A stretch of 64,000 nt of DNA from contig NZ_PVTX01000006.1 in assembly GCF_003003075.1 (NCBI RefSeq), forward strand, positions 1-64,000, read 5' to 3'. This DNA is from Isoptericola halotolerans. Lineage in GTDB: Bacteria > Actinomycetota > Actinomycetes > Actinomycetales > Cellulomonadaceae. The notes below the pieces were generated by a model. The model had not been told where the DNA came from. It searched no databases and worked only from the letters and a program-made list of their open reading frames with translations. Both the position numbers and the translations under genes were made by a program. Of the stretch, positions 1-64,000 are shown one piece after another (positions within the stretch are counted from its first letter, which is position 1; each line of letters opens with the position of its first letter).

Positions 1-306
1 ATACGTGCGCGAGTTGCGAGTCTTGCGGACCCCGTAGTCCCAGTCCTTCGCGGTGCGCACATGGACCCCGACCTGCTGCGCTGCCCGCCGCCGGGATACC
101 CCCTGCGCACGCAACTGCTCGTACTCGCTCCGCCGTGGATGACGTCGCAACGGCGGGTCCGACCTGCGTCCTGCCTTGCGGACCCAACCTGCCGCGGTAT
201 GCCGGTTCACCCCGACTCTTCGGGCCGCGACCGTGGCGCTACCCACCTCATCGAAGACCTCGAAGAACCTCTCCTTGAGCGCCCCACGCCCGTCCCGAAA
301 CGACAC
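1..306 (-). CDS. IS30-family transposase, N-terminal part (cut by window edge)
   Basis: Reading the minus strand from GTG at 306 gives 102 uninterrupted codons that run off the left edge. The protein contains ATVAARRVGVNRHTAAGWVR, an N-terminal helix-turn-helix, and then a second motif ending in GVHVRTAKDWDYGVRK. That pair is characteristic of the N-terminus of actinobacterial IS30-type transposases, ahead of the DDE catalytic domain, which lies outside the window. The helix-turn-helix region binds the ends of the element and the DDE domain catalyses cut-and-paste or circle-type transposition. No frameshift or stop is visible in the part that can be read, so whether the gene is intact cannot be judged. 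The start is uncertain because no clear ribosome binding site is present. Confidence 0.8.
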   Translation of the reverse strand, partial: MSFRDGRGALKERFFEVFDEVGSATVAARRVGVNRHTAAGWVRKAGRRSDPPLRRHPRRSEYEQLRAQGVSRRRAAQQVGVHVRTAKDWDYGVRKTRNSRTY

Positions 307-362
307 GGTCCCCGCAACCCCCAGAAACTCTGGGTGTTGCGGGGATCGATAGAACCTGCCAG
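1..362 (-). mobile_element. IS30-like insertion sequence, one end
   Basis: The transposase fragment reads away from the end of the element. Upstream of its start lies an inverted repeat, CCCCGCAAC (310-318) with GTTGCGGGG (336-344), followed by GATCGATAGAACC at 345-357, which resembles IS30-family terminal repeats. I place the outer boundary near 360 by this resemblance only. The second end and the target duplication are outside the window. Confidence 0.5.
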
Positions 363-530
363 TGTGCGGCGGGGCCTCGTCGCGTCCCGGGGCCCGCAGG
401 GGTCGCTCGGCGCGGCGACGCCGCTCCGACGAGGGGTCGTCCGGGCGGTGAGATCGAGGGCCTCAGCGGGACGCCCAGAGGCTCCGGGAGGGGTATGGGG
501 GCACGTGTCGCACGTCGCCGTGACCTAAAC

Positions 531-559
531 GTGACATGCCCGCCGGGATCCGCTACGGT
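531..559 (+). promoter_or_regulatory. Sigma-70-type promoter of the riboswitch/NlpC unit
   Basis: GTGACA (531-536) and TACGGT (554-559) are separated by 17 bp and fit a -35/-10 pair. The start of transcription would fall near 566, about 30 nt before the riboswitch aptamer. The interval from about 365 to 530 shows no gene or other recognisable element. Confidence 0.55.
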
Positions 560-595
560 TTCCCCGTCCGGTAGAGCACTCTTCCGGACCCTGAC

Positions 596-765
596 CGGAC
601 GCCGAGTCCTGCCACCGGTCAGGGAACCAAGACCGCCGGCAGGAGCGGGGGACCCACTTCCGGGCATCGACACGGTGTCCTTGGGGTGAAGTCGCACAGG
701 GCGCAAGCGCTGTGCGGCCGGGTGATTTCTCCCACCCGAACCCGACAGCTGACCTCGTAGGCGAC
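596..765 (+). promoter_or_regulatory. ydaO/yuaA c-di-AMP riboswitch
   Basis: The leader carries the conserved blocks of the actinobacterial ydaO-yuaA aptamer in order: AGGGAACC (610-617), GGGGGACC, TTGGGGTGAAG (680-690), a variable hairpin with CGCACAG/CTGTGCG arms, GGGTGATTTC, and CCCGAACCCGACAGCTGACC (735-754) followed by TCGTAGGCG. The family binds cyclic di-AMP and in actinobacteria commonly controls NlpC/P60 and Rpf cell-wall hydrolases, exactly the gene that follows. No separate Rho-independent hairpin is visible between aptamer and start codon, so the off-state mechanism is not clear from sequence. Confidence 0.9.
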
Positions 766-779
766 AGGAGAGGGAACAC

Positions 780-1577
780 GTGAACGCAACAACCAGGGCG
801 CGCGGCAAGCACCGTGCCGCACGTCGTCCGATGCTGGCCGCGCCGTCCGCGGCTGCCGGCCGTCGGGCAGCCGTCATGGCCACCGCCGGTGGCCTGCTGG
901 TCTCGACCATCGGTGGCGCCACCGCAGCGCACGCCGCGCCGGTCGACCACGACGCCGCCAAGAAGCTCAGCACCGTCGACCTCGGCGCGCTGACGGACCA
1001 GGCGCGGACGGCCCTCGAGTCGGCCCCGGTGGTCACCGTGGACGCCGAGGCCACGATGACCGTCGAGAAGGTCACCCCCAAGATCGCCAAGGCGGCCGAG
1101 ATCAAGGCGGCGCCGGAGCCCGTCCGCGAGGTGGCCCCGTCGCGCTCCGCAGAGCGCACCGCGATCGACTCCAGCACCAGCACCGAGTCGACCTCCGAGG
1201 CGCCTGCGGCTCCCGCCGCGGACAGCTCGCGCGGAGCGCAGGTCGCCTCGATCGCGGCCCGCTACATCGGCGTCAAGTACGTGGTCGGCGGCGCCTCGCC
1301 GTCGGGCTTCGACTGCTCCGGCCTCGTCACCTACGCGTACGCGCAGGTCGGGGTGACGTCGCTGCCGCGTTCGTCCAGCGAGATGTACGGCTCCTCGGCC
1401 ACCACGGTGGTCTCGGCGGCCGAGGCACAGCCCGGTGACCTCATCTGGTCGCCCGGCCACATCTCGATCTACATCGGCAACGGCCAGCAGATCGAGGCCA
1501 CGCGGCCCGGCGGCTGGGTCGTGCGCCAGTCCGCCATCTGGCAGTCCAGCCCCACCTTCCTGCGGGTCACCGGCTGA
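780..1577 (+). CDS. Secreted NlpC/P60 family cell-wall hydrolase
   Basis: This 265-residue protein has an Arg-rich N-terminus, a hydrophobic signal segment (about residues 32-50) ending in an AHAA-type cleavage site, a low-complexity linker rich in Ala, Glu, Ser and Thr, and a C-terminal NlpC/P60 peptidase domain from about residue 150. The catalytic Cys is C179 in FDCSGLV and the His is H227 in PGHISIYIG. Enzymes of this family cut peptide bonds in peptidoglycan stems, usually D-Glu to diamino acid. GTG at 780 is chosen because GGAGAGGG lies 5 nt upstream and directly follows the riboswitch. Control by c-di-AMP links it to growth or osmotic state. It appears monocistronic, with a terminator 22 nt downstream. 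Confidence 0.92.
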   Translation: MNATTRARGKHRAARRPMLAAPSAAAGRRAAVMATAGGLLVSTIGGATAAHAAPVDHDAAKKLSTVDLGALTDQARTALESAPVVTVDAEATMTVEKVTPKIAKAAEIKAAPEPVREVAPSRSAERTAIDSSTSTESTSEAPAAPAADSSRGAQVASIAARYIGVKYVVGGASPSGFDCSGLVTYAYAQVGVTSLPRSSSEMYGSSATTVVSAAEAQPGDLIWSPGHISIYIGNGQQIEATRPGGWVVRQSAIWQSSPTFLRVTG

Positions 1578-1598
1578 GGCTTCCGTCTGCAGCACCAC

Positions 1599-1635
1599 CG
1601 ACGCCCCGACGTTCCTCGTGAACGTCGGGGCGTCG
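1599..1635 (+). terminator. Rho-independent-like terminator after NlpC/P60 gene
   Basis: A 15-bp perfect stem, CGACGCCCCGACGTT with AACGTCGGGGCGTCG, closes a 7-nt loop and is followed by a weakly T-rich tail (GCTTCCCTTT). Confidence 0.8.
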
Positions 1636-1729
1636 TGCTTCCCTTTGCTACACCTTGCGGGCGTCTTTCGTTACCCTTGAACCAAGGTTGTTCCGGACGG
1701 TGAGGTCCGGACGTGACGGGAGGCGCGAC

Positions 1730-2671
1730 ATGACACGTCCAGAGGTCGTCCTGGTGGGCGTCGACGGCTCGACCGCGAGCCTGCACGCCCTGGACTGGGC
1801 CGCGACGTACGCCCAGCGGGTCGGGTGGGGGCTGCACATCGTGTGCAGCTACTCGTTGCCCTCCTTCACGGCGGCGTCGCTCGACGGTGGTTATGCGGCG
1901 CTCGACGACACCGCCATCGCCGAGGGGGCCAAGGCGGTGCTCGCGGAGGCTGAGGCGCGGGTCGCCCCGCTGGGCATCCCGGTCCAGGGGACGGTCGCCA
2001 CGGGGGACGCGGCCGGCGTCCTCGTCGACATGTCCTCCGAGCACTCGCTCGCCGTGGTGGGGACCCGCGGCCGGGGCGGTTTCACCGAGCGGTTGCTCGG
2101 GACCGTGTCCTCGGCCCTCCCGGCGCACGCGCACTGCCCGACGGTCGTGGTCCCGCACCGTGCCGGCGCGGACGACCCGCAGCGTCGCGACGGTGACACG
2201 GTGCACGAGGTGAGTCGGATCGTCGTCGGTGTCGACGGTTCGCCGACGTCCGAGGTCGCCCTGCGGCACGCCGTCGGGCAGGCGGAGTCGTGGGACGCCG
2301 AGCTGGTCGCGGTCGCCGGCGTGCCGCTCGGCTCCGGTGCCGGGGTGCTCGCCTGGCTGCCGTCCCAGATCGATCACGAGCAGGTGCTGGCCGACGTCGA
2401 GGCCGGGCTGGACGTCATCGTCGACCGCATCCAGGCGGAGCACCCCGGCGTCAAGATCAAGCGCCACGTGCTGGACGGGTCGGGGGCCGAGCTGCTCACC
2501 GAGTTCTCCGCGGCGGCCGACCTCGTCGTGGTGGGCTCCCGCGGCCGTGGCGGCTTCCGCGGTCTGCTCCTCGGCTCGACCAGCCAGGCGGTGCTGCACC
2601 ACTCGCAGTGCCCTGTGCTCGTGGTGACCCGCCGGTGCGACGAGGAGATGCAGGCCGACCCCGCCGCCTGA
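1730..2671 (+). CDS. Universal stress protein, two tandem USP domains
   Basis: The 313-residue protein consists of two USP domains. The first begins VVLVGVDGST and ends VVGTRGRGGF followed by a hydrophobic strand; the second begins RIVVGVDGSPTS and ends VVGSRGRGGFRG then SQCPVLVV. Both keep the G-x2-G-x9-G-S/T type ATP-binding loop, so nucleotide binding is expected. Tandem USPs are common in actinobacteria and are tied to hypoxia, stationary phase and oxidative stress. ATG at 1730 with GGGAGG 6 nt upstream is preferred over an in-frame upstream codon at 1655, which would add a basic stretch not seen in USPs. The gene seems to stand alone, and a palindromic repeat follows it. Confidence 0.93.
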   Translation: MTRPEVVLVGVDGSTASLHALDWAATYAQRVGWGLHIVCSYSLPSFTAASLDGGYAALDDTAIAEGAKAVLAEAEARVAPLGIPVQGTVATGDAAGVLVDMSSEHSLAVVGTRGRGGFTERLLGTVSSALPAHAHCPTVVVPHRAGADDPQRRDGDTVHEVSRIVVGVDGSPTSEVALRHAVGQAESWDAELVAVAGVPLGSGAGVLAWLPSQIDHEQVLADVEAGLDVIVDRIQAEHPGVKIKRHVLDGSGAELLTEFSAAADLVVVGSRGRGGFRGLLLGSTSQAVLHHSQCPVLVVTRRCDEEMQADPAA

Positions 2672-2683
2672 CCCCCCGGTGCG

Positions 2684-2759
2684 GTGTTGTGGGCGCGATT
2701 TCTGGCCCGATATGCCCCTTAAGGGGGCATCTTCGGCCCAGAAATCGCGCCCACAACAC
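2684..2759. repeat. Long intergenic palindrome, family A copy 1
   Basis: The left arm GTGTTGTGGGCGCGATTTCT (2684-2703) continues with GGCC and pairs with the right arm at 2735-2759 with one bulged base. Inside, ATGCCCC pairs with GGGGCAT, so the whole 76 nt can fold as one hairpin. The same arms recur at 3716, 7312 and 23891. It may act as a terminator, but length and copy number are more like a mobile palindromic unit. Confidence 0.85.
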
Positions 2760-2823
2760 GAAACGGGAGCGGGCCTGTGGACGAGCGTTCACCCCGTGGC
2801 GTCGGCTCTGGCACGGTCGGTGC

Positions 2824-3714
2824 ATGCCGACGCCCGATCCAGGAGCTGCCTCGCCGTTCTCCGTGCGGTCAGCGCTGGCCCGGGGTACGTCGGCCGAGTC
2901 GCTGCGCGTCGGCGACGCCCTCACGGCCCCGTTCCAAGGTGTCCGTGTCCCGGGTCCACGGCGCGACGACTTCCTGACGCGCTGCCGCGCCCTGGCGACC
3001 GTGCTCGACGACTCCGTCGCGTTCAGTCACGGGACCGCGCTCCGTCTGCTCGGGGTCGACCTGCCCTGGACGATGGCCGGCGAGGACGCGCTGCACGTGA
3101 TCTCGTCGAACCCGGCGGAACGCGCTCAGAGGCCCGGGGTGGTCGCGCACCGCAGCAGGCAGGAGAGTCTCGACGTCGTGGACGTCGGCGGTTTGCGGGT
3201 GACCGCACCGGCACAGACCTTCGTCCATGTCGGCGTCGGTCTGCGGCGCCCGGACGACGTGGTGGTGCTCGGCGACTCGTTCCTCCGCCGCAAGCGGATG
3301 CTCACCTCGGTGGCAGAGATGGCCCGCAAGGCGGAGTCGACCCGCAAGGTCAAGGGCATCGCACAGGTCCGCGAGCAGCTCTCACGGGTCCGGCCGGGCA
3401 CGGACTCCGTGATGGAGACGCGTACGCGCATGCTCCTCACCGGCGCGGGGCTACCCTGCCCCCAGGTGAACGAGGTCGTCTGGTTGGCTGACGGCACCTA
3501 CGTCAAACGGTGCGACCTGCTCTACCCGGACCACCAGGTGGTGATCGAGTACGACGGCGACCAGCACCGGACGGACAAGGAGCAGTGGCGCGACGACGTC
3601 CGTCGTCGCCGATGGCTCGAGGAGCTCGGGTTGACGGTCATCGTCGCGGTGGCCGACGACATCGTCCGGGACGGGACCAGGCTGGTGGAGCGCACGCGCC
3701 GAGCCCTCCGATAA
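2824..3714 (+). CDS. DUF559/AbiEi-like protein with PD-(D/E)xK nuclease fold
   Basis: This 296-residue protein has an N-terminal part that resembles AbiEi-type antitoxin or transcriptional-regulator domains (FSHGTALRLLGVDLPW, then VVAHRS and a VTAPAQTF strand). The C-terminal domain is DUF559/Vsr-like: RCDLLYP, then VVIEYDGDQHR, then RDD-to-RRRWLEELG. The Asp and the ExDG motif expected of the nuclease core are intact. Such proteins are frequent, often multi-copy orphans in Micrococcales and are suspected to belong to defence or toxin-antitoxin systems; the role is not known. ATG at 2824 is the first start after the preceding repeat. A family A palindrome lies immediately on each side, unlike any other gene here, which suggests it may have moved as a cassette. 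Confidence 0.75.
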   Translation: MPTPDPGAASPFSVRSALARGTSAESLRVGDALTAPFQGVRVPGPRRDDFLTRCRALATVLDDSVAFSHGTALRLLGVDLPWTMAGEDALHVISSNPAERAQRPGVVAHRSRQESLDVVDVGGLRVTAPAQTFVHVGVGLRRPDDVVVLGDSFLRRKRMLTSVAEMARKAESTRKVKGIAQVREQLSRVRPGTDSVMETRTRMLLTGAGLPCPQVNEVVWLADGTYVKRCDLLYPDHQVVIEYDGDQHRTDKEQWRDDVRRRRWLEELGLTVIVAVADDIVRDGTRLVERTRRALR

Positions 3715-3715
3715 C

Positions 3716-3789
3716 CGTTGTGGGCGCGATATCTGGGCCCGGTATGCGCCCATAAGGTGCATAACGGGCCAAGAATCGCGCCCACAACG
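3716..3789. repeat. Long intergenic palindrome, family A copy 2
   Basis: CGTTGTGGGCGCGATATCTG (3716-3735) followed by GGCCCG pairs imperfectly with the mirror arm at 3765-3789; ATGC/GCAT pairs in the middle. It lies 1 nt after the stop codon of the nuclease-like gene and between convergent genes. Confidence 0.8.
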
Positions 3790-3846
3790 ACGCGCGCACG
3801 GTGCTCGGCGCGAGCCGGCGCCCGGCACGCGGCACGCGGCGGGCGG

Positions 3847-4671
3847 TCAGTGGCGGTTGCGGTAGAGGTACATCGTGATCGGGGCGAACACCGCGGTCAT
3901 CACGACGGCGGAGATCAGCACCGTCGTCACGTCGCCCCAGCCCGCGGTGCCGGCCATGAGGCCACGGACCGCGGTGACCAGGTGAGACACCGGGTTGAGG
4001 TCCACGAAGGTCTGCAGACCCGCCGGCATCGTGGACGGGTCCACGAAGATGTTCGACGCGAACGTCAACGGCATGAGGACCATCATCGACACGCCCATGA
4101 CGGCGTTCGGGGTGCGCAGCAGCAGGCCGAGGATCGTGAAGATCCAGCTCAGCGCGAAGGCGAAGACCAGCAGCAGCGCCACGCCGGCCACCACGCCGAG
4201 CACCCCACCGTCCGGCCGGAACCCGATGAGCAGGCCCAGCCCGATGCACATGATCGAGGCGATCGTGTACCGGACCGTGTCACCCAGCAGCGCCCCCACG
4301 ATCGGTGCCGGACGCCAGATCGGCAGCGACCGGAACCTGTCGAACACGCCCTTGGTGATGTCCGTGTTGAGCGTGTAGCCCGTGTACACGGTCACGATGA
4401 TGATCGTCTGCACCAGGATGCCCGGCAGCAGGAACTGGATGTAGGCGTCCGTGGACCCCGCGATCGCCCCGCCGAACAGGTACGTGAACATCAGCGTGAA
4501 GATCACGGGGGAGACCAGCACGTCGAAGAGCTGCTCCGGCACGTGCTTGATCTTCAGCAGGGCCCGCCAGGCGAAGGTCAGCGAGGTCGAGACGGCCGAC
4601 GGGCGTGCCGGCCGCTCCTCCAGCGCCACGGCCTCGCGCATCGTGGTCGTGCTGATGTCGACGGCGCTCAT
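3847..4671 (-). CDS. ABC-2 type exporter permease (DrrB-like)
   Basis: A 274-residue membrane protein with six predicted membrane segments and the ABC2_membrane layout, including [10 protein letters not shown] after the first pair of helices, [20 protein letters not shown] in the cytoplasmic loop and [15 protein letters not shown] near the end. The family forms the membrane channel of daunorubicin/antibiotic-type efflux ABC transporters. ATG at 4671 overlaps the stop of the ATPase gene upstream (ATGA), so the two are translationally coupled. The substrate cannot be inferred. It is the last gene of a two-gene operon ending at a convergent repeat. Confidence 0.9.
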
Positions 4672-5690
4672 CGTGCCACCTCCTGCTCGACGGCCGCGCC
4701 GTCGCTCGTCTCGTCCGCCGGCAACGGTGCGCCGGTGAGGGTCAGGAACACCTCGTCCAGGCTGGGCTGCCCGAGGGAGAACTCCGGGACGGCGATCCCT
4801 GCCTCGCCGAGCGCGGGCAGGACCTGCGCCACGAGGTGGGCTCCGTCGTCGGGCACGCGTGCGCTCAGTGCGTACGGGTCGGTGGGCAGCGTCGGTGCGG
4901 TCCCGAGCACACGCTGGACGACGGCGACGGCCTCGGCGCGCTGTGCGGCGTCGGCGAGGCGGATCTCGACCGCGCCCTGGCCGACCGAACGCTTGAGCTC
5001 GGTGGACGTGCCCTCGGCGATCAGCTTGCCGTGGTCGATGACGCCGATCCGGTCGGCGAGCTGGTCCGCCTCCTCCAGGTACTGCGTGGTGAGCAGCACC
5101 GTGGCGCCGTCGTCGACCAGCACCCGCACGATGTCCCACACCTGGTTGCGCGATCGTGGGTCGAGCCCGGTGGTGGGCTCGTCCAGGAACAGCACACGCG
5201 GGGAGAGCACCAGCGACGCGGCGAGGTCGATGCGACGGCGCATGCCGCCCGAGTACGTCTTGACCTGACGCGGGCCGGCGTCGGTCAGGCTGAACGCCTC
5301 GAGCAGGCTCGCCACGCGATCGGTGGCGGCCCGCCCGCGGAACCCGTACAGCCGGGCGAGCATGAGGAGGTTCTCGGTACCCGTCAGGTCCTCGTCCACC
5401 GACGCGTACTGGCCGGTGAGCCCGACGGCGCTGCGCACGGCGTCCGCGTCGTGCACGACGTCGTGCCCCAGGACGCGGGCGGAGCCGCCGTCGGGCCGCA
5501 GGAGCGTGGCGAGCATGCGCACGACCGTCGTCTTGCCCGCGCCGTTGGGTCCGAGCAGGCCGAAGACGCTCCCGGTGGGGATCGTCAGGTCGACGCCGTC
5601 GACGGCCTTCGTGGTCTTCTTGCCGGAGGTGAAGTGCTTGACGAGCCCGGTCGCCTGGACGGCGGGACTCGAGTCAGGGGTGTCGGTCAT
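4668..5690 (-). CDS. ABC exporter ATP-binding protein (DrrA-like)
   Basis: A 340-residue nucleotide-binding subunit. Walker A is GPNGAGKTT, the Q-loop is in [14 protein letters not shown], the signature is [12 protein letters not shown], Walker B is [12 protein letters not shown], and the H-loop follows in TTQYLEEAD. The C-terminal third carries the extension typical of daunorubicin-resistance type ATPases, including [20 protein letters not shown]. It energises export by the permease encoded just downstream with a 4-nt overlap. No dedicated regulator is adjacent. Confidence 0.93.
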
Positions 5691-5803
5691 CTCAGGGGTC
5701 TCCTCGGTCGCCTCGTCCTCACGTTAGAACCTACGACTCGGTACCGACAGGGAATTCATCGCTCGGCAGACGGGTACCGGTCGTCGTGGCCGGTCCCTGT
5801 CAG

Positions 5804-5809
5804 TACAGT
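5804..5809 (+). promoter_or_regulatory. -10 box for leaderless serine hydrolase mRNA
   Basis: TACAGT ends 7 nt before the ATG at 5817 and no Shine-Dalgarno sequence lies between them, so transcription probably starts at or within a base or two of the start codon. Confidence 0.55.
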
Positions 5810-5816
5810 GCCGCGC

Positions 5817-7277
5817 ATGCCCCTCACGCGTGTCGATCACCTCGACCCTGCCTACCTCCACCACTGGGTCGCGACCCAGGCCGGCATCGCCCGCACGCCC
5901 GGCGTGCAGTACGCCGTGCTCGTCCGGGGCGAGGTCGTGCTCGACGGCGCATGGGGCGTCACCGACCTGACGTCCGGCACCCCGCTGCGCGGCGACCACC
6001 TGTTCCGCGTCGCGTCGCACTCCAAGACGTTCACGGCCACCGCCGTCGCGCGCCTCGTGGAGCGAGGAGAGATGCGCCTCGACGACGCGTTGGCCGCTCA
6101 CGTGCCCGAGCTCGGCGGCTCGCGGGCCGGCGAGGTCACCGTGCGGGAGGCGCTCGGGCACACCGGCGGGCTGCGGCGCGACGGCGAGGACGCCGACTTC
6201 TGGCAGCTGGCGGCGCCGTTCCCGGACCGTGCCCACCTGCTCGACTCCGTGCTGACCAGCGGCGACGTGCTGGATCGGGGGGAGGCGTTCAAGTACTCCA
6301 ACCTCGCCTACGGGCTGCTCGGCCTCGCGATCGAGGCCGTGACCGGCACCCCGTACGCCGAGCACGTGCGCACCGACCTCCTCGAGCCGCTCGGCCTGGC
6401 CGACACCCACCCCGAGCTGGACGACGACATCGACCGGCGCGCCGTCGTCGGGCACTCGGCGCCGGTGCTCGCCGAGCCCGGCCTGCCCGTCCGGTTCGCC
6501 GACGGGCGGCTGCCCGTGGCCGCCGCGACCACCGGAGCGCTCGCCGCCGCCACCGGGTTCTGCTCCACGGCGCGCGACCTGGTCCGGTGGGCTGCCGCGC
6601 ACTGCGACGGGTCCGACCTGCTGAGCCCGGCGACGCGGCGCCTCTTGCAGCGGGCCGAGTCGGTGGTGGAGCTCCCGGGCGCTCCGCGCCGCGAGTACGG
6701 GCTCGGGTTCGAGTCGCGCGAGATCGCCGGCCGTCGCGTCGTCGGGCACTCGGGCGGGTTCCCCGGACAGATCACCCGGACCTGGTTCGACCCCGAGCGC
6801 GGCATCGCCGTCGCCGTCCTGACCAACGCCGTCGACGGCCCCGCCGACCAGATCGCCGGCGGCCTGTTCTCCCTGGTCAGCAAGGCTCTCGGCGATGTCG
6901 CCGACGACGGCGGAGCGGCACGGGCCGGGCAGGCTGCGGCCGCGCACGGCTCGCCCGCACCGCACGCGCTCGACCGGTGGACGGGCTGCTTCGCGAACCT
7001 GTGGGGCATGGTGGACGTGGCGCGGCTGGGGGAGCAGCTGTGGCTGATCGACCCGCGCAAGGCCGACCCCTTCGTCGGCGCCGAGGAGCTGTCGGTGGAC
7101 GGCTCGGTGCTGCGCCCGGCGGTGCACGACGGGTTCGGTCCGGTGGGTGAAGCGATCGAGGTGCTGCGGGACGACGCGGGCGAGGCGGTCGGCGTCGTCG
7201 TCGGCGGGATGACGTCGTGGCGCGCGGCGGACTACGAGCGCGAGCGGCGCGCCCAGGCGGAGCCGCTCACCCGCTGA
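5817..7277 (+). CDS. Serine beta-lactamase-like hydrolase (class C / D-aminopeptidase family)
   Basis: A 486-residue protein of the beta-lactamase/PBP4*/EstB superfamily. The nucleophile motif SxxK is SHSK (S67, K70), the second motif YxN is YSN near residue 160, and the third is HSGGFPG near residue 310. The last roughly 110 residues form a beta-rich domain of the kind that follows many of these hydrolases. No signal peptide is present, so it is probably cytoplasmic and may be an esterase, D-amino acid amidase or peptidase rather than a true beta-lactamase. ATG at 5817 is supported by the -10 box and by the start of similarity. It is monocistronic. Confidence 0.88.
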   Translation: MPLTRVDHLDPAYLHHWVATQAGIARTPGVQYAVLVRGEVVLDGAWGVTDLTSGTPLRGDHLFRVASHSKTFTATAVARLVERGEMRLDDALAAHVPELGGSRAGEVTVREALGHTGGLRRDGEDADFWQLAAPFPDRAHLLDSVLTSGDVLDRGEAFKYSNLAYGLLGLAIEAVTGTPYAEHVRTDLLEPLGLADTHPELDDDIDRRAVVGHSAPVLAEPGLPVRFADGRLPVAAATTGALAAATGFCSTARDLVRWAAAHCDGSDLLSPATRRLLQRAESVVELPGAPRREYGLGFESREIAGRRVVGHSGGFPGQITRTWFDPERGIAVAVLTNAVDGPADQIAGGLFSLVSKALGDVADDGGAARAGQAAAAHGSPAPHALDRWTGCFANLWGMVDVARLGEQLWLIDPRKADPFVGAEELSVDGSVLRPAVHDGFGPVGEAIEVLRDDAGEAVGVVVGGMTSWRAADYERERRAQAEPLTR

Positions 7278-7311
7278 CCGTCGTGGCCGCGTCGAGCGCT
7301 GCGGCCGCGTC

Positions 7312-7391
7312 GAGCGCTGTGGGCGCGATTTCTGGCCCGTGATGTCCGCTTTGTCGTCGTGCTCGGCCCAGAAATCGCGCCCACAACGCTC
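7312..7391. repeat. Long intergenic palindrome, family A copy 3
   Basis: GAGCGCTGTGGGCGCGATTT (7312-7331) with CTGGCC pairs with the arm at 7365-7391 (GGCCCAGAAATCGCGCCCAC followed by AACGCTC) with one mismatch and one bulge. It lies between convergent genes. The outermost bases differ between copies yet stay complementary. Confidence 0.82.
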
Positions 7392-7395
7392 GGGA

Positions 7396-8151
7396 TCAGC
7401 GGTCGAGGGGCTCCAGGCGCGGGGCCGGCAGGGGGCGCGGCTCCTCGAGGGTCTGGACGCCCACGGCGTCGGGAGCGAGCAGGCGCATGACGGCGTCGTC
7501 GAGGTTCTCGCGGATCGCCGCCTCCAGGGCGTCGGCGTCCCGGGCCTCGAGGAGCTCGACGAGCGGAGCGTGCGACTCGGCGGCGTCCGTGCGCACCGTG
7601 TACTCGTCGCTGACGGTGAAGCTGGCGATGCGCACCTCGACGATGAGGGTGCTCATCCACTGCTGCAGCCAGGCGTTGCCGCTCGCGGCCACCAGCTCCC
7701 AGTGCACGGCGAGGTCTGCCGCCCCGACGCGCAGCGCGTCGTGCGCGGCCTCCGCCTGCACCAGCGCGTCGTGCGCGGAGCGGACGGCGGCGACCTGCTG
7801 CTCGCTCGCACGGTCGACGGCGAGCCGGGCGGCCGTCGTCTCGACCATCGTCCGGGCGGTGTAGAGCGGACGGATGCCGTCCCGGCCGATGGTGCGCACG
7901 GACAGGCCGCGGCCGGGGGTGGCCACGACGATGCCTTCCGCGACGAGCCGCTGGGCCGCCTCGCGGAAGGCGCCCCGGCTCACGCCGAGCTGACGGGCCA
8001 TCTCGATCTCCCGCAGGCCGGACCCCACCCGGAGCGCGCCCGAGTAGATCGCGTTGCGCAGCTCGACCGTGATCAGGTCGACGGTGGACGGGCGGGTGAC
8101 GGGCGAGAGGGCGGGGGCGGTTCCGACCGCGGGGCGAGACGCCGAGGGCAT
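7396..8151 (-). CDS. GntR-family regulator, FCD subfamily
   Basis: This 251-residue protein begins with a winged helix-turn-helix (about residues 22-88; LREIEMARQLGVSRGAFREA and GIVVATPGRGLSVR). An alpha-helical FCD effector domain with the usual three-His/Asp pocket pattern follows. FCD regulators usually respond to organic or amino acids and repress adjacent transport or catabolic genes. The gene is divergent from the amino-acid ABC operon, and the shared spacer holds a perfect palindrome with GATTGT half-sites, so autoregulation and control of the transporter are likely. Confidence 0.9.
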   Translation of the reverse strand: MPSASRPAVGTAPALSPVTRPSTVDLITVELRNAIYSGALRVGSGLREIEMARQLGVSRGAFREAAQRLVAEGIVVATPGRGLSVRTIGRDGIRPLYTARTMVETTAARLAVDRASEQQVAAVRSAHDALVQAEAAHDALRVGAADLAVHWELVAASGNAWLQQWMSTLIVEVRIASFTVSDEYTVRTDAAESHAPLVELLEARDADALEAAIRENLDDAVMRLLAPDAVGVQTLEEPRPLPAPRLEPLDR

Positions 8152-8256
8152 CTGAGCTCCTTCCTAGGTCACGACACGACAACGATCACAGGTCTCCGAC
8201 GTTTCTGGCGCATGTCGCCGTACGAGTCGACCCGCAGGTAGCGGCAAGATCCCGCC

Positions 8257-8302
8257 GATTGTGCGATTGTAGGACAATCAGACAGACCGACGTGCAGATT
8301 GT
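8257..8302. promoter_or_regulatory. Candidate GntR/FCD operator
   Basis: GATTGT-AGG-ACAATC at 8265-8279 is a perfect inverted repeat with 6-bp arms. Two more GATTGT half-sites flank it at 8257-8262 and 8297-8302. The group sits in the 247-bp spacer between the divergent regulator and transporter genes. The size and symmetry match FCD-type operators. Confidence 0.6.
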
Positions 8303-8398
8303 CGGGACGTCCATATCGCCGCTACCGTGGCGAATCGTCCACACATCTCAGTCCCGCGCGACTCCAGCAGGCGCCGGGGCCACGGAAGGGAGACTCCC

Positions 8399-9349
8399 GT
8401 GCAGTCCACCAGGACCACGCATCGCCGCCGCGCACTGGCCGCGGCCGGCTCCGTCCTCGCTCTGACCGCCCTGACCGCCTGCTCGAGCGTCGACGACGGA
8501 GGCTCCGGCGACGGCGGTGGCGACGGAGAGGGCGGCTCGACGCTCTCCGAGCTCCAGGACGCCGGCGAGATCAACGTCGGCTTCTTCGGCGAGGTGCCCT
8601 ACAGCTACGAGGAGGGCGGCGAGCTCACCGGCGCCACCATCGAGCTCGGCCGGCAGATCTACGGCGAGCTCGGCATCGACGAGGTCACCGGCACCCAGGT
8701 CGAGTGGGGCTCGCTCATCCCCGGCGTCACGGCCGACCGGTTCGACGCCGTCAGCGCCGGCATGTCGATCCTGCCCGAGCGGTGCGAGCAGGTCGCGTTC
8801 GCGGACCCGACGATCATGTACACCACGGCGTTCCTCGTGCCCGAGGGCAACCCCGAGGGTCTGACCGACTGGCAGTCGGTCGAGGGTTCGGGTCTGACGC
8901 TCGCCGTCACCTCGGGCGCGATCGAGGCCGGCTACGCCGAGGAGACCGACGTCGAGGCCATGGAGGTCCCGGACCGCCAGGCCGGTCTGGACGCCGTCTC
9001 CTCCGGTCGCGCCGACGCCTTCGCCCTCACCGGCATCTCGATCCGGGCGATGGCCGAGGAGACCGACCAGCCCGTCGAGGCGACCGAGGCGTTCGTCGCC
9101 ACGATCAACGGCGAGCCGCAGATCGGCGCCGGTGCGGAGGTCTTCCGCCAGGACGACACGGAACTCCTCGACGCCTACAACGAGGAGCTCGCCACCTACC
9201 TCGGTGACGAGGCCGCGTGGCTCGAGGTCATGGAGCCCTTCGGCTTCAGCGCGGCCGAGTTCCCGCCCGAGGGTCTGACGGTGGACCAGCTCTGCGACCC
9301 GGAGCAGGACCTCTCCGACCTCGCGGACGAGCTGGGGCTGGACTACTGA
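8399..9349 (+). CDS. Polar amino-acid/ectoine ABC transporter binding lipoprotein (EhuB-like)
   Basis: A 316-residue solute-binding protein of family 3. A lipoprotein signal (THRRRALAAAGSVLALTALT then the lipobox Cys in TAC) is followed by an acidic Gly/Asp linker and the SBP_bac_3 fold (GEINVGFFGEVPYSYEEGG, FDAVSAGMSILPERCEQVAF). The expected substrate is a polar or zwitterionic amino-acid-like compound. The permeases downstream resemble EhuC and EhuD, which suggests ectoine/hydroxyectoine, though this is not proven. GTG at 8399 is chosen over an upstream in-frame codon because GGAAGGGAG precedes it and the signal peptide then starts correctly. It is the first gene of a four-gene operon. Confidence 0.88.
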   Translation: MQSTRTTHRRRALAAAGSVLALTALTACSSVDDGGSGDGGGDGEGGSTLSELQDAGEINVGFFGEVPYSYEEGGELTGATIELGRQIYGELGIDEVTGTQVEWGSLIPGVTADRFDAVSAGMSILPERCEQVAFADPTIMYTTAFLVPEGNPEGLTDWQSVEGSGLTLAVTSGAIEAGYAEETDVEAMEVPDRQAGLDAVSSGRADAFALTGISIRAMAEETDQPVEATEAFVATINGEPQIGAGAEVFRQDDTELLDAYNEELATYLGDEAAWLEVMEPFGFSAAEFPPEGLTVDQLCDPEQDLSDLADELGLDY

Positions 9350-9353
9350 CCAC

Positions 9354-10103
9354 ATGTCAGATGACTTCCAGACACTGATCGACAGGCTCCCCGGCCTCGC
9401 AGACGGTGTTCTCGTCACTCTGCAGATGACGCTCGGCGGTGCCGTCCTCGCGATGCTCGTCGCCGTGGTCCTCGGATTCGGCTCGCGCACCCAGACGCTC
9501 TGGGTGCGCGGGCCGTCCCGTGTCGTCGTGGAGTTCTTCCGTGGCACCTCGCTCGTGGTCCAGCTCTTCTGGGTCTTCTACGTGCTGCCCCAGTTCGGCT
9601 TCAAGATGGAAGCGCTGGCCGTCGCGATCCTCGCTCTCGGGCTCAACTACGGCGCCTACGCCTCCGAGGTGGTGCGCGGATCGATCGCCTCGGTGCCGCA
9701 GGGGCAGTGGGAAGCCGCGACGGCGCTCAACATGACCTGGTTCCACAAGGTGCGGCGGGTCATCTTCCCGCAGGCGTGGGCGCTCATGATCCCCATGCTC
9801 GCGAACCTGCTGATCCAGCTCCTCAAGGGGTCTGCCCTGGCGTACTACATCACCCTGCAGGACGTGAACTTCTGGACGGTCGAGCTACGCCGGGCCACGG
9901 CGGACACCATCTTCAGCTACACGGCGGGGCTGCTCGTGTACTTCGTGATCGCCTATCTGCTGACCTGGGGGATGAACCTGCTCGAGGAGCGTGCCAAGCG
10001 GCGTCTGGGTCGAGGGACCCGGCCGAGCCTGCGTGAGACCTTGGGGCTCAAGCCCAAGGCTATGTACGCCCCGAAGGTCCCTGAGGCGAGGGGGGCGATC
10101 TGA
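9354..10103 (+). CDS. Amino-acid/ectoine ABC permease (EhuC-like)
   Basis: This 249-residue HisM/GlnP-type membrane subunit has the typical helices and the EAA loop WEAATALNMTWFHKVRRVIF. Similarity to EhuC is seen in LFWVFYVLPQFG and LGLNYGAYASEVVRGSI. It starts 4 nt after the binding-protein gene and its TGA overlaps the next ATG (TGATG), so it is translated in a coupled operon. It is one half of the membrane heterodimer. Confidence 0.88.
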   Translation: MSDDFQTLIDRLPGLADGVLVTLQMTLGGAVLAMLVAVVLGFGSRTQTLWVRGPSRVVVEFFRGTSLVVQLFWVFYVLPQFGFKMEALAVAILALGLNYGAYASEVVRGSIASVPQGQWEAATALNMTWFHKVRRVIFPQAWALMIPMLANLLIQLLKGSALAYYITLQDVNFWTVELRRATADTIFSYTAGLLVYFVIAYLLTWGMNLLEERAKRRLGRGTRPSLRETLGLKPKAMYAPKVPEARGAI

Positions 10104-10747
10104 TGGGCGACATCTGGAGCTGGGAGCGGGCCTGGGAGGTTCTCCCCGAGCTGCTCAGGGGACTGGTGGTCACCATCGAGGCCACTGTCGTCGGCATGGT
10201 GATCGCCTCGATCCTCGGGCTCTTCATCGCCTTGGCGATGCGCGCCCCGACCCGGTGGGTGCGGGTCCCGTTGAAGTTCGTCGTGGACTTCATCCGGATG
10301 ACGCCGCTGCTGGTGCAGCTGGTGTTCGTCTACCTGCTCTCCCCGCCGTGGGTTCCCGGGCTCGTCATCGGGTTCATCGTGCTCGGCGTCCACTACGCGA
10401 CGTACATGTCCGAGGTGTACCGCGCCGGCATCGAGGCCGTCCCGAGGGGACAGTGGGAGGCCGCGACCGCCCTGAACATGGCACGGGGGCGCACGTGGCG
10501 TGCCGTCATCCTGCCGCAGGCCATCCGCAACACCTTGCCCGGCCTGGGCAACTACGCGATCTCGATGTTCAAGGAGACGCCGTTCCTCTTCGCGATCTCC
10601 GTGGTCGAGATGTACACGGCGGCGCAGCAGTACGGCGCCGGCACGTTCTCCTACATCGAGGCCCTGACGATGGTCGGACTGCTCTTCCTCGCGGTGAGCT
10701 ATCCGACGTCGCTGCTGGTGCGCAGGATGGAGATCCGTCTTGCCTGA
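10103..10747 (+). CDS. Amino-acid/ectoine ABC permease (EhuD-like)
   Basis: A 214-residue second membrane subunit. The EAA loop is WEAATALNMARGRTWRAVIL, and the segments LGVHYATYMSEVYRAGIEAV and MFKETPFLFAISVVEM agree well with EhuD-type permeases. It pairs with the preceding permease. The EhuD-like second permease is the best evidence in the operon for ectoine-type specificity, but similar pairs carry other amino acids. Confidence 0.88.
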   Translation: MGDIWSWERAWEVLPELLRGLVVTIEATVVGMVIASILGLFIALAMRAPTRWVRVPLKFVVDFIRMTPLLVQLVFVYLLSPPWVPGLVIGFIVLGVHYATYMSEVYRAGIEAVPRGQWEAATALNMARGRTWRAVILPQAIRNTLPGLGNYAISMFKETPFLFAISVVEMYTAAQQYGAGTFSYIEALTMVGLLFLAVSYPTSLLVRRMEIRLA

Positions 10748-10775
10748 CTCGACTCGTCCCACAGGAAGCCAGACC

Positions 10776-11561
10776 ATGACCACTGCCTCGGGCGACGTGC
10801 CCGCCATCGAGTTCAAGGACGTCGTCAAGCGCTTCGGCGACAACGTCGTCCTGGACGGACTCAACTTCTCCGTCCCGCAGGGCCAGCGCATCACGCTCAT
10901 CGGCCCGTCAGGATCCGGCAAGACGACGATCCTGCGCCTGCTCATGACGCTCGAGGAGCTCAGCGGCGGACTCATCCTCATCGACGGCGACCCGTACACC
11001 CACGAGTACCGGGGTGACAAGTGGGTCTCCATCCCGGAGAAGCGCCGCCGGGTGGTCCGCAACCGGGTCGGCATGGTGTTCCAGCAGTTCAACCTGTTCC
11101 CGAACATGTCGGTGCTGGAGAACATCATCGAGTCCCCCGTCCACGTCCTCGGCAAGTCCAAGGACGAGGCGGTCGCCGACGCCGAGCGCCTGCTCGACAA
11201 GGTCGGGATGACGGAGAAGCGGGACTTCAACACGAACCAGCTCTCGGGCGGTCAGCAGCAGCGCGTGGCGATCGCCCGGGCGCTGGCGATGGACCCGGAG
11301 ATCCTGCTGCTCGACGAGGTCACCTCGGCCCTGGACCCGGAGATCGTCGCCGACGTCCTCGGGGTCCTGAAGGAGATCGCGGACACCACGGACATCACGA
11401 TGCTCCTGGTGACGCACGAGATGCAGTTCGCGCGGGAGGTCTCCGACCGCGTGCTCATGTTCGACAAGGGTCAGATCGTCGAGGAGGCCGACCCCGAGAC
11501 GATGTTCACCAACCCGCGGCACGAGCGCACCCAGGAGTTCCTCAAGGCCGTCCTCGGCTGA
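10776..11561 (+). CDS. Amino-acid/ectoine ABC ATP-binding protein (EhuA-like)
   Basis: A 261-residue ATPase with Walker A GPSGSGKTT, Q-loop VFQQFNLFPNMSVLEN, signature LSGGQQQRVAIARAL, Walker B ILLLDEVTSALDPE and H-loop VTHEM. The glutamine/histidine class signature is clear. ATG at 10776 with AGGAAG 8 nt upstream is preferred over a TTG at 10740 that lies inside the preceding gene. It is the last gene of the operon, and a strong hairpin follows within 20 nt. Confidence 0.92.
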   Translation: MTTASGDVPAIEFKDVVKRFGDNVVLDGLNFSVPQGQRITLIGPSGSGKTTILRLLMTLEELSGGLILIDGDPYTHEYRGDKWVSIPEKRRRVVRNRVGMVFQQFNLFPNMSVLENIIESPVHVLGKSKDEAVADAERLLDKVGMTEKRDFNTNQLSGGQQQRVAIARALAMDPEILLLDEVTSALDPEIVADVLGVLKEIADTTDITMLLVTHEMQFAREVSDRVLMFDKGQIVEEADPETMFTNPRHERTQEFLKAVLG

Positions 11562-11579
11562 GGCTCACCCGCACGGCCG

Positions 11580-11620
11580 ACGGCCCGTACCGTCCCTCCG
11601 CAGGGACGATACGGGCCGTT
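11580..11620 (+). terminator. Terminator of the Ehu-like operon
   Basis: ACGGCCCGTA (11580-11589) then CGTCCCT pairs with AGGGACG and TACGGGCCGT across a 4-nt loop, with one mismatched pair, followed by TGTCGTC. Confidence 0.75.
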
Positions 11621-11643
11621 GTCGTCCCCGCCCTGGCGTCCGC

Positions 11644-11701
11644 TGTGGGTGCACGACACGCCGTCCTTCCGAACGGAAGGACGGCGTGTCGTGCACCCAC
11701 A
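11644..11701. repeat. Perfect 28-bp-arm palindrome between convergent genes
   Basis: TGTGGGTGCACGACACGCCG (11644-11663) plus TCCTTCCG pairs base for base with 11674-11701, leaving only AA between the arms. It resembles family A in its TGTGGG/CCCACA ends but has a different core. It lies between convergent genes and could stop transcription from both sides. Confidence 0.85.
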
Positions 11702-11742
11702 ACGGCACAGGCGGGCGGCGCGAGGAGCGGGTCAGACGCGGG

Positions 11743-13038
11743 TCAGGCGGCGGCCTTCTCGGCGGCGGCGAGCAGCATGCAGGTCGCGACGCCGTCCATC
11801 GCCACCCGCACCTCGTCCAGCGGGGGCATCGACGGGGCGAGCCGGATGTTGCGGTCCTGCGGGTCCTGGCCGTAGGGGAACGTCGCGCCCGCCGGCGTCA
11901 GCTTGATGCCGGCCTCGCCGGCCAGCTCCACGACCCGCGATGCCGTCCCGGGCACCACGTCCACCGAGACGAAGTAGCCGCCGTCCGGGTCCGTCCACGT
12001 CGCGACGCCCGTGTCGCCCAGCCGCTCGGACAGGATCGAGACGACCGCCGCGAACTTCGGCGCGAGGATCTCGCGGTGCTTGGCCATGTGGGCCCGCACG
12101 CCCGCGGCGTCGCCGAAGAACTGCGCGTGCCGGAGCTGGTTGACCTTGTCCGGCCCGATCGACCGGAACGACAGGTGCTCGGTGAACCACGCGATGTTGG
12201 CCGGCGACGACGCCAGGAACGACACGCCCGCGCCCGCGAACGTCACCTTGGACGTCGAGGCGAACATCAGCACGCGGTCGGGGTTGCCGGCCTCGGCAGC
12301 CAGCTCGATCGCGTTGGCCGTCTTGGTCTCGTGCTCGGTCAGGTGGTGCACCGCGTAGGCGTTGTCCCAGAAGATGCGGAAGTCGCCGGCCGCGGTGGGC
12401 ATGGACACGAGCCGCCGGGCGACCGCCTCCGAGACCACGGAGCCGTCCGGGTTCGCGTACGTGGGCACGGCCCACAGGCCCTTGACCGACGGGTCGTCGG
12501 CCACGAGGGCGGCGACGGCCTCGGCGTCGGGGCCGTCCGGCGTCATGGGCACGGTCACCATGCGGATGCCCAGCTCCTCGCAGATCGCGAAGTGCCGGTC
12601 GTACCCGGGGACCGGGCAGATGAACGTGATCGGCCCCTCGGCGGCGGACCAGGGGCCGTCGCCGCCCGGGACGCCGAACAGGATCGCCTGGACCATGCAG
12701 TCGTACATGAGGCGCAGGGAGGCGTTGTCCTGGGCGAGGAGCTGCTCGGTCGGCACGCCGAGGAGCTCGGCGAAGATCTCGCGCAGCTCCGGCAGCCCGG
12801 CGAGCCCACCGTAGTTGCGCACGTCGGTGCCGGACGCGGAGGTGTGGTTCCCTGCGCCGGGCAGCGACAGCAGCTCCTCGGAGAGGTCGAGCTGCTCGGC
12901 CGAGGGCTTGCCGCGGGTGAGGTCGAGACTCAGTCCGCGGGCCTGCAGGGCGGCGTACTGCTCGCGCAGCTCCGGCAGGCGGGCGGCGAGCGCGGGGTCG
13001 ACGGCGGTTGCTTGGTCGGGTGAGATGCTCACGCGCAC
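11743..13038 (-). CDS. Aspartate aminotransferase, subgroup Ic type
   Basis: A 431-residue PLP-dependent enzyme of fold type I. It opens with LDLTRGKPSAEQLDLSEELL, the hallmark of the corynebacterial/actinobacterial type Ic aspartate aminotransferase. The PLP lysine is in MFASTSKVTFAGAG, preceded by FWDNAYAVHH, and the substrate-binding Arg is in NIRLAPSMPP. It interconverts aspartate plus 2-oxoglutarate with oxaloacetate plus glutamate. GTG at 13038 (or 13032) fits the family length; an in-frame reading further upstream would overlap the neighbouring gene. It is probably co-transcribed with the upstream minus-strand genes. Confidence 0.85.
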   Translation of the reverse strand: MRVSISPDQATAVDPALAARLPELREQYAALQARGLSLDLTRGKPSAEQLDLSEELLSLPGAGNHTSASGTDVRNYGGLAGLPELREIFAELLGVPTEQLLAQDNASLRLMYDCMVQAILFGVPGGDGPWSAAEGPITFICPVPGYDRHFAICEELGIRMVTVPMTPDGPDAEAVAALVADDPSVKGLWAVPTYANPDGSVVSEAVARRLVSMPTAAGDFRIFWDNAYAVHHLTEHETKTANAIELAAEAGNPDRVLMFASTSKVTFAGAGVSFLASSPANIAWFTEHLSFRSIGPDKVNQLRHAQFFGDAAGVRAHMAKHREILAPKFAAVVSILSERLGDTGVATWTDPDGGYFVSVDVVPGTASRVVELAGEAGIKLTPAGATFPYGQDPQDRNIRLAPSMPPLDEVRVAMDGVATCMLLAAAEKAAA

Positions 13039-13042
13039 GAGA

Positions 13043-13915
13043 CTACGCGCCGGGGCGGGCGCCGTCGTCGTCGGAGTTGGCCGAACCTCGCCGGAGGAAT
13101 CGGCGGAACCGCACAGTCCGGCGGCTCTCGCCGCCACCCTCCTCGAGAGCCGGGCGCTCGTTCTCGATCACCCGGGGGAAGTGGTCCGGCGGTGTCCCGA
13201 ACGCGGACCGCGACTGCGACACCACACCGTGCCCCAGGGCGCGCCCACCGGCGAACCCGACGACGGCGCCGACGCCGAACGGGATCATCCGGCCCAGCGC
13301 CAGCGTGCCCTGCTTGGCCACCTGCCGCTTGAGGAACCGGTGCGTGAGCACGCGGTTGACCCGCTTGATCGCCGTCTGCGGCATGGACGTCAGCAGCACC
13401 TTGCCCCAGGCGAGCTGCGACCCCTCGGCGGCCCGCTGGACGTCGCGCGCCCCGGACTCGCCGAGCACGGTCGCCAGCAGCAGGGCACGACGCCGGTTGA
13501 CGTCGTCGATGGGGATGCCGTGCACGTCAGCGACGGCGAGGGAGAACGCCGCCGACGTCGCGAAGAAGGTGGCGATGTCGCTCGTGGTGAGCACGGCGGC
13601 GGCCGTCGTGCCGACCGCGGGCGTGGCGGCCGCTGCGCCCACCGCGCCGCCGGTGGTCGCCACCACGGTGAGGTACTCGCGCTCCAGGATGCGGATGACA
13701 CGCGCCGGGTCCGCCTCGGGGTTGCGCCGCCGGACGACGTCCACGTGCTTGTGGATCGCGGCCGAGGGGATCGTCACGGCCTTGTCCAGGAGGGAGTCGA
13801 GCAGGGGAGTGGGGCGGTAGCGGGTCCAGCTCTCGACCTCGCCGCCGCTCGGCGGTGAAACGTCCGGCGTGCTCACCTCCGGGACTCTACCTGCGACCGC
13901 CTCTGCTGACCTCAC
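13043..13915 (-). CDS. Conserved actinobacterial membrane protein of unknown function (EcsC-like?)
   Basis: The 290-residue product is not confidently recognised. It has a glycine/alanine-rich hydrophobic stretch (VVATTGGAVGAAAATPAVG), a second alanine-rich segment with FFATSAAFSLAVADVHGIP, and a third short hydrophobic segment MIPFGVGAVVGFAGG near residue 220. The tail is charged and disordered. The layout vaguely recalls EcsC-family proteins. GTG at 13915 overlaps the upstream gene by 29 nt; an alternative GTG at 13876 lies directly against a GGAG. It is part of a minus-strand cluster with the aminotransferase. Confidence 0.65.
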   Translation of the reverse strand: MRSAEAVAGRVPEVSTPDVSPPSGGEVESWTRYRPTPLLDSLLDKAVTIPSAAIHKHVDVVRRRNPEADPARVIRILEREYLTVVATTGGAVGAAAATPAVGTTAAAVLTTSDIATFFATSAAFSLAVADVHGIPIDDVNRRRALLLATVLGESGARDVQRAAEGSQLAWGKVLLTSMPQTAIKRVNRVLTHRFLKRQVAKQGTLALGRMIPFGVGAVVGFAGGRALGHGVVSQSRSAFGTPPDHFPRVIENERPALEEGGGESRRTVRFRRFLRRGSANSDDDGARPGA

Positions 13916-14384
13916 GGCCGAACCGCCACAGCGCGAGCGCCAGCATCCCGCGCAGGAACACGCCCACGGCGGCGGCGTTCAGCCGCCGTGGCCACGGCCC
14001 GGCGAGGTACGCCTCCTCCCACCAGACGACCCGCGAGCGGTGCTCGTCGACGGGGACGACGTCGAGGCCCGCGGTGCCGAGCAGGGCCGGCCCGTCCTTG
14101 CGCACGACGTTGCGCCCGACGACCGCGTCCTCCGTCGACGGCGCGAGGTGCTCCAGCGTCGTCATGCGGTCGACGAACCCGTCGCGGCCGCGCCGCGCGC
14201 CAGGCCCGCTGACCATGGTGAACGCGACGCCGGGCGCTGGTGCCACCGTCGGGTCACCCTCGAAGCGCGTGAGGGGGATCCATCGCGGGTGGAGGCGCGG
14301 GTCCGTCACCCGGGCGAACGCCGTCTCCGCGTCGAGGGGCACCAGCCGGGACACCTCGACGCGGTGCGGCGGTCGCGGGGACAT
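13887..14384 (-). CDS. SRPBCC-fold (polyketide cyclase/START-like) protein
   Basis: A 165-residue single-domain protein. The N-terminus HRVEVSRLVPLDAETAFARV, followed by DPRLHPRWIPLTRFEGDP, is the START/SRPBCC pattern, and VVWWEEAYLAGP with a long C-terminal helix completes the helix-grip fold. The family binds hydrophobic ligands; no catalytic role can be stated. ATG at 14384 lies 2 nt beyond the stop of the OsmC-like gene, so the two are probably co-transcribed. Confidence 0.8.
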   Translation of the reverse strand: MSPRPPHRVEVSRLVPLDAETAFARVTDPRLHPRWIPLTRFEGDPTVAPAPGVAFTMVSGPGARRGRDGFVDRMTTLEHLAPSTEDAVVGRNVVRKDGPALLGTAGLDVVPVDEHRSRVVWWEEAYLAGPWPRRLNAAAVGVFLRGMLALALWRFGREVSRGGRR

Positions 14385-14386
14385 GC

Positions 14387-14860
14387 TCAGGCCTCGTCCG
14401 GCTGGGCGAACTCCGCGGGCGGGACCTCGGCGCCGGCCTTGAGGGTGCGTCCGACGGTGCACGCGCGGTCGATGGAACGCTGCGCGAGCAGGAGCGTCTT
14501 CTCCCGGGTCTTGTCGTCCAGGCCCGACAGGTCGATCTCGAACTTCTCCGTCAGGACGGGGTAGCGGTCGTCGGCCATGTCCTTGGGGTCCTCGACCCGG
14601 ATGGTCACCCCGTAGTCGTCGCCGAGCACCCGCGAGAACTTCAGGTCGCTGGCCATGCCCGCGCAGGCGGCGAGCGCGATCTTCAGCAGCTCACCCGGGG
14701 TGAAGACGGCGCCCTCGGAGGCCGGTCCGATCTCCACGCTGGCCCCGCGGGCGGTGTGCCCACGGTAGGTCCGGGTGCCGGTGCGCTCGACCCACAGCGG
14801 GTCGGTGGGGGAGGGGGTCACGGCGGCGATGTCGTCGCCGGTGGTGGTCTGGTCGGTCAT
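14387..14860 (-). CDS. OsmC/Ohr family peroxide-reducing protein
   Basis: A 157-residue OsmC-fold protein. The two redox cysteines are in ALAACAGMAS and in RACTVGRTL, with the conserved GASVEIGPASEGA strand before them. OsmC/Ohr proteins reduce organic hydroperoxides, or act on persulfides, in the cytoplasm. ATG at 14860 is the natural start. It probably forms an operon with the SRPBCC gene. Confidence 0.87.
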   Translation of the reverse strand: MTDQTTTGDDIAAVTPSPTDPLWVERTGTRTYRGHTARGASVEIGPASEGAVFTPGELLKIALAACAGMASDLKFSRVLGDDYGVTIRVEDPKDMADDRYPVLTEKFEIDLSGLDDKTREKTLLLAQRSIDRACTVGRTLKAGAEVPPAEFAQPDEA

Positions 14861-14947
14861 GGGTCGATCCTCGCACCGCACGGCTGCCGTGCGCGACGGC
14901 GTCCGTCACACCGCGCGAGTGCCGCCGGACGGTGCTTGGATCAGAGG

Positions 14948-15235
14948 ATGAGCAGACGGGACAAGTCCGACTTCGGGTCAGGAAAGATCCTGCCGGGCGA
15001 GCTGTCCGACGGCGACAGCGGCGAGCACGACGGCGACGACGGCGACGTGCACCCCGAGCGCCCCGGGGCCACCGGGCCCGACATCGCGGCGGCCGAGGCC
15101 GCGGACCGCGCCTCGCACGCCTCCTCGGTGGAACGCGGCGCCCACCTGCGCGCCGACGAGCCGGCCGACGTCCCGGACGAGCCCCTCGACCCGCCGCACC
15201 CGCCGAAGCACGCGCGGCCCGCCGACGCGGAGTAG
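14948..15235 (+). CDS. Small acidic disordered protein, unknown function
   Basis: A 95-residue protein beginning MSRRDKSDFGSGKILPGEL and then almost entirely Asp, Glu, Pro, Ala and Gly. It is predicted to be unstructured and strongly acidic. GC-rich third positions and an AGAGG just upstream support translation. No domain is recognised. It is divergent from the OsmC gene and convergent with the next one. Confidence 0.6.
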   Translation: MSRRDKSDFGSGKILPGELSDGDSGEHDGDDGDVHPERPGATGPDIAAAEAADRASHASSVERGAHLRADEPADVPDEPLDPPHPPKHARPADAE

Positions 15236-15242
15236 CCGGCGC

Positions 15243-15833
15243 TCAGCGCTGCAGCAGTTCCCGGGCGTGCGCGACGGCGGCAGCCCGGTGCGCTCGGGAC
15301 GGCCAGGCCCGCGCGGCGTCCGAGGTCGGGACGAGCTGCAGCCGGGCCGAGGCGTCCCGGACCGTCAGGGCGTCCAGCTCCCGCCGGCCGGACCGGACGG
15401 TGCCGGCCGCCACCGGGGCGGGCAGCGTGACCCACCAGCGCGGGGCGTCGTCGCCGCGCACCCACAGCTCCACCCGGTCGGTGAGGATCGCGTAGACCAC
15501 GTGCTCCCGGTCCGGGCAGTCGGGCGGGAGGCCGCGCGTCCCGGCCCGCAGGTTGCGCGCCTCGGCCGTCAGTGCCGTCGTCGGGCGCCCCACGAACAGA
15601 GGCGCGCCGGGCCGGTGCCGCGCCACCCGCGCGACCTGGCCGCGCACGCGCGCCGAGACCACGGCGAACCACGCCGCGACGGCGACCGCCGCGACCAGCA
15701 GCACCACGACGAGGCCGGAGACGACGGCCGGTTCGCCGATCCGGCGGCCGATCCGCGCGGCGTAGAGCAGCACGATCAGCACGCTGACGAGGGCGGCGAG
15801 CCCGCCGGTGGTCGCGAGACGTCGGGGACCCAT
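15243..15833 (-). CDS. Two-helix membrane protein, unknown function
   Basis: This 196-residue protein has two N-terminal membrane helices (about residues 9-25 and 37-58) and a cytoplasmic beta-rich domain of about 130 residues (VELWVRGDDAPRWWVTLP, ALTVRDASARLQLVP) that looks like a small PH-like or YcxB-like fold. I do not recognise the family. It stands alone. Confidence 0.65.
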   Translation of the reverse strand: MGPRRLATTGGLAALVSVLIVLLYAARIGRRIGEPAVVSGLVVVLLVAAVAVAAWFAVVSARVRGQVARVARHRPGAPLFVGRPTTALTAEARNLRAGTRGLPPDCPDREHVVYAILTDRVELWVRGDDAPRWWVTLPAPVAAGTVRSGRRELDALTVRDASARLQLVPTSDAARAWPSRAHRAAAVAHARELLQR

Positions 15834-15864
15834 GGCGCCACGGTAGCCGCAGATCCCGGCGCGC

Positions 15865-15891
15865 TGTCACGGATCGCGCTGCTGCTCGGTC
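15865..15891 (+). promoter_or_regulatory. ECF41-type promoter of the epimerase-sigJ operon
   Basis: TGTCACG (15865-15871), 16 bp, then GGTC (15888-15891). Characterised ECF41 promoters read TGTCACA-N16-CGTC, so each box has one mismatch and the spacing is exact. The gene starts 52 nt further on. A second copy with identical spacing lies at 19092-19118. Confidence 0.75.
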
Positions 15892-15942
15892 ATGAGGGTG
15901 TCAGGCGGCTGCAGGCCGCTGCACACGAAAAGGGAGAGTCGC

Positions 15943-16677
15943 ATGAAGATCGTGGTCATCGGAGGTACCGGCCTCGTCGGCAGCCAGCTCGTGGCGCTCC
16001 TGCGGGAGGCGGGGCACGACGGGGTCGTGGCGGCGCCGAGCACCGGCGTCGACACGCTCACCGGTGCGGGGGTCGACGACGCTCTGGCAGGGGCGGACGC
16101 GGTGGTCGACGTGTCGAACTCGCCGTCGTTCGCGGACGACGACGTGATGCGCTTCTTCACCACGTCGACCGGGAGGTTGCTCGACGCCGAGGAGCGGGCC
16201 GGGGTGAGGCACCACGTCGTCCTGTCCATCGTGGGAACAGACCGTACGGACGCGGGCTACCTACGCGCCAAGCTCGCTCAGGAGCAGCTCGTCCAGGACG
16301 CGGGGCGCCGGTGGTCGATCGTCCGGGCCACGCAGTTCTTCGAGTTCGCGAAGACCATCGCCGACGGCTCCACGGTCGACGGCGTGGTCCACCTCCCGCC
16401 GGTCGCCTTCCAGCCGGTCGCCTCAGCCGACGTGGCACGCGCCGTCGCCGACGTGGTGACCGGCGAGCCGCCGGACGGCATCCTCGAGGTGGCGGGACCA
16501 GAGCGCCTGCGCTTCGACGAGTTCGTCCGGCTCGCGCTCGCCGCGCAGGACGACGGCCGGGAGGTCGTCGCCGATCCCGAGGCCACGTACTTCGGTGCTC
16601 TGCTCGACGAGGACTCGATCGTCCCCCGGGGCGAGTTTCGGCGAGGCGAGGTGACCTGGGCTCGGTTCTCGGGCTGA
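15943..16677 (+). CDS. NmrA-like NAD(P)-binding epimerase (ECF41 partner)
   Basis: A 244-residue atypical short-chain dehydrogenase with the Rossmann motif GGTGLVGS near residue 8, the VVDVSNSPSF segment and VVLSIVGTDR. It lacks a clear YxxxK pair, as expected of NmrA/SDR_a5 proteins. Most ECF41 sigma factors are encoded beside a COE protein (carboxymuconolactone decarboxylase, oxidoreductase or epimerase); this is that partner. ATG at 15943 with AAGGGAGAG 5 nt upstream is preferred to an upstream in-frame codon at 15892. It precedes the sigma gene by 39 nt on the same strand. Confidence 0.87.
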   Translation: MKIVVIGGTGLVGSQLVALLREAGHDGVVAAPSTGVDTLTGAGVDDALAGADAVVDVSNSPSFADDDVMRFFTTSTGRLLDAEERAGVRHHVVLSIVGTDRTDAGYLRAKLAQEQLVQDAGRRWSIVRATQFFEFAKTIADGSTVDGVVHLPPVAFQPVASADVARAVADVVTGEPPDGILEVAGPERLRFDEFVRLALAAQDDGREVVADPEATYFGALLDEDSIVPRGEFRRGEVTWARFSG

Positions 16678-16704
16678 CCACCGACGCTGCTGCCCTCCTC
16701 GGCG

Positions 16705-16710
16705 TACCGT
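16705..16710 (+). promoter_or_regulatory. Possible -10 box for an internal leaderless sigJ transcript
   Basis: TACCGT ends 6 nt before the sigma-factor ATG, with no ribosome binding site between, so the sigma gene may also have its own basal promoter. Confidence 0.4.
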
Positions 16711-16716
16711 GACCGC

Positions 16717-17634
16717 ATGACGTCGCGCACGACGGCGAGCGAGAGCCCCGAGCGCCCCGGTGTCCACGTGGAACCCGGGGCGCTGGAGGCGTTCGTCGCG
16801 GCCAGGTCCCAGCTGTTCGGCATCGCTTACCGCATGCTCGGGAGCGTCGCCGAGGCAGAGGACGTGGTGCAGGACGCGTGGGTCCGTTGGCAGCGCACGG
16901 ACCGGTCGGTGGTGAGCAATCCCGCGGCGTTCCTCACCACGATCACCACACGGCTCGCGATCAACGCCGCGAGCTCGGCCCGCGCACGTCGTGAGACGTA
17001 CGTCGGTCCGTGGCTCCCCGAACCTGTCGACACCGCGCAGGACCCGGCCCTGGGGGCGGAGAGAGCCGAGGCACTCGAGCTCGCGACCCTCATGCTCCTC
17101 GAGCGCCTGGCTCCGACCGAGCGCGCGGTGTACGTGCTGCGCGAGGCCTTCGGCTATCCCTATCGACGGGTCGCTGAGATCCTCGAGACGTCGGAGGCCA
17201 ACGCCCGTCAGCTGGCCCGCCGTGCGCGGGAGCGGATCAACCGGCGTGCTCCGGCGCGGGTGGACGCGGCGGAGCACAGGCGCCTTCTCGACGAGTTCGT
17301 CGCGGCCGCGCACGACGGTGACCTCGGCCGGTTCGAGCGGTACCTGGCCGACACCGTCGTCGCCCGACCCGATGGCGGGGGCAAGGTGCACGCCTCGCGC
17401 AAGGAGCTCGTGGGCGTGGCGCGCGTCTCCCTGTTCTTCGACAACGTCTGGCGCAAGTACTGGGCTGACGCGACGCTGCGCGAGGTCGACGCCAACGGCC
17501 TCCCGGCGCTGCTCGTCTCGCGCGAGGGCGCGCCGTTCGCGCTCCTCGCGCTCGACGTGACGACGCGGGGGATCGAGCACGTCTACGTCCAGGTCAACCC
17601 GGACAAGCTCGGGGGCTACGCCGCCACGGGGTGA
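16717..17634 (+). CDS. ECF sigma factor, ECF41/SigJ family, with SnoaL-like C-terminal domain
   Basis: A 305-residue extracytoplasmic-function sigma factor. Regions 2 (SQLFGIAYRMLGSVAEAEDV) and 4 (AFGYPYRRVAEILETSEANA) bind core polymerase and promoter DNA. Three hallmark motifs of ECF41 are present: WLPEP (W99) in the linker, DGGGK (D219) and NPDKL (N294) in the C-terminal SnoaL-like domain. That domain replaces a separate anti-sigma factor and both activates and restrains the protein. The likely targets are the two promoters of matching type at 15865 and 19118. The stop lies 8 bp from the stop of the convergent flavoprotein gene. Confidence 0.95.
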   Translation: MTSRTTASESPERPGVHVEPGALEAFVAARSQLFGIAYRMLGSVAEAEDVVQDAWVRWQRTDRSVVSNPAAFLTTITTRLAINAASSARARRETYVGPWLPEPVDTAQDPALGAERAEALELATLMLLERLAPTERAVYVLREAFGYPYRRVAEILETSEANARQLARRARERINRRAPARVDAAEHRRLLDEFVAAAHDGDLGRFERYLADTVVARPDGGGKVHASRKELVGVARVSLFFDNVWRKYWADATLREVDANGLPALLVSREGAPFALLALDVTTRGIEHVYVQVNPDKLGGYAATG

Positions 17635-17642
17635 GCACGCCC

Positions 17643-19046
17643 TCAGGCGACGTGCGCCGGCTCCGCGGCACCCCGCGTCTCCTGCCCGGGGGTGCCGTCC
17701 TCCGCCAGGATCGACGTGGTCGAGCGCGGTGCCGCAGCGACGAAAGCGGCACGGGGTCGCTGCACCGACGTGAGCGAGACGACGTCGCGGCCGAACACGG
17801 CGGCCGTGAGCCACACGGCCAGGACCCGAGCCTTCCGCTCCCACGTGGGGATGGCGAGCACGTGGTACCCACGGTGCATCATCCAGGCGAGGCGGCCGCG
17901 CACGACGAGGCGGCGGAGCTCGAAGACGCCGGACCCGAGGCCGAGGGTCGCGATGACTCCGAGGCTGCCGTGCACGTACGGACGGGTGCGCCGGCCGCGC
18001 AGCGTGGCGGCGAGGTTGCGCGCCAGCCGGCGGCTCTGGCGCACCGCGTGCTGGGCGTTCGGGACGGCGAGCGCGCCCGGACGCGGAACGGCGAGATCGG
18101 GCACCGCGGCACCGTCCCCGGCAGCCCACGCGTCGTCGATCGGGACGTCGTCCGTGCCGACCCGCAGGTCGGGTCGTACGACGACGTAGCCGCGCTCGTC
18201 GACCGGCAGGTCGGTGTGCGTGGCGACCACGGGGTTGGCAGCGTTGCCGGCCGTCCACACGAGCAGGCCCGTCGCGTACGACTCGCCCGTGGACAGCCTG
18301 ACCACGCCGTCGGTGGCCGACTCGAGACCGGTGCCGAGGTGGACCCTCGCGCCACGTCGTTCGAGCTCGCTGACGACCCAGCGCCCGGGACGGTCGGTGA
18401 CCTCGGGCAGGATGCGCGGGCTGCGTTCCACGAGATGGAACTGCAGTTCCGAGGCGTGGATCTCGGGGTAGCGGTCCAGCAGGTCGTGCGCGAGGGAGAG
18501 CAGCTCCCCGAACCCCTCCACGCCGGAGAACCCGCCGCCCACGAACGTCACGGTCAGCAGCCGTCGGCGCTCCGGGCCGGCCGGAAGCACCGCGGCCTGG
18601 TCGAAGGACGTCAGCAGGCGGTCACGGATCGCGACGGCCTCCTCGACGTGCTTCATGCCGATGCCGTGCTCCGACACGCCCGGCACGGGGAAGACCCGGG
18701 TCACGGCGCCGGCGGTGACGACCACGGTGTCGTAGTCGATGTGTTGCTCGGCCCCACTCCGCGGGCGCACGACTACCTGGTGGGCGGCGTGGTCGATCCG
18801 GGTCACGGTGCCGTCGACGAGCCGGGTGCGGCGCAGGTGGGTGCGGTGCGCCACGGCGGCGTGCCGGGCTTCGACCGACGCGCCGACCACCTCGGGCAGG
18901 AACGGCTGGTAGGTCATGTACGGGCGCGGGTCCACGAGCACCAGCTCGACGTCGCCGCGCCGCAGTTCGGGCCGCAGGTGCTTCTCGAGCTCGCGGGCCG
19001 CCGTGAACCCGGCGTAGCCCCCGCCGACGATGACGATGCGTTCCAT
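17643..19046 (-). CDS. NDH-2-like FAD-dependent pyridine nucleotide oxidoreductase
   Basis: A 467-residue flavoprotein with two dinucleotide-binding folds: IVIVGGGYAGFTAARELEKH at the N-terminus for FAD and VTFVGGGFSGVEG near residue 160 for NAD(P)H. The second FAD motif is DAWAAGDGAAVPD. The C-terminal amphipathic region with FELRRLVVRGRLAWMMHRGY matches type II NADH dehydrogenases, which pass electrons to quinones at the membrane face without pumping. ATG at 19046 has CAGGAGG upstream. It converges on the ECF41 operon and its upstream region carries the same promoter type, so it is a likely regulon member. Confidence 0.9.
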   Translation of the reverse strand: MERIVIVGGGYAGFTAARELEKHLRPELRRGDVELVLVDPRPYMTYQPFLPEVVGASVEARHAAVAHRTHLRRTRLVDGTVTRIDHAAHQVVVRPRSGAEQHIDYDTVVVTAGAVTRVFPVPGVSEHGIGMKHVEEAVAIRDRLLTSFDQAAVLPAGPERRRLLTVTFVGGGFSGVEGFGELLSLAHDLLDRYPEIHASELQFHLVERSPRILPEVTDRPGRWVVSELERRGARVHLGTGLESATDGVVRLSTGESYATGLLVWTAGNAANPVVATHTDLPVDERGYVVVRPDLRVGTDDVPIDDAWAAGDGAAVPDLAVPRPGALAVPNAQHAVRQSRRLARNLAATLRGRRTRPYVHGSLGVIATLGLGSGVFELRRLVVRGRLAWMMHRGYHVLAIPTWERKARVLAVWLTAAVFGRDVVSLTSVQRPRAAFVAAAPRSTTSILAEDGTPGQETRGAAEPAHVA

Positions 19047-19091
19047 GACCGCCTCCTGTACGGCGCGCACCGTGCGCGCTCTCACCCTCTC

Positions 19092-19118
19092 GACCGTGCG
19101 GCACGCTCATCTGTGACA
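19092..19118 (-). promoter_or_regulatory. ECF41-type promoter of the flavoprotein gene
   Basis: On the minus strand, TGTCACA (19118-19112), 16 bp, then GGTC (19095-19092). The -35 box is a perfect match to the ECF41 consensus, and spacing and -10 box are the same as upstream of the epimerase gene. The coding start is 46 nt downstream. Confidence 0.75.
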
Positions 19119-19360
19119 TCGCGTGCGTCACGTCCGAGCAGCCTGACGTGGAGGCGCCCTCTCCCCGCCGGGCCAGGCTGGCCTCGCGGGCAGCATGCGC
19201 AGCCTCGACGACCTGCCGCAGAGTCCGGGCACCGTGACGACGCGCGGATGCGGGCCGGCCGGGACCCGTTGACCACCAGGTCGGCGGCCGCGCAGTCCAT
19301 GCGGGGACCGGCCGACTAGGGTGTTTGACCAGCGTGGTGCGACGGCCGACACTGACGCGT

Positions 19361-20224
19361 GTGGCCCTCGACGCAACGACCGCCCCGACCGCTCCCTCGC
19401 CCGCGGGCGAGCCCGCGCCGTCGGGCACCGTACCGACCCCGTACGAGGACCTGCTCCGCGACGTCCTGGAGCACGGCACGCGCAAGGCCGACCGCACCGG
19501 GACGGGCACCCGCAGCGTGTTCGGGCGCCAGATCCGCTACGACCTCTCGGCGGGCTTCCCGCTGGTCACCACCAAGCGGGTGCACCTGAAGTCGATCGCG
19601 TACGAGCTGCTGTGGTTCCTGCGCGGCGAGGCCAACGTGCGCTGGCTCCAGGAGCGCGGGGTGTCCATCTGGGACGAGTGGGCCGACGTCGACGGCGAGC
19701 TCGGCCCGGTCTACGGCGTGCAGTGGCGCTCCTGGCCGACGCCGGACGGCCGGCACGTGGACCAGATCGCGGCGGTGATCGAGCAGATCCGCCACAACCC
19801 CGACTCGCGGCGGCACCTCGTCTCGGCGTGGAACGTGGCCGAGATCGACAACATGGCGCTGCCGCCCTGCCACGTCATGTTCCAGTTCTACGTGGCCGAC
19901 GGCCGGCTCAGCTGCCAGCTCTACCAGCGCTCGGCGGACCTGTTCCTCGGCGTGCCGTTCAACATCGCGTCCTACGCGCTGCTCACGCACATGGTCGCGG
20001 CGCAGACCGGGCTCGCGGTGGGCGACTTCGTGTGGACCGGTGGTGACTGCCACGTCTACGACAACCACGTCGACCAGGTGACCACGCAGCTCGCGCGCGA
20101 CCCCTACCCGTACCCGACGCTGCGGCTCGCGCCGCGCGACTCGATCGACGCCTACGAGTACGAGGACATTGAGGTGGTCGGCTACCGGCACCACCCCGGC
20201 ATCAAGGCTCCGGTGGCCGTGTGA
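19361..20224 (+). CDS. thyA: Thymidylate synthase
   Basis: A 287-residue ThyA-type enzyme that converts dUMP and methylene-THF to dTMP and DHF. Visible motifs are [20 protein letters not shown] at the N-terminus, the catalytic Cys in [33 protein letters not shown] for dUMP and folate, and [13 protein letters not shown]. The first 30 or so residues before TPYEDLL are a Pro/Ala-rich extension; the start is therefore uncertain. In-frame GTG codons at 19334 and 19337 lie just after a TAGGGT -10 box (19317-19322) and are alternatives. Its stop overlaps the folA start (GTGA), coupling production of DHF to its reductase. Confidence 0.95.
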
Positions 20225-20769
20225 TCGGTCTGATCTGGGCGCAGGCCCGCGACGCCGCGGGCCGGCCGGTGATCGGCGCGGGCGGGACCATCCCGTGGCA
20301 CGTCCCCGAGGACTTCGCGCACTTCCAGCGCACGACGGCGGGGCACCCCGTCGTCATGGGCCGGCTCACCTGGGCGTCCCTGCCGCCCCGCGTCCGTCCG
20401 CTGCCCCGACGCACCAACGTGGTGGTGACGCGGCAGCCCGGGTGGTCCGACGACGGCGCCGTCGTCGCGTCGTCGCTGCCTGCCGCGCTGGACGTCGCGA
20501 GCGAGGCGCCCGGTGGTGACGAGGTGTGGGTCATGGGCGGCGGTCAGGTCTACGCGGAGGCGGTGGCGCTCGCCGACCGGTGCGTGGTCACGGAGATCGA
20601 CCTGGAGGTGGCGGGGGACGCGTTCGCGCCGGAGCTCGACCTTGCCGAGTGGTCGTTCGTCGACGGACCGGCAGCAGCCTGGCAGACGTCGTCGGGCACG
20701 GACGGGCTGCGCTACCGCATCCGTACGTACGTGCGCCGTCCGGCCGGCGACCGCACGTCGCGGACATGA
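20221..20769 (+). CDS. folA: Dihydrofolate reductase
   Basis: A 182-residue DHFR. The N-terminal [10 protein letters not shown] strand, [18 protein letters not shown] (the substrate-binding Trp and the catalytic acidic residue, here Glu or Asp in PEDF), [25 protein letters not shown] and the [17 protein letters not shown] loop are all present. It regenerates THF from the DHF made by ThyA. GTG at 20221 overlaps the thyA stop by 4 nt. The stop codon lies inside the left arm of the terminator hairpin. Confidence 0.94.
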
Positions 20770-20809
20770 GGCCTGCGGTCCTGGACGGGGTCCGGGACCG
20801 CAGGCCTCA
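20767..20809 (+). terminator. Terminator of thyA-folA
   Basis: TGAGGCCTGCGGTCC pairs perfectly over 15 bp with GGACCGCAGGCCTCA around a 13-nt loop. The first three bases are the folA stop codon. There is no T-tract. Confidence 0.75.
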
Positions 20810-20829
20810 CGCCCGCGAACGGTGGGGCG

Positions 20830-22167
20830 TCACCAGGAGGCGTTCTCCGCCATCTCGAGGGCGATCTCCTGCCACCAGGCGCCGGCGGACGGGCCGCCGT
20901 TGCAGGTGCCGTCCGACTCGCCGGGCAGCTTGACCCACAGCAGCGCGTCCAGGCCACCGGGCTCGGTCACGACCGCGGGCCGCTCACCGAGCGCGCGACC
21001 GCGCGGGTTGCACCACTCGCCGTTGGACCCGTTGCCGTTGCGCGAGGTGTCGATGACGAACCGTGCCCCGCCCGTCAGCGCCGCGATCTGCTCGCCGTAG
21101 GCCCGCTCGGCCGCCGTGGTGTTGTAGTTCGACGTGTTGAGCGCGAACCCGACGGCGTGCTCGAACCCGATCTGGTTCAGCCGGTCCGCCGCCTCGGAGG
21201 GGCTCAACCAGCCCGAGTGGCCGGCGTCGATGTACACCCGACCACCGGCGTCGGTCAGCTGCTCGGCGGCGTACCGCAGGTAGCCGACCCGGTCACCCTG
21301 GCCGTCGCAGTCCCCGAGCTGGGCGAGGGCATCCGGTTCGAGGACGATGTACGGGCTGCCCTGGATGCCGGCCGCGACCTCGTCGATCCAGTGGGCGTAC
21401 TCGCTCTGCTCCACGCCGCCGCCGGAGTGGTTGCCGCAGTCGCGGCCGGGGATGGCGTAGACGGCGAGGATCGGCGTCGTGCCGTCGGCCACAGCGCGAC
21501 CGGTGTAGTCGGCGACCGCCTCGCGCTCCGTCGTCGCGTCGTTCCAGTTGCCGACCCAGTACGCCTGCGGCGTGTGCGCGATCTTGGCCAGGAGGTCCTT
21601 GTCGGTGCCGCTCGCGGCCTGCCAGGCCTCGTACGACTGGTTCGTCACGTCCACGTAGAGCTCCGACGACGGCGGCGTCGGGTCGTCGGTGGGGTCCGGT
21701 GTGGGGTCGTCGGTGGGGTCCGGCGTCGGGTCCGGCTCGCCCACGTCACCCGTGCAGGCCACCCCGTCGAGCGTGAAGGCGCCGGGGACGGGGTTGCTGC
21801 CGGACCAGGTGCCGATGAAGCCGAAGCTCGCCGAGCCGTCCGCGACGAGGTTCGAGTTCCAGCCGACGCCCGAGGCCGTGACCGTGCTCCCGGACTGGGT
21901 GACCTCGGCGTTCCACGCCTGGGTCACCGACTGGCCGGAGGCGGCCGTCCACCCGAGCTCCCACGAGGAGATCGGGTCGCCGAGGTTGGTGACCGTGACG
22001 TCGGCCTGGAAGCCGCCCGACCACTCGTTGGTGACCCGGTAGTCGACCGAGCAGCCCTCGGCGGCCGCGGCGCTGGTGGCCGCCACCACGCCGACGGCGC
22101 CGGTGGTCACCAGGCCGGCTGTGGCGAGCAGTGCCGTCCAGCGGGTTCGTCGTCGTACCTGCGTCAT
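20830..22167 (-). CDS. Secreted endoglucanase: CBM2 plus glycoside hydrolase family 6
   Basis: A 445-residue exported cellulase. An Arg-rich signal peptide ends at about residue 36 (ATSAAAA). A family 2 cellulose-binding module (about residues 38-135; CSVDYRVTNEWSGGFQADVT, SWELGWTA, with bracketing cysteines) follows, then a Pro-Asp-Thr linker of DPTPDPTD repeats and a GH6 catalytic domain. GH6 motifs include YAIPGRDCGNHSGGG, VLEPDALAQLGDC with a catalytic Asp, IDAGHSGWLSP and FVIDTSRNGNGS. GH6 enzymes hydrolyse beta-1,4-glucan with inversion; the organisation matches CenA-type endoglucanases of Cellulomonas. A LacI-type palindrome lies upstream of its promoter. ATG at 22167 has CGGAG upstream. 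Confidence 0.95.
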   Translation of the reverse strand: MTQVRRRTRWTALLATAGLVTTGAVGVVAATSAAAAEGCSVDYRVTNEWSGGFQADVTVTNLGDPISSWELGWTAASGQSVTQAWNAEVTQSGSTVTASGVGWNSNLVADGSASFGFIGTWSGSNPVPGAFTLDGVACTGDVGEPDPTPDPTDDPTPDPTDDPTPPSSELYVDVTNQSYEAWQAASGTDKDLLAKIAHTPQAYWVGNWNDATTEREAVADYTGRAVADGTTPILAVYAIPGRDCGNHSGGGVEQSEYAHWIDEVAAGIQGSPYIVLEPDALAQLGDCDGQGDRVGYLRYAAEQLTDAGGRVYIDAGHSGWLSPSEAADRLNQIGFEHAVGFALNTSNYNTTAAERAYGEQIAALTGGARFVIDTSRNGNGSNGEWCNPRGRALGERPAVVTEPGGLDALLWVKLPGESDGTCNGGPSAGAWWQEIALEMAENASW

Positions 22168-22206
22168 GGCGGGCTCCGATCTGCGAAGGGAAGCGGGATC
22201 CCGGCC

Positions 22207-22236
22207 ACGGTAGTGACGCAGGCCCACCGCGGTCAG
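22207..22236 (-). promoter_or_regulatory. Promoter of the GH6 cellulase gene
   Basis: On the minus strand CTGACC (22236-22231) and TACCGT (22212-22207) are 18 bp apart, with the ATG at 22167. Confidence 0.5.
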
Positions 22237-22239
22237 CGG

Positions 22240-22253
22240 CCTAAACGGTTAGG
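22240..22253. promoter_or_regulatory. LacI-type operator candidate for the cellulase gene
   Basis: CCTAAACGGTTAGG is an inverted repeat with 5-bp arms and a central CG, the usual geometry of LacI-family operators. It sits directly upstream of the -35 box. The cognate regulator is not in this window; the LacI protein at 31579 has a different site. Confidence 0.45.
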
Positions 22254-22285
22254 ACTGCCCGCCGGACCAGGAGTGCCGGCACGCG

Positions 22286-22320
22286 GAGAGGCCCGGGAGG
22301 ACAGATCCTCCCGGGCTCTC
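22286..22320 (-). terminator. Terminator downstream of xylB
   Basis: GCCCGGGAGGA (22291-22301) and TCCTCCCGGGC (22306-22316) form an 11-bp stem with a 4-nt loop, extended by GAGAG/CTCTC on either side. It separates the xylulokinase gene from the cellulase promoter. Confidence 0.75.
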
Positions 22321-22357
22321 TCAGGCCTCTCTCAGACCTCTCTCATGTCTCTCGGCG

Positions 22358-23860
22358 CTACACGAGGTCGCGGACCGCCGCGTACTGCTCGCGCACCACC
22401 GGACGGGGGTCGGCCTCGAGCGTCGCCGTGACCGACGTCGACCACGAGGGCGCCGCGGCGTCCGGGTCCGACGCGGCGGCGAGGACCCACGCCGCCTGCC
22501 GTGCGGCGCCGTCGGCCACGTACTCGCCGGCAGCGGGGATCGAGATGGGCACCCCGAAGACCTGGGGCGCGATCTCCTGGACCGCCGGCGACTGCGCGGC
22601 GCCCCCGATGAGCATGACGCGCTCGACCGGGACTCCCTGGGCCCGCAGGGCGTCGAGGCCGTCGGCCAGCCCGCACAGCATCCCCTCGACGTAGGCGCGG
22701 GCGAGGTGCTCGCGGGTCGAGGTGGCCAGGCGCAGGCCGTGCAGTGTGCCGGTGGCGTCGGGGCGGTTCGGCGTGCGCTCGCCCTCGAGGTACGGCACCA
22801 GCACGAGGCCGTCGGCCCCGGGCGGCGCCGACAGGGCGAGGCGGGCGAGACCGTCGAAGTCGGTGTCGAGCACGGTGCGGGCGGCGTCGAGCACCCGCGC
22901 CGCGTTCAGCGTCACGGCGAGCATCAGGGCGTTGCCGGTGGCGTCGGCGAACCCGTTGATCGCGCCGGAGCCGTCGGCGGTGCGTCGCGGTGCGACGGCC
23001 GAGACGACGCCGGAGGTGCCGATCGAGATCGCGATGTCGCCCGGCCCCATGCCGAGTCCGAGCGAGGCGCCCGCGTTGTCGCCCGCGCCGGGGCCCAGCA
23101 GCGCGCCGCCCTCGACGGCGGACCCGGCCACGGACGGGTGGGCGACGCCGCCCGGCTCCGAGGGCGCCAGCACCCGCGGCAGGACGACGTCGTCACGGCC
23201 GAACCCGAGGGCGAGCAGGTCGCGGCGGTAGGCGCCGAGCGTCCCGGGGGCGCCGTCGTCGGCCGGTGCCTCGGCGTCGTAGTAGCCGGTCCCCGAGGCG
23301 TCGGAGCGGTCGGTGCACAGCGCCGTGAGGTCCGGACCGAGCGGCGACTCGCCCGCGGGGCCGTAGCCGGCGATGCGCCAGGTCAGCCAGTCGTGGGGGA
23401 GCGCGACGGCGGCGACGCGGGCCGCGTTGTCGGGCTCGGCGTCGCGCAGCCACCGCAGCTTGGTGATGGTCAGCGAGGCGACGAGGACGGACCCGGTGGC
23501 GTCCGCCCAGCGCTGGGCGCCGGTCTCGCGGTCACCCTCGCCGAGCTCGCGGATCAGGTCCTCGGCGGCGGGTGCGGAGCGGGTGTCGTTCCACAGCAGG
23601 GCGTCGCGGACGACGTTCCCCTCGGCGTCGAGGGCGACCAGGCCGTGCTGCTGGCCGCCGACGGCGATCGCGGCCACGTCGTCGAGCCCGCCTGCCGCGC
23701 GGGCCGCCTCGGTGAAGGCCGTCCACCAGTGGTCGGGGTGGATCTCCGTGCCGTCCGGGTGCTGTGCGGAGCCGGAACGCACCAGGGCGCCGGTCTCGGC
23801 GTCGCGCACGACGATCTTGCAGGACTGCGTGGAGGTGTCCACGCCTGCCACGAGGGGCAT
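22358..23860 (-). CDS. xylB: Xylulokinase
   Basis: A 500-residue FGGY-family kinase that phosphorylates D-xylulose to xylulose 5-phosphate. The N-terminal phosphate motif [29 protein letters not shown] and LLWNDTRS form domain I. The adenosine loop is in [20 protein letters not shown], and TSGVVSAV precedes domain II. ATG at 23860 has AGGAG 5 nt upstream. It follows xylA on the same strand across a 121-bp gap that contains a family A palindrome, which may lower its expression relative to xylA. Confidence 0.94.
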
Positions 23861-23890
23861 CTTCGCTCCTAGGTTGTTCCGACGACGAGC

Positions 23891-23962
23891 GTTGTGGGCG
23901 CGATTTCTGGGCCTGGAAGCCCGGCAAAGCCGGCATTCCGGGCCAGAAATCGCGCCCACAAC
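23891..23962. repeat. Long intergenic palindrome, family A copy 4
   Basis: GTTGTGGGCGCGATTTCTGG (23891-23910) pairs with the exact mirror arm ending in CCCACAAC at 23962. The core GCCTGGAAGCCCGG pairs with the following CCGGCATTCCGGGC. Unlike the other copies it lies between co-directional genes (xylA and xylB). Confidence 0.85.
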
Positions 23963-23981
23963 ATCACACAGGTGGTTCGGC

Positions 23982-25145
23982 TCAGCCGATGAGGTGCTCC
24001 AGCGCGAGCTGGTGCAGCCTCACCAGACCGTAGTCGCGCTCGGCCGTGGCGTCGACGTCGATGCCGTCCACGGACTCGTCGGCGAGGAACGCCTCGAACG
24101 ACTCGCCCGCGCCCAGCGTCGACTCGCCCAGCTCGAAGATGCCGGCGTGCTCGAACGCCGCCTGGACCTTCGGGTCCTCGCGGTAGGCCTTCGCCTTGGC
24201 GGCGAGCATGTCGTAGGTGGCCATGTTGGCCTTGGCCGACTCCCACACGCCGTCGAGGTGCTCGGTGCGGCTCGGCTTGTAGTCGAAGTGCCGCGGGCCC
24301 TCGTAGCGGGGGCCGCCGTTCGGGAACCCGTTCTCCAGCAGGTCCACGGTGAAGAACGCGGACAGCAGGTCGCCGTGGCCGAACACGAGGTCCTGGTCGT
24401 AGCGCGGGCCGTGCTGGCCGTTGAGGTCGATGTGGAAAAGCTTGCCGCAGTACAGCGCCAGCGCGAGGCCGTGCGTGTAGTTGAGGCCCGCCATCTGCTC
24501 GTGCCCGGTCTCCGGGTTGAGGCCCACGATGTCGCCGTTGTCGAGCGTGTTGATCAGCGCGATGGCGTGCCCGATGGTGGGCAGGAAGATGTCGCCGCGG
24601 GGCTCGTTCGGCTTCGGCTCGAGGCCGATGCGCAGGTCGTAGCCCTTCGACTTGATGTAGGCGGCGACGGTGTCGATGCCCTCGGCGTAGCGGGCGTGCG
24701 CGGAGGCGAGGTCCTTCGAGTTGTCGTACTCGGTGCCCTCGCGGCCGCCCCACATGACGAACGTGGAGGCGCCCATCTCGGCGGCGTTGTCGACGCTGCG
24801 CAGCACCTTCTTGAGCCCGAAACGGCGCACGTCGCGGTTGTTCGAGGTGAACGCGCCGTCCTTGAAGATCGGGTGCGAGAACGTGTTGGTCGTGACCATC
24901 TCGCAGACCAGCCCGGACTCCTGGGCGGCCTTCTTCACGCTGTCGATGCCGGCCTGGCGGTCCGCCTCGGAGGCGCCGAAGGGGAAGACGTCGTTGTCGT
25001 GGTAGGTGAAACCCCACGCGCCGAGGTCCGCGAGCTTGCGGACCGACTCGGCCGGGTCCAGCTCGGGACGCGTCGCGGTGCCGAAGGGGTCGTTCGCCGG
25101 CCAGCCCACGGTCCACAGGCCGAACGAGTACTTGATGTCGCTCAC
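23982..25145 (-). CDS. xylA: Xylose isomerase
   Basis: A 387-residue class I (short, actinobacterial) xylose isomerase that converts D-xylose to D-xylulose, and glucose to fructose at lower rate, in the cytoplasm. The catalytic His is in [12 protein letters not shown]. Metal ligands are in [28 protein letters not shown] and [17 protein letters not shown]. Substrate-stacking Trp is in [12 protein letters not shown] at 25145 has GAGGAG 6 nt upstream. It is divergent from the ROK repressor; the 91-bp spacer holds both promoters. Confidence 0.97.
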
Positions 25146-25190
25146 GGGTTCTCCTCGTCGAGTTGGGTGCCGGGCGACGCCGCGGCGGTT

Positions 25191-25233
25191 TGTTGTACGG
25201 CTGAACTATTGCCGGTCGTTGGTCTAGAGTCAA
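25191..25233 (-). promoter_or_regulatory. xylA promoter and candidate ROK operator
   Basis: On the minus strand TTGACT (25233-25228) and AATAGT (25210-25205) are 17 bp apart. An imperfect palindrome GTT...AAC spanning 25191-25206 lies over the -10 region and start of transcription; it is a plausible but weak repressor site. Confidence 0.5.
25225..25230 (+). promoter_or_regulatory. -10 box for leaderless xylR transcript
   Basis: TAGAGT ends 6 nt before the GTG start of the ROK repressor gene and overlaps the -35 box of the divergent xylA promoter, so the two promoters compete for the same DNA. Confidence 0.55.
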
Positions 25234-25236
25234 GAC

Positions 25237-26478
25237 GTGACCGCCGAGCCGACGACGACGCAGCGCACCACCGGTGCGCCCCCGGGCGGCAGCAGCGCCT
25301 CCCGCCAGCACACGCTGCGCGAGCGCAACCTCCGCCTCGTGGCCAAGGCGATCTACGACGCCGCCGCCGGGACGTCCGGACCGCCGGACGCCGTCCCACC
25401 GTCCCGCGCCGACGTCGCCGCCGCCACCGGGCTGACCCGCGCCACCGTCTCCACGCTCGTCGACCACCTCGTGGCCGCCCGCCTCATCACCGAGCTCCCG
25501 CCCGCCGCCGCCCAGCGCGCCGGGCGCCCCGCCGTGCCGCTCGTGCCGGCCGCGCGGACCGTCGTCGGCCTCGGGCTGGAGGTGAACGTCGACTACCTGG
25601 GCGTGCGTGCCCTCGACCTGGCCGGGCAGACCGTCGCCGACGTCGTCGAGCAGGGCGCCTTCCACGACTCCGAGCCCGCGACGGTGCTCGGCCGGCTCGG
25701 CACGCTCGCGGCCGAGGTCGTCGAGCTGCTCCAGTCCGACGGCATGCGGGTCGCCGGTGCCCGGCTCGCGCTGCCCGGCCTCGTCGACGTCCGGACCGGT
25801 GAGCTCGAGGTCGCACCCAACCTCGGGTGGTCGTCGCTCGACCCCGTGCCGCTCCTGAGCCTCGCAAGCCTCCCCGTGCACGTCGCCAACGAGGCCAAGC
25901 TCGCCGCGCTCGCCGAGCTCGCCGGCGAGGTGCCCGACTCGTTCCTCTACGTCTCCGGCGACGTCGGCATCGGTGCCGGCATCGTCGTCGACCGCGGACT
26001 CTTCCTCGCCGAGCGGGGCTGGAACGGCGAGGTGGGCCACGTCGTCGTCGACCCCGCCGGTCCGCGCTGCTCCTGCGGCGCGCACGGCTGCCTCGAGCAG
26101 TACGCCGGCAAGGAGGCCGTCCTGCGCGCCGCCGGGCTGCCGCTCGACGCCCCGCTCCGGTCCCTCCTCGCCGCGCTCGAGGCCGACGACGACGCCGCAC
26201 GCGCGGCGCTGCACCGCGCCGGCCGGGCGCTGGGGTCGGCGCTCGCGGACTTCGTGAACCTCACCGGGGTGTCCACCGTGGTCCTCGGCGGGGTCTACGC
26301 CGAGCTCGAGCCGTGGCTCCGCGACGACGTCGTCGCGGTGCTGCGCGAGCGGGTGCTGGCCTCGCCCTTCGCGGAGCCGGACGTGCGGGCCGCCCGGGCG
26401 GGTCAGCACGCCGCGCTGACCGGGGGAGCGCGCGAGGTGCTGCGCGAGGTCGTGGCCGACCCGGCGGCGTGGGTGTGA
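25237..26478 (+). CDS. xylR: ROK-family xylose repressor (XylR-type)
   Basis: A 413-residue ROK regulator. The N-terminal winged helix has PSRADVAAATGLTRATVSTL near residue 55. The sugar-binding ROK domain has VGLGLEVNVDYLGVRALDL, ISGDVGIGAGIV-like YVSGDVGIGAG, GWNGEVGHVVVD and the zinc motif CSCGAHGCLEQY. It is divergent from xylA and is therefore inferred to repress xylA-xylB and to be released by xylose. The gene symbol rests on context, not on a diagnostic residue. Translation probably begins on a leaderless mRNA at GTG 25237. Confidence 0.88.
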   Translation: MTAEPTTTQRTTGAPPGGSSASRQHTLRERNLRLVAKAIYDAAAGTSGPPDAVPPSRADVAAATGLTRATVSTLVDHLVAARLITELPPAAAQRAGRPAVPLVPAARTVVGLGLEVNVDYLGVRALDLAGQTVADVVEQGAFHDSEPATVLGRLGTLAAEVVELLQSDGMRVAGARLALPGLVDVRTGELEVAPNLGWSSLDPVPLLSLASLPVHVANEAKLAALAELAGEVPDSFLYVSGDVGIGAGIVVDRGLFLAERGWNGEVGHVVVDPAGPRCSCGAHGCLEQYAGKEAVLRAAGLPLDAPLRSLLAALEADDDAARAALHRAGRALGSALADFVNLTGVSTVVLGGVYAELEPWLRDDVVAVLRERVLASPFAEPDVRAARAGQHAALTGGAREVLREVVADPAAWV

Positions 26479-26654
26479 CTCGCGAGAGCCGGCCGACGAC
26501 GATGCGGGCCCCGTGCACGGCGAGTGCGCCGGGACGGCAGCCCACCGGACTGTCGTTGCCTCGGTGATGCCGCCATGCACGCTAGGCTGTGGGGCGACCC
26601 GGGCCGTGTGCCTCGTGCTCGGCGCCGGGTCACCATCGTCCGAGGACGCTGGGA

Positions 26655-26727
26655 GCGCCTGTAGCTCAGGGGATAGAGCACCGCTCTCCTAAAGCGGGTG
26701 TCGGCAGTTCGAATCTGCCCAGGCGCA
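26655..26727 (+). tRNA. tRNA-Arg(CCU)
   Basis: A 73-nt cloverleaf. The acceptor stem is GCGCCTG/CAGGCGC, the anticodon stem CCGCT/AGCGG, and the loop CTCCTAA carries anticodon CCT at 26688-26690. The T-loop is TTCGAAT. The CCA end is not encoded. It reads the rare codon AGG. No integrase gene is next to it. Confidence 0.97.
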
Positions 26728-26957
26728 CAGGGTGTCAAGGTCACCGGCAGCCTTGGCGACGTGGCTCTCCCCGGGCCGCGACCGTGCTCGCGGTGATGCG
26801 CCGAAAGGTACGACGGCGTCTCGCCGTCGGCCTGAGGCCCACCGGCGTCGCCGCCGGGGAACCGGCGTGGCGACGCTGCGCCCGACTCGTCGGCGCGAGC
26901 ACGCGTGGACACCCGCGCCGCGTCGTGGCCGAGGTGCAGGACAGCGAAGGAGTGCAT
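26728..26957 (+). other. Spacer between tRNA-Arg and the SNF2 helicase gene
   Basis: About 230 bp without a gene that I would call. Near its end AAGGAG (26947-26952) precedes two overlapping start codons in different frames, ATG at 26956 and GTG at 26958. The ATG frame keeps GC-rich third positions to about 27045 and then stops at 27094, while the helicase frame becomes codon-typical only from about 27057. Confidence 0.5.
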
Positions 26958-27056
26958 GTGGCAAGACCAGGCCGACGCCGGTCCGGTGGAGCGCGCCCTG
27001 ACGGCGGCGCTCAGCGGCGCCGTGCTCCCCGTCCTGCCGAGCGTGGCATCATCCCC

Positions 27057-29105
27057 GTGCTCGCCGACATCGCTCGCGACGTCGACAACGCGGTGAAGCG
27101 ACCTCCCACCCGCCCCGTCGTCCGGACGAAGTTCCAGGTGGTGGCGCTGCTCGTGCGTGAGGAGCGGGCCCGCGTGAAGGCCGATGGTGCTCTGACCGCG
27201 GCGAAGCGGGACCAGGAGCTCAAGCGGCTCGACGGGGTGGCGACGATGCTGGCGAAGATCGCCGCGCGCGACACCTCGCTGCTCGAGCTGCTCGCGGACG
27301 ATGCTCGGGTCTCCGACGCGGCGCGCGAGTACCGGGCCAGCGTGATGCGCGCCGGCGGGATCGAGCCCCCCGAGGAAGACCCGGAGCCGCCCGCCCCCGC
27401 CGCGCCGCCGCCCGGCGCCGAGAAGAGAGTGGTGCCCCAGTCGGCGATCTCGCAGCGGCTGGCCAACCCCTTCCTCGCACCGGACTTCGAGGCGGCGGCA
27501 GAGCGGGTCCCCGCGCGTCCCCGCCGGCTGGCCGGGTGGGAGCTGCTCGAACCCCTCTTCCGATCGTTCGAGAAGGCGTCTCCCGGCACGCCCTCCTGCA
27601 TGGCGCTGCCCGACCCGGCCTCCGTACCGGTTCCCCACGGCCGCGCCCTGATGCCGCACCAGGCCCAGGTCGTCGCCGCGACGGCGCGCGGGCACCGCAC
27701 GTTCCTGCTCGCGGACGAGCCCGGGCTCGGCAAGACCGCCCAGGCGCTCCTCGCGGCGCAGGCGGCGGACGCCTTCCCGCTGCTGGTCGTCGCGCCCAAC
27801 GTGGTCAAGACGAACTGGGCCCACGAGGTCGAGCTGTGGACGCCGCTGCGGCGAGCGACGGTCGTCCACGGTGACGGTGATCGGGTCGACGCCTTCGCGG
27901 ACGTCGTGATCGTGAACTACGACATCCTGAACCGGCACGTCGGGTGGCTCGGAGAGCTCGGCTTCCGCGGGATGGTCGTCGACGAGGCCCACTTCATCAA
28001 GAACAAGACCTCCCAGCGGTCGCAGCACGTCCTGGCGCTCTCCGAGCGGATTCGTGAGCGCACCGCCCGGCCGCTCCTGATGGCCCTCACCGGCACCCCG
28101 CTGATCAACGACGTCGAGGACTTCCGGGCGATCTGGCAGTTCCTCGGCTGGATCGACGACACGAAGCCGATCGGCGGGCTGATGGCTGCCCTGGAGGAGG
28201 CCGGCCTGACCCCGGCGGACCGGGGGTTCTACGCCTCGGCCCGGGCCACCGTCATCGACGAGGGCATCGTGCGTCGTCGGAAGGCCGACGTGGCGGCGGA
28301 CATCCCCGCCCGTCGGGTGGCGGACCTGCCGGTCGAGCTCGAGGGCGCCGTCGGCCGCTCGGTCCGAGCGGCCGAGACCGCGCTCCAGCAGCGGCTCGTC
28401 GAGCGCTACCGGGCTGCCGTGGCCGCCCGCCCCGACGACGTCGCCGTGGAGGGCATCGACATCGAGCTCGCCCGGCGGGTCGCGGCGGCCGAGCTCAAGG
28501 ACTCGAGCCCCCAGTCCCGCGGCGAGAACGTGTTCACGATGGTCCGCCGGATCGGCCAGGCCAAGGCCGGGCTGGCCGCCGACTACGCTGCGCAGCTGGC
28601 CCGCAACGTCGGCAAGGTGGTGTTCTTCGCCAAGCACGTCGACGTGATGGACCAGGCCGAGCAGACCTTCACCGACCGCGGCATCCGGTTTGCCTCGATC
28701 CGTGGCGACCAGACGCCCGCGGTGCGCGAGAAGAACGTCGCGGCGTTCACGGGCGACCCCGACGTGTCGATCGCCGTGTGCTCCCTGATGGCCGCCGGCG
28801 TGGGGCTCAACCTCCAGGTCGCCTCCAACCTCGTGCTGGCGGAGCTGTCCTGGACCGACGCCGAGCAGACCCAGGCCATCGACCGGATCCACCGGATCGG
28901 CCAGGCCGAACCCGTCACCGCATGGCGGATCATCGCCGCGCAGACCATCGACTCCAAGATCGCCGAGCTGATCGACAGCAAGTCGGGGCTGGCCGCCCGG
29001 GCGCTGGACGGGGCGGCGGACGAGGACATCCCGTCGTCCACGGACGTCCAGCTCGAAGCGCTGGTCGGGCTGCTCACCGACGCGCTCGCCGCGGGCGTGG
29101 ACTGA
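27057..29105 (+). CDS. SNF2-family DEAD/DEAH helicase-like ATPase
   Basis: A protein of about 682 residues in the SWI2/SNF2 superfamily 2. An N-terminal charged helical region of roughly 190 residues (RTKFQVVALLVREERARVKA) precedes the motor. Motif I is LADEPGLGKTAQ, Ia LLVVAPNVVKTNWAHEVE, II VVDEAHFIKN (DEAH), III MALTGTPLIND. In the second lobe KVVFFAKHVDVMDQ, VCSLMAAGVGLNLQ and QAIDRIHRIGQ are motifs IV, V and VI. Such proteins translocate on DNA and remodel or repair it; short bacterial forms resemble SMARCAL1/ZRANB3 cores. The start is uncertain: GTG at 27057 fits codon use, GTG at 26958 has a strong ribosome binding site. Confidence 0.88.
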   Translation: MLADIARDVDNAVKRPPTRPVVRTKFQVVALLVREERARVKADGALTAAKRDQELKRLDGVATMLAKIAARDTSLLELLADDARVSDAAREYRASVMRAGGIEPPEEDPEPPAPAAPPPGAEKRVVPQSAISQRLANPFLAPDFEAAAERVPARPRRLAGWELLEPLFRSFEKASPGTPSCMALPDPASVPVPHGRALMPHQAQVVAATARGHRTFLLADEPGLGKTAQALLAAQAADAFPLLVVAPNVVKTNWAHEVELWTPLRRATVVHGDGDRVDAFADVVIVNYDILNRHVGWLGELGFRGMVVDEAHFIKNKTSQRSQHVLALSERIRERTARPLLMALTGTPLINDVEDFRAIWQFLGWIDDTKPIGGLMAALEEAGLTPADRGFYASARATVIDEGIVRRRKADVAADIPARRVADLPVELEGAVGRSVRAAETALQQRLVERYRAAVAARPDDVAVEGIDIELARRVAAAELKDSSPQSRGENVFTMVRRIGQAKAGLAADYAAQLARNVGKVVFFAKHVDVMDQAEQTFTDRGIRFASIRGDQTPAVREKNVAAFTGDPDVSIAVCSLMAAGVGLNLQVASNLVLAELSWTDAEQTQAIDRIHRIGQAEPVTAWRIIAAQTIDSKIAELIDSKSGLAARALDGAADEDIPSSTDVQLEALVGLLTDALAAGVD

Positions 29106-29176
29106 GCCCCCGGGCCACCACCGGGCGCTCTCACGCGGGCCACGGCGGCGAGGGCGGGGGGCGCGCACGGTCGCCG

Positions 29177-29182
29177 TACGCT
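29177..29182 (+). promoter_or_regulatory. -10 box for leaderless DinB-like transcript
   Basis: TACGCT ends 6 nt before the ATG at 29189, and there is no ribosome binding site between them. Confidence 0.5.
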
Positions 29183-29188
29183 GCACCC

Positions 29189-29707
29189 ATGCCGCTCTCC
29201 GCCGTCGAACCACGCCTCGACTCACCCGACCCGAAGGCGCAGTTCGTCGCCTACCTCGACTACTACCGCGCCGCCGTCGAGCGAAAGCTCGACGGGCTCA
29301 CCGGGGCCGAGCTGCGCACCAGCAGGCTGCCGTCCGGCTGGACCCCGCTGGAGCTGTTGATCCACCTGGTCCACATGGAGCGCCGCTGGTTCGTGTGGGG
29401 CTTCCTCGGCGAGCAGGTCCCCGACCCGTGGGGCGACCACGCCGGTGGCATCCCTGACGGTCCCTGGCAGGTGCCCGACGACGTCACGCGCGACGAGCTG
29501 GTCGCCGCGCTGCACGCGGGCGGCGAGCGCACGCGGAAGATCCTCACCGGGCACGACCTCACCGCACGGGGCGCCGTCGGGGGCCGGTTCGACGACGACC
29601 CCCCGACGCTGAGCTGGATCTGCTTCCACGTGCTCCAGGAGTACGCGCGGCACGCCGGGCACCTCGACGTCGCGCGCGAGCTGCACGACGGCGCCACGGG
29701 CGAGTAG
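29189..29707 (+). CDS. DinB/DUF664 family protein
   Basis: A 172-residue four-helix protein. Metal-binding histidines are expected in LIHLVHMERRW near residue 55 and in LQEYARHAGHLDVARE near residue 155. DUF664 and related DinB-fold proteins in actinobacteria are often mycothiol-dependent transferases, but no specific substrate can be named. It is not obviously linked to its neighbours and converges on the GH2 gene with an 18-bp gap. Confidence 0.87.
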   Translation: MPLSAVEPRLDSPDPKAQFVAYLDYYRAAVERKLDGLTGAELRTSRLPSGWTPLELLIHLVHMERRWFVWGFLGEQVPDPWGDHAGGIPDGPWQVPDDVTRDELVAALHAGGERTRKILTGHDLTARGAVGGRFDDDPPTLSWICFHVLQEYARHAGHLDVARELHDGATGE

Positions 29708-29725
29708 TCGGGCAGCGGCAGCAGG

Positions 29726-31537
29726 TCAGCGGGCGGGCGCGCCCCGGACGATCGAACGGATGGTCTCGACAGGGAGCTTGGGCTTGCGGTGCTCGTCCGT
29801 GAGCCCGTTGGCCTCCTGCAACGTGTCCGTGAGCTGGGTGTAGCAGACGCCGGCCAGGACGGGGCTCGCGTAGAGGGCGTCGAACAGCGCACGCACGCGT
29901 GCCTCGAAGTCCTCGGGCGAGCTCGCCACCGAGTAGCCCCACGTGTCGATGTCCGCGTCCGGCGCCCAGGTGACGCCGCCGAACTCCGTGACCATCACCG
30001 GCTTGCCCTCGGCCGCGCAGGGCAGCAGCGTGACGCGCCTCCCGGCCGGGCCGACGGACCCGGGCAGCGCGTCCAGGGCCTCGCGGGTCGCGTACCGCGG
30101 CTCGAGCACCGCTCGTTCGGCGGCGTAGTCGTGGAGCGTGAGCAGGTCGGACTCGGTGTGCTCCCAGCCGTCGTTGGAGATGACGGGTCGGGTCGGGTCG
30201 AGGGCCTTGGTCAGGTGGTAGAGCGCGCGGGTGAGGTGCTGCTGCGCCGGGTCGTGCGCGATGTGCTGCACGCCCCAGCTCTCGTTGACGGGCACCCACG
30301 TGACGATGCAGGGGTGCGACCGGTCGCGCAGCACCAGGTCGGTCCACTCGCGCACGGTGCGCTCGACCGCCCGCGGCGTGAAGGCGAACGGGGCGGCGAC
30401 CTCGCCCCAGACGAGGAGGCCGAGCCGGTCCGCCCAGTAGAGGAACCGCGGGTCCTCGGCCTTCTGGTGCACGCGGGCCGCGTTGAACCCGAGGTCCTTG
30501 ATGAGCTGCACCTCGTCACGGAGCGCCTGCGCGCTCGGGGCCGCGAGGTGCGACTCCGGCCAGTACCCCTGCTCGAGCACGGACCGCACGTAGTACGGCC
30601 GGTCGTTGAGCAGGAACTTCCCGTCCGCCTCCCCGGTCGAGCGCAGCCCGAGGTAGGAGGTGACGTCGTCGAGCAGCGCGCCGTCGGGGCCCGTGACGGT
30701 CACCCGGGCGTCGAGCAGGGTGGGTCGTTCGGGGCTCCAGAGCAGCTCCTCGTACGCCTGGCCGTTGGCCTGCCGGTGCAGCGGGACCGTGAGCGAGACC
30801 TCGGCGTCGTCGATCCGGATCTCCTGGCGGGCGAGCGTCTCCTCGCCGGCGTTGATCTCCACGGTGAGCCGGGTGCCCCGCTCCGGACGGTGCGCGAGGA
30901 GCGCGCCGAGCTCGACGGCGCCGGCCGGCACGTCGGGGCGCCAGTCGAGGCGGACGACGGCGGTACGCGGCACGGCCTCGAGCCATACCGGCTGCCAGAT
31001 GCCGGTGGTGCGGTGGTACCAGATGCTGTGCGGTTCGTCGCGCCAGTCCTGCTTGCCGCGGGGCTGCGTCACGTCGCGGGGGTCGTCGTACGCCCGGACC
31101 ACGAGCGTGAACGCGCCCCGCTGCACGATCTCGGCAGGCACCTCGAGGGTGAACGGGGTCTGCCCGCCGGTGTGGGTGCCGAGCAGGTGGCCGTCGGCCC
31201 ACACCTGCGCGTCGTGGTCGACGGCGCCGAAGTGGATCACCAGAGCGTCGCCCTGCGTGCCGAGACCGGCGGTGGCGACGTCGTCGGCGGTGACGGTGCG
31301 CCGGTACCAGACGACGTCGTAGGGGCTGGTGTCGCCGATCCCGGACAGCGGCGACTCGGGCGGGTACGGCACCTGGATACGGCGGGGGAGCGCGGTGCCG
31401 CCGGCTCGGCGTGCGGGGGCGTCGTCGTCGCCGATCGCGAACTCCCACTCGCCCGACAGGTCGTGCCATCGGGGTCGTGCGAGCTGGGGTCGTGGGTAGG
31501 TGCCGTCGTCGGTGCTCGTCGTCGAGGTCTCACGCAT
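29726..31537 (-). CDS. Glycoside hydrolase family 2 enzyme (beta-galactosidase/glucuronidase type)
   Basis: A 603-residue GH2 enzyme. The N-terminal sugar-binding domain (DLSGEWEFAIGD, WYRRTVTADD, DAQVWADGHLLGTHTGGQTP), an immunoglobulin-like domain and a TIM barrel are in order. The acid/base Glu is in WVPVNESWGVQH and the nucleophile Glu in VMVTEFGGVTW. There is no signal peptide, so it acts on sugars brought in by the adjacent transporter. The exact substrate (galactoside, glucuronide or arabinoside) is not resolvable. ATG at 31537 is preferred to 31555, which overlaps the -10 region. A LacI operator lies immediately upstream. Confidence 0.9.
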   Translation of the reverse strand: MRETSTTSTDDGTYPRPQLARPRWHDLSGEWEFAIGDDDAPARRAGGTALPRRIQVPYPPESPLSGIGDTSPYDVVWYRRTVTADDVATAGLGTQGDALVIHFGAVDHDAQVWADGHLLGTHTGGQTPFTLEVPAEIVQRGAFTLVVRAYDDPRDVTQPRGKQDWRDEPHSIWYHRTTGIWQPVWLEAVPRTAVVRLDWRPDVPAGAVELGALLAHRPERGTRLTVEINAGEETLARQEIRIDDAEVSLTVPLHRQANGQAYEELLWSPERPTLLDARVTVTGPDGALLDDVTSYLGLRSTGEADGKFLLNDRPYYVRSVLEQGYWPESHLAAPSAQALRDEVQLIKDLGFNAARVHQKAEDPRFLYWADRLGLLVWGEVAAPFAFTPRAVERTVREWTDLVLRDRSHPCIVTWVPVNESWGVQHIAHDPAQQHLTRALYHLTKALDPTRPVISNDGWEHTESDLLTLHDYAAERAVLEPRYATREALDALPGSVGPAGRRVTLLPCAAEGKPVMVTEFGGVTWAPDADIDTWGYSVASSPEDFEARVRALFDALYASPVLAGVCYTQLTDTLQEANGLTDEHRKPKLPVETIRSIVRGAPAR

Positions 31538-31558
31538 GGCAAGAGCATGGACCATGAA

Positions 31559-31570
31559 TACAGCGCTGTA
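31559..31570. promoter_or_regulatory. LacI operator upstream of the GH2 gene
   Basis: TACAGCGCTGTA is a perfect 12-bp palindrome with a central CG. On the minus strand it lies between a weak -35 (CTGACG) and a TATTCA -10 box. The same 12 bases recur at 32683. Confidence 0.85.
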
Positions 31571-31578
31571 AAGCGCCG

Positions 31579-32589
31579 TCAGGCGCCCGGGGCCGACTCC
31601 CGCACCTGCAAGGTGTGCGGGACCACCCGGTGCCGGCCCACGCCGGTGGTGCCCTGCATCCGCTCCAGCAGGAGCTCGAACGCCACGCGGGCGAGCTCGT
31701 GCTTGTCCGGGGCCAGCGACGTCAGCGGCGGCCAGGCCCACTGCGCCATCGCGGAGTCGTCCCACCCGACGAGCGCGACGTCCCCGGGCACCTCGCGGCC
31801 GTGGCGGCGCAGCGCGGTGAGCGCCCCGATCGCGAAGCGGTCGTCGCGGCACACGAGGGCGTCGAACCGGAGTCCTCGCGACAGGGCGTCGTCCACGGCC
31901 ACGGCGGCGGCGTCCGAGCCGAACCCGGAGGTGGTGAGCACCAGGCCCGGGTCGAGGGGCACGCCCGCGCCCACGAGCGCCTCCTGGTAGCCGAGCAGGC
32001 GGCGGCTGTTCGTCGCCGTGATGTCGCCCTCCACCAGCCCCAGGAAGCCGATCCGGGTGCGCCCCGCGGCGAGCAGGTGGGACGTGGCGTCCGCGGCCCC
32101 GCGCACGTTGTCCACCATGACGTGGTCCGTGGTCACCGGGGCCTCGACCTCGCCGAGCAGCACGAGGGGCAGATCCTGGTGGAACCGTGCGATGTCGAGC
32201 GTGGCGATGCGCAGCGGCTGGAAGATGACCCCGTCGACGAGCCCGGCGTCCCGGTCGCGCAGCACGGCCCGCTCGGCCGTCTCGTCGCCCAGCGTCTGCT
32301 CGATGATGACGCGGTAGCCGTGGTCGCTCGCGACCTCGGCGACGTGCCGGGCGACCTCGGCGAAGTACGGGTGGTCGATCTCGGGCATGGCCAGGGCGAT
32401 CATGCCCGTCCTGCCGGTCGCCAGCCGGCGTGCGGTGAGGTTCGGCTTGTAGCCGAGCTCGTCGATGGCCGCCTGCACCCGGGCCCGCGTCGCCGGCTGC
32501 ACGTGGGCGTAGCCGTTGACCACGTTGGACACCGTCTTCATCGAGACGTTGGCCCGCTCGGCCACGTCGACCAGCCGTACCCGTGCCAT
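31579..32589 (-). CDS. LacI-family transcriptional regulator
   Basis: A 336-residue LacI/GalR protein. The N-terminal helix-turn-helix is VRLVDVAERANVSMKTVSNV with the hinge helix LTARRLATGRT, and the periplasmic-binding-like effector domain follows (MIALAMPEIDHPYFAEVARH, DGVIFQPLRI, VALVGWDDSAMAQW). It lies between the GH2 gene and the ABC importer, and both of those units carry the identical palindrome TACAGCGCTGTA, so it is the probable local repressor. ATG at 32589 has GGGAGG 6 nt upstream. The inducer is not known. Confidence 0.93.
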   Translation of the reverse strand: MARVRLVDVAERANVSMKTVSNVVNGYAHVQPATRARVQAAIDELGYKPNLTARRLATGRTGMIALAMPEIDHPYFAEVARHVAEVASDHGYRVIIEQTLGDETAERAVLRDRDAGLVDGVIFQPLRIATLDIARFHQDLPLVLLGEVEAPVTTDHVMVDNVRGAADATSHLLAAGRTRIGFLGLVEGDITATNSRRLLGYQEALVGAGVPLDPGLVLTTSGFGSDAAAVAVDDALSRGLRFDALVCRDDRFAIGALTALRRHGREVPGDVALVGWDDSAMAQWAWPPLTSLAPDKHELARVAFELLLERMQGTTGVGRHRVVPHTLQVRESAPGA

Positions 32590-32668
32590 GCCGCCTCCCT
32601 CGCCCGCCGCCGCTGCCCGCTCGTTGTCGTGATCGTAGTGCCCGCGGGGCCGCCGTCGGGGGCGGGGG

Positions 32669-32698
32669 TCGACAACCTGCGTTACAGCGCTGTACATT
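32669..32698 (+). promoter_or_regulatory. Promoter and LacI operator of the sugar ABC operon
   Basis: TCGACA (32669-32674) and TACATT (32693-32698) are 18 bp apart. The palindrome TACAGCGCTGTA (32683-32694) overlaps the -10 box, so a bound repressor would block polymerase. Confidence 0.7.
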
Positions 32699-32748
32699 CG
32701 TCGCCAGCGCGCAGAGCGCAGGCGTTTTCGACGAGGAGGACGACACTC

Positions 32749-34065
32749 ATGACGAACCACACCGGGCGCGGACGCACCGTCCGCGCCGCAGCCCTCGCCG
32801 CCACCGGAGCACTCGCCCTGGCTGCGTGCTCCGGCGGCGGCGACACCCCGGGCCAGCAGCAGGCAGCCGAGTTCACCGGCACCTACGACGGCCCCGAGGT
32901 CACGCTCAGCTACTGGAACGGCTTCACCGGCGGCGACGGCCCGTTCATGCAGAGCATGGTGGACGAGTTCAACGCCGAGCACGACAACATCACCGTCGAG
33001 TCGAACACGATCGAGTGGGCGGAGTTCTACCAGAAGCTGCCCGCCGCGGTGACCGCCGGCGAGGGTCCGGACGTCGGTGTCATGCACATCGAGCAGCTCT
33101 CGTCGAACGCCGTGCGCCAGGTGATCGACCCCGTCGACCCGCTCCTGGAGGGCATCGGGCTGACGGCCGACGACTTCACGCAGGAGATCTGGGACGCCAC
33201 CGAGTACGAGGGGCAGCACTACGGCGTCCCGCTCGACGTCCACTCGCTCGCGATGTACTACAACACCGAGCACTTCGAGGAGGCCGGGATCACCGAGCCG
33301 CCGACGGACGCCGAGTCGTTCGGCGCCGCGCTCGACGCGCTGCAGGAGGCCGGTCACGAGCACCCGTTCTGGATGCCCGCCCGGTGGCCCGCCCACCTCA
33401 TGTTCCTCTCGGGAGTCTGGCAGGGCGGCGGCGAGCCGTACGCCGCCGACGGCGCCAGCGCCACCTTCGACTCCGCCGAGGGCGTCGAGACCCTCGAGTG
33501 GATGCGGTCGATGGTCGACGACGGGTACAGCCCGGCCAGCGTCGACGCCGACGCCCAGTACGTCGCGTTCAAGAACGGCGAGACCTCGATCACGTTCGAC
33601 GGCATCTGGCAGATCAACGACCTGGAGGAGTCGGGCCTGCCGTACGCGGCCGTGCCCGTCCCCGCGCTCCTCGGGGAGCAGGCGACCTGGGCGAGCTCGC
33701 ACCAGTTCTTCCTGCCGCACCAGAACGACCCGGACGAGGACAAGGTCGCCGCCGCCCAGGTGTTCGTCGCGTGGATGAGCGAGCACTCGGGGGAGTGGGC
33801 CGGCGCCGGCATGATCCCCGCCCGGGAGTCCGTGCGGACCAGCGGCGTGCTCGACGGCACGGTGCAGGAGCCCATCGCCGACGCGATCGACACCATGCGG
33901 TTCCTCCCGCCGGTCCCCGGCCTCGGGACGATCCAGGCCGAGACCCTCGAGGTCGCGGTGGCCGACGGCGTGCTCGGTGACCGCGCGCCCGACGTCGCCC
34001 TCACCGAGGAGGCCGAGCGCGCCACCGCGCTGATGGAAGAGAACCTGGCCAGGTTCGGAGGCTGA
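32749..34065 (+). CDS. Sugar ABC transporter substrate-binding lipoprotein (CUT1)
   Basis: A 438-residue solute-binding protein of family 1. The signal ALAATGALALAACSGGG ends in a lipobox Cys near residue 28, and the mature protein begins the SBP_bac_1 fold with VTLSYWNGFTGGDGPFMQSM. Typical internal segments are GVPLDVHSLAMYYNTEHFEE and SITFDGIWQINDLEE. It captures a mono- or oligosaccharide outside the membrane for the two permeases downstream. ATG at 32749 has GAGGAGGA 8 nt upstream. It is the first gene of a four-gene operon under the LacI operator. Confidence 0.93.
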   Translation: MTNHTGRGRTVRAAALAATGALALAACSGGGDTPGQQQAAEFTGTYDGPEVTLSYWNGFTGGDGPFMQSMVDEFNAEHDNITVESNTIEWAEFYQKLPAAVTAGEGPDVGVMHIEQLSSNAVRQVIDPVDPLLEGIGLTADDFTQEIWDATEYEGQHYGVPLDVHSLAMYYNTEHFEEAGITEPPTDAESFGAALDALQEAGHEHPFWMPARWPAHLMFLSGVWQGGGEPYAADGASATFDSAEGVETLEWMRSMVDDGYSPASVDADAQYVAFKNGETSITFDGIWQINDLEESGLPYAAVPVPALLGEQATWASSHQFFLPHQNDPDEDKVAAAQVFVAWMSEHSGEWAGAGMIPARESVRTSGVLDGTVQEPIADAIDTMRFLPPVPGLGTIQAETLEVAVADGVLGDRAPDVALTEEAERATALMEENLARFGG

Positions 34066-34068
34066 CGC

Positions 34069-35055
34069 ATGACCGCCACCCTTCCGACGGACGCCCTCGC
34101 CACGGCGAGGGCGTCCGCCCGGGGCGCTCGCCGCCGCCGGAGTCCGATCGACCCGGCCCCGGCCACGCCCTGGCTGTTCCTCGCACCCTTCCTCCTGCTG
34201 TTCGGGACGTTCGTCCTGCTCCCCGCGGCGCTCGGGGTGTGGATCTCCCTGCACGACTGGGACTACACGTTCCCGAACCACCCGTTCGTCGGGCTCGAGA
34301 ACTACCAGGCCCTGATCGACCCGTCGTCCACGGCGAGCGGGCCGTTCTGGGAGTCGATGCGCGCGACCGGCATCTTCACGCTGGCCAGCGTCCCGCTGCT
34401 GCTGGTGATCCCGCTGCTCGTCGCGATGATGATGAACGCGCGGTTCCCCGGGCGGAACTTCCTGCGGGCCGTCTACTTCGCGCCGTTCGTGCTCGGCGTC
34501 GCCGTCGTCTCCGTCCTGTGGCGGTACCTGCTCGACACCAACATCGGGCTGGTCAACCACTACCTCGGCCTCGTCGGGCTGCCCGACGCCACGGCGTGGC
34601 TGACGTCCCTGCCCTGGGCCTGGGTCGCGCTGGTGGGCGTCACCGTGTGGTGGACCCTCGGCTTCAACGCCGTCATCTACCTGGCGGCGCTGCAGGACAT
34701 CCCCGCCGAGCTCTACGAGGCGGCGCACGTCGACGGCGCGAGCGCCTGGCAACGTTTCTGGGCGGTGACCTTCCCTGGGCTCAAGCCGGTGCTGATGTTC
34801 GTCGTCGTCAACACGCTGATCCTCTCCGCCAACATGTTCGGCCAGTCCTACCTGATGACCGAGGGCGGACCCGGCCGGAGCACCCGTACCGCGATCTACC
34901 TCATCGCCGACACGGGCCTCAGCTCGTTCCAGATGGGCAGCGCGGCAGCCATGAGCTACATCCTGACCGTCTGCCTGATGATCCTCAGCGCCGCGATCTT
35001 CTGGCTCTTCCGGGACAAGGACGCCCGCCGCACAGGAAAGAAGGTGCGCCGATGA
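34069..35055 (+). CDS. Sugar ABC permease, MalF type
   Basis: A 328-residue membrane subunit with six helices (PWLFLAPFLLLFGTFVLLPA is the first). The EAA loop is AELYEAAHVDGASAWQRFWA followed by VTFPGLKPV. It is one of the two CUT1 channel subunits. It begins 3 nt after the binding-protein gene and its stop overlaps the next start. No ATPase gene is in the operon, so a shared MsiK-type ATPase elsewhere is probably used. Confidence 0.92.
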   Translation: MTATLPTDALATARASARGARRRRSPIDPAPATPWLFLAPFLLLFGTFVLLPAALGVWISLHDWDYTFPNHPFVGLENYQALIDPSSTASGPFWESMRATGIFTLASVPLLLVIPLLVAMMMNARFPGRNFLRAVYFAPFVLGVAVVSVLWRYLLDTNIGLVNHYLGLVGLPDATAWLTSLPWAWVALVGVTVWWTLGFNAVIYLAALQDIPAELYEAAHVDGASAWQRFWAVTFPGLKPVLMFVVVNTLILSANMFGQSYLMTEGGPGRSTRTAIYLIADTGLSSFQMGSAAAMSYILTVCLMILSAAIFWLFRDKDARRTGKKVRR

Positions 35056-35945
35056 CCGCCGCTCCTCCCACCGCACCCGTCCCCGACCGCACCGTGCGGG
35101 TCGCCGGCCACCGCGCCGGCAGCGTCGTCCGACGGCGGGTCGCCCGCTACGTGGCGCTCTACGCCCTCGCGCTCGTCTTCGTCAGCCCGCTGCTGTACAT
35201 GCTGGTGACGTCGTTCAAGACGCGGGCCGACGCCACCGGCGTCACGCCGAGCTGGATCCCGGACCCGTTCACCACGCAGGCGTTCCAGACGCTCTTCTCC
35301 GCGTCGGACACCCCCGTGCTGACCTGGTTCGCGAACTCGATGATCGCGGCCACGGCCAACGCCGTGCTCGTCGTGGCGACGGCGTCGATGGCGGCCTACC
35401 CGCTGGCGCGCATGCAGTTCCGCGGCAAGGGCATCGTCTTCGGGCTGGTGGTGGCCATGCTGCTGGTGCCCGGCGTCATCCTCGTCATCCCGAACTACCT
35501 CATCGTGTCCGAGATCGGCTGGCTGAACTCCCTGCTCGCGATCATCGTGCCGACGGCGGCCTCCGCGTTCGGCGTCTTCTTCATGCGACAGTTCTTCGTC
35601 AACCTGCCCGTCGAGCTCGAGGAGGCGGCGCTGCTCGACGGCGCCAACCGCTGGGAGGTGTTCGTCAAGATCGTCCTGCCCCTGGCGCGACCGGCCATGG
35701 CGACGCTCGCCCTGCTGGCGTTCCTCACCAACTGGAACGACTTCCTGTGGCCCGTGTACGTCCTGTTCAGCCCTGAGACGCGCACCCTGCCCGCGGGCCT
35801 GGCGACCCTGCAGGGCGCCAACCAGGTGCGGTACGACCTGCTGATGGCCGGCGCCGTGATCGCGAGCGTGCCCGTCATGGTGCTGTTCTCGTTCCTGCAG
35901 CGCTTCATCATCGAGGGGGTCTCGCGGTCGGGGCTCAAGGGGTGA
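35052..35945 (+). CDS. Sugar ABC permease, MalG type
   Basis: A 297-residue second membrane subunit of the CUT1 importer. The first helix is ALYALALVFVSPLLYMLVTS, and the EAA loop is PVELEEAALLDGANRWEVFV followed by KIVLPLARPA. ATG at 35052 overlaps the stop of the preceding permease (ATGA). It is coupled in turn to the GH43-like gene by a GTGA overlap, which ties that secreted hydrolase to the same sugar. Confidence 0.92.
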   Translation: MTAAPPTAPVPDRTVRVAGHRAGSVVRRRVARYVALYALALVFVSPLLYMLVTSFKTRADATGVTPSWIPDPFTTQAFQTLFSASDTPVLTWFANSMIAATANAVLVVATASMAAYPLARMQFRGKGIVFGLVVAMLLVPGVILVIPNYLIVSEIGWLNSLLAIIVPTAASAFGVFFMRQFFVNLPVELEEAALLDGANRWEVFVKIVLPLARPAMATLALLAFLTNWNDFLWPVYVLFSPETRTLPAGLATLQGANQVRYDLLMAGAVIASVPVMVLFSFLQRFIIEGVSRSGLKG

Positions 35946-36991
35946 CGGCCGGTGCGCGGCGGCCGTCCCGGTCGGTCGGGCGGCCCGGGGCCCGGCGCGG
36001 GGCGGCGTGCGGGGCGCTGGTGAGCGCCGTCGTCGTGGGCCTGGCGGCCTGCAGCGGCGGCGCACCGGGCGCCGAGGGCGCCGCCGACGACAGCGGTTCC
36101 GCAGCCGCGCCCTGGCGTCCCGAGCCGCTGATCTCCCAGGACTTCCCGGACCCTGACGTGCTCGTCACCGACGACGGGTACGTCGCGTACGCCACCAACG
36201 GGCCCCACACCAACGTGCGCGTCGCGACGTCGGACGACCTCGTGACGTGGGAGCAGCACGACGACGCCATGCCGGACCTCCCGCGCTGGGTGATCCCCGG
36301 CAGGACCTGGGCTCCGGAGGTCACCCGGGCCGACGACGGCACGTACGTCCTCTACTTCACCGCGGCGAGCGCCGAGCACGGCGTCCAGTGCCTCGGTGCG
36401 GCGACGTCGGACGACCCCCTGGGGCCGTTCGAAGCCGTCGGCGACGGCATGCTCGTCTGCCCGGAGGCCGAGGGCGGTGCGATCGACGCCGCGACCTTCG
36501 AGGACGGCGGCACCACCTACCTGCTGTGGAAGAACGACGGCAACTGCTGCGGGCACGACACCTGGATCCAGGCCGCCCCGCTCACGGCGGACGGGCTGTC
36601 GCTCGCGGGCGACCCTGTCCGCCTGTTCCGCCAGGACCAGGCGTGGGAGGGCGACCTCGTGGAGGCGCCGACGGTCGTGCGCCGCGACGGGACCTACCAC
36701 GCGTTGTACTCGGCGAGCTTCTACGGCGACGACACCTACGCCGTCGGGCACGCGACCGCGCCGTCGCTGACGGGGCCGTGGACCAAGGACCCGGAGCCGT
36801 TGCTCTCGACGGTGGGATCCGGAGGGATGTACCGGGGGCCGGGCGGGCAGGACGTGGTCCCGACGCCGGACGGGGAGATGTTCCTGTTCCACGCGTGGGA
36901 CGGGGCGTACGTCGAGCGGGAGCTGTACGGGGTGCCGCTGGTGTGGGAGGCCGGCCGGCCGGTCCTCGAGCTCCCCACGCCGCCGAGGTAG
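35942..36991 (+). CDS. Secreted GH43-like glycosidase lipoprotein
   Basis: A 349-residue protein with an Arg-rich start, a hydrophobic segment and a lipobox ending VVVGLAACSGG (Cys near residue 37). The remainder is a five-bladed beta-propeller of GH43 (clan F) type. Candidate catalytic residues are the Asp in SQDFPDPDVLV, the Asp in GAIDAATFED and the Glu in LVEAPTVVRR. Members cleave arabinan or xylan side chains, so this enzyme probably releases sugars for the importer. GTG at 35942 overlaps the permease stop. The last codons CCG AGG TAG are already part of the 20-bp repeat array that follows, so the natural C-terminus may be altered. Confidence 0.85.
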   Translation: MTAGARRPSRSVGRPGARRGAACGALVSAVVVGLAACSGGAPGAEGAADDSGSAAAPWRPEPLISQDFPDPDVLVTDDGYVAYATNGPHTNVRVATSDDLVTWEQHDDAMPDLPRWVIPGRTWAPEVTRADDGTYVLYFTAASAEHGVQCLGAATSDDPLGPFEAVGDGMLVCPEAEGGAIDAATFEDGGTTYLLWKNDGNCCGHDTWIQAAPLTADGLSLAGDPVRLFRQDQAWEGDLVEAPTVVRRDGTYHALYSASFYGDDTYAVGHATAPSLTGPWTKDPEPLLSTVGSGGMYRGPGGQDVVPTPDGEMFLFHAWDGAYVERELYGVPLVWEAGRPVLELPTPPR

Positions 36992-37123
36992 TGGCGCCCG
37001 CCGCGAGGTAGTAGCGCCCGCCGCGAGGTAGTGCCGGGCGCGCCGAGGTAGTGGCGCCCGCCGCGAGGTAGTACTACCTCGGCCGAGGTAGTACTACCTC
37101 GGCGGGGCCGCTACTACCTCGTC
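36983..37123. repeat. 20-bp-phased GAGGTAGT/ACTACCTC array, family B locus 1
   Basis: GAGGTAGT occurs six times, starting at 36985, 37005, 37025, 37045, 37065 and 37085, exactly 20 bp apart. The inverse ACTACCTC ends at 37080, 37100 and 37120, also 20 bp apart. The last units form CGAGGTAGTACTACCTCG palindromes. The first unit contains the stop codon of the GH43-like gene. It lies between convergent genes. It is not a CRISPR array because there are no unique spacers of proper length. Confidence 0.9.
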
Positions 37124-38348
37124 AGTCGGCCTCGGCGTGGGCGATGTGGTCGAGCTGGCGCCACACCAGCGCGAGGGTGAGCCCGGCGCCGACGAACGCG
37201 AACCAGAACGGCGCCGTGATGCCCCACAGGTCGGTCAGGACGCCGCCGAGGGCGTTGCCGACGACGATCCCGCCGAACAGCCCGATGAGGTACACGGACC
37301 CGACCCGGCCCTGGTATTCCGTCGGGACGGCCCGCTGGCGCACCGTGTTCGACACCGTCCCCCACACGAAGGTGTAGACGCCGAACACGAACACCGTGGC
37401 CATCGCGACCCAGGCCGACGTGGTCAGCGCGAGCACGAGGTGGAACGCCACCTCCATCGACAGGACCGTCTTCATCAGGGTCGCCAGGGAGAACCGCCGC
37501 TCGAGGCGCCCGTAGACCAGCGTCCCGAGCACCCCGCCGACGCCGGTGGCGGTGATCAGCAGGCCGTACCCGACCGGGCCCATCTGCAGCCGGTCGAGCG
37601 AGTACAGCACCAGGACGCCCCAGGGGGCGGCCCACGTGGCGTTGAACGAGAAGATGACCAGGGCGAGCGTCCGCACCGGGGGGTGGGTCCAGAGCCAGCG
37701 CAGCCCGTCGCGGATCTCCCGGCGCGCCGGGGCCGGGGTGGCCGGGCGGGGCACCGGGGGCAGCGAGATACGGCTGATGAGCAGGATCGCCAGCAGCACG
37801 CACACGACCTGGACCAGGAACGGCCAGGCCATCCCGAGGGCGAAGAGGAACGCCCCGACCGGCGGCCCGGCGAGCTGGTTGCCGGTGAGGAACCCGGCCT
37901 GGAGCCGTGCGTTGCCCGTGCCGAGGTCGCGCTTGTCCACCAGCATCGGCAGCAGCGTCTGGGAGGTGGTGTCGGCGAACACCTCCGCGACCCCCATGAG
38001 CAGCATCGCGGCGAGCACGACGACGACGTTCGCGGCGCCGGTGACGATCGCGGCGCACAGCACGGCGACGACGACGGCGCGCAGCGCGTTCGCGACGATG
38101 ACGATCCGCCGGCGGTCGACCCGGTCGGCCAGCGCCCCCGCCCACAGCCCGAAGAGGAGCCACGGCAGCCGTTGCAGCATCGCGGCCAGCGCGACCAGCG
38201 TGGCGGAGTCGGTCTGGGACGCGACGAGGAGCGGCCCGGCGGCCAGCGCGATGCCGTCGCCGATGTTGCTGGTCCAGCTCGAGGCGAGCATCCACCGGAA
38301 CGGGACACCCATCCGGGCGGGAACGATGGCCTCGAGCACTCTCCTCAC
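37122..38348 (-). CDS. MFS exporter, EntS-like (MFS_3)
   Basis: A 408-residue transporter with about 12 membrane helices. The loop between helices 2 and 3 reads GLWAGALADRVDRRRIVIVA, the MFS motif A, and its counterpart in the second half is GTLVYGRLERRFSLATLM. MFS_3 members export enterobactin-like siderophores, macrolides or other drugs. The substrate is not known. GTG at 38348 gives the family N-terminus. It stands alone; the stop is just past the family B repeat array. Confidence 0.9.
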   Translation of the reverse strand: MRRVLEAIVPARMGVPFRWMLASSWTSNIGDGIALAAGPLLVASQTDSATLVALAAMLQRLPWLLFGLWAGALADRVDRRRIVIVANALRAVVVAVLCAAIVTGAANVVVVLAAMLLMGVAEVFADTTSQTLLPMLVDKRDLGTGNARLQAGFLTGNQLAGPPVGAFLFALGMAWPFLVQVVCVLLAILLISRISLPPVPRPATPAPARREIRDGLRWLWTHPPVRTLALVIFSFNATWAAPWGVLVLYSLDRLQMGPVGYGLLITATGVGGVLGTLVYGRLERRFSLATLMKTVLSMEVAFHLVLALTTSAWVAMATVFVFGVYTFVWGTVSNTVRQRAVPTEYQGRVGSVYLIGLFGGIVVGNALGGVLTDLWGITAPFWFAFVGAGLTLALVWRQLDHIAHAEAD

Positions 38349-38697
38349 CGCTGGAGCGTAGGCGGACCGCGCCGCATGCGGCCACCTCGGTGCCGAACGT
38401 CGACGGACGTCACAGCCGTGGGAGCGTTCTCGCAGGAAGGCCTACGGAAGGTGCCCGGAGTATTGACTGGTCAGCCGCGCGCGGGGCAGACTGCCTGGTG
38501 GCAGCGCGCATCGCCCGCCCCCTGCGCGGTGCGCGCTGTCCTTGACCGGTCTGCCGGTCGGACGCCTCCTCGGACCCCCCGCCGAGGGGGCGTCGACGAT
38601 TCCCCTCCCGGAGGATCCACGGTCGATCCATGGACGATCCCGGTCGACTCGGCGTGCCCGGCGCCGTCGCCACGGCGAGCCGGTCTACCGTGCTGGC
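38349..38697. other. Divergent intergenic region, no gene seen
   Basis: About 350 bp between the MFS gene and the helicase-like gene. TTGACT at 38464 and TTGACC at 38541 look like isolated -35 boxes. TACCGT (38686-38691) is the only convincing -10 and ends 6 nt before the helicase-like start. A GGTCGATCC/GGACGATCC near-repeat lies around 38622-38640. I see no RNA element. Confidence 0.5.
38686..38691 (+). promoter_or_regulatory. -10 box for leaderless helicase-like transcript
   Basis: TACCGT ends 6 nt before GTG at 38698, with no ribosome binding site between. Confidence 0.55.
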
Positions 38698-41600
38698 GTG
38701 AGAGTCCTCCGCCGATCCACAGCCGCGGCCGCGGCCGAGCCCTCGGTCGAGCCGCAGGACGACAGTGCGCGCCGACCCTTCGGTCGCGACGACGCCCGCG
38801 AGCGCCCCGACGGGAGCGCCCCGGACGCGGGCCCCGACCACCCGAGTACCGACGGCGCCGCCCCGGCCGGCTCCGAGGCGCCCGGTGGTCGCGCGGGCCA
38901 TACCCCGGGCGGCGCGACCACGACGACCCCGCTGGTCGACGCGGTCCGCCGCTGGCGCGCCGGCCTGGCCGAGATGGTGGGCGGCTCCACCCTGACGGAC
39001 GTCGGGATGCTGGGTGAGGCCGTGGTCGACCTCTCGGCCGCGCACCCGTCGGGCGTCGCCCAGCTCTTCGCCGGCCGCTCCACCCGGTTGTCCAACCTGG
39101 TGCGCGAGCCGGGAACCTTCCCCCGGGCACGGCGCCACGCGCGCGCCGTCGTCGTGCGCTCCGCGGAGCACGCCGCCCAGTACGGGCTGGCCCCGACCTC
39201 GCTGGCGATCGGCGTGGCCTCCTGGACCGAGCCGGTCGAGGTGGGCGAGACAGCGCAGGACCGCCACCGCGACCTCACCGCGCTCGCCGAGGTGGCCAGC
39301 GGCGCCAGCGCGGCCTCGCCCGCGCCCGCCGGGCCGGACTCCGCCGCCTCGCCCGACGACATCGGCTCCGCCTCCGCCGCGTCCCCGGCGGAGCTCGCCC
39401 GGGCCGCGCGGGCGGTCGCCGACCACGCGGCGACCGACTCGGCGCCCGCCGTGACGACGTCGATCCCCGTGGTGAGCGTGGCACGGCGGCAGAGCCGCCC
39501 GGCCCGCCGCCCGACGCCGCCCGACGAGGTCACGCCCGGCACGCGGACGGTCCACGTGCCGATCCTGCTGCGGCCGGTGACCCTGGCCCCGCGGGGCGAC
39601 GGCGAGACGGACTACGACCTGACGCTGGGGCCGACGGCGGAGATCAACCCGGTCCTGGCGCGCACCCTGCGCGCCCGGGGCGTCCGGGAGGACCTGGCCG
39701 CGCTCGCCCAGGCGTCCTTCACCGCCGCGGGCTTCGACCCCGACGACGTGCTCGACCGGGTCGCCGCGCTCGGCGCCGAGCACCTGGCCGACTTCCGCTG
39801 GGAGAAGCGGGTCCTGGTCGGCACCTTCGTGCACCCCGGCCAGGCCCTCGTCGACGACCTGGACGAGGTCGCCCCGGCGCTCGGCCGGCACGAGCTGGTG
39901 GCGGCGCTCGCGGGCGCGGACCAGGCGGTGGCGCGCGTGTCGACGGCAGAGCTGCCCGCGCCCCGCCGGGGCGACGCGGACCCGGCCCGCGAGCGCGGCG
40001 TCGGCGACCTGGACCCGTACCAGCGCCACGTGGTGGACGTCCTGGGCACCGGGCAGCACTTCTTCGTCGACGCGCCGCTCGGTGCGGACGTCGCCGGGAC
40101 GTTGGCCGCCGTGGTCACCGAGGCGGCCGCCGCCGGGCGGTCGGTGCTGTACGTGACCGGTCATCGCCGTGCCGCCGACCGGCTGGCGCAGCGCCTCGAC
40201 GAGCTCGGGCTGGACGGTCTCTCGCTCGACGTCACCCCACGCCAGACCTGGCGCGAGGACATGGCCGAGCGGCTGCTCTCCGCGATGGCCACGGAGCCGG
40301 AGGCCGTGGACGCCTCGGCCGCGGCGCAGGTGCGCGACGCCCTGATCGGCGCGCGTGCACAGCTCACGGGCTACATCGACGCCTTGCACGCCCGCCGGGA
40401 GCCGTGGGGGGTCTCCGCCTACGACGCGCTGCAGGAGCTGGCGCGCCTCACCTCGGAGCGCCCCGCACCGTCGACGTCGGTGCGCCTGGACGCGCGCACG
40501 GCCGTGGCCCTCGACGGGGACGCCCGACGGCGGTTCGCGGCAGAGCTGGAGCGCGCGGCCGCGCTCGGCGCGTTCACCCTCCGGCCGTCCTCGACGGCGT
40601 GGTTCGGCGCGCACCTGACCAGCATGGACGAGGCGCGTGACGCCCTGGCACGCGTGCGGCGGCTGAAGGAGGCCACGCTGCCGCAGCTGCGCCGTCAGAT
40701 CGCGTACACGGGTGAGGTGACGGGCCTGGAGGCGCCCGCCACGATCAACGAGTGGGGCACGCAGCTCGCGATGCTCTCCGGGATGCGCAGCACGCTGGAC
40801 GTGTTCCACCCGATGGTGTTCGAGCGCACCGCGACGGACCTGGTGCAGGCGACGGCGACGCGCCGGTGGCGCACCGAGCACGGCGTCGAGATGGGCTGGT
40901 TCACGCGCCGGCGGCTGCGCAAGCGGGCCCGCGACATGGTGCGACCGGGCGTGCGGGTGCCGCACCTGCACACGGCGCTCATCGAGGTGGCCGAGCAGCG
41001 CGACGTGTGGGCCGAGCACTCGCCCCGGGGCGGGTGGCCGACCCTTCCCGAGGGGCTGGCCACCATCGAGGACACCTACGAGGCGGTGCGCATCGACCTC
41101 ACCGCGCTCGAGCCCGTGCTGGGCCCGACGGTGCACGGTGCCCGGCTGCTCGACCTGGACCTGGACGCGCTCGCCGAGCGGTTGCACCAGCTCGCCCAGG
41201 ACCCGCAGGCCCTGGAGACGCTGCCCGAGCGCACCAACCTTCTCCGGCGGGCCCGGGAGGCCGGCCTGGGGGAGCTGGTGGACGAGCTCACCTCGCGCCG
41301 GGTCGACGCCGGCCAGGTGGCCGCCGAGCTGGACCTCGCGTGGTGGACCAGCGTGTTCGAGCAGATCCTCGGCGGCGACCAGACCCTCGCGGGCCAGGAC
41401 GGCGCCGGGCTGGACGCGCTGGCGCGCCGGTTCCGCGACCTGGACGCACGGCACCTCGCCGCGCTCTCGCAGCCGGCGCGGGTGGCAGCCCGCGCGCACC
41501 TCGGGACGGCGATGCGCGAGGACCGTGCCGGGTCCGAGGCGCTGTTCGCCGAGCTCATCGAGGGCCGGATGACCTCCCTGCGCGACCTCGTCGAGAGCTA

Positions 41601-42963
41601 CGGCGACGTGGCGCGGCGGCTGCGACCCGTGGTCCTGGCGACGCCCACGCTGGTGCCGCACCTGCTGCCCACGCACCGCACGGTCGACCTGGTGGTGCTC
41701 GACGCCGTCCAGCACGTCCCGATCGAGGTCGTCGTCACCTGCCTGGCCCGCGGCCGGCAGGTCGTCGTCGTCGGTGACCCCCGCACGGCGTCGGGCACGA
41801 GCGTGCGCGAGCTGTCGCAGCTGCTGCCCACGGTGACCCTGCAGCCCCGCGAGAACCGCCGCGACCCGGAGCTCACGCGGCTGCTCGCGGCGCACGGCTA
41901 CGAGGGCCTGCTGCGGCCCGCCCCGCTGCCGCGGCCGGAGGCGCTCGTCCAGCTCGACGTGGTGGACGGCACGGGCATGCCGGACCCGACCTCCGGGGCC
42001 GTCGAGAGCACGCGGGCCGAGGTGGACCGCGTCGTCGAGGTGTCCATCGAGCACGCCCTGACCCGGCCCGAGGAGACCCTGGGCATCGTCACGGTCACCG
42101 CCGCGCACGCGGACCGGATCCGCGAGGCGCTGCTGGCCGAGGTGCGCGCCAACCCGGCGCTCGCCCCGTTCTTCTCCGGACGGCGCGCCGAGCCCGTGGT
42201 CGTCGCCGACATCACGGGGGTGGCCGGGCTCTCGCGCGACACGATCCTGCTCTCGCTCGGCTTCGGCCGGACACCCCACGGGCGCGTGCTGCACCGGTTC
42301 GGCGTCCTCGGGGACGACGGCGGGGCGGCGATGCTGCTGGGCGCGCTCGGTGCGACGCGGCGTCGCCTGCACGTGGTGTCCTGCTTCCCGGCGGACGCCC
42401 TCGACCCGGACCGTCTGCGGGGCGCCGGACCGCGGCTGCTGCGCGACGTGCTCGAGCTGGCCGAGCGACGCTCGGGCGTCGCGGACCAGGTGGAGCTGGG
42501 CAACGGGATCGACGCGGGCCGCGTGCCGGACCGCCTCCTGATGGACCTGGGCGAACGGCTGTGGCGGCTGGGCTACCTCGTCGAGACCGACTACGGCACC
42601 GGCGACGGCGACCGGATCCCGCTGGTGGTGGGCCACCCGGACCTGCCGGGCGAGCTGCTGGTGGCGGTGCTCACCGACGACGCCGAGTACGTGGCCGAGC
42701 CGTCCGTGCGGGTCCGTGACCGGCAGCTGGCCCAGCGTCTCGAGGGCCTCGGCTGGACCGTCGCGCAGGTGTGGTCGGCGGCGGCGTTCCTGGACCCGGA
42801 GGGCGAGGCGGACCGCGTGCGCCGGCTGGTGCAGCAGGTCCGTGACGACCGGGTCGGGACCCCCGGCGGCGTGCCGGTGCCGCCCGAGGTCGTGGTGCCG
42901 GTGCTGGCCGACGACGAGCCGGACGAGGTCGTCAAGGACCCGCGGGAGACAATGGGGCCGTGA
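38698..42963 (+). CDS. Large SF1-helicase-like protein with apparently inactive ATPase and nuclease motifs
   Basis: A 1421-residue protein whose order matches DUF4011-type AAA_11/AAA_12 helicases with a C-terminal MTES_1575/Vsr-like domain. After a disordered 80-residue start, LDPYQRHVVDVLGTGQHFFV leads into the Walker A position, where D458-APLGADVAG replaces GPPGTGKS. At the Walker B position VVLDAVQH (D1002-A1003) replaces DEASQ, although GRQVVVVGDPR follows as in active relatives. VAGLSRDTILLSLGFGR and GALGATRRRLHVVS correspond to motifs V and VI. In the C-terminal domain the IDL Asp is a Pro (P1308) and ExDG reads VLTDDAEY. It therefore looks like a conserved but catalytically dead scaffold. 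Function unknown. GTG at 38698 fits a leaderless start. Confidence 0.75.
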   Translation: MRVLRRSTAAAAAEPSVEPQDDSARRPFGRDDARERPDGSAPDAGPDHPSTDGAAPAGSEAPGGRAGHTPGGATTTTPLVDAVRRWRAGLAEMVGGSTLTDVGMLGEAVVDLSAAHPSGVAQLFAGRSTRLSNLVREPGTFPRARRHARAVVVRSAEHAAQYGLAPTSLAIGVASWTEPVEVGETAQDRHRDLTALAEVASGASAASPAPAGPDSAASPDDIGSASAASPAELARAARAVADHAATDSAPAVTTSIPVVSVARRQSRPARRPTPPDEVTPGTRTVHVPILLRPVTLAPRGDGETDYDLTLGPTAEINPVLARTLRARGVREDLAALAQASFTAAGFDPDDVLDRVAALGAEHLADFRWEKRVLVGTFVHPGQALVDDLDEVAPALGRHELVAALAGADQAVARVSTAELPAPRRGDADPARERGVGDLDPYQRHVVDVLGTGQHFFVDAPLGADVAGTLAAVVTEAAAAGRSVLYVTGHRRAADRLAQRLDELGLDGLSLDVTPRQTWREDMAERLLSAMATEPEAVDASAAAQVRDALIGARAQLTGYIDALHARREPWGVSAYDALQELARLTSERPAPSTSVRLDARTAVALDGDARRRFAAELERAAALGAFTLRPSSTAWFGAHLTSMDEARDALARVRRLKEATLPQLRRQIAYTGEVTGLEAPATINEWGTQLAMLSGMRSTLDVFHPMVFERTATDLVQATATRRWRTEHGVEMGWFTRRRLRKRARDMVRPGVRVPHLHTALIEVAEQRDVWAEHSPRGGWPTLPEGLATIEDTYEAVRIDLTALEPVLGPTVHGARLLDLDLDALAERLHQLAQDPQALETLPERTNLLRRAREAGLGELVDELTSRRVDAGQVAAELDLAWWTSVFEQILGGDQTLAGQDGAGLDALARRFRDLDARHLAALSQPARVAARAHLGTAMREDRAGSEALFAELIEGRMTSLRDLVESYGDVARRLRPVVLATPTLVPHLLPTHRTVDLVVLDAVQHVPIEVVVTCLARGRQVVVVGDPRTASGTSVRELSQLLPTVTLQPRENRRDPELTRLLAAHGYEGLLRPAPLPRPEALVQLDVVDGTGMPDPTSGAVESTRAEVDRVVEVSIEHALTRPEETLGIVTVTAAHADRIREALLAEVRANPALAPFFSGRRAEPVVVADITGVAGLSRDTILLSLGFGRTPHGRVLHRFGVLGDDGGAAMLLGALGATRRRLHVVSCFPADALDPDRLRGAGPRLLRDVLELAERRSGVADQVELGNGIDAGRVPDRLLMDLGERLWRLGYLVETDYGTGDGDRIPLVVGHPDLPGELLVAVLTDDAEYVAEPSVRVRDRQLAQRLEGLGWTVAQVWSAAAFLDPEGEADRVRRLVQQVRDDRVGTPGGVPVPPEVVVPVLADDEPDEVVKDPRETMGP

Positions 42964-43181
42964 CGCCCTCCGAGGAGACCCCGCACAGCGACACGACGGC
43001 CCCCGCGAGCCCGGGGACACCGGACCGGCCGGACACGCCCCGAGCGGGTCGGCGCGGTCCGCGGCGCGCCGTGCGCCGGGGCAGCGAGCGCGAGACCGTG
43101 TGGGGGGCCACCACCGACGACGAAGGTGGCCACGACTCGAACGACGAGCGACTGCGCCGGGACGTGCCGCCGCACTGGTGA
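42960..43181 (+). CDS. Small protein ending in PPHW, coupled to the helicase-like gene
   Basis: A 73-residue, highly charged, probably disordered protein with a Pro/Thr/Asp-rich first half, a basic middle (RAGRRGPRRAVRRG) and the tail DSNDERLRRDVPPHW. GTG at 42960 overlaps the stop of the helicase-like gene (GTGA), so the two products are made together and may interact. The conserved-looking C-terminal tetrapeptide suggests a docking motif. I recognise no domain. Confidence 0.7.
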   Translation: MTPSEETPHSDTTAPASPGTPDRPDTPRAGRRGPRRAVRRGSERETVWGATTDDEGGHDSNDERLRRDVPPHW

Positions 43182-43202
43182 CCCGTCCCGGCGCGGGCCA
43201 GG

Positions 43203-43598
43203 TCAGGGTCGGCGGGCCTGCACGGCGAGCAGGTCGCGGATCTCGGTGAGCAGGGCGAGGTCCGCCTCCGGCTCCTCGGCGACCTCGTCCTCGACCCGGC
43301 GGCGGCGTTCGGCGAGCTTGTTCATCGGCATGACGACCAGGAAGTAGAGCGCCACGGCGACCAGCAGGAAGTTCAGCACGGCCTGCAGGAAGATGCCGAT
43401 GCTGAACAGCGCGCCGTTGACCTCGAACGACCACACCCCGGAGATGTCGGGCTGGCCGAACACCGCCGCGATGAGCGGGTTGAGCAGGCCGTCCATGAGG
43501 CCGGTGACGACGCCGGCGAACGCGGCCCCGATGGCGAGCCCGACGGCGAGGTCGACGACGTTGCCCCGCAGGATGAAGGTCTTGAATCCGGCCAGCAT
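43203..43598 (-). CDS. mscL: Large-conductance mechanosensitive channel
   Basis: A 131-residue MscL. The N-terminal amphipathic helix and first membrane helix read LAGFKTFILRGNVVDLAVGL then AIGAAFAGVV; the second helix is FLLVAVALYFLVVMPMNKL; an acidic-basic C-terminal bundle ends the protein. It forms a homopentamer that opens under high membrane tension to release solutes during hypo-osmotic shock. It is the left member of a gene order shared with mycobacteria (mscL, fmdB-like, 5-FCL). Confidence 0.97.
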   Translation of the reverse strand: MLAGFKTFILRGNVVDLAVGLAIGAAFAGVVTGLMDGLLNPLIAAVFGQPDISGVWSFEVNGALFSIGIFLQAVLNFLLVAVALYFLVVMPMNKLAERRRRVEDEVAEEPEADLALLTEIRDLLAVQARRP

Positions 43599-43664
43599 GC
43601 TTGGTGTGTCCTCCCGAGGTGGGGGAGCGCGTGTCGCTCCCGCCGGACCAGGGTACGAGCACGC

Positions 43665-44324
43665 TCACGGGACGAGCACGGCGGCGACGGCGCCCCACCC
43701 GGCCGCGGCCGACACAGCGGCCGCCTCGTCCGGATCCACCGCCACCAGCGTCACGGCGGCGTCCGCGGTGGCGGGTGCCGCCGAGCCGAGCAGGCCGCCC
43801 GCGCCCGGTGCGCCGTCGTCGGCGGGGAGCCGCGGCAGGACGAGCGCCCGCCGCGCGAGGCGGTCGGCGGCGTCGTCGGTGCCGAGCAGGTCGACCCGGT
43901 CGCCGGGGCGCAGCCACGCGGCCTCGGCCAGCCGCACGCCGACGACGACCGTGCCCTCGGGCGCCCGGTCGGCCAGGCCGCCGCCCGGGACCAGGTCGGC
44001 GTGCACGGGGATGCCGGGGGCGAGGTCGACGGCGGGGGAGCGGCCGACGGCGTCGGCCGGGTCGGTCAGCAGGCCGTCGGGCGCGAGCTCGGCCGCCACC
44101 GTGGCCGTGGCGAGGTCGGTCGCGCGCAAGGGCTCGCCCGCCGGCACCTCCCGGGCGGTGACGACCACCTCGCGGGTGGGCGGCGCCTCGGGCCGCACCG
44201 CGTGGACGGTCGCGCCGGCCGCCAGGCCGCAGCACAGGGCGGCGACGACGAACCGGCCGCGCCAGGCGAGGGTACGCGCGAGACGAGCCAGGCGGGAGGT
44301 GGTGGAGGGCTCCATGCCGGGCAC
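43665..44324 (-). CDS. SAF-domain protein (CpaB/RcpC-like)
   Basis: A 219-residue protein with one N-terminal membrane helix (FVVAALCCGLAAGATVHAV) and an extracytoplasmic SAF domain (VVVTAREVPAGEPLRATDLA, GRSPAVDLAPGIPVHADLV) followed by a beta-rich RcpC-like part. Such proteins assemble Flp pili when encoded with tad genes, but in actinobacteria an orphan copy commonly sits in this mscL-fmdB locus with unknown role. An internal ATG at 44312 is an alternative start. Confidence 0.82.
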   Translation of the reverse strand: MPGMEPSTTSRLARLARTLAWRGRFVVAALCCGLAAGATVHAVRPEAPPTREVVVTAREVPAGEPLRATDLATATVAAELAPDGLLTDPADAVGRSPAVDLAPGIPVHADLVPGGGLADRAPEGTVVVGVRLAEAAWLRPGDRVDLLGTDDAADRLARRALVLPRLPADDGAPGAGGLLGSAAPATADAAVTLVAVDPDEAAAVSAAAGWGAVAAVLVP

Positions 44325-44408
44325 GCTAGGGCCGGCGAGCCGGCAGCCGCGGCGCCGTGGCGCTCGTCGGTGGACGACCTCGGCCGGGGGTGGCCTCGGC
44401 CGGCCGGG

Positions 44409-44768
44409 TCAGGCGGAGGCGGCCTTCGACGAGCTCGAGCCGGACCCCGAGGAGCCGGACGAGCCGGACGAGCCGGAACCCGACGTGCTCGAGCCCGACG
44501 AGCTCGAGGACGAACCCTTGTCGGAGCCGCCGGACTTCTTGGCGGACGAGCCCGAGTCGCCGGACGACGAGCCGCCGGAGCTCTTGGCGCCGCTGCGCGA
44601 GTCGGTCCGGTAGAAGCCGGAGCCCTTGAACGTCACGCCCACCGAGCCGTACTGCTTGCGCAGCCGTCCGGAGCACTCGGGGCAGACGGTCAGCGAGTCG
44701 TCGGTGAACGCCTGGTGGATGTCGAAGGCGTGGCCGCAGTCGGCGCACCGGTAGGCGTAGGTGGGCAC
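44409..44768 (-). CDS. FmdB-family zinc-ribbon protein
   Basis: A 119-residue protein. The first 40 residues are the FmdB/CxxC zinc ribbon, with YAYRCADCGHAFDIHQAF and VCPECSGRLRKQYG supplying four cysteines. VGVTFKGSGFYRTD follows, then a tail of almost pure Ser, Gly and Lys. In mycobacteria the homologue next to 5-FCL has been linked to chaperone-type activity; here the function is not shown. GTG at 44768 has GAGGAG 6 nt upstream and begins VPTYAYRC exactly as in the family. Confidence 0.9.
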   Translation of the reverse strand: MPTYAYRCADCGHAFDIHQAFTDDSLTVCPECSGRLRKQYGSVGVTFKGSGFYRTDSRSGAKSSGGSSSGDSGSSAKKSGGSDKGSSSSSSGSSTSGSGSSGSSGSSGSGSSSSKAASA

Positions 44769-44826
44769 GGGTTCTCCTCGTCGGGCTGGCACTCAGATGA
44801 TGCGAGTGCCAATCATACGCGGACGG

Positions 44827-44832
44827 TAGTCT
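44827..44832 (+). promoter_or_regulatory. -10 box for leaderless penicillin acylase transcript
   Basis: TAGTCT ends 7 nt before GTG at 44840, without a ribosome binding site. Confidence 0.5.
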
Positions 44833-44839
44833 CGCCTGC

Positions 44840-47500
44840 GTGTCAGCGAGCGACCTCCCCTCAGCGAACGAGCCCGACGAGACCCCCACGACGGAGGACA
44901 CCGGCGAGGACGAGACCGCCCCGGCGCCCCGCTCGCGCCTGCGCCGGACGGCGGTGGGGGTCGCGGTCGTCGTGGCGCTCGCCCTCGTCGCGACCGTGAC
45001 GTTCACCGTCGTCACCGTCCGCAAGCCGCTGCCGGAGACCTCCGGGACCCAGAACGTCCCCGGTCTCACCGGGGAGGTCACCGTCCACCGGGACGAGCAG
45101 GGGGTGCCGCAGGTGTACGCCTCGACCGCGGAGGACCTCTTCGCCGCCCAGGGCTACCTCCACGCCCAGGAACGGTTCTTCGAGATGGACTACCGCCGCC
45201 ACGTCACGGCCGGGAGGCTCGCCGAGCTCGTCGGTGACGTCCCCACCGCGATCGACGCGGACAAGGTCATCCGCACCTTCGGCTGGCGCGAGGTGGCCGA
45301 GCAGGAGTGGAACCTCATCTCGCCGGAGTCGCGCAGCTACCTGCAGGCGTACGCGCAAGGGGTGAACGCCTACCTCGCCGACCGCAGCCCGGACCAGATC
45401 GCCCTCGAGTACACGGTGCTCGGCGCCACGGTCGACGTCGCGGCCCCGGCCCCCTGGGACCCGGTCGACTCGCTCGCGTGGCTCAAGGCGATGGCCTGGG
45501 ACCTGCGCGGCAACTACGACGACGAGCTCGACCGGGCGCTCGCGTACGGCGCGCTGGAGGACGTCGAGCTCGTGGACGAGCTCTTCCCGAGCTTCGCCGA
45601 GGGCGGCAACACCCCGATCCTGGCCGAGAGCGACCTCGTCCGGGAGACCGGGCGTCAGGGCTCGCGCACCGCGCCGACCGACCTGGCCTGGGGCAGCGGG
45701 GCCCTCGACGGTGCCGTCGCCTCCGCCGCCGCGGCGCTGGACGCGGTCCCCGTGCTCGTCGGCACCGGTGACGGCGCCGGGTCCAACTCGTGGGTCGTCT
45801 CCGGCGACCTCACGGAGTCGGGCTCGCCGATCCTCGCCAACGACCCGCACCTCGCGCTGGACGTGCCGAGCCTGTGGTCCCAGGTGGGCCTGCACTGCGA
45901 GCAGGTGTCGCAGGAGTGCCCGTTCGACGTGGCCGGCTTCTCGTTCGCGGGCTTCCCGGGAGTGATCATCGGCCACAACGCCGAGCTCGCCTGGGGGCTG
46001 ACGAACATGGGCGCGGACGTGACCGACTTCTTCGTCGAGCGCGTGCGCGACGACACCTGGCTGCGCGACGCGGACGCCGAGGAGTGGGTGCCCATGGACG
46101 TCCGCACCGAGACGATCCGGGTCGCGGGCGCTGCGCCCGTCGAGCTGGAGGTGCGCTCGACCGACCACGGGCCGGTGGTGTCCTCGGTGCTCGACGTGGG
46201 CGCCGTCGTCGGCTCCCCGACGGAGGTGGGCACCGACTTCGGCGAGTACGCGGTGTCGCTGGCCTGGACCGCGCTCGAGCCGGGCCGGACGGCGGACGCC
46301 ATCTTCGCGATGAGCACGGCGGCCGACGCCGACGACGTCCAGGCGGCGGCCGCGCTGTTCGACGTGCCCGCCCAGAACATCGTGTTCGCCACGACGGACG
46401 GGCACATCGGCTACCAGGCGCCGGGCCGCATCCCGGAACGGCGGCGGGTCTCCGGGCCGGTGCCGGCTGACGGCACCTGGCCGCGGCCCGGCTGGGACCC
46501 CCGCTACGAGTGGCAGGGCTGGGTCGACGCGGAGGAGATGCCGCGGGCGCTGGATCCCGAGGAGGGGTTCATCGTCGCGGCGAACCAGGCGGTGCTGCCC
46601 CGCGGCGTCGGGCCGGACCTCTCGCGCGACTGGGACCACGGGTTCCGCTCCGAGCGCATCCGGGGGCTGATCACGGAGCAGGTCGCCGCCGGGCGGCCCT
46701 TCACCGTCGCGGATATGAACGCCCTGCAGAACGACGACTGGTCGCCGTTCGCCGCCGCGCTCGTGCCCGTGCTGCTCGACGTCGAGATCGAGGACCCGTA
46801 CGACGCGGCCGGCCAGGAGCTGCTGGCCGGGTGGGACTACACCACGGGGACCGACTCGGCGGCCGCCGCCTACTTCAGCGCGGTGTGGCGCAACCTGCTC
46901 CGCACCACCTTCTGGGACGACGTGCCGGTGGGCATGCGGCCCACCGGCGGGTCCCGCTGGCTCGTCGTGGTCCGCGACATGCTCGAGCGCCCGGAGGACC
47001 CGTTCTGGGACGACCGTTCGACGGTCAACGTGGTCGAGACCCGCGACGAGGCGCTCACCCAGGCGCTGGTGACCGCGCGCGGCGACCTCACCGTGGAGCT
47101 CTCCAAGGACGCCTCGGAGTGGCGGTGGGGCGCCCTGCACACGCTGGCGCTGGAGCACCCGGTGATCGGCGGGGAGTCCGTGCCGGCGCTGGTGCGCGAC
47201 TACGTCAACCCGCGGCCGGTGGAGATGCCCGGCGGCAGCTCGATCGTCAACGCGACGTCGTGGGACGCCTCGACGGGGAGCTTCCGGGTGACCACGGGCC
47301 CCTCGATGCGGATGGTCGTGGACCTGGGCGACCTGGACGCCTCGACCTGGGTGACGGTGACCGGGACGTCGGGCCACCCGGCCTCGTCGCACTACACCGA
47401 CCAGCTCTCGGCCTGGGCCGTGGGGGAGACGTTCCCCTGGCCCTTCAGCCGCCCGGCCGTCGAGGAGGCGGCGCAGGACACCGCCACCCTGGTGCCGTAG
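44840..47500 (+). CDS. Penicillin acylase family N-terminal-nucleophile hydrolase
   Basis: An 886-residue Ntn hydrolase precursor. An acidic cytoplasmic start and one membrane helix (TAVGVAVVVALALVATVTFT) anchor or export it. The alpha region contains VHRDEQGVPQVYASTAEDLF. The new N-terminal Ser nucleophile lies in DGAGSNSWVVSGDLTESG near residue 315 and starts the beta chain after autoproteolysis; ILANDPHLAL is the usual next motif. Members cleave amides such as beta-lactam side chains or acyl-homoserine lactones, so a role in quorum quenching or detoxification is possible. It interrupts an otherwise conserved actinobacterial gene order. Confidence 0.92.
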   Translation: MSASDLPSANEPDETPTTEDTGEDETAPAPRSRLRRTAVGVAVVVALALVATVTFTVVTVRKPLPETSGTQNVPGLTGEVTVHRDEQGVPQVYASTAEDLFAAQGYLHAQERFFEMDYRRHVTAGRLAELVGDVPTAIDADKVIRTFGWREVAEQEWNLISPESRSYLQAYAQGVNAYLADRSPDQIALEYTVLGATVDVAAPAPWDPVDSLAWLKAMAWDLRGNYDDELDRALAYGALEDVELVDELFPSFAEGGNTPILAESDLVRETGRQGSRTAPTDLAWGSGALDGAVASAAAALDAVPVLVGTGDGAGSNSWVVSGDLTESGSPILANDPHLALDVPSLWSQVGLHCEQVSQECPFDVAGFSFAGFPGVIIGHNAELAWGLTNMGADVTDFFVERVRDDTWLRDADAEEWVPMDVRTETIRVAGAAPVELEVRSTDHGPVVSSVLDVGAVVGSPTEVGTDFGEYAVSLAWTALEPGRTADAIFAMSTAADADDVQAAAALFDVPAQNIVFATTDGHIGYQAPGRIPERRRVSGPVPADGTWPRPGWDPRYEWQGWVDAEEMPRALDPEEGFIVAANQAVLPRGVGPDLSRDWDHGFRSERIRGLITEQVAAGRPFTVADMNALQNDDWSPFAAALVPVLLDVEIEDPYDAAGQELLAGWDYTTGTDSAAAAYFSAVWRNLLRTTFWDDVPVGMRPTGGSRWLVVVRDMLERPEDPFWDDRSTVNVVETRDEALTQALVTARGDLTVELSKDASEWRWGALHTLALEHPVIGGESVPALVRDYVNPRPVEMPGGSSIVNATSWDASTGSFRVTTGPSMRMVVDLGDLDASTWVTVTGTSGHPASSHYTDQLSAWAVGETFPWPFSRPAVEEAAQDTATLVP

Positions 47501-47516
47501 GCCCGGACCCGGGCCC

Positions 47517-47555
47517 GCTGCCGCTCCCGCCGACTACGCCGCCGGGAGCGGCAGC
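47517..47555. terminator. Bidirectional terminator between convergent genes
   Basis: GCTGCCGCTCCCG and CGGGAGCGGCAGC form a perfect 13-bp stem around a 13-nt loop. The right arm lies inside the last codons of the 5-FCL gene. Confidence 0.7.
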
Positions 47556-48190
47556 CAGCCGTCCGGGGTCGCGACGGCATGGATCGCGACGTCGTGCTTC
47601 AGCACCGGCAGCGGTCGTTCGACGGCGTCGTAGAGCTCCTCCGGGAACACCATGGCGATGGACCGCACGCCGGGGCGCACCTGCTTCAGCGCGCGGTCGT
47701 ACCAGCCGCCGCCCTGTCCGAGCCGGGTCCCGCTGGTGTCGACGGCGAGGGCCGGCGCGATGACGACGTCGGCCTGCGTGATGACCTCCGCCCCGAGGTT
47801 GGGTCCGCCGGGCTCCGGCGGCCGGCCCGGGGCGCGCTCGAGGAGGTCGTCCGGTCCCGTGTAGTCCGCCCAGTCGCGGGCCAGGCCCGCACCGAGCACG
47901 GGCAGGAGCACCCGTGCCCCGCGCTCGGCGAGCAGCTCCAGCAGCGGCAGGGTGCCGGGTTCCGTGGGCCGGGCGGCGTAGGCGACGACGACGGACGCCT
48001 CCTGCACGGCGGGGACCCCGGCGACGACCTCGGCGAACGCCTCCGCCGCCTGGTCGCGCAGCCGCTGGGAGCGTTCGGTGCGGTGGTGGCGGATCGCGCG
48101 CCGCAGCTCGTCCTTGGCGTCTTCGGGTTCCATCCCCGCGACGACCGGGTACGGCTGATGCGCTGTCGAGGCCTTGAGGTCGCCGTGCAT
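47534..48190 (-). CDS. 5-formyltetrahydrofolate cyclo-ligase
   Basis: A 218-residue 5-FCL that converts 5-formyl-THF to methenyl-THF using ATP. The N-terminal AKDELRRAIRHHRTERSQRL and the C-terminal phosphate/folate motif RLGQGGGWYDRAL (with the conserved GxGxGYYD-type loop) are clear, followed by AMVFPEEL and DVAIHAVATPDG. Two starts are possible, ATG at 48190 and ATG at 48133; the second would match the usual family N-terminus better. It is divergent from the acetyltransferase gene across 65 bp, where galU and moeA are usually found. Confidence 0.92.
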   Translation of the reverse strand: MHGDLKASTAHQPYPVVAGMEPEDAKDELRRAIRHHRTERSQRLRDQAAEAFAEVVAGVPAVQEASVVVAYAARPTEPGTLPLLELLAERGARVLLPVLGAGLARDWADYTGPDDLLERAPGRPPEPGGPNLGAEVITQADVVIAPALAVDTSGTRLGQGGGWYDRALKQVRPGVRSIAMVFPEELYDAVERPLPVLKHDVAIHAVATPDGWLPLPAA

Positions 48191-48255
48191 GTCCTTATTG
48201 TGGCAGGGTCCGGTGCCACGGGGACCCGGCGCGCCGGGTGGACGAGGGAACCGGG

Positions 48256-48891
48256 ATGAACGATGCGAAGAGGTGGGCGGTGACCAGGCCCTGGCCGGTC
48301 ACGCTCCGGGAGGACACGCCGTCGGGCGCGGTGGTGCTGCGCCCGCTGCGACGCCGGGACGGCGGCGAGTGGATGCGGCTGCGTCAGCTCAACGCGTCCT
48401 GGTTGCGGGCCTGGGAGGCGACCACCCCGGGGGAGCGGCCCGAGGCGACGTCGTTCGGCGACTACGTGCGGGCGCTCAGCGCGCAGGCGCGGGCGGGCAC
48501 CACCCTGCCGTTCGTCGTGGAGCTCGACGGGGCGCTCGTCGGCCAGCTCACCGTGTCCTCGATCCAGTACGGCTCCCTGTGCTCGGCGAGCATCGGCTAC
48601 TGGGTGGCGCGCGAGTACGCGGGCCGCGGCATCGTGCCGACCTCGGTGGCGATGGCCACCGACTACTGCTTCCTCGTGCTCGGGCTCCACCGCATGGAGA
48701 TCAACATCCGCCCCGAGAACGCGGCGAGCCTGCGGGTCGTGGAGAAGCTCGGGTTCCGCGACGAGGGCCTGCGCGAGCGCTACCTCCACATCCAGGGCGA
48801 CTGGCGCGACCACCGGACCTTCGCGCTCACCACCGAGGACGTGCCCGGCGGTCTGCTGGCGCGGTGGCAGCAGGCGCGCGACGGCGCCTGA
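48256..48891 (+). CDS. rimJ: GNAT acetyltransferase, RimJ/RimL type
   Basis: A 211-residue acetyltransferase. SGAVVLRPLRRRDGGEWMRL opens the domain, GYWVAREYAGRGIVPTSVAM is the acetyl-CoA loop, and LGLHRMEINIRPENAASLRV then VEKLGFRDEG complete the RimJ/RimL pattern. The family acetylates N-termini, for example of ribosomal proteins. The symbol follows from position beside 5-FCL as in mycobacteria. ATG at 48256 with GAGGGAACCGGG upstream is preferred to 48238. Confidence 0.9.
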   Translation: MNDAKRWAVTRPWPVTLREDTPSGAVVLRPLRRRDGGEWMRLRQLNASWLRAWEATTPGERPEATSFGDYVRALSAQARAGTTLPFVVELDGALVGQLTVSSIQYGSLCSASIGYWVAREYAGRGIVPTSVAMATDYCFLVLGLHRMEINIRPENAASLRVVEKLGFRDEGLRERYLHIQGDWRDHRTFALTTEDVPGGLLARWQQARDGA

Positions 48892-48949
48892 ACGGGTCAG
48901 GTCGCGGACACGCCGCCGCGCGGTGCGGGACGCCTCGCCCCGCCTCGCC

Positions 48950-48955
48950 TACCGT
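48950..48955 (+). promoter_or_regulatory. -10 box for leaderless membrane-protein transcript
   Basis: TACCGT ends 6 nt before GTG at 48962; no ribosome binding site intervenes. Confidence 0.5.
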
Positions 48956-48961
48956 CGGCGT

Positions 48962-50134
48962 GTGGAGACGTCGCCGGCAGGACTCGCAGCCCTCGCGCTG
49001 TTCGTGCTGTGGCTGGGCTACTGGGTCCCGCAGCGGTTGCGTCACCGTCAGCAGCTCATCGACGCGCAGATCGACGACCGCTTCTCCGGCGGGCTGCGCG
49101 TCCTCGCCGTGGCGGACGGGGACGTGGCGGGTGGAGCTCGGCCAGGACGACGACGGAAGGAGCGTGCGATGCGACAGGACCGCGACGGCATCGCGCCGGT
49201 GACCGGCAGCGTGCCGCTCGTGGGCGCACGGACCTCTGGGCCGCCGTCGGGCGCCACGCCGCGGGTGCGGACCCAGCGGCTGGCCGTGCTGGAGCGCCGG
49301 GCGGCGCGAGCACGCCGTCGCCTGGTGGTGACCCTGGTGCTCGCGCTCGTCACCGCCGGGGCGTGGGTCGCCGTCGGACTCGGGTACCTGCTGTGGTGGG
49401 GTGCGGCCGTCCCGTCGGCGGTGCTCGCCGTCGTGCTCCTGCTGGGCCGCTTCGCCGTGCTCGCGGCGCGGCGCTCGGACGCGCGCTGGCGCGCTGAGCG
49501 CCGGGCGGAGCAGCAGCGCGCGACCCAGCAGCGGACGCTGGCGCACGGTGGGCCGTACGCCCCGCGCAACCGGGCGCGGATCACCGGGCGCGCCGTGCAC
49601 CCCTCCGACACCAGCACCCGGATGATCCCGCGCGTGCAGCCCGCCGCGCGGCCTGCTCCGGCTGCCGACGCGCCCGTCAACCCGGCCGGGCGCGGAGCGA
49701 CCTCGCGGGAGCCGACGGCGTCGGCGAGCGCGCGGACCGCCGGCGACGGCGCCGGCGAGAGCGACGACACGGAGCGTGCGCCGGGGGCACCGCAGGCCAC
49801 GCGCTCGGGCACGACGGCGCAGCCGGTGGGCGGCGAGCCGTGGGAGCCGGTGCCCGTGCCGCTGCCCACGTACGTCACCAAGCCCGCGGCGCCACGGCGT
49901 GAGCAGGCGACGACGGTGCCGACGCACGAGACGCGTGACGTCGAGCCGCCGGAGCCGGTGCGCGAGGGCGGACCGGCCGCCGCGTCGTCGGCGGCGTCGC
50001 CCCCGGTCGCCCCGGCGGGTGCGGCGCGCGACCCGCAGGACGCCTCGCTCACCGCCGACGAGCCCCGCCCGCGCACCGAGACGCTCGGGCTGCCGCTCGA
50101 ACAGATCCTGGCGCGTCGCCGCGCCGCCGGCTGA
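48962..50134 (+). CDS. Conserved actinobacterial membrane protein, unknown function
   Basis: A 390-residue protein. An N-terminal helix (AGLAALALFVLWLGYWVPQR), a middle pair of helices (LVVTLVLALVTAGAWVAVGL and AVLAVVLLLGRFAVLA) and a long Pro/Ala/Thr-rich cytoplasmic tail are visible. The C-terminal LGLPLEQILARRRAAG looks conserved. Its position after rimJ corresponds to the mycobacterial Rv0996-like membrane protein. Function is not known. GTG at 48962 is supported by a properly placed -10 box. Confidence 0.8.
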   Translation: METSPAGLAALALFVLWLGYWVPQRLRHRQQLIDAQIDDRFSGGLRVLAVADGDVAGGARPGRRRKERAMRQDRDGIAPVTGSVPLVGARTSGPPSGATPRVRTQRLAVLERRAARARRRLVVTLVLALVTAGAWVAVGLGYLLWWGAAVPSAVLAVVLLLGRFAVLAARRSDARWRAERRAEQQRATQQRTLAHGGPYAPRNRARITGRAVHPSDTSTRMIPRVQPAARPAPAADAPVNPAGRGATSREPTASASARTAGDGAGESDDTERAPGAPQATRSGTTAQPVGGEPWEPVPVPLPTYVTKPAAPRREQATTVPTHETRDVEPPEPVREGGPAAASSAASPPVAPAGAARDPQDASLTADEPRPRTETLGLPLEQILARRRAAG

Positions 50135-50245
50135 GAGTCGGGCGCCGGCTCGTCCGGCCGGCGGTGCGGTGCACGTCACCGCGCCGACCGGCGGTGCGAT
50201 TTGGTCAGGAGCCGTGGCGGGGTGTTAATCTTGCTACCGCTCCAC

Positions 50246-50318
50246 GGGGCTATGGCGCAGTTGGTAGCGCGTCTCGTTCGCAATGAGAAGGTCGGGGGTT
50301 CGAATCCCCCTAGCTCCA
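50246..50318 (+). tRNA. tRNA-Ala(CGC)
   Basis: A 73-nt cloverleaf with acceptor GGGGCTA/TAGCTCC, D-stem GCGC/GCGC, anticodon stem TCTCG/TGAGA and anticodon CGC at 50279-50281, which reads GCG (Ala). The T-arm GGGGGTTCGAATCCCCC is perfect. CCA is not encoded. Confidence 0.97.
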
Positions 50319-50324
50319 CCCGCA

Positions 50325-50357
50325 GAAGGCCCGGAACCGCCAAGGTTCCGGGCCTTC
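50325..50357 (+). terminator. Terminator of the tRNA-Ala transcript
   Basis: GAAGGCCCGGAACC and GGTTCCGGGCCTTC form a perfect 14-bp stem with a 5-nt loop, followed by GTCGTTGTCG. Confidence 0.85.
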
Positions 50358-50434
50358 GTCGTTGTCGAGGGGGTGGCGGCGCTCTGCCTGCGCCTGGATG
50401 ATCAGGTGTGGGGCGGCGCTCGGCCGGTCTGGGG

Positions 50435-50476
50435 ACGTTCCGCCGGACCGCATGGGGGGCAGGTCCGGCGGAACGT
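50435..50476. repeat. Perfect 15-bp inverted repeat
   Basis: ACGTTCCGCCGGACC (50435-50449) and GGTCCGGCGGAACGT (50462-50476) pair perfectly around a 12-nt loop. It is too far from the tRNA to be its terminator. Confidence 0.8.
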
Positions 50477-50635
50477 CTGGGAAGAACGTATCGACGGGTG
50501 CTCAGGGGCTCCTTGGCGGAACCTCAGGACTCCGTCAAGGTGTGCCGCAGGGGGTGGCGCCGGCGCTCTCGGGCTGCTTGCGGTCCGGGTTCCGTGCGGC
50601 GCTCGCGTCCGGCGCGGCGTCCTCGGACATGTCGG

Positions 50636-50677
50636 CGCCCCGCCGGGCGGAGACGGGGGATAACGCCCGGCGGGGCG
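50636..50677. terminator. Strong hairpin, possible terminator or RNA stem
   Basis: CGCCCCGCCGGGCG and CGCCCGGCGGGGCG form a perfect 14-bp stem around 14 nt. TCTGCTGTC follows but there is no clear T-tract. Confidence 0.6.
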
Positions 50678-50866
50678 TCTGCTGTCAAGCTATCGGCGTA
50701 GTCTCAGGGTCACCGCGACGCTGCCTCAGGGCCTCCTCAGGATCCGCCGAACGCCAGCCAGGGGGACGGTGTCCGGGCGGTGAACAGCGTGAACGACGGC
50801 CGAACAGCTCCGGTCGATATCGCTCAGGCCCGGCATGTCGGGCACCGGGTGCGCCAAGGTGGCCCC

Positions 50867-51910
50867 GTGCATGACGAGATCACCGAGGTGGCCCGGCACC
50901 GGCAGGTCCGTGGAGGCTCCCGACTCGCGGGCGTCGCGTCCGACCTGGCGCGCCCCGTCGACGTCGTCGGCTCGACGATGCCCGTGGGGCAGCTCGAGGT
51001 GATGTTCCGCAACCCTGACGTGAGCTGCGTCGTGGTCTCCGACGACGAGTCCGGCCGGGCGGGGATCGTCATGCGGTCCGGGCTCACGGCCGCGCTGACG
51101 GGGCGGCTCGGCTACGGGCGCGCCGTCCTCGAGCGCAAGCCGACGTCCGCGGTCACCGACTGGTCGCCGATGGTGGTGCACCCGCAGGACCCGGTGTCCT
51201 CCGTGGCGACGCGCGCGATGGAACGCACGGACGCCCACCGCTACGACGACGTGCTGGTGGCCGCCGACCGGTGGCTCAGCGCCGGGACGGCCGACCTGAT
51301 GCGCGCGCTCGTCGCCGCGCTGGCCGAGCGGTCCACGCACGACCCGCAGACCCGGTTGCCCACGCGGGCCGCCACCTGGCACTCGTTGGCGCGCCGTTGC
51401 GAGCTGGTGCAGGGCTCCCGGACCCGGGTCGTGCTGGTGCTGCTGGACGTGCACGGCATGTCCACGCTCAACGCCCGCCACGGCTACACGACGGGCGACA
51501 CGGTGCTCGTCGAGCTCGCGAGCCGCCTCGTCGGCGGGCTGCCGCGCGGTTGCGAGGCCGGGCGGGTCGACGGCGACCGGTTCGCCGTGCTCGCGACGCT
51601 GCCGCCGATGGACGACATCCAGGCCGCCGCGTCCGCCGACCACCTGCGCCGCCACGTGCTCGCCAACCTGGCCGAGCCGACTGGCGCCGTCGACGTCCTG
51701 GTGTGGCCGGAGCTGCGCTCGTCGGTCGTCTGGTCGGTGACGGGCGCCGCCGTCGCGGAGGAGCTCGTCCGCGAGGCCGAGTCCCGGCTCGCCCGGTCTC
51801 CGGGAGCGGCACCGGTCCCGGAGCCCTCCCGCCGCCCGGTGCCCGACGAGCAGCCGCCCGGCCCGGCGCCAGTCGGCGACGCCGTGCTCCCGCTGCGCCG
51901 GGTCGGTTGA
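50867..51910 (+). CDS. CBS-pair protein with degenerate GGDEF domain
   Basis: A 347-residue cytoplasmic protein. Residues 20-125 form a tandem CBS-like domain (PVGQLEVMFRNPDVSCVVVS, MVVHPQDPVSSVATRAMERT). Residues 150-290 form a GGDEF fold: DPQTRLPTRAATWHSL, VLVLLDVHGMSTLNARHGYT and, at the active site, GRVDGDRFAVLA. The signature is DGDRF instead of GGDEF, so diguanylate cyclase activity is doubtful; it may bind GTP or c-di-GMP as a sensor. GTG at 50867 follows AAGGTGG and marks where GC-rich third positions begin; upstream in-frame GTG codons at 50780 and 50789 are less likely. Confidence 0.8.
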   Translation: MHDEITEVARHRQVRGGSRLAGVASDLARPVDVVGSTMPVGQLEVMFRNPDVSCVVVSDDESGRAGIVMRSGLTAALTGRLGYGRAVLERKPTSAVTDWSPMVVHPQDPVSSVATRAMERTDAHRYDDVLVAADRWLSAGTADLMRALVAALAERSTHDPQTRLPTRAATWHSLARRCELVQGSRTRVVLVLLDVHGMSTLNARHGYTTGDTVLVELASRLVGGLPRGCEAGRVDGDRFAVLATLPPMDDIQAAASADHLRRHVLANLAEPTGAVDVLVWPELRSSVVWSVTGAAVAEELVREAESRLARSPGAAPVPEPSRRPVPDEQPPGPAPVGDAVLPLRRVG

Positions 51911-51957
51911 CGGGGAGGCGGAGCGGGGCATCGACCTTCCGCCCGGAATGCGCGAGG

Positions 51958-53712
51958 ATGGAGCCCGTGCGTGTACGGAACGCCCGATTCGTCCTTCCTG
52001 TTGTCTGCGTGGCCGCGTTCGTCGCGGGCTGCGGCCCCGACGACCCATCTCCCGACCCTGCTGACGGCCCGGCCGTGCAGACGGTGGTCTCCCCGCCGCC
52101 GGCCCACACCCTGCTGCTCGGCGCCGAGGACCCCGCCGAGCTCGCGCTGACCACCAGTCAGCAGATCTACGACCGCTCCCCGGTGGCGGTCGTCGCCGAC
52201 GGCGGCACACCGGACGGCGGTGCGCCGAAGGGCGGCGAGGCGTCCGACGACGGCGCCTCCGACGGTGCCTCCGACGGTGCCTCCGACGGTGGCGCAGCGG
52301 TGCGGGCGGCGCAGGCCTCGGCCGCCGAGACGCTCGGTGCTCCCGCCCTGGTGGTCGGCGGTGCGGTCTCCGCCCACGGCGTGGCCGACGAGCTGGACCG
52401 GCTGGGGGTGCAGGTCGCCGTGGTCGTGAGCCCGGAGTCGCCCGGCGCGGGCATGGCGGAGGGTGCGGGAGGCGCCGGAGAGCGCGTCGATGGAGACGAC
52501 GCGGAGAGCGATTCGTGGTCCGACGACGGCGCCGCGGTGCCCGACGCGTTGAGCGGGGCCGAGCAGGCCGCCGCGACGGCGGGTGCCGACGTCGTGCACC
52601 TGCGGGTCAGCGCACTGCCGGACACCGGCGACGAGGAGCCGGGGGCGCTGAGCGCGGCCGAGGCGGCGAGCCTGCAGGACGACGTGGACGCTGTGCTCGC
52701 GAGCGACCCGTCGTCGCCCGCGCCGCAGGACCCGGCCGAGGTGCGGCTGCGGGAGGTGCTGGCGCTGACGGACCCGCAGCCCGGCCAGGAGGCGGCGATC
52801 GCTACCTTGCGCGCCGCCGGGGCCGTCGACCACGAGGTGCCCGGGGGCGACATCGCGGCCTCGCCGGAGTCGATCGCGGAGATCGATCTGGCGCAGGCGC
52901 TCGCCGTGGTGGGTGTGGGTCCGACGTTCGGGGACGCCGCCGACTTCGCGTGGCGGGTCGAGGCGGCCGAGCGGGGAGACCTGCTGCCCACGGGGACGCA
53001 GCAGCTGCTCCCGGCGCGCTACGTGACCACGGAGGCCGAGGCGTGGGAGGAGCCGGACGACGTGACGGCACGGGCCGCCGTCGCGGCCGAGGCGTACGCG
53101 GGGCTGGGCGACGGACCGGTGGTGCCGACCGTCGTCGTGCAGGCCGGTGCGGCGCAGGGGCGTCCTGCGGAGGAACGCGTCGCCGAGCTCGCACCCTTGG
53201 TCGCCGCGGCGCGGGAGGCGGGCCAGTACGTGGTGCTCGACGTCGCCGCGGGCGACTCGGCGCTGCTGGACGAGGTGAAGCCGCTGGAGGAGCTGCTCGC
53301 ACGCCCGGGGGTCGGGGTGGCGCTGCACCCGGAGGACCGGGTCTCCGACGGCGTGCTGCCGCCGCAGCAGGTGTCGGTGGACGAGGTCGAGGCCGTCATC
53401 ACCTATATTGAAGGGGTGGTTACTAATCACGGTCTACCCCCGACGACGGTGGTCGTGCACCAGACGCGACCCGAGTCCGTGGTCGGCCGTGAACGCCTCG
53501 CCGACGTGGCCGCCGCCACGGACGCGGTCGAGATCGTCCTCGCCGCGGACCGTACCGGCGGGCCGACCACGGGCGAATGGGTGTGGAACCGCGTGTCCGA
53601 CGACGTCCCCGACGGGGTGCACACCGGCTGGGCGGGACCGACCTACCTTCCCGACCAGGCGGCCGACCTCGTCCCCACGGACCCGGCGCCGCTGTTCGTC
53701 GCCGGGCCCTGA
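51958..53712 (+). CDS. Lipoprotein with cell-wall-binding-repeat-2-like domain, unknown function
   Basis: A 584-residue exported protein. The signal VLPVVCVAAFVAGCGPDD has a lipobox Cys near residue 22. The first domain (residues 45-160) resembles CWB2 repeats (VAVVADGG, then GAPALVVGGAVSAHGVADEL and LGVQVAVVV). It contains a run of DGAS units encoded by 12-bp tandem repeats near 52256-52291. The second part is a conserved hypothetical domain of actinobacterial surface proteins (VVPTVVVQAGAAQGRP, GVGVALHPEDR, TTVVVHQTRPESVV). The codons at 53404-53436 are unusually AT-rich. ATG at 51958 follows GCGAGG. It precedes the GH20 gene by 14 nt, so the two may be co-transcribed. Confidence 0.75.
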   Translation: MEPVRVRNARFVLPVVCVAAFVAGCGPDDPSPDPADGPAVQTVVSPPPAHTLLLGAEDPAELALTTSQQIYDRSPVAVVADGGTPDGGAPKGGEASDDGASDGASDGASDGGAAVRAAQASAAETLGAPALVVGGAVSAHGVADELDRLGVQVAVVVSPESPGAGMAEGAGGAGERVDGDDAESDSWSDDGAAVPDALSGAEQAAATAGADVVHLRVSALPDTGDEEPGALSAAEAASLQDDVDAVLASDPSSPAPQDPAEVRLREVLALTDPQPGQEAAIATLRAAGAVDHEVPGGDIAASPESIAEIDLAQALAVVGVGPTFGDAADFAWRVEAAERGDLLPTGTQQLLPARYVTTEAEAWEEPDDVTARAAVAAEAYAGLGDGPVVPTVVVQAGAAQGRPAEERVAELAPLVAAAREAGQYVVLDVAAGDSALLDEVKPLEELLARPGVGVALHPEDRVSDGVLPPQQVSVDEVEAVITYIEGVVTNHGLPPTTVVVHQTRPESVVGRERLADVAAATDAVEIVLAADRTGGPTTGEWVWNRVSDDVPDGVHTGWAGPTYLPDQAADLVPTDPAPLFVAGP

Positions 53713-53726
53713 CCAGGAGAACCCGC

Positions 53727-55172
53727 ATGCTTCCCCTCATCCCGTGGCCCACCGAGGTCACGCAGCCCGCCGCACCCGCCCTCGAGCTGGCGGCCGTGCG
53801 CATCGACGCGCCCGACGCGGCGCTGGCCGAGCTCGTCGCCGAACAGTTCGCGGCCGCGGGCGTCCCCGTCGCCGAGACGGACGCCGTGCCGTTCACGCTG
53901 CGCCTCGACGCGGCGGCCGGTCCGGAGGGCTCGGACAGCCCCGAGCGCTACACGCTGCAGGTGGGGGGCGGCGCGATCAGCGCCACCGCCGCCGAGCCGG
54001 TGGGCCTGCTGCACGCCGCGCGCAGCCTGCGCCAGCTCGTGGTGCGCGCCGCCGACGGCGCCCCGGCCGGGACGCACCCGACCGTCCCCGCCGTCGTCGT
54101 CCACGACGCTCCCCGCTTCCGCTGGCGCGGGCTGAGCTTCGACGTCGTGCGCCACTGGTTCGGTCCCGACGACATCCGCGCCGTGATCGACCTCGTGGCC
54201 GCGTTCAAGTTCCGCGTGCTGCACCTGCACCTCACGGACGACCAGGGCTGGCGCATCGAGATCCCGTCACGCCCCGAGCTGGAGAAGGCGTCCGACAACC
54301 AGGTGGGCGGCGGCTCGGCCGGCTACCTGACCGTCGGGGACTACCGGGACCTGCAGGCGTACGCCGCGGCGCGTCACGTGACGATCGTGCCGGAGTTCGA
54401 CATGCCCGGGCACGTGAACGCCGCCACGCACGTCTACGGCGGGCTGACCAGCGACGGCGTCGCCACCGACGCCTACGACGGCATCGAGGTCGGCTTCTCG
54501 CGGCTCTGGTTCGACAACCCCGCCACCGAGCCGTTCGTGCGCGACGTCGTCGGCGACCTCGCGCGCATGACCGACGGCGCGTGGGTGCACGTGGGCGGCG
54601 ACGAGGTGCTCACCATGGAGCGCGACGAGTTCGCGCGGTTCGTGGACCTGGCGCAGCGCATCGTGCGCGAGCACGGCAAGACGCCGATCTTCTGGCAGGA
54701 GGGCGCGCGCGGCCCCGTGGAGCCCGGCACGCTGCTGCAGTACTGGGAGCCGAAGGGCGAGGACCTCGACCGCTTCGTGGCGGCGGCGCAGGCCGGCGCC
54801 CGGTTCATCATGTCGCCCGGCGACCACGCCTACCTCGACATGAAGTACACCGCCGAGCACCCGCTGGGCCTGCAGTGGGCGGGCTTCGTGGAGCTGCGGG
54901 ACTCCTACGAGTGGGAGCCCACGGAGGTGATCGCCGGTCTGCCCGCCGAGGCCGTGGAGGGTGTCTCCGCCGCGGTGTGGACCGAGACGCTGACCACCCG
55001 CGACGAGCTGTTCTCCATGCTGCTCCCGCGGCTCGGTGCCGTGGCCGAGGTGGCCTGGACCGCCGGGGACGCCAAGGACTTCGACGGGTTCACGAGGCGG
55101 ACGGCGGCGCAGGCGCCGGCGTGGCGTTCGGCCGGGTGGGCGTACCACCCGACGCCGCAGGTGGCCTGGTAG
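53727..55172 (+). CDS. Beta-N-acetylhexosaminidase, glycoside hydrolase family 20
   Basis: A 481-residue GH20 enzyme. A GH20b-like N-terminal domain of about 125 residues precedes the barrel. FRWRGLSFDVVRHWFGPDDI, VLHLHLTDDQGWRIEIPSRP and IVPEFDMPGHVNAA are the characteristic strands. The catalytic Asp-Glu pair is in WVHVGGDEVLTM. It removes terminal GlcNAc or GalNAc, for example from chitin oligosaccharides or muropeptides. There is no signal peptide, which suggests turnover of imported amino sugars. ATG at 53727 has AGGAG 7 nt upstream. Its stop is 3 nt from that of the convergent mannosyltransferase gene. Confidence 0.93.
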   Translation: MLPLIPWPTEVTQPAAPALELAAVRIDAPDAALAELVAEQFAAAGVPVAETDAVPFTLRLDAAAGPEGSDSPERYTLQVGGGAISATAAEPVGLLHAARSLRQLVVRAADGAPAGTHPTVPAVVVHDAPRFRWRGLSFDVVRHWFGPDDIRAVIDLVAAFKFRVLHLHLTDDQGWRIEIPSRPELEKASDNQVGGGSAGYLTVGDYRDLQAYAAARHVTIVPEFDMPGHVNAATHVYGGLTSDGVATDAYDGIEVGFSRLWFDNPATEPFVRDVVGDLARMTDGAWVHVGGDEVLTMERDEFARFVDLAQRIVREHGKTPIFWQEGARGPVEPGTLLQYWEPKGEDLDRFVAAAQAGARFIMSPGDHAYLDMKYTAEHPLGLQWAGFVELRDSYEWEPTEVIAGLPAEAVEGVSAAVWTETLTTRDELFSMLLPRLGAVAEVAWTAGDAKDFDGFTRRTAAQAPAWRSAGWAYHPTPQVAW

Positions 55173-55175
55173 CCC

Positions 55176-57170
55176 TCAGATCCAGTTCTGGAAGCGGATG
55201 ATCTCGCGCCAGTAGTCGTACGGCACCTGCATTGCCGACCAGAACGGGTAGAACGCCACCGACACCGCCGTGATCGCCAGCAGCACGCCGGCGATCACGG
55301 CGACGGTGCCGCCGCGTCCGGCCCGGCGCCCGGTGCGCTCCAGGGCCACCACCATCGGGTACAGCAGGGTGAGGATCACCCAGGGCGTGAACACGATCGA
55401 GTAGAACGCGAAGATGGTCCGCTCCGTGTACAGGAACCAGGGCAGCCAGCCCGCGACCGTGCCGGACAGGACGGCGATCGCGCGCCAGTCCCGCAGCCAG
55501 ATGCCGAGCACGATCGTCACGACGATCGCGATCGCCGCGAGGAACCACAGCAGGGGGTTGCCGAGCGCCGTCACGGCGACGGCGCACGCGCCGCCGTCGG
55601 GCGGGCAGCCGTTCTCGCCGGCGGCGGAGCGCTCCCAGAAGAACGACGTGGGCCGCCACTGCACGATCCAGCCCAGCGGGTGCGCCGCGTAGGCGTGCTC
55701 CGAGTCGAGACCCGTGTGGAAGCCGAACACCTGCTGGTGGTAGTGCCAGAAGCTCGCCCACCAGTCCGGCACCCACGAGGCCGTCTGGCCCGGGTTGTCC
55801 GCGGCCCAGGTGCGGTCGTAGGCGGGCGTGGGCGAGCCGACGCTGGCGAACCACCTCCACCACGAGGCCACGTACGTGACCAGGGCGACCGGCACGATCT
55901 GGACGAAGGCGTAGGGGGCGTCGAGGAGCAGCGACTTTGCGGCCCCGCCGCGCAGGCCCGCGCGGTGCCGTGCGGTCATGTCCCACAGCACGGTCAGCAG
56001 TCCGAACACCGCGACGAACCACAGCCCGGACCACTTGACCCCGCAGGCCAGGCCGAGCGAGACACCCGCTGCCAGCCGCCACCACCGCACGCCCAGCCAG
56101 GCCGGCGGCCACCCGGCGACCGGGCCGCCCGCCGAGGAGATCGCCGCCACCCGGGCGGCCAGCCGCCGTCGGGCCTGCTCCCGGTCGAGGAGCAGGCAAC
56201 CGAAGGCCACCAGCACCCAGAACATGAGGAACTGGTCCAGCAGCGCGGTGCGCGAGTGCACGATCGCCTGGCCGTCGATCGCCAGCAGGAACCCGGCCGC
56301 GAGCCCCATCACGGTGCTGGAGAACAGCCGGCGCGCGATCCGGGCCAGCAGCAGCACGGCGAGGATGCCGACGACGGCGCTCGCCAGGCGCCACGCGAAC
56401 GGGTCGGTCGGTCCGCCCCCGGCCTCCATGCCGAGCCAGATCATCCACTTGCCCACCGGCGGATGGACGACGTACGCGGCCTGGTCGAGGTAGGTGTCGA
56501 CGTCGCCCGCCTCGAACGCCGGGTTGGGGTCGTCGGGCCACTGCCTCTCGGCGCCCTCCTTGCCGAGGGTGTAGGCGTCCTTGACGTAGTAGGTCTCGTC
56601 GAACACGAGCGTGCCGGGCCTGCCGAGCTCCCACAGCCGGGTGGCGGCCGCGACCAGCGTCACGAGCACGGCGCCGATCCACCCCCACGCACGGGCCTGC
56701 CACGTGGCGCCCAGCGCCAGCCGGCGCTCGCCCAGCAGCCGCACCAGCAGCGTCTGCTCCGTGACGACGGGGCCGTCCGGCGGGGTCGTGGTGCCGTCCT
56801 CGGACGGGTCGTCCGTGCCCGACGGCGCCGGCCCGGCCGGGCCGACCGCACCGGCAGCGCTCCCACCCGCCGTGGGGGTGCCGCCGTCCTCGGCGGTCCG
56901 TGTCGCGGTCGTCGCCCCGGTCGGCGTCCCGGTCGTCGCCCCGGTCGCTGTCGTGGTCTGTGCCCGCTGTGCGCCGTTCCGCCCGACGCTCGGCACGGCG
57001 CCCGTGACGGCTCGGATCGCGCCCGTCACGAGGGGGATGCCGCGGGTGTCCGTGCGGTGGCCGTGGATGTCGCGCCGGGAAGGGTACTGGCGGGGCGCGG
57101 ACGGCGAGTCGATCTCCGGGTTCTCACCGGTGGCGGGAGCGTCGGCATCGGGGGCGGTCACCTCGGCCAC
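55176..57170 (-). CDS. Protein O-mannosyltransferase (PMT family)
   Basis: A 664-residue polytopic GT39 enzyme that transfers mannose from polyprenyl-phosphate-mannose to Ser/Thr of exported proteins. About 150 disordered, Thr/Gly/Ala-rich cytoplasmic residues precede the first helix. The catalytic acidic pair is in LVFDETYYVKDAYTLGKEGA, and the second extracytoplasmic motif is YVVHPPVGKWMIWLGMEA. About ten membrane helices follow, and the protein ends DYWREIIRFQNWI. The homologue in mycobacteria also lies beside the RsmI-type gene. The start is GTG at 57170, 39 bp from the divergent rsmI start. Confidence 0.92.
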   Translation of the reverse strand: MAEVTAPDADAPATGENPEIDSPSAPRQYPSRRDIHGHRTDTRGIPLVTGAIRAVTGAVPSVGRNGAQRAQTTTATGATTGTPTGATTATRTAEDGGTPTAGGSAAGAVGPAGPAPSGTDDPSEDGTTTPPDGPVVTEQTLLVRLLGERRLALGATWQARAWGWIGAVLVTLVAAATRLWELGRPGTLVFDETYYVKDAYTLGKEGAERQWPDDPNPAFEAGDVDTYLDQAAYVVHPPVGKWMIWLGMEAGGGPTDPFAWRLASAVVGILAVLLLARIARRLFSSTVMGLAAGFLLAIDGQAIVHSRTALLDQFLMFWVLVAFGCLLLDREQARRRLAARVAAISSAGGPVAGWPPAWLGVRWWRLAAGVSLGLACGVKWSGLWFVAVFGLLTVLWDMTARHRAGLRGGAAKSLLLDAPYAFVQIVPVALVTYVASWWRWFASVGSPTPAYDRTWAADNPGQTASWVPDWWASFWHYHQQVFGFHTGLDSEHAYAAHPLGWIVQWRPTSFFWERSAAGENGCPPDGGACAVAVTALGNPLLWFLAAIAIVVTIVLGIWLRDWRAIAVLSGTVAGWLPWFLYTERTIFAFYSIVFTPWVILTLLYPMVVALERTGRRAGRGGTVAVIAGVLLAITAVSVAFYPFWSAMQVPYDYWREIIRFQNWI

Positions 57171-57209
57171 TTTAGAGGGTCATGACGTCGGCGTGGGACA
57201 GTTGGCCAC

Positions 57210-58082
57210 ATGAGTCGTGACGCCGAGGCCGGGTCCGTCGTGCTGGCCGCCACCCCCATCGGCAACGTCGAGGACGCCTCCCCCCGGCTGGTGCGTCTGC
57301 TGCAGGAGGCCGACGTCGTGGCCGCGGAGGACACCCGTCGCCTGCACGGGCTGGCCGGCCGGCTCGGGATCAAGGTCGGTGGCCGCGTCGTGTCGTACCA
57401 CGAGCACAACGAGCGCGACCGGGCCGACGACCTGCTGGACGTGGTCGACGACGGCGGGACCGTCGTCGTCGTCACGGACGCCGGGATGCCGGCCGTCTCC
57501 GACCCGGGGTTCCGGCTCGTCGAGCGCGCCGTCGAGCGCGGGCTGGCGGTGACGGCAGCGCCGGGGGCCTCGGCCGTGCTCACGGCGCTCGCGCTGTCCG
57601 GGCTGCCGACCGACCGCTTCACGTTCGACGGGTTCGTGCCCCGCAAGGCGGGGGACCGGAGCCGGTTCCTCGGCGCGCTCGCGGCCGAGCCGCGCACCAT
57701 GGTCTTCTTCGAGGCGCCGCACCGCGTCGTCGAGACGCTGGCCGCGATGGCGGACGCCCTCGGCGCCGACCGGCCCGCCGCCGTCTGCCGGGAGCTGACG
57801 AAGACGTTCGAGGAGGTGCTGCGCGGCACCCTCGGCGAGCTCGCGGCGCTCGCGGGCGAGCGCGCCGAGACCGGTGCCGGTCTGCGCGGCGAGATCTGCG
57901 TCGTCGTCGGCGGGGCGCCGGCCGCCGAGGCCCCGCGCGTGGAGGACCTGGTGCCCGAGGTCATGGACCGGGTGGCCGCCGGCGAACGGCTCAAGGCCGT
58001 GGTGGCCGAGGTCGCGACCGCGGCCGGCGTCCCCAAGCGGGACCTCTACGCCGCCGCCCTCGCCGCCCGCCCGCCGAGGTAG
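57210..58082 (+). CDS. rsmI: 16S rRNA 2'-O-ribose C1402 methyltransferase
   Basis: A 290-residue RsmI (YraL family of tetrapyrrole-methylase fold). The N-terminal [71 protein letters not shown] and [20 protein letters not shown] motifs are all typical. It uses S-adenosylmethionine to methylate the ribose of C1402 in the decoding centre. The protein ends RPPR, where CCG AGG TAG is the first unit of the family B repeat, so the stop codon comes from the repeat. Confidence 0.96.
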
Positions 58083-58133
58083 CACCCCTCCCGCCGAGGT
58101 AGTGCTACCTCGGCCGAGGTAGCACTACCTCGG
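58074..58133. repeat. 20-bp-phased CCGAGGTAG array, family B locus 2
   Basis: CCGAGGTAG begins at 58074, 58094 and 58114, exactly 20 bp apart. The second and third units are the palindromes CCGAGGTAGTGCTACCTCGG and CCGAGGTAGCACTACCTCGG. The first supplies the stop codon of rsmI and the last, read on the minus strand, the stop codon of the isochorismatase-family gene. Confidence 0.92.
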
Positions 58134-58715
58134 CGCGAGCGGGTCGCCGCCGGACGAGGCGAGCTCGACCCCGGCGGCCGCCATCTCCGTGCGGGCCTGT
58201 TCGCCGAGCTCCGGCGAGACCGGTGCCGTGAGGTCGGTGAGCACGCGCGTGGCGAACCCGAGGCCCGCCGCGTCCAGCGCCGTGTGCTTGACGCAGTGGG
58301 ACTCCGCGAGCCCCACGACGTCCACGGCGTCGACGCCGGCCTGGTGCAGCACGTCGACGAGCCGGCGCCCCTCGTCGTCGGCCCCGTCGAAGCCGGAGTA
58401 CCCGTGGTCGTACTGACCCTTCTTCACGGCGACGTCGGCGGCCAGGTCGGCGAGCGCCGGGTGGAGCCGGGCGTTCGGCGAGCCCGCGACGCCGTGCACC
58501 GGCCACGAGGTGACGAAGTCCGGTCGGTCGCTGAAGTGCTCGCCCGGGTCGACGTGCCAGTCCTGGGTGGTGACGACGAGCCCGTACCGGTCGCGGTGCG
58601 TGCCGGCGTACGTGGCGACGTCGGCCGCGACCTGGTTGCCGCCCTCCACACCGAGCTCGCCGCCCTCGCAGAAGGTCGGCTGGACGTCCACGACGATCAG
58701 TGCGCGAGTGCTCAT
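58125..58715 (-). CDS. pncA: Nicotinamidase/isochorismatase family hydrolase (PncA-like)
   Basis: A 196-residue cysteine hydrolase. The catalytic triad is the Asp in [11 protein letters not shown], the Lys in [10 protein letters not shown] and the Cys in [15 protein letters not shown]. The metal site [10 protein letters not shown] marks nicotinamidases rather than plain isochorismatases. It would deamidate nicotinamide to nicotinate for NAD salvage. ATG at 58715 is chosen over an earlier ATG at 58724. The C-terminus LAPR ends in CCG AGG TAG from the repeat array shared with rsmI. Confidence 0.88.
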
Positions 58716-58794
58716 GCTTCCCACTGTGCCACCACCGCCGGGATCAGGGCAGGCCGCACCCTGGACGCCCCGGCCGGCCTCCGGCGTCGACCAT

Positions 58795-58800
58795 TAGGAT
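58795..58800 (+). promoter_or_regulatory. -10 box for leaderless metG transcript
   Basis: TAGGAT ends 7 nt before the metG ATG at 58808; there is no ribosome binding site. Confidence 0.6.
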
Positions 58801-58807
58801 TCGGGGC

Positions 58808-60604
58808 ATGACCCACATCCTCTCGGCCGTGGCATGGCCCTATGCCAACGGCCCGCGGCACATCGGCCACGTCGCCGGCTTCGGCGTTCCCTCCGACGTC
58901 TTCAGCCGGCACATGCGGATGGCGGGTCACGACGTCCTGATGGTGTCCGGCACCGACGAGCACGGCACGCCGATCCTCGTCCAGGCCGAGTCCGAGGGCG
59001 TGACCCCCCAGGAGCTCGCGGACCGCTACAACCGCGTCATCGTCGAGGACCTGACGTCCCTCGGCCTGTCCTACGACCTGTTCACGCGCACCACGACGCG
59101 CAACCACTACGCCGTCGTGCAGGAGATGTTCCGCACGGTGCACAAGAACGGCTACATGGTCGAGAAGTCGACCATGGGCGCCATCTCCCCGTCCACGGGC
59201 CGCACGCTGCCGGACCGCTTCATCGAGGGCACCTGCCCGATCTGCGGCTACGACGGCGCGCGCGGCGACCAGTGCGACAACTGCGGCAACCAGCTCGACC
59301 CGATCGACCTGAAGAACCCGCGCAGCCGGATCAACGGCGAGACGCCGAAGTTCGTCGAGTCGAACCACTTCTTCCTCGACCTGCCGGCGCTCGTCGACGC
59401 GCTGTCGTCGTGGCTCGAGACCCGCAACGGGTGGCGGCCCAACGTGCTGAACTTCAGCCGCAACCTGCTCGACGACGTCCGTCCGCGCGCCATGACGCGC
59501 GACATCGACTGGGGCATCCCCGTGCCGCTGGAGGGCTGGGAGGACAACCCCGCCAAGCGGCTCTACGTGTGGTTCGACGCCGTCATCGGCTACCTGTCCA
59601 GCTCGATCGAGTGGTCCCGCCGCCAGGGCACGCCCGAGGCGTGGCGCGAGTGGTGGACCGACCCCGACGCCCGCTCGTACTACTTCATGGGCAAGGACAA
59701 CATCACCTTCCACTCCCAGATCTGGCCGGCCGAGCTGCTGGCGTACGACGGCGGCGGGTCGCGCGGGGGCGCACCGGGCCAGTTCGGCTCGCTCCAGCTG
59801 CCCACCGAGGTCGTCTCCAGCGAGTTCCTCAACGTCGAGGGTCAGAAGTTCTCGTCGTCGCGCGGCGTGGTCATCTACGTGCGCGACATGCTCGCGCGCT
59901 ACCAGCCCGACGCGTTCCGCTACTACGTGGCCGCCGCAGGCCCGGAGAACCAGGACGTGGACTTCACGTGGGACGGGTTCCTGCGCCGCACCAACGACGA
60001 GCTCGTCGCCGGCTGGGGCAACCTGGTCAACCGCACGGCGAGCATGGTGCACAAGAACTTCGGCGAGATCCCGGCCGCCGGCGAGCTGACCGACACCGAC
60101 CGGGACGTCCTGGCCTCCACGCGCAAGGCGTTCGGCGACATCGGCTCGCTCATCGCGGCCAACCGGCAGCGGGCCGCGATCGCGGAGGCGATGCGCGTCG
60201 TCGGCGACGTCAACCGCTACGTCTCCGAGACGGAGCCGTGGAAGCTCAAGACCGACCCGGACCGTCTCGCCACCGTGCTGCACACGACGACGCAGGCCGT
60301 CAGCGACTGCAACACGCTGCTCGCCCCGTTCCTGCCGCACTCGGCCCAGTCGGTGCACGAGGTGCTGGGCGGCACGGGCCAGTTCGCCCCGCAGCCGCGC
60401 ATCGAGGAGGTCACCGACCTCGACGACGACTCGCGGCACTACCCGGTCATCACCGGCGACCACGACGGCGGCTACCGGTTCCCCGCGTGGGAGTCGAGGC
60501 CCGTGGCCCCGGGGACGCCGATCGCGAAGCCGTCGCCGGTGTTCACCAAGCTCGACGACTCGATCGTCGAGGAGGAGCTCGAGCGGCTGCGCGAGAAGGC
60601 CTGA
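58808..60604 (+). CDS. metG: Methionyl-tRNA synthetase
   Basis: A 598-residue class I synthetase that charges initiator and elongator tRNA-Met. HIGH is H18-IGH in [15 protein letters not shown]. The KMSKS loop is K347-FSSSR in [10 protein letters not shown]. The zinc-binding connective peptide has [36 protein letters not shown] and [20 protein letters not shown] bind Met and stabilise the active site. There is no C-terminal tRNA-binding domain, as in many actinobacteria. The ATG lies 7 nt after a -10 box. tatD follows after 2 nt. Confidence 0.97.
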
Positions 60605-60606
60605 GC

Positions 60607-61539
60607 GTGGGCCGCAAGCGTGAGCGCGGGTTCCCGCGCGACCCGGAACCGCTGCCCGTCCCCGTCGTCGACAACCACACGCACCTGGACGCGATCGCGG
60701 ACGTCCTGCCCGAGCGTGCCGGCGGCGGCGGCGAGCCGGCCCCGACCGTGGCCGACCACGTCCGCCGGGCCGGCGCCGTCGGCGTCGACCGGATGGTGCA
60801 GGTGGGTAGCGACCTACCGTCCGTCGGGTGGACCGACGCGCTCCTGCGAGGCACCGACGCCGCGGCGCTGCTGGGCGCGGTCGCGATCCACCCGAACGAG
60901 GCGGTGCTGCACGCGGGCGTCCGCGAGGTGGGCCCGGACGGTCTCGAGCCGCACCCCGAGGCCCACCACGACGTCCCGCTCGACGACGCGATCGCCCGGG
61001 TCGCGCAGGTCGCCCGCGACAACCCCCGCGTGCGGGCGGTGGGGGAGACGGGCATGGACCTGTTCCGCACCGGCCCGCAGGGCGAGCAGGCACAGCGGGA
61101 GTCGTTCCGCGCCCACATCGCCCTCGCCAAGGAGCTCGGCCTGGCCCTCCAGATCCACGACCGCGACGCACACGCCCCGGTGATCGAGGTCCTCCTCGCC
61201 GACGGCGCGCCCGAGCGGACCGTGTTCCACTGCTTCAGCGGCGACGCGGAGATGGCGGAGCTCGCCGCGGAGCACGGGTGGTACCTGTCCTTCGCCGGGC
61301 CGGTGACGTACCCGAAGAACGCGCACCTGCGCGAGGCGTTGCGGACGGTGCCGCTCGAGCTCGTCCTCGTCGAGACCGACGCCCCCTACCTGCCGCCGCA
61401 CCCGTTCCGGGGGCAGCCGAACGCGCCGTACGTCGCCGCGCACACCGTGCGCGCGATGGCGGAGGTGCTCGAACGACCGCTCGACGAGGTGTGCCGAGCG
61501 ATCTCGGACAACAGCGGCCGGGTCTACGGGTCGTGGTGA
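60607..61539 (+). CDS. tatD: TatD-family metal-dependent deoxyribonuclease
   Basis: A 310-residue TIM-barrel metalloenzyme. The first metal motif is VVDNHTHLD, then AVGETGMDLFRTGP supplies the bridging Glu, LALQIHDRDAH and VFHCFSGDAEMAEL further His, and LVETDAPYLPPHPFRGQPN the terminal Asp. The family removes nucleotides from 3' ends and is tied to DNA repair or quality control. GTG at 60607 lies 2 nt after metG, so the two are co-transcribed, in the order metG-tatD-rpfB typical of actinobacteria. Confidence 0.94.
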   Translation: MGRKRERGFPRDPEPLPVPVVDNHTHLDAIADVLPERAGGGGEPAPTVADHVRRAGAVGVDRMVQVGSDLPSVGWTDALLRGTDAAALLGAVAIHPNEAVLHAGVREVGPDGLEPHPEAHHDVPLDDAIARVAQVARDNPRVRAVGETGMDLFRTGPQGEQAQRESFRAHIALAKELGLALQIHDRDAHAPVIEVLLADGAPERTVFHCFSGDAEMAELAAEHGWYLSFAGPVTYPKNAHLREALRTVPLELVLVETDAPYLPPHPFRGQPNAPYVAAHTVRAMAEVLERPLDEVCRAISDNSGRVYGSW

Positions 61540-61575
61540 CCCCTGTCGCTTCTGCCCCGGTTCGACTACGGTCTG

Positions 61576-62811
61576 GTGACCGTGGCGACACCTGAGGCGG
61601 GACGACGGCTGGACAGCACCCGGCGGCGTCGTCCCTCGGAACGGTACGTCGGTCGCCGTGGCCCCTTGCCCGGGATCGCCCGTGGTGCCCTGCAGGTCCT
61701 GGTGGTCGCCGCGGTGGCGCTCGGCGCGACGGGTGTGGTCGCGGCGCACAGCACGATCACCGTCGACGTCGACGGCCGCGTGCAGACCCTCGACGGCTAC
61801 GGGAGCACCGTCGGTGAGGTGCTCGCGTTCCACGGCATCCGGCCCGGTCCGGACGACCTCGTGCAGCCGGTGGCCTCCGCGCCCGCACCGCGGGACGGCG
61901 AGGTCGTGGTGCGGACGAGCAAGGAGGTCACGCTCGAGGTCGACGGCGAGACCACGAGCTTCCGGACGACGGCGCACACGGTGGGCGAGCTCCTCGCCGC
62001 CCTCGGGCCGCGGGGCGACGGGGCCGTGACGACGGCGTCCCGCAGCGACCCGCTGGGCCGCGGCCCGGTGCGGGTCTCCACCCGCAAGACCGTCTACGTG
62101 TCGGTCGACGGCTCCGTGCTGCCGTTGCGGACCACGCAGGCGACCGTCCGCGACGTGCTCGCCGAGGTCGAGATCTCCCTGGGCGACGAGGACCGGACGT
62201 CGGTGCCGTTGGGTGCCGCCGCCGTCGACGGCATGGTCGTGGTGGTCAACCGCGGCGAGACGGCCTCCGACATCGTCACGGAGGTCATCCCGTTCGAGAC
62301 GGAGCGCATCGAGTCCGACGAGCTGCCGAAGGGCCACGAGACGGTGCGCACGCGGGGCGTCCCGGGCGAGCGGGTGACGACGTACCAGGTGCACACGCTC
62401 GACGGTGCGGAGGTGGAGCGCACGGTCGTCGACCGGTCGGTCACCGTCGAGCCCGTCGACGAGGTCGTCGTGGTGGGCACGCTGGACGTGTCGCAGGTGC
62501 AGGCCGACCCGGGCTCGGCGAGGGCGCTGGGCCGGGCGCTGGCGGCCGAGCGCGGCTGGGGCGACGACCAGTTCGTCTGCCTCGACAAGCTGTGGACCAA
62601 GGAGTCCAACTGGCGCTGGAACGCCGAGAACGCCTCGAGCGGGGCGTACGGCATCCCGCAGTCCCTGCCGGGGTCGAAGATGGCCACGGCCGGCTCCGAC
62701 TGGCGCACCAACCCGGCGACCCAGATCACGTGGGGGCTGGGCTACATCGCGGGGCGGTACGGCACCCCGTGCAGCGCCTGGAACCACTCCATGTCGGTCG
62801 GCTGGTACTGA
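61576..62811 (+). CDS. RpfB-like cell-wall protein: DUF348 repeats, G5 domain, APF-like transglycosylase
   Basis: A 411-residue exported protein. One membrane helix (LQVLVVAAVALGATGVVAAH) is followed by DUF348 repeats (STITVDVDGRVQTLDGYGST; VTLEVDGETTSFRTTAHTVG; VYVSVDGSVLPLRTTQATVR), a G5 domain (TEVIPFETERIESDELPKGH) and a C-terminal lytic-transglycosylase-like domain (CLDKLWTKESNWRWNAENAS then YGIPQSLPGSKMA, ending HSMSVGWY). The last domain is of aggregation-promoting-factor type, not the canonical Rpf lysozyme-like fold. It probably cleaves or remodels peptidoglycan. GTG at 61576 or 61582 may start it; a TACGGT -10 box at 61567-61572 favours the second. Confidence 0.88.
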   Translation: MTVATPEAGRRLDSTRRRRPSERYVGRRGPLPGIARGALQVLVVAAVALGATGVVAAHSTITVDVDGRVQTLDGYGSTVGEVLAFHGIRPGPDDLVQPVASAPAPRDGEVVVRTSKEVTLEVDGETTSFRTTAHTVGELLAALGPRGDGAVTTASRSDPLGRGPVRVSTRKTVYVSVDGSVLPLRTTQATVRDVLAEVEISLGDEDRTSVPLGAAAVDGMVVVVNRGETASDIVTEVIPFETERIESDELPKGHETVRTRGVPGERVTTYQVHTLDGAEVERTVVDRSVTVEPVDEVVVVGTLDVSQVQADPGSARALGRALAAERGWGDDQFVCLDKLWTKESNWRWNAENASSGAYGIPQSLPGSKMATAGSDWRTNPATQITWGLGYIAGRYGTPCSAWNHSMSVGWY

Positions 62812-62930
62812 GCGCACGCGGGGCGCGGCGGGCGCCGTGGCCCCGGTCAACCGTGTGACGTCGGTCGCGAGAGGCGGGTCAATTTTCCGGCATACCGTGT
62901 CGGAGCCGGGCATACATACCACAAGTGGTC

Positions 62931-62959
62931 TTGGTTGAAGATCACGATGCGGTTACGGT
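62931..62959 (+). promoter_or_regulatory. Promoter of the second DUF348 gene
   Basis: TTGGTT (62931-62936) and TACGGT (62954-62959) are 17 bp apart. The preceding 50 bp are clearly more AT-rich than the surroundings and contain ACCAC-AA-GTGGT, a short inverted repeat. Confidence 0.5.
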
Positions 62960-63046
62960 CTTCGGAGCCACCGGATCGACGTCCGGCCCGACCGCCAGTC
63001 GGTGACCTCTCGTCGTGCCCGGACCTGCCGACGTCTGGAACACCTC

Positions 63047-64000
63047 GTGAACGCTTGGTCCGACGACTCCGTCACGCCGCCCGACGCAACCGCCCCCGAG
63101 TCGACCACCGGGGCGGCCGCTGCCGCGACGGCGCTGCGCCGTCGCCGCTGGCCCCTGATCACCATGGTGGTCGCGCTGAGCCTCGTGGTCGCCGGCGGCG
63201 TGAGCGTCGCCGTCGTCGAGCAGCTCCGCAAGGACGTCACCCTCGACGTCGACGGCGAGCTCGTCGCGGTCACCACCTACGCCGGGACCGTGGACGACGT
63301 CCTGGCCGAGGAGGGCGTCCGCGTGGGCGCCAACGACGAGGTCACGCCCGCCGCCGGTGACGAGCTCCGCGACGGGGCCGTCGTCGAGGTGCGCTACGGC
63401 CGCGAGCTGACCGTCGAGGCCGACGGCGAGGAGCAGGACGTCTGGGTCGCCGCGCTCGACGCCGACGAGGCGCTGGCGGAGCTCGCCACGCGTGACGAGC
63501 AGGTCCGCCTCCTGCCCTCCCGGTCCGCCGACCGCGCCACGCTGCCCATCCGGCTCGACGCCGAGCAGCCCGTCGCGCTCGTCGTGGGCGGCGAGGAGAC
63601 CGTGGTCGACGACGGCGCCACGACGCTCTCGGAGCTGTTCGAGGCGGAGTCGGTCGAGATCGACGCCGACGACCGCGTCCACGTGGACCGCATCGAGGCC
63701 GCCGAGGCCGGTGACCCGACGGTGCGCGTCGTCGTGCAGGTGGTCGACGTCAAGAAGGTCACCCAGACCAAGAAGATCGCCCACGACACGGTCACCAGGA
63801 CGGACCCCGACCGCTACCGCGACCAGGGCTCGACCGTCTCCCGGGAGGGCAAGGACGGCGAGCGGACCATCGTCAAGCGCGTGACGCGCGTCGACGGTGA
63901 GGTCGAGTCGCGGGAGAAGGTGTCCAACAAGGTCACCACGAAGCCGGTCGACGAGATCGTCGTCACCGGCACCAAGGAGCGGCCGGAGCCGGAGCCCGAG
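63047..64000 (+). CDS. Second RpfB-like protein with DUF348 and G5 domains (cut by window edge)
   Basis: 318 codons from GTG at 63047 are open to the right edge. The product starts with a short acidic cytoplasmic part, has a membrane helix (WPLITMVVALSLVVAGGVSV), then DUF348 repeats (KDVTLDVDGELVAVTTYAGT; RELTVEADGEEQDVWVAALD; QPVALVVGGEETVVDDGATT) and a G5 domain (KKIAHDTVTRTDPDRYRDQG to EIVVTGTKERPEPEPE). The C-terminal catalytic domain lies outside the window, so whether it is Rpf, APF-like or another hydrolase is not visible. It follows the first RpfB-like gene after 235 bp on the same strand and occupies the classical rpfB place before ksgA. Confidence 0.9.
   Translation, partial: MNAWSDDSVTPPDATAPESTTGAAAAATALRRRRWPLITMVVALSLVVAGGVSVAVVEQLRKDVTLDVDGELVAVTTYAGTVDDVLAEEGVRVGANDEVTPAAGDELRDGAVVEVRYGRELTVEADGEEQDVWVAALDADEALAELATRDEQVRLLPSRSADRATLPIRLDAEQPVALVVGGEETVVDDGATTLSELFEAESVEIDADDRVHVDRIEAAEAGDPTVRVVVQVVDVKKVTQTKKIAHDTVTRTDPDRYRDQGSTVSREGKDGERTIVKRVTRVDGEVESREKVSNKVTTKPVDEIVVTGTKERPEPEPE

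Follow-up and report, generated by a model that had tools for sequence, protein, structure and literature searches.

The sequence analysed here (the window) comprises 64,000 nt of Isoptericola halotolerans (GCF_003003075.1, contig NZ_PVTX01000006.1, positions 1 to 64,000, forward strand). Within it, a gene for an ECF41 sigma factor follows an epimerase-like gene, and a gene for an NDH-2-like flavoprotein is convergent with the sigma gene, the two stop codons lying 8 bp apart (Table 1). The epimerase most likely starts at the ATG at 15943 and the NDH-2-like protein at the ATG at 19046, each behind a ribosome-binding-like stretch; the longer ORFs listed for both genes are upstream extensions.

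Table 1. Genes, protein motifs and candidate promoters of the ECF41 locus in the window
Feature	Position	Strand	Basis
ECF41-type promoter, epimerase-sigma operon	15865..15891	+	-35 TGTCACG 15865-15871, 16-base spacer, -10 GGTC 15888-15891
NAD(P)-binding epimerase/NmrA-like gene (COE)	15943..16677	+	PF13460 and PF01370 above cut-off
ECF41 sigma factor with fused C-terminal (SnoaL-like) extension	16717..17634	+	TIGR02957 and SigJ subfamily model above cut-off
WLPEP motif, sigma2-sigma4 linker	17011..17025	+	Translation
DGGGK motif, C-terminal extension	17371..17385	+	Translation
NPDKL motif, near C-terminus	17596..17610	+	Translation
NDH-2-like flavoprotein, second NDH-2 paralogue in genome	17643..19046	-	PF07992; NDH-2 structures nearest by sequence and fold
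ECF41-type promoter, NDH-2-like gene	19092..19118	-	-35 TGTCACA 19118-19112, 16-base spacer, -10 GGTC 19095-19092

The sigma factor has the features that mark members of the group, sigma2 and sigma4 domains followed by an extension of roughly 100 residues at the C-terminus. PF04542 and PF08281 were found in it, and residues 24-300 matched TIGR02957 and the SigJ subfamily model NF007214 above their curated cut-offs. The three ECF41 hallmarks named for this protein in a sequence-only reading of the locus, WLPEP, DGGGK and NPDKL, are all present in the translation. WLPEP is named as an ECF41 motif in PMC3426412; the other two were not found there as text. A COE gene adjoins the sigma gene, with a promoter of the type of the published consensus, TGTCACA-N16-CGTC (PMC3426412). 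Of 38 loci examined, 28 also have an ECF41-type promoter ahead of the epimerase orthologue. No anti-sigma-like ORF was seen adjoining the sigma gene among the ORFs searched.

The solved sequences nearest to the NDH-2-like protein were NDH-2 enzymes (mycobacterial NDH-2, E 1.1e-32). Of the top 23 Foldseek hits of its AlphaFold2 model (mean pLDDT 76), 22 were NDH-2 structures, consistent with the two-dinucleotide-domain flavoprotein fold of NDH-2. The housekeeping NDH-2 copy, encoded elsewhere in the genome, is 45% identical; the C-terminal region of the NDH-2-like protein, the part that serves NDH-2 enzymes as membrane anchor, aligns with it, and model confidence is below 50 from residue 417. 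The quinone-site motif of NDH-2 is AQxAxQ. It reads AQIAIQ in C. thermarum NDH-2, AQHAVR in the NDH-2-like protein and AQHAIR in the host housekeeping enzyme, so that the last Q is R in both host proteins. NDH-2 enzymes pass electrons from NADH to quinone and pump no protons; the NDH-2-like protein presumably reduces quinone as well.

The promoters proposed in the sequence-only reading, TGTCACG-N16-GGTC upstream of the epimerase-sigma operon and TGTCACA-N16-GGTC upstream of the convergent NDH-2-like gene, were recovered letter for letter, both with a 16-base spacer. The epimerase promoter deviates from the ECF41 consensus twice, by G at position 7 and G at the first -10 base. The two window promoters have 26 of 36 bases in common, including the -10 GGTC and a GAT after the -35. 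Transcription would plausibly start near 15898 for the epimerase-sigma operon and near 19085 for the NDH-2-like gene. Within the window alone, the motif pair was not significant: the pattern with a spacer of 15-17 is expected 1.13 times per window by chance, and at least two matches occurred in 29 of 100 shuffles. The motif alone is therefore weak and was not used as an argument; the significance of the sites, as read from the sequences compared, comes from position and conservation.

The whole-genome scan proposed with the original reading gave 9 occurrences of TGTCACR-N16-SGTC (backward control, 0); a wider pattern, TGTCACR-N16-NGTC, occurred 11 times (backward control, 1). The setting of these 11 sites was read solely by a codon-composition ORF heuristic: 4 are upstream of genes at ECF41 loci, another points to rpsJ from the gap between tuf and rpsJ, and the other 6 fall within genes or do not face a gene start. 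The genome therefore holds few equally good sites in promoter position.

To score conservation, a promoter was defined as TGTCACR, CGTCACR or CCTCACR, a spacer of 16-17 and NGTC, within 150 bp of the gene; the CGTCAC and CCTCAC forms were added after the data were seen. A promoter was present in 89 of 99 NDH-2-like clade members from Actinomycetota, which are related and not independent (200 shuffles: mean 0.81, maximum 4), and lay 35-131 bases ahead of the start codon. TGTCACR alone accounted for 54 of the 99 (shuffles: mean 0.17, maximum 1). In contrast, no promoter was found in the 30 members of the sister clade or in 20 housekeeping NDH-2 upstreams fetched, of many more listed. Sister-clade flanks held one strict site and one backward-control site, and the background of TGTCACN-N15-17-NGTY in the fetched loci was 0.015 per 300 bp and strand, true sites included. 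It might be argued from the window shuffles, and from the ten clade members in which the fixed rule found no site, that the motif upstream of the NDH-2-like gene arose by chance or is bound by some other regulator as its operator, the gene being transcribed from a housekeeping promoter. This is very improbable given a count far above the shuffle maximum, the fixed spacer and -10, the position ahead of the start codon and the lack of the site in all 30 sister-clade members.

A looser scan (at most one mismatch, 300 bp), which returned sites for 53 of 59 ndh rows (27 of 59 with exact TGTCAC), was replaced by the stricter rule because it also takes in spurious second sites. Dropped before the clade count were L080 (a 30% relative), L126 (a split match of <300 aa) and 8 duplicates; L126 has an exact site. 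The distribution of the clade in the phylum is patchy: matches of E 1e-140 or better occurred in only 7 of 396 phylum genomes, host included, and 5 of these 7 were 52-55% relatives of the sister-clade kind. In the named-locus search, the best 80 of a longer series of matches were kept; the NDH-2-like target occurs in cis and in trans across 12 named families. By these comparisons, the NDH-2-like gene is best read not as a local accident but as a target that ECF41 proteins control in cis or in trans and that has been conserved.

Linkage to a sigma gene varied among the clade loci. Without a sigma match in the fetched flanks were 42 loci (45 at the first sigma cut-off, 43 and 42 at looser ones; 42 was used). 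The promoter was kept in 34 of these 42; where both flanks were at least 4 kb, the figure was 29 of 34. Among genomes with unlinked copies, 18 of 18 clade genomes searched encode an ECF41 protein over the cut-off; this is weak support, because the 18 include 5 whose ndh is without the promoter and because 1 of 4 sister-clade genomes also has an ECF41 gene. Among 200 family genomes, the NDH-2-like gene was present in 42 of 47 with a close sigma, versus 14 of 153 without. In seven loci the -35 is CCTCAC, and all seven adjoin one sigma subclade (support 97).

The host genome has three ECF41 genes in all, that of the window and two others (C1 and C3). The regulon had been called self-contained, which was too strong in view of these two further genes with similar promoters; because of them, cross-recognition is possible. 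The NDH-2-like gene might then be a target of C1 or C3, or of all three proteins, and not specifically of the neighboring sigma factor. C3 and the window sigma share 67% identity, and TGTCAC and the 16-base spacer are common to all four ECF41-locus sites of the genome. Moreover, trans action must occur at the 42 sigma-less loci, if their promoters are used, because their flanks hold no sigma gene. Against this, GGTC and further bases are common to the two window promoters, whereas the -10 reads CGTC at one of the two further ECF41 loci and TGTC at the other, and the CCTCAC change tracks the linked sigma subclade. Control by a paralogue or by all three is accordingly unlikely, and we infer that the window's own sigma drives the NDH-2-like gene.

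The nearest characterized systems are ydfG-ecf41 of B. licheniformis and RSP_0606-ecf41 of R. sphaeroides (PMC3426412). Like the window locus, they have a sigma factor with a fused C-terminal extension, a COE gene upstream in the same operon, and TGTCACA-N16-CGTC or a near form; they have no anti-sigma gene. They differ in their COE, a carboxymuconolactone decarboxylase instead of the epimerase of the window, and in that each ECF41 has one target (three look-alike promoters tested in B. licheniformis gave no activation), whereas here a second transcription unit has its own conserved promoter (PMC3426412). S. meliloti RpoE9, also an ECF41, shares the promoter type, with a mapped start, and the COE-sigma operon, but a single target is reported for it (PMC6180224). 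The best solved relative of the window sigma is the ECF41 protein SigJ of M. tuberculosis (5xe7, E 3e-44), which has a fused SnoaL-like domain and is reviewed in PMC8999054 and PMC8103513. Output beyond one COE is described for Azospirillum RpoE10, an ECF41 said to control lateral flagella, directly or indirectly (PMC12826043); its outputs differ from those at the window locus.

Pyr_redox_2 proteins count as COE oxidoreductases by the published definition, and 9 convergent ECF41/COE pairs are tabulated, 4 of them with a COE promoter (PMC3426412, Table 4). The ECF41/NDH-2-like pairing is therefore a variant and not a new kind. That table, however, gives one COE per sigma, and a defined NDH-2 clade, beside the epimerase operon and in trans, is not described in the accessible text of PMC3426412. 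Our literature search found no report joining ECF41 with NADH dehydrogenase; the ECF reclassification may describe such contexts. By sequence, what is new here is a second, separately promoted, conserved target beside the epimerase-sigma operon, and the locus departs in this respect from the single target of Wecke et al. (2012).

The proposal that a single ECF41 controls the NDH-2-like gene as well as its own operon gained support from the promoter conservation, set against the two related groups without it, from the sigma-linked -35 change and from NDH-2 enzymes as the nearest sequences and folds. The window probably holds a true ECF41 locus whose sigma factor targets two transcription units, the epimerase-sigma operon and the conserved NDH-2-like gene. 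The sites, the clade, the promoter conservation, the co-occurrence and the -35 change can be read from the sequences; for the signal and the physiology of the regulon we infer the following. The sigma factor would be controlled through its fused C-terminal extension, a mechanism taken from published ECF41 work, and would direct RNA polymerase to TGTCAC[AG]-N16-GGTC. It would transcribe its own epimerase-sigma operon (autoregulation) and, from the separate convergent promoter, the NDH-2-like flavoprotein gene. In response to a small-molecule or redox cue, the cell would then likely produce an NAD(P)-binding reductase-like protein and, with it, an alternative entry point from NADH to menaquinone.

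Instead, the flavoprotein might use NAD(P)H to reduce and thereby detoxify quinones, peroxides or other small molecules, acting with the epimerase-like protein, so that the regulon would serve detoxification and not respiration. COE partners of ECF41 have been associated with oxidative stress or with the breakdown of aromatic compounds (PMC3426412). An OsmC-like gene (25.9 bits against PF02566, just below the cut-off of 27.5) was a syntenic neighbor in 14 of 22 loci searched, an alpha/beta hydrolase gene, found in 9 clade loci, had an ECF41-type site in 6 of them (1 untestable), and the AQxAxQ motif of the NDH-2-like protein is incomplete. This alternative is nevertheless rather doubtful. Among solved structures, true NDH-2 enzymes are the closest in both sequence and fold, and in R. 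sphaeroides and B. licheniformis neither peroxide nor paraquat stress revealed an ECF41 phenotype (PMC3426412). Further, 28 of 99 clade loci but 0 of 30 sister loci have a cytochrome b gene in the flank; it adjoins ndh on the same strand in 21 clade loci and bears its own ECF41-type site in 3 of the 28. The cytochrome b and hydrolase links are traits of relatives, because the host has a single cytochrome b, outside the window (54% to that of Streptomyces), and its matches to the hydrolase are only partial, at 30-42%.

The main study found one target per sigma and no reproducible phenotype for R. sphaeroides in a phenotype microarray of 960 assays (PMC3426412). An NDH-2-like target conserved in cis and in trans in 12 named families, partly next to cytochrome b, points to electron transfer. 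We tentatively suggest, giving the idea slightly less than even weight, that ECF41 in Actinomycetota governs not one COE gene but an inducible electron-transfer regulon with the NDH-2 paralogue as its core, joined in some groups by cytochrome b. The window locus would then be a reduced version, limited to the NDH-2-like gene and the epimerase-sigma operon, and ECF41 would sense the respiratory or quinone-redox state via its fused domain. The pairing of an ECF41 switch with an NADH-dehydrogenase-like gene, recurring in many actinobacteria, offers a testable clue to the purpose of ECF41, and it names genes, promoters and genera in which to seek the signal.

The further statement of the sequence-only reading, that ECF41 systems usually have one COE target, agrees with the published view but not with the flanks in many Actinomycetota, which hold several ECF41-type sites. 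The conserved NDH-2-like target suggests that the single-target view may derive from species whose systems are reduced. In relatives' flanks, sites also precede WhiB and SDH-like genes, the latter in 6 of 15 loci (6 untestable, 3 without), and 1 of 22 loci has one before a small SnoaL-like gene. In Streptomycetaceae, up to six ECF41-type sites occur in 13 kb around the NDH-2 paralogue, before a WhiB gene, an SDH/fumarate-reductase-like flavoprotein gene and an epimerase gene.

As judged from sequence, the two-promoter ECF41 locus is real: the ECF41-type promoters that the sequence-only reading placed before the epimerase-sigma operon and the NDH-2-like gene are both present exactly in the window. 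Aligned from the -35, they are identical at 26 of 36 bases, among them GAT following the -35, CGGTC in the -10 region, and GAGGGTG at the likely start. The window sigma is an ordinary ECF41 member. The OsmC-like gene to the left of the operon scored 25.9 bits against PF02566 (cut-off, 27.5); such a neighbor was present in 14 of 22 loci searched, and the window scan found no strict ECF41 site before it.

Features of the window and of related loci (L-numbers, fetched loci; G000, window genome; C1 and C3, its second and third ECF41)
Feature	Coordinates	Strand	Setting
NAD(P)-binding epimerase/NmrA-like gene	15943-16677	+	First gene of epimerase-sigma pair
ECF41 sigma factor gene	16717-17634	+	39 bp after epimerase gene
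NDH-2-like gene	17643-19046	-	Convergent with sigma gene, stop codons 8 bp apart
OsmC-like gene	14390-14881	-	Adjoins epimerase-sigma operon on left
Pyr_redox_2 gene (Pfam)	L001 269-1528		Then second ECF41 (C1); TGTCACA-N16-CGTC in front, G000:C1 site 223737-223763
Epimerase gene near third ECF41 (C3)	L066		TGTCACG-N16-TGTC in front, G000:C3 site 196161-196187
Strict site in tuf-rpsJ gap	L149 (G000:C5:225741-225767)		TGTCACG-N16-TGTC, pointing at rpsJ
Cation-transporting P-type ATPase gene	L156 3058-5958		Just upstream of ndh; strict site 58 bases before ORF start

Within the window, the promoter pattern is expected about once, and at least two matches occurred in 29 of 100 shuffles. The same reading had called for a genome scan (3.85 Mb, 22 contigs), which found 9 occurrences of TGTCACR-N16-SGTC (backward control, 0) and 11 of TGTCACR-N16-NGTC (backward control, 1). 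When the setting of these 11 sites was read from ORFs with coding-like codon composition, four preceded genes at ECF41 loci (two in the window, one at C1, and one near C3) and six had no gene start behind them. The match in the tuf-rpsJ gap is probably due to chance. The C1 locus is another predicted flavoprotein-ECF41 unit; its Pyr_redox_2 protein has 30% identity, over a partial alignment, to the window NDH-2-like protein. The C3 protein is 67% identical to the window sigma, and the nearby epimerase is 47% identical to that of the window. Both the C1 and C3 proteins could also read the NDH-2-like promoter.

The NDH-2-like protein is not the housekeeping NDH-2, which is encoded elsewhere in the genome and shares 45% identity with it. 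A sequence search of solved structures returned NDH-2 of mycobacteria, Caldalkalibacillus, and yeast (E values of 1.1e-32 to 2e-26). A Foldseek search with an AlphaFold2 model (mean pLDDT of 76, unreliable from residue 417) put NDH-2 structures in 22 of the first 23 places, the remaining one being a YjlC-YjlD model. AQxAxQ is the quinone-site motif of NDH-2; this position reads AQHAVR in the NDH-2-like protein, AQHAIR in the housekeeping copy, and AQIAIQ in Caldalkalibacillus. Among the matches listed for 200 family genomes, identities fell into two bands, 63 to 86% and about 44 to 49%.

The pattern across relatives is more interesting than the window locus by itself. Sequences surrounding the sigma and NDH-2-like genes of family genomes were combined with the best 80 named loci from the genome collection, duplicates were removed, and one fixed promoter rule, with -35 variants chosen after the data were seen, was applied to all rows. 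The NDH-2-like proteins formed a clade of 99 (FastTree local support of 95), patchily distributed in the phylum. An ECF41-type promoter preceded 89 of these mutually related rows (TGTCACR, 54; CGTCACR, 28; CCTCACR, 7), its -35 beginning 35 to 131 bases 5′ of the start codon inferred by alignment to the window protein. Shuffled upstream stretches (200 rounds) gave a mean of only 0.81 and a maximum of 4; for TGTCACR alone, the mean was 0.17 and the maximum was 1. Promoters per row were 53/56 in the search family (f1), 12/15 in Streptomycetaceae, 8/8 in Micromonosporaceae, 3/4 in Microbacteriaceae clade rows, 3/3 in Kribbellaceae, 1/3 in Pseudonocardiaceae, 2/2 in Jiangellaceae and in Cellulomonadaceae, 1/2 in Nocardioidaceae, and 1/1 each in Nocardiopsidaceae, Catenulisporaceae, Geodermatophilaceae, and the window. 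Ten of the 99 had no promoter under the fixed rule, two of them (L057 and L115) having one-mismatch forms. The promoter was found in 0 of 30 sister-clade rows (29 labeled Microbacteriaceae) and before 0 of 20 fetched housekeeping NDH-2 genes.

Seven loci (L117, L120-L124, and L191) had neither TGTCAC nor CGTCAC before ndh; reading their upstreams revealed a CCTCACA-type -35, followed in most by N16-CGTC. By match coordinates, the sigma gene lies 12 to 186 bp from ndh in all seven. A tree built with 66 sigma proteins (54 loci) placed the sigmas of these seven loci in one subclade (support of 97), the nearest outsiders being those of L118, with CGTCAC, and L192, with TGTCAC. A -35 change accompanying a sigma subclade is what recognition of the ndh promoter by the linked sigma would predict. 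The change probably represents a single event, not seven, and these loci may be a natural case of altered promoter specificity beside a divergent ECF41 subclade. The conserved promoters and the sigma-linked -35 change support the earlier proposal that one ECF41 sigma would drive both the epimerase-sigma operon and the NDH-2-like gene.

At a loose cut-off, 57 of the 99 clade loci had an ECF41 match in their fetched flanks, 55 of them with the promoter; the other 42 had no such match, and 34 of these had the promoter, as did 29 of the 34 loci without a flank sigma whose flanks were each 4 kb or longer. A stricter cut-off gave 54 loci with and 45 without a flank sigma. Gene order varied by group: epimerase-sigma with convergent ndh, epimerase-sigma-ndh, or ndh-sigma-epimerase. 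L091, from a Cellulosimicrobium group genome, has the window's order of OsmC-like gene, ndh, and thyA; the epimerase and sigma are missing (best remnant no better than E = 1.7), and the ndh promoter is kept (TGTCACG-N16-GGTC). Of 200 family genomes, 47 had a close sigma (at least 51% identity); the NDH-2-like gene occurred in 42 of these and in 14 of the remaining 153, a comparison uncorrected for kinship.

In the proposed mechanism, activation of the window sigma would lead to transcription of both the epimerase-sigma operon and the NDH-2-like gene. Coinduction of an NADH:quinone-type enzyme with an epimerase-like protein that binds NAD(P) would be consistent with a redox or quinone-state response. 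PMC3426412 reports no obvious anti-sigma for ECF41 proteins; when the C-terminal extension was shortened, promoter activity rose about 20-fold in Bacillus licheniformis and 120-fold in Rhodobacter sphaeroides, and removal of the whole extension abolished activity. Reviews regard it as a SnoaL-like domain that binds a ligand or acts as an inhibitor (PMC8999054, PMC8103513). PMC6180224 describes a TGTCACA-N16-CGTC promoter with a mapped start in Sinorhizobium meliloti. PMC3426412 describes three inactive look-alike promoters in B. licheniformis, with single targets found, which weighs against the two-target reading, as do the ten clade members that lack the promoter and the two other ECF41 proteins of the genome. 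The same study also counts Pyr_redox/_2 proteins among COE oxidoreductases and includes convergent ECF41/COE pairs. Against this published class, the window NDH-2-like protein is a COE-class neighbor, convergent like known pairs, and the finding is thus partly known in kind. A nonexhaustive literature search found no description of a defined NDH-2 clade as ECF41 partner, of a separate ndh promoter beside an epimerase-sigma operon, of ndh promoter conservation in trans, or of multisite flanks.

The 1.158 Mb surrounding 98 clade members contained 149 strict TGTCACR-N16-BGTC sites, and the 0.362 Mb surrounding the 30 sister loci contained 1; the backward control gave 1 match in each set. In a slightly wider locus set, 108 of 171 strict sites preceded ndh, epimerase, or sigma genes, 42 preceded another ORF of at least 90 amino acids, and 21 preceded none. 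Nine Streptomycetaceae loci held 5 or 6 strict sites within about 13 kb; in L168, L156, L164, and L154, the 5 to 6 sites lay before ndh, whiB, epimerase, SDH-like, and other genes. A site preceded the WhiB gene in all 8 clade loci in which one was found, an SDH/fumarate-reductase-like flavoprotein gene in 6 of 15 loci (6 untestable), and an alpha/beta hydrolase gene in 6 of 9. Cytochrome b genes flanked 28 of 99 clade loci versus 0 of 30 sister loci. In 21 loci (most of L099-L115, L118, L119, L157, L178, and L188), the cytochrome b gene directly followed ndh in the same orientation. It had a site of its own in only 3 of the 28 and adjoined whiB in L168, L164, and L156, lying close behind it in L168 and L164. 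Because the only cytochrome b gene of the window genome lies elsewhere, this link is a property of the relatives. In L156, the gene just upstream of ndh encodes a P-type ATPase and is itself preceded by a strict site.
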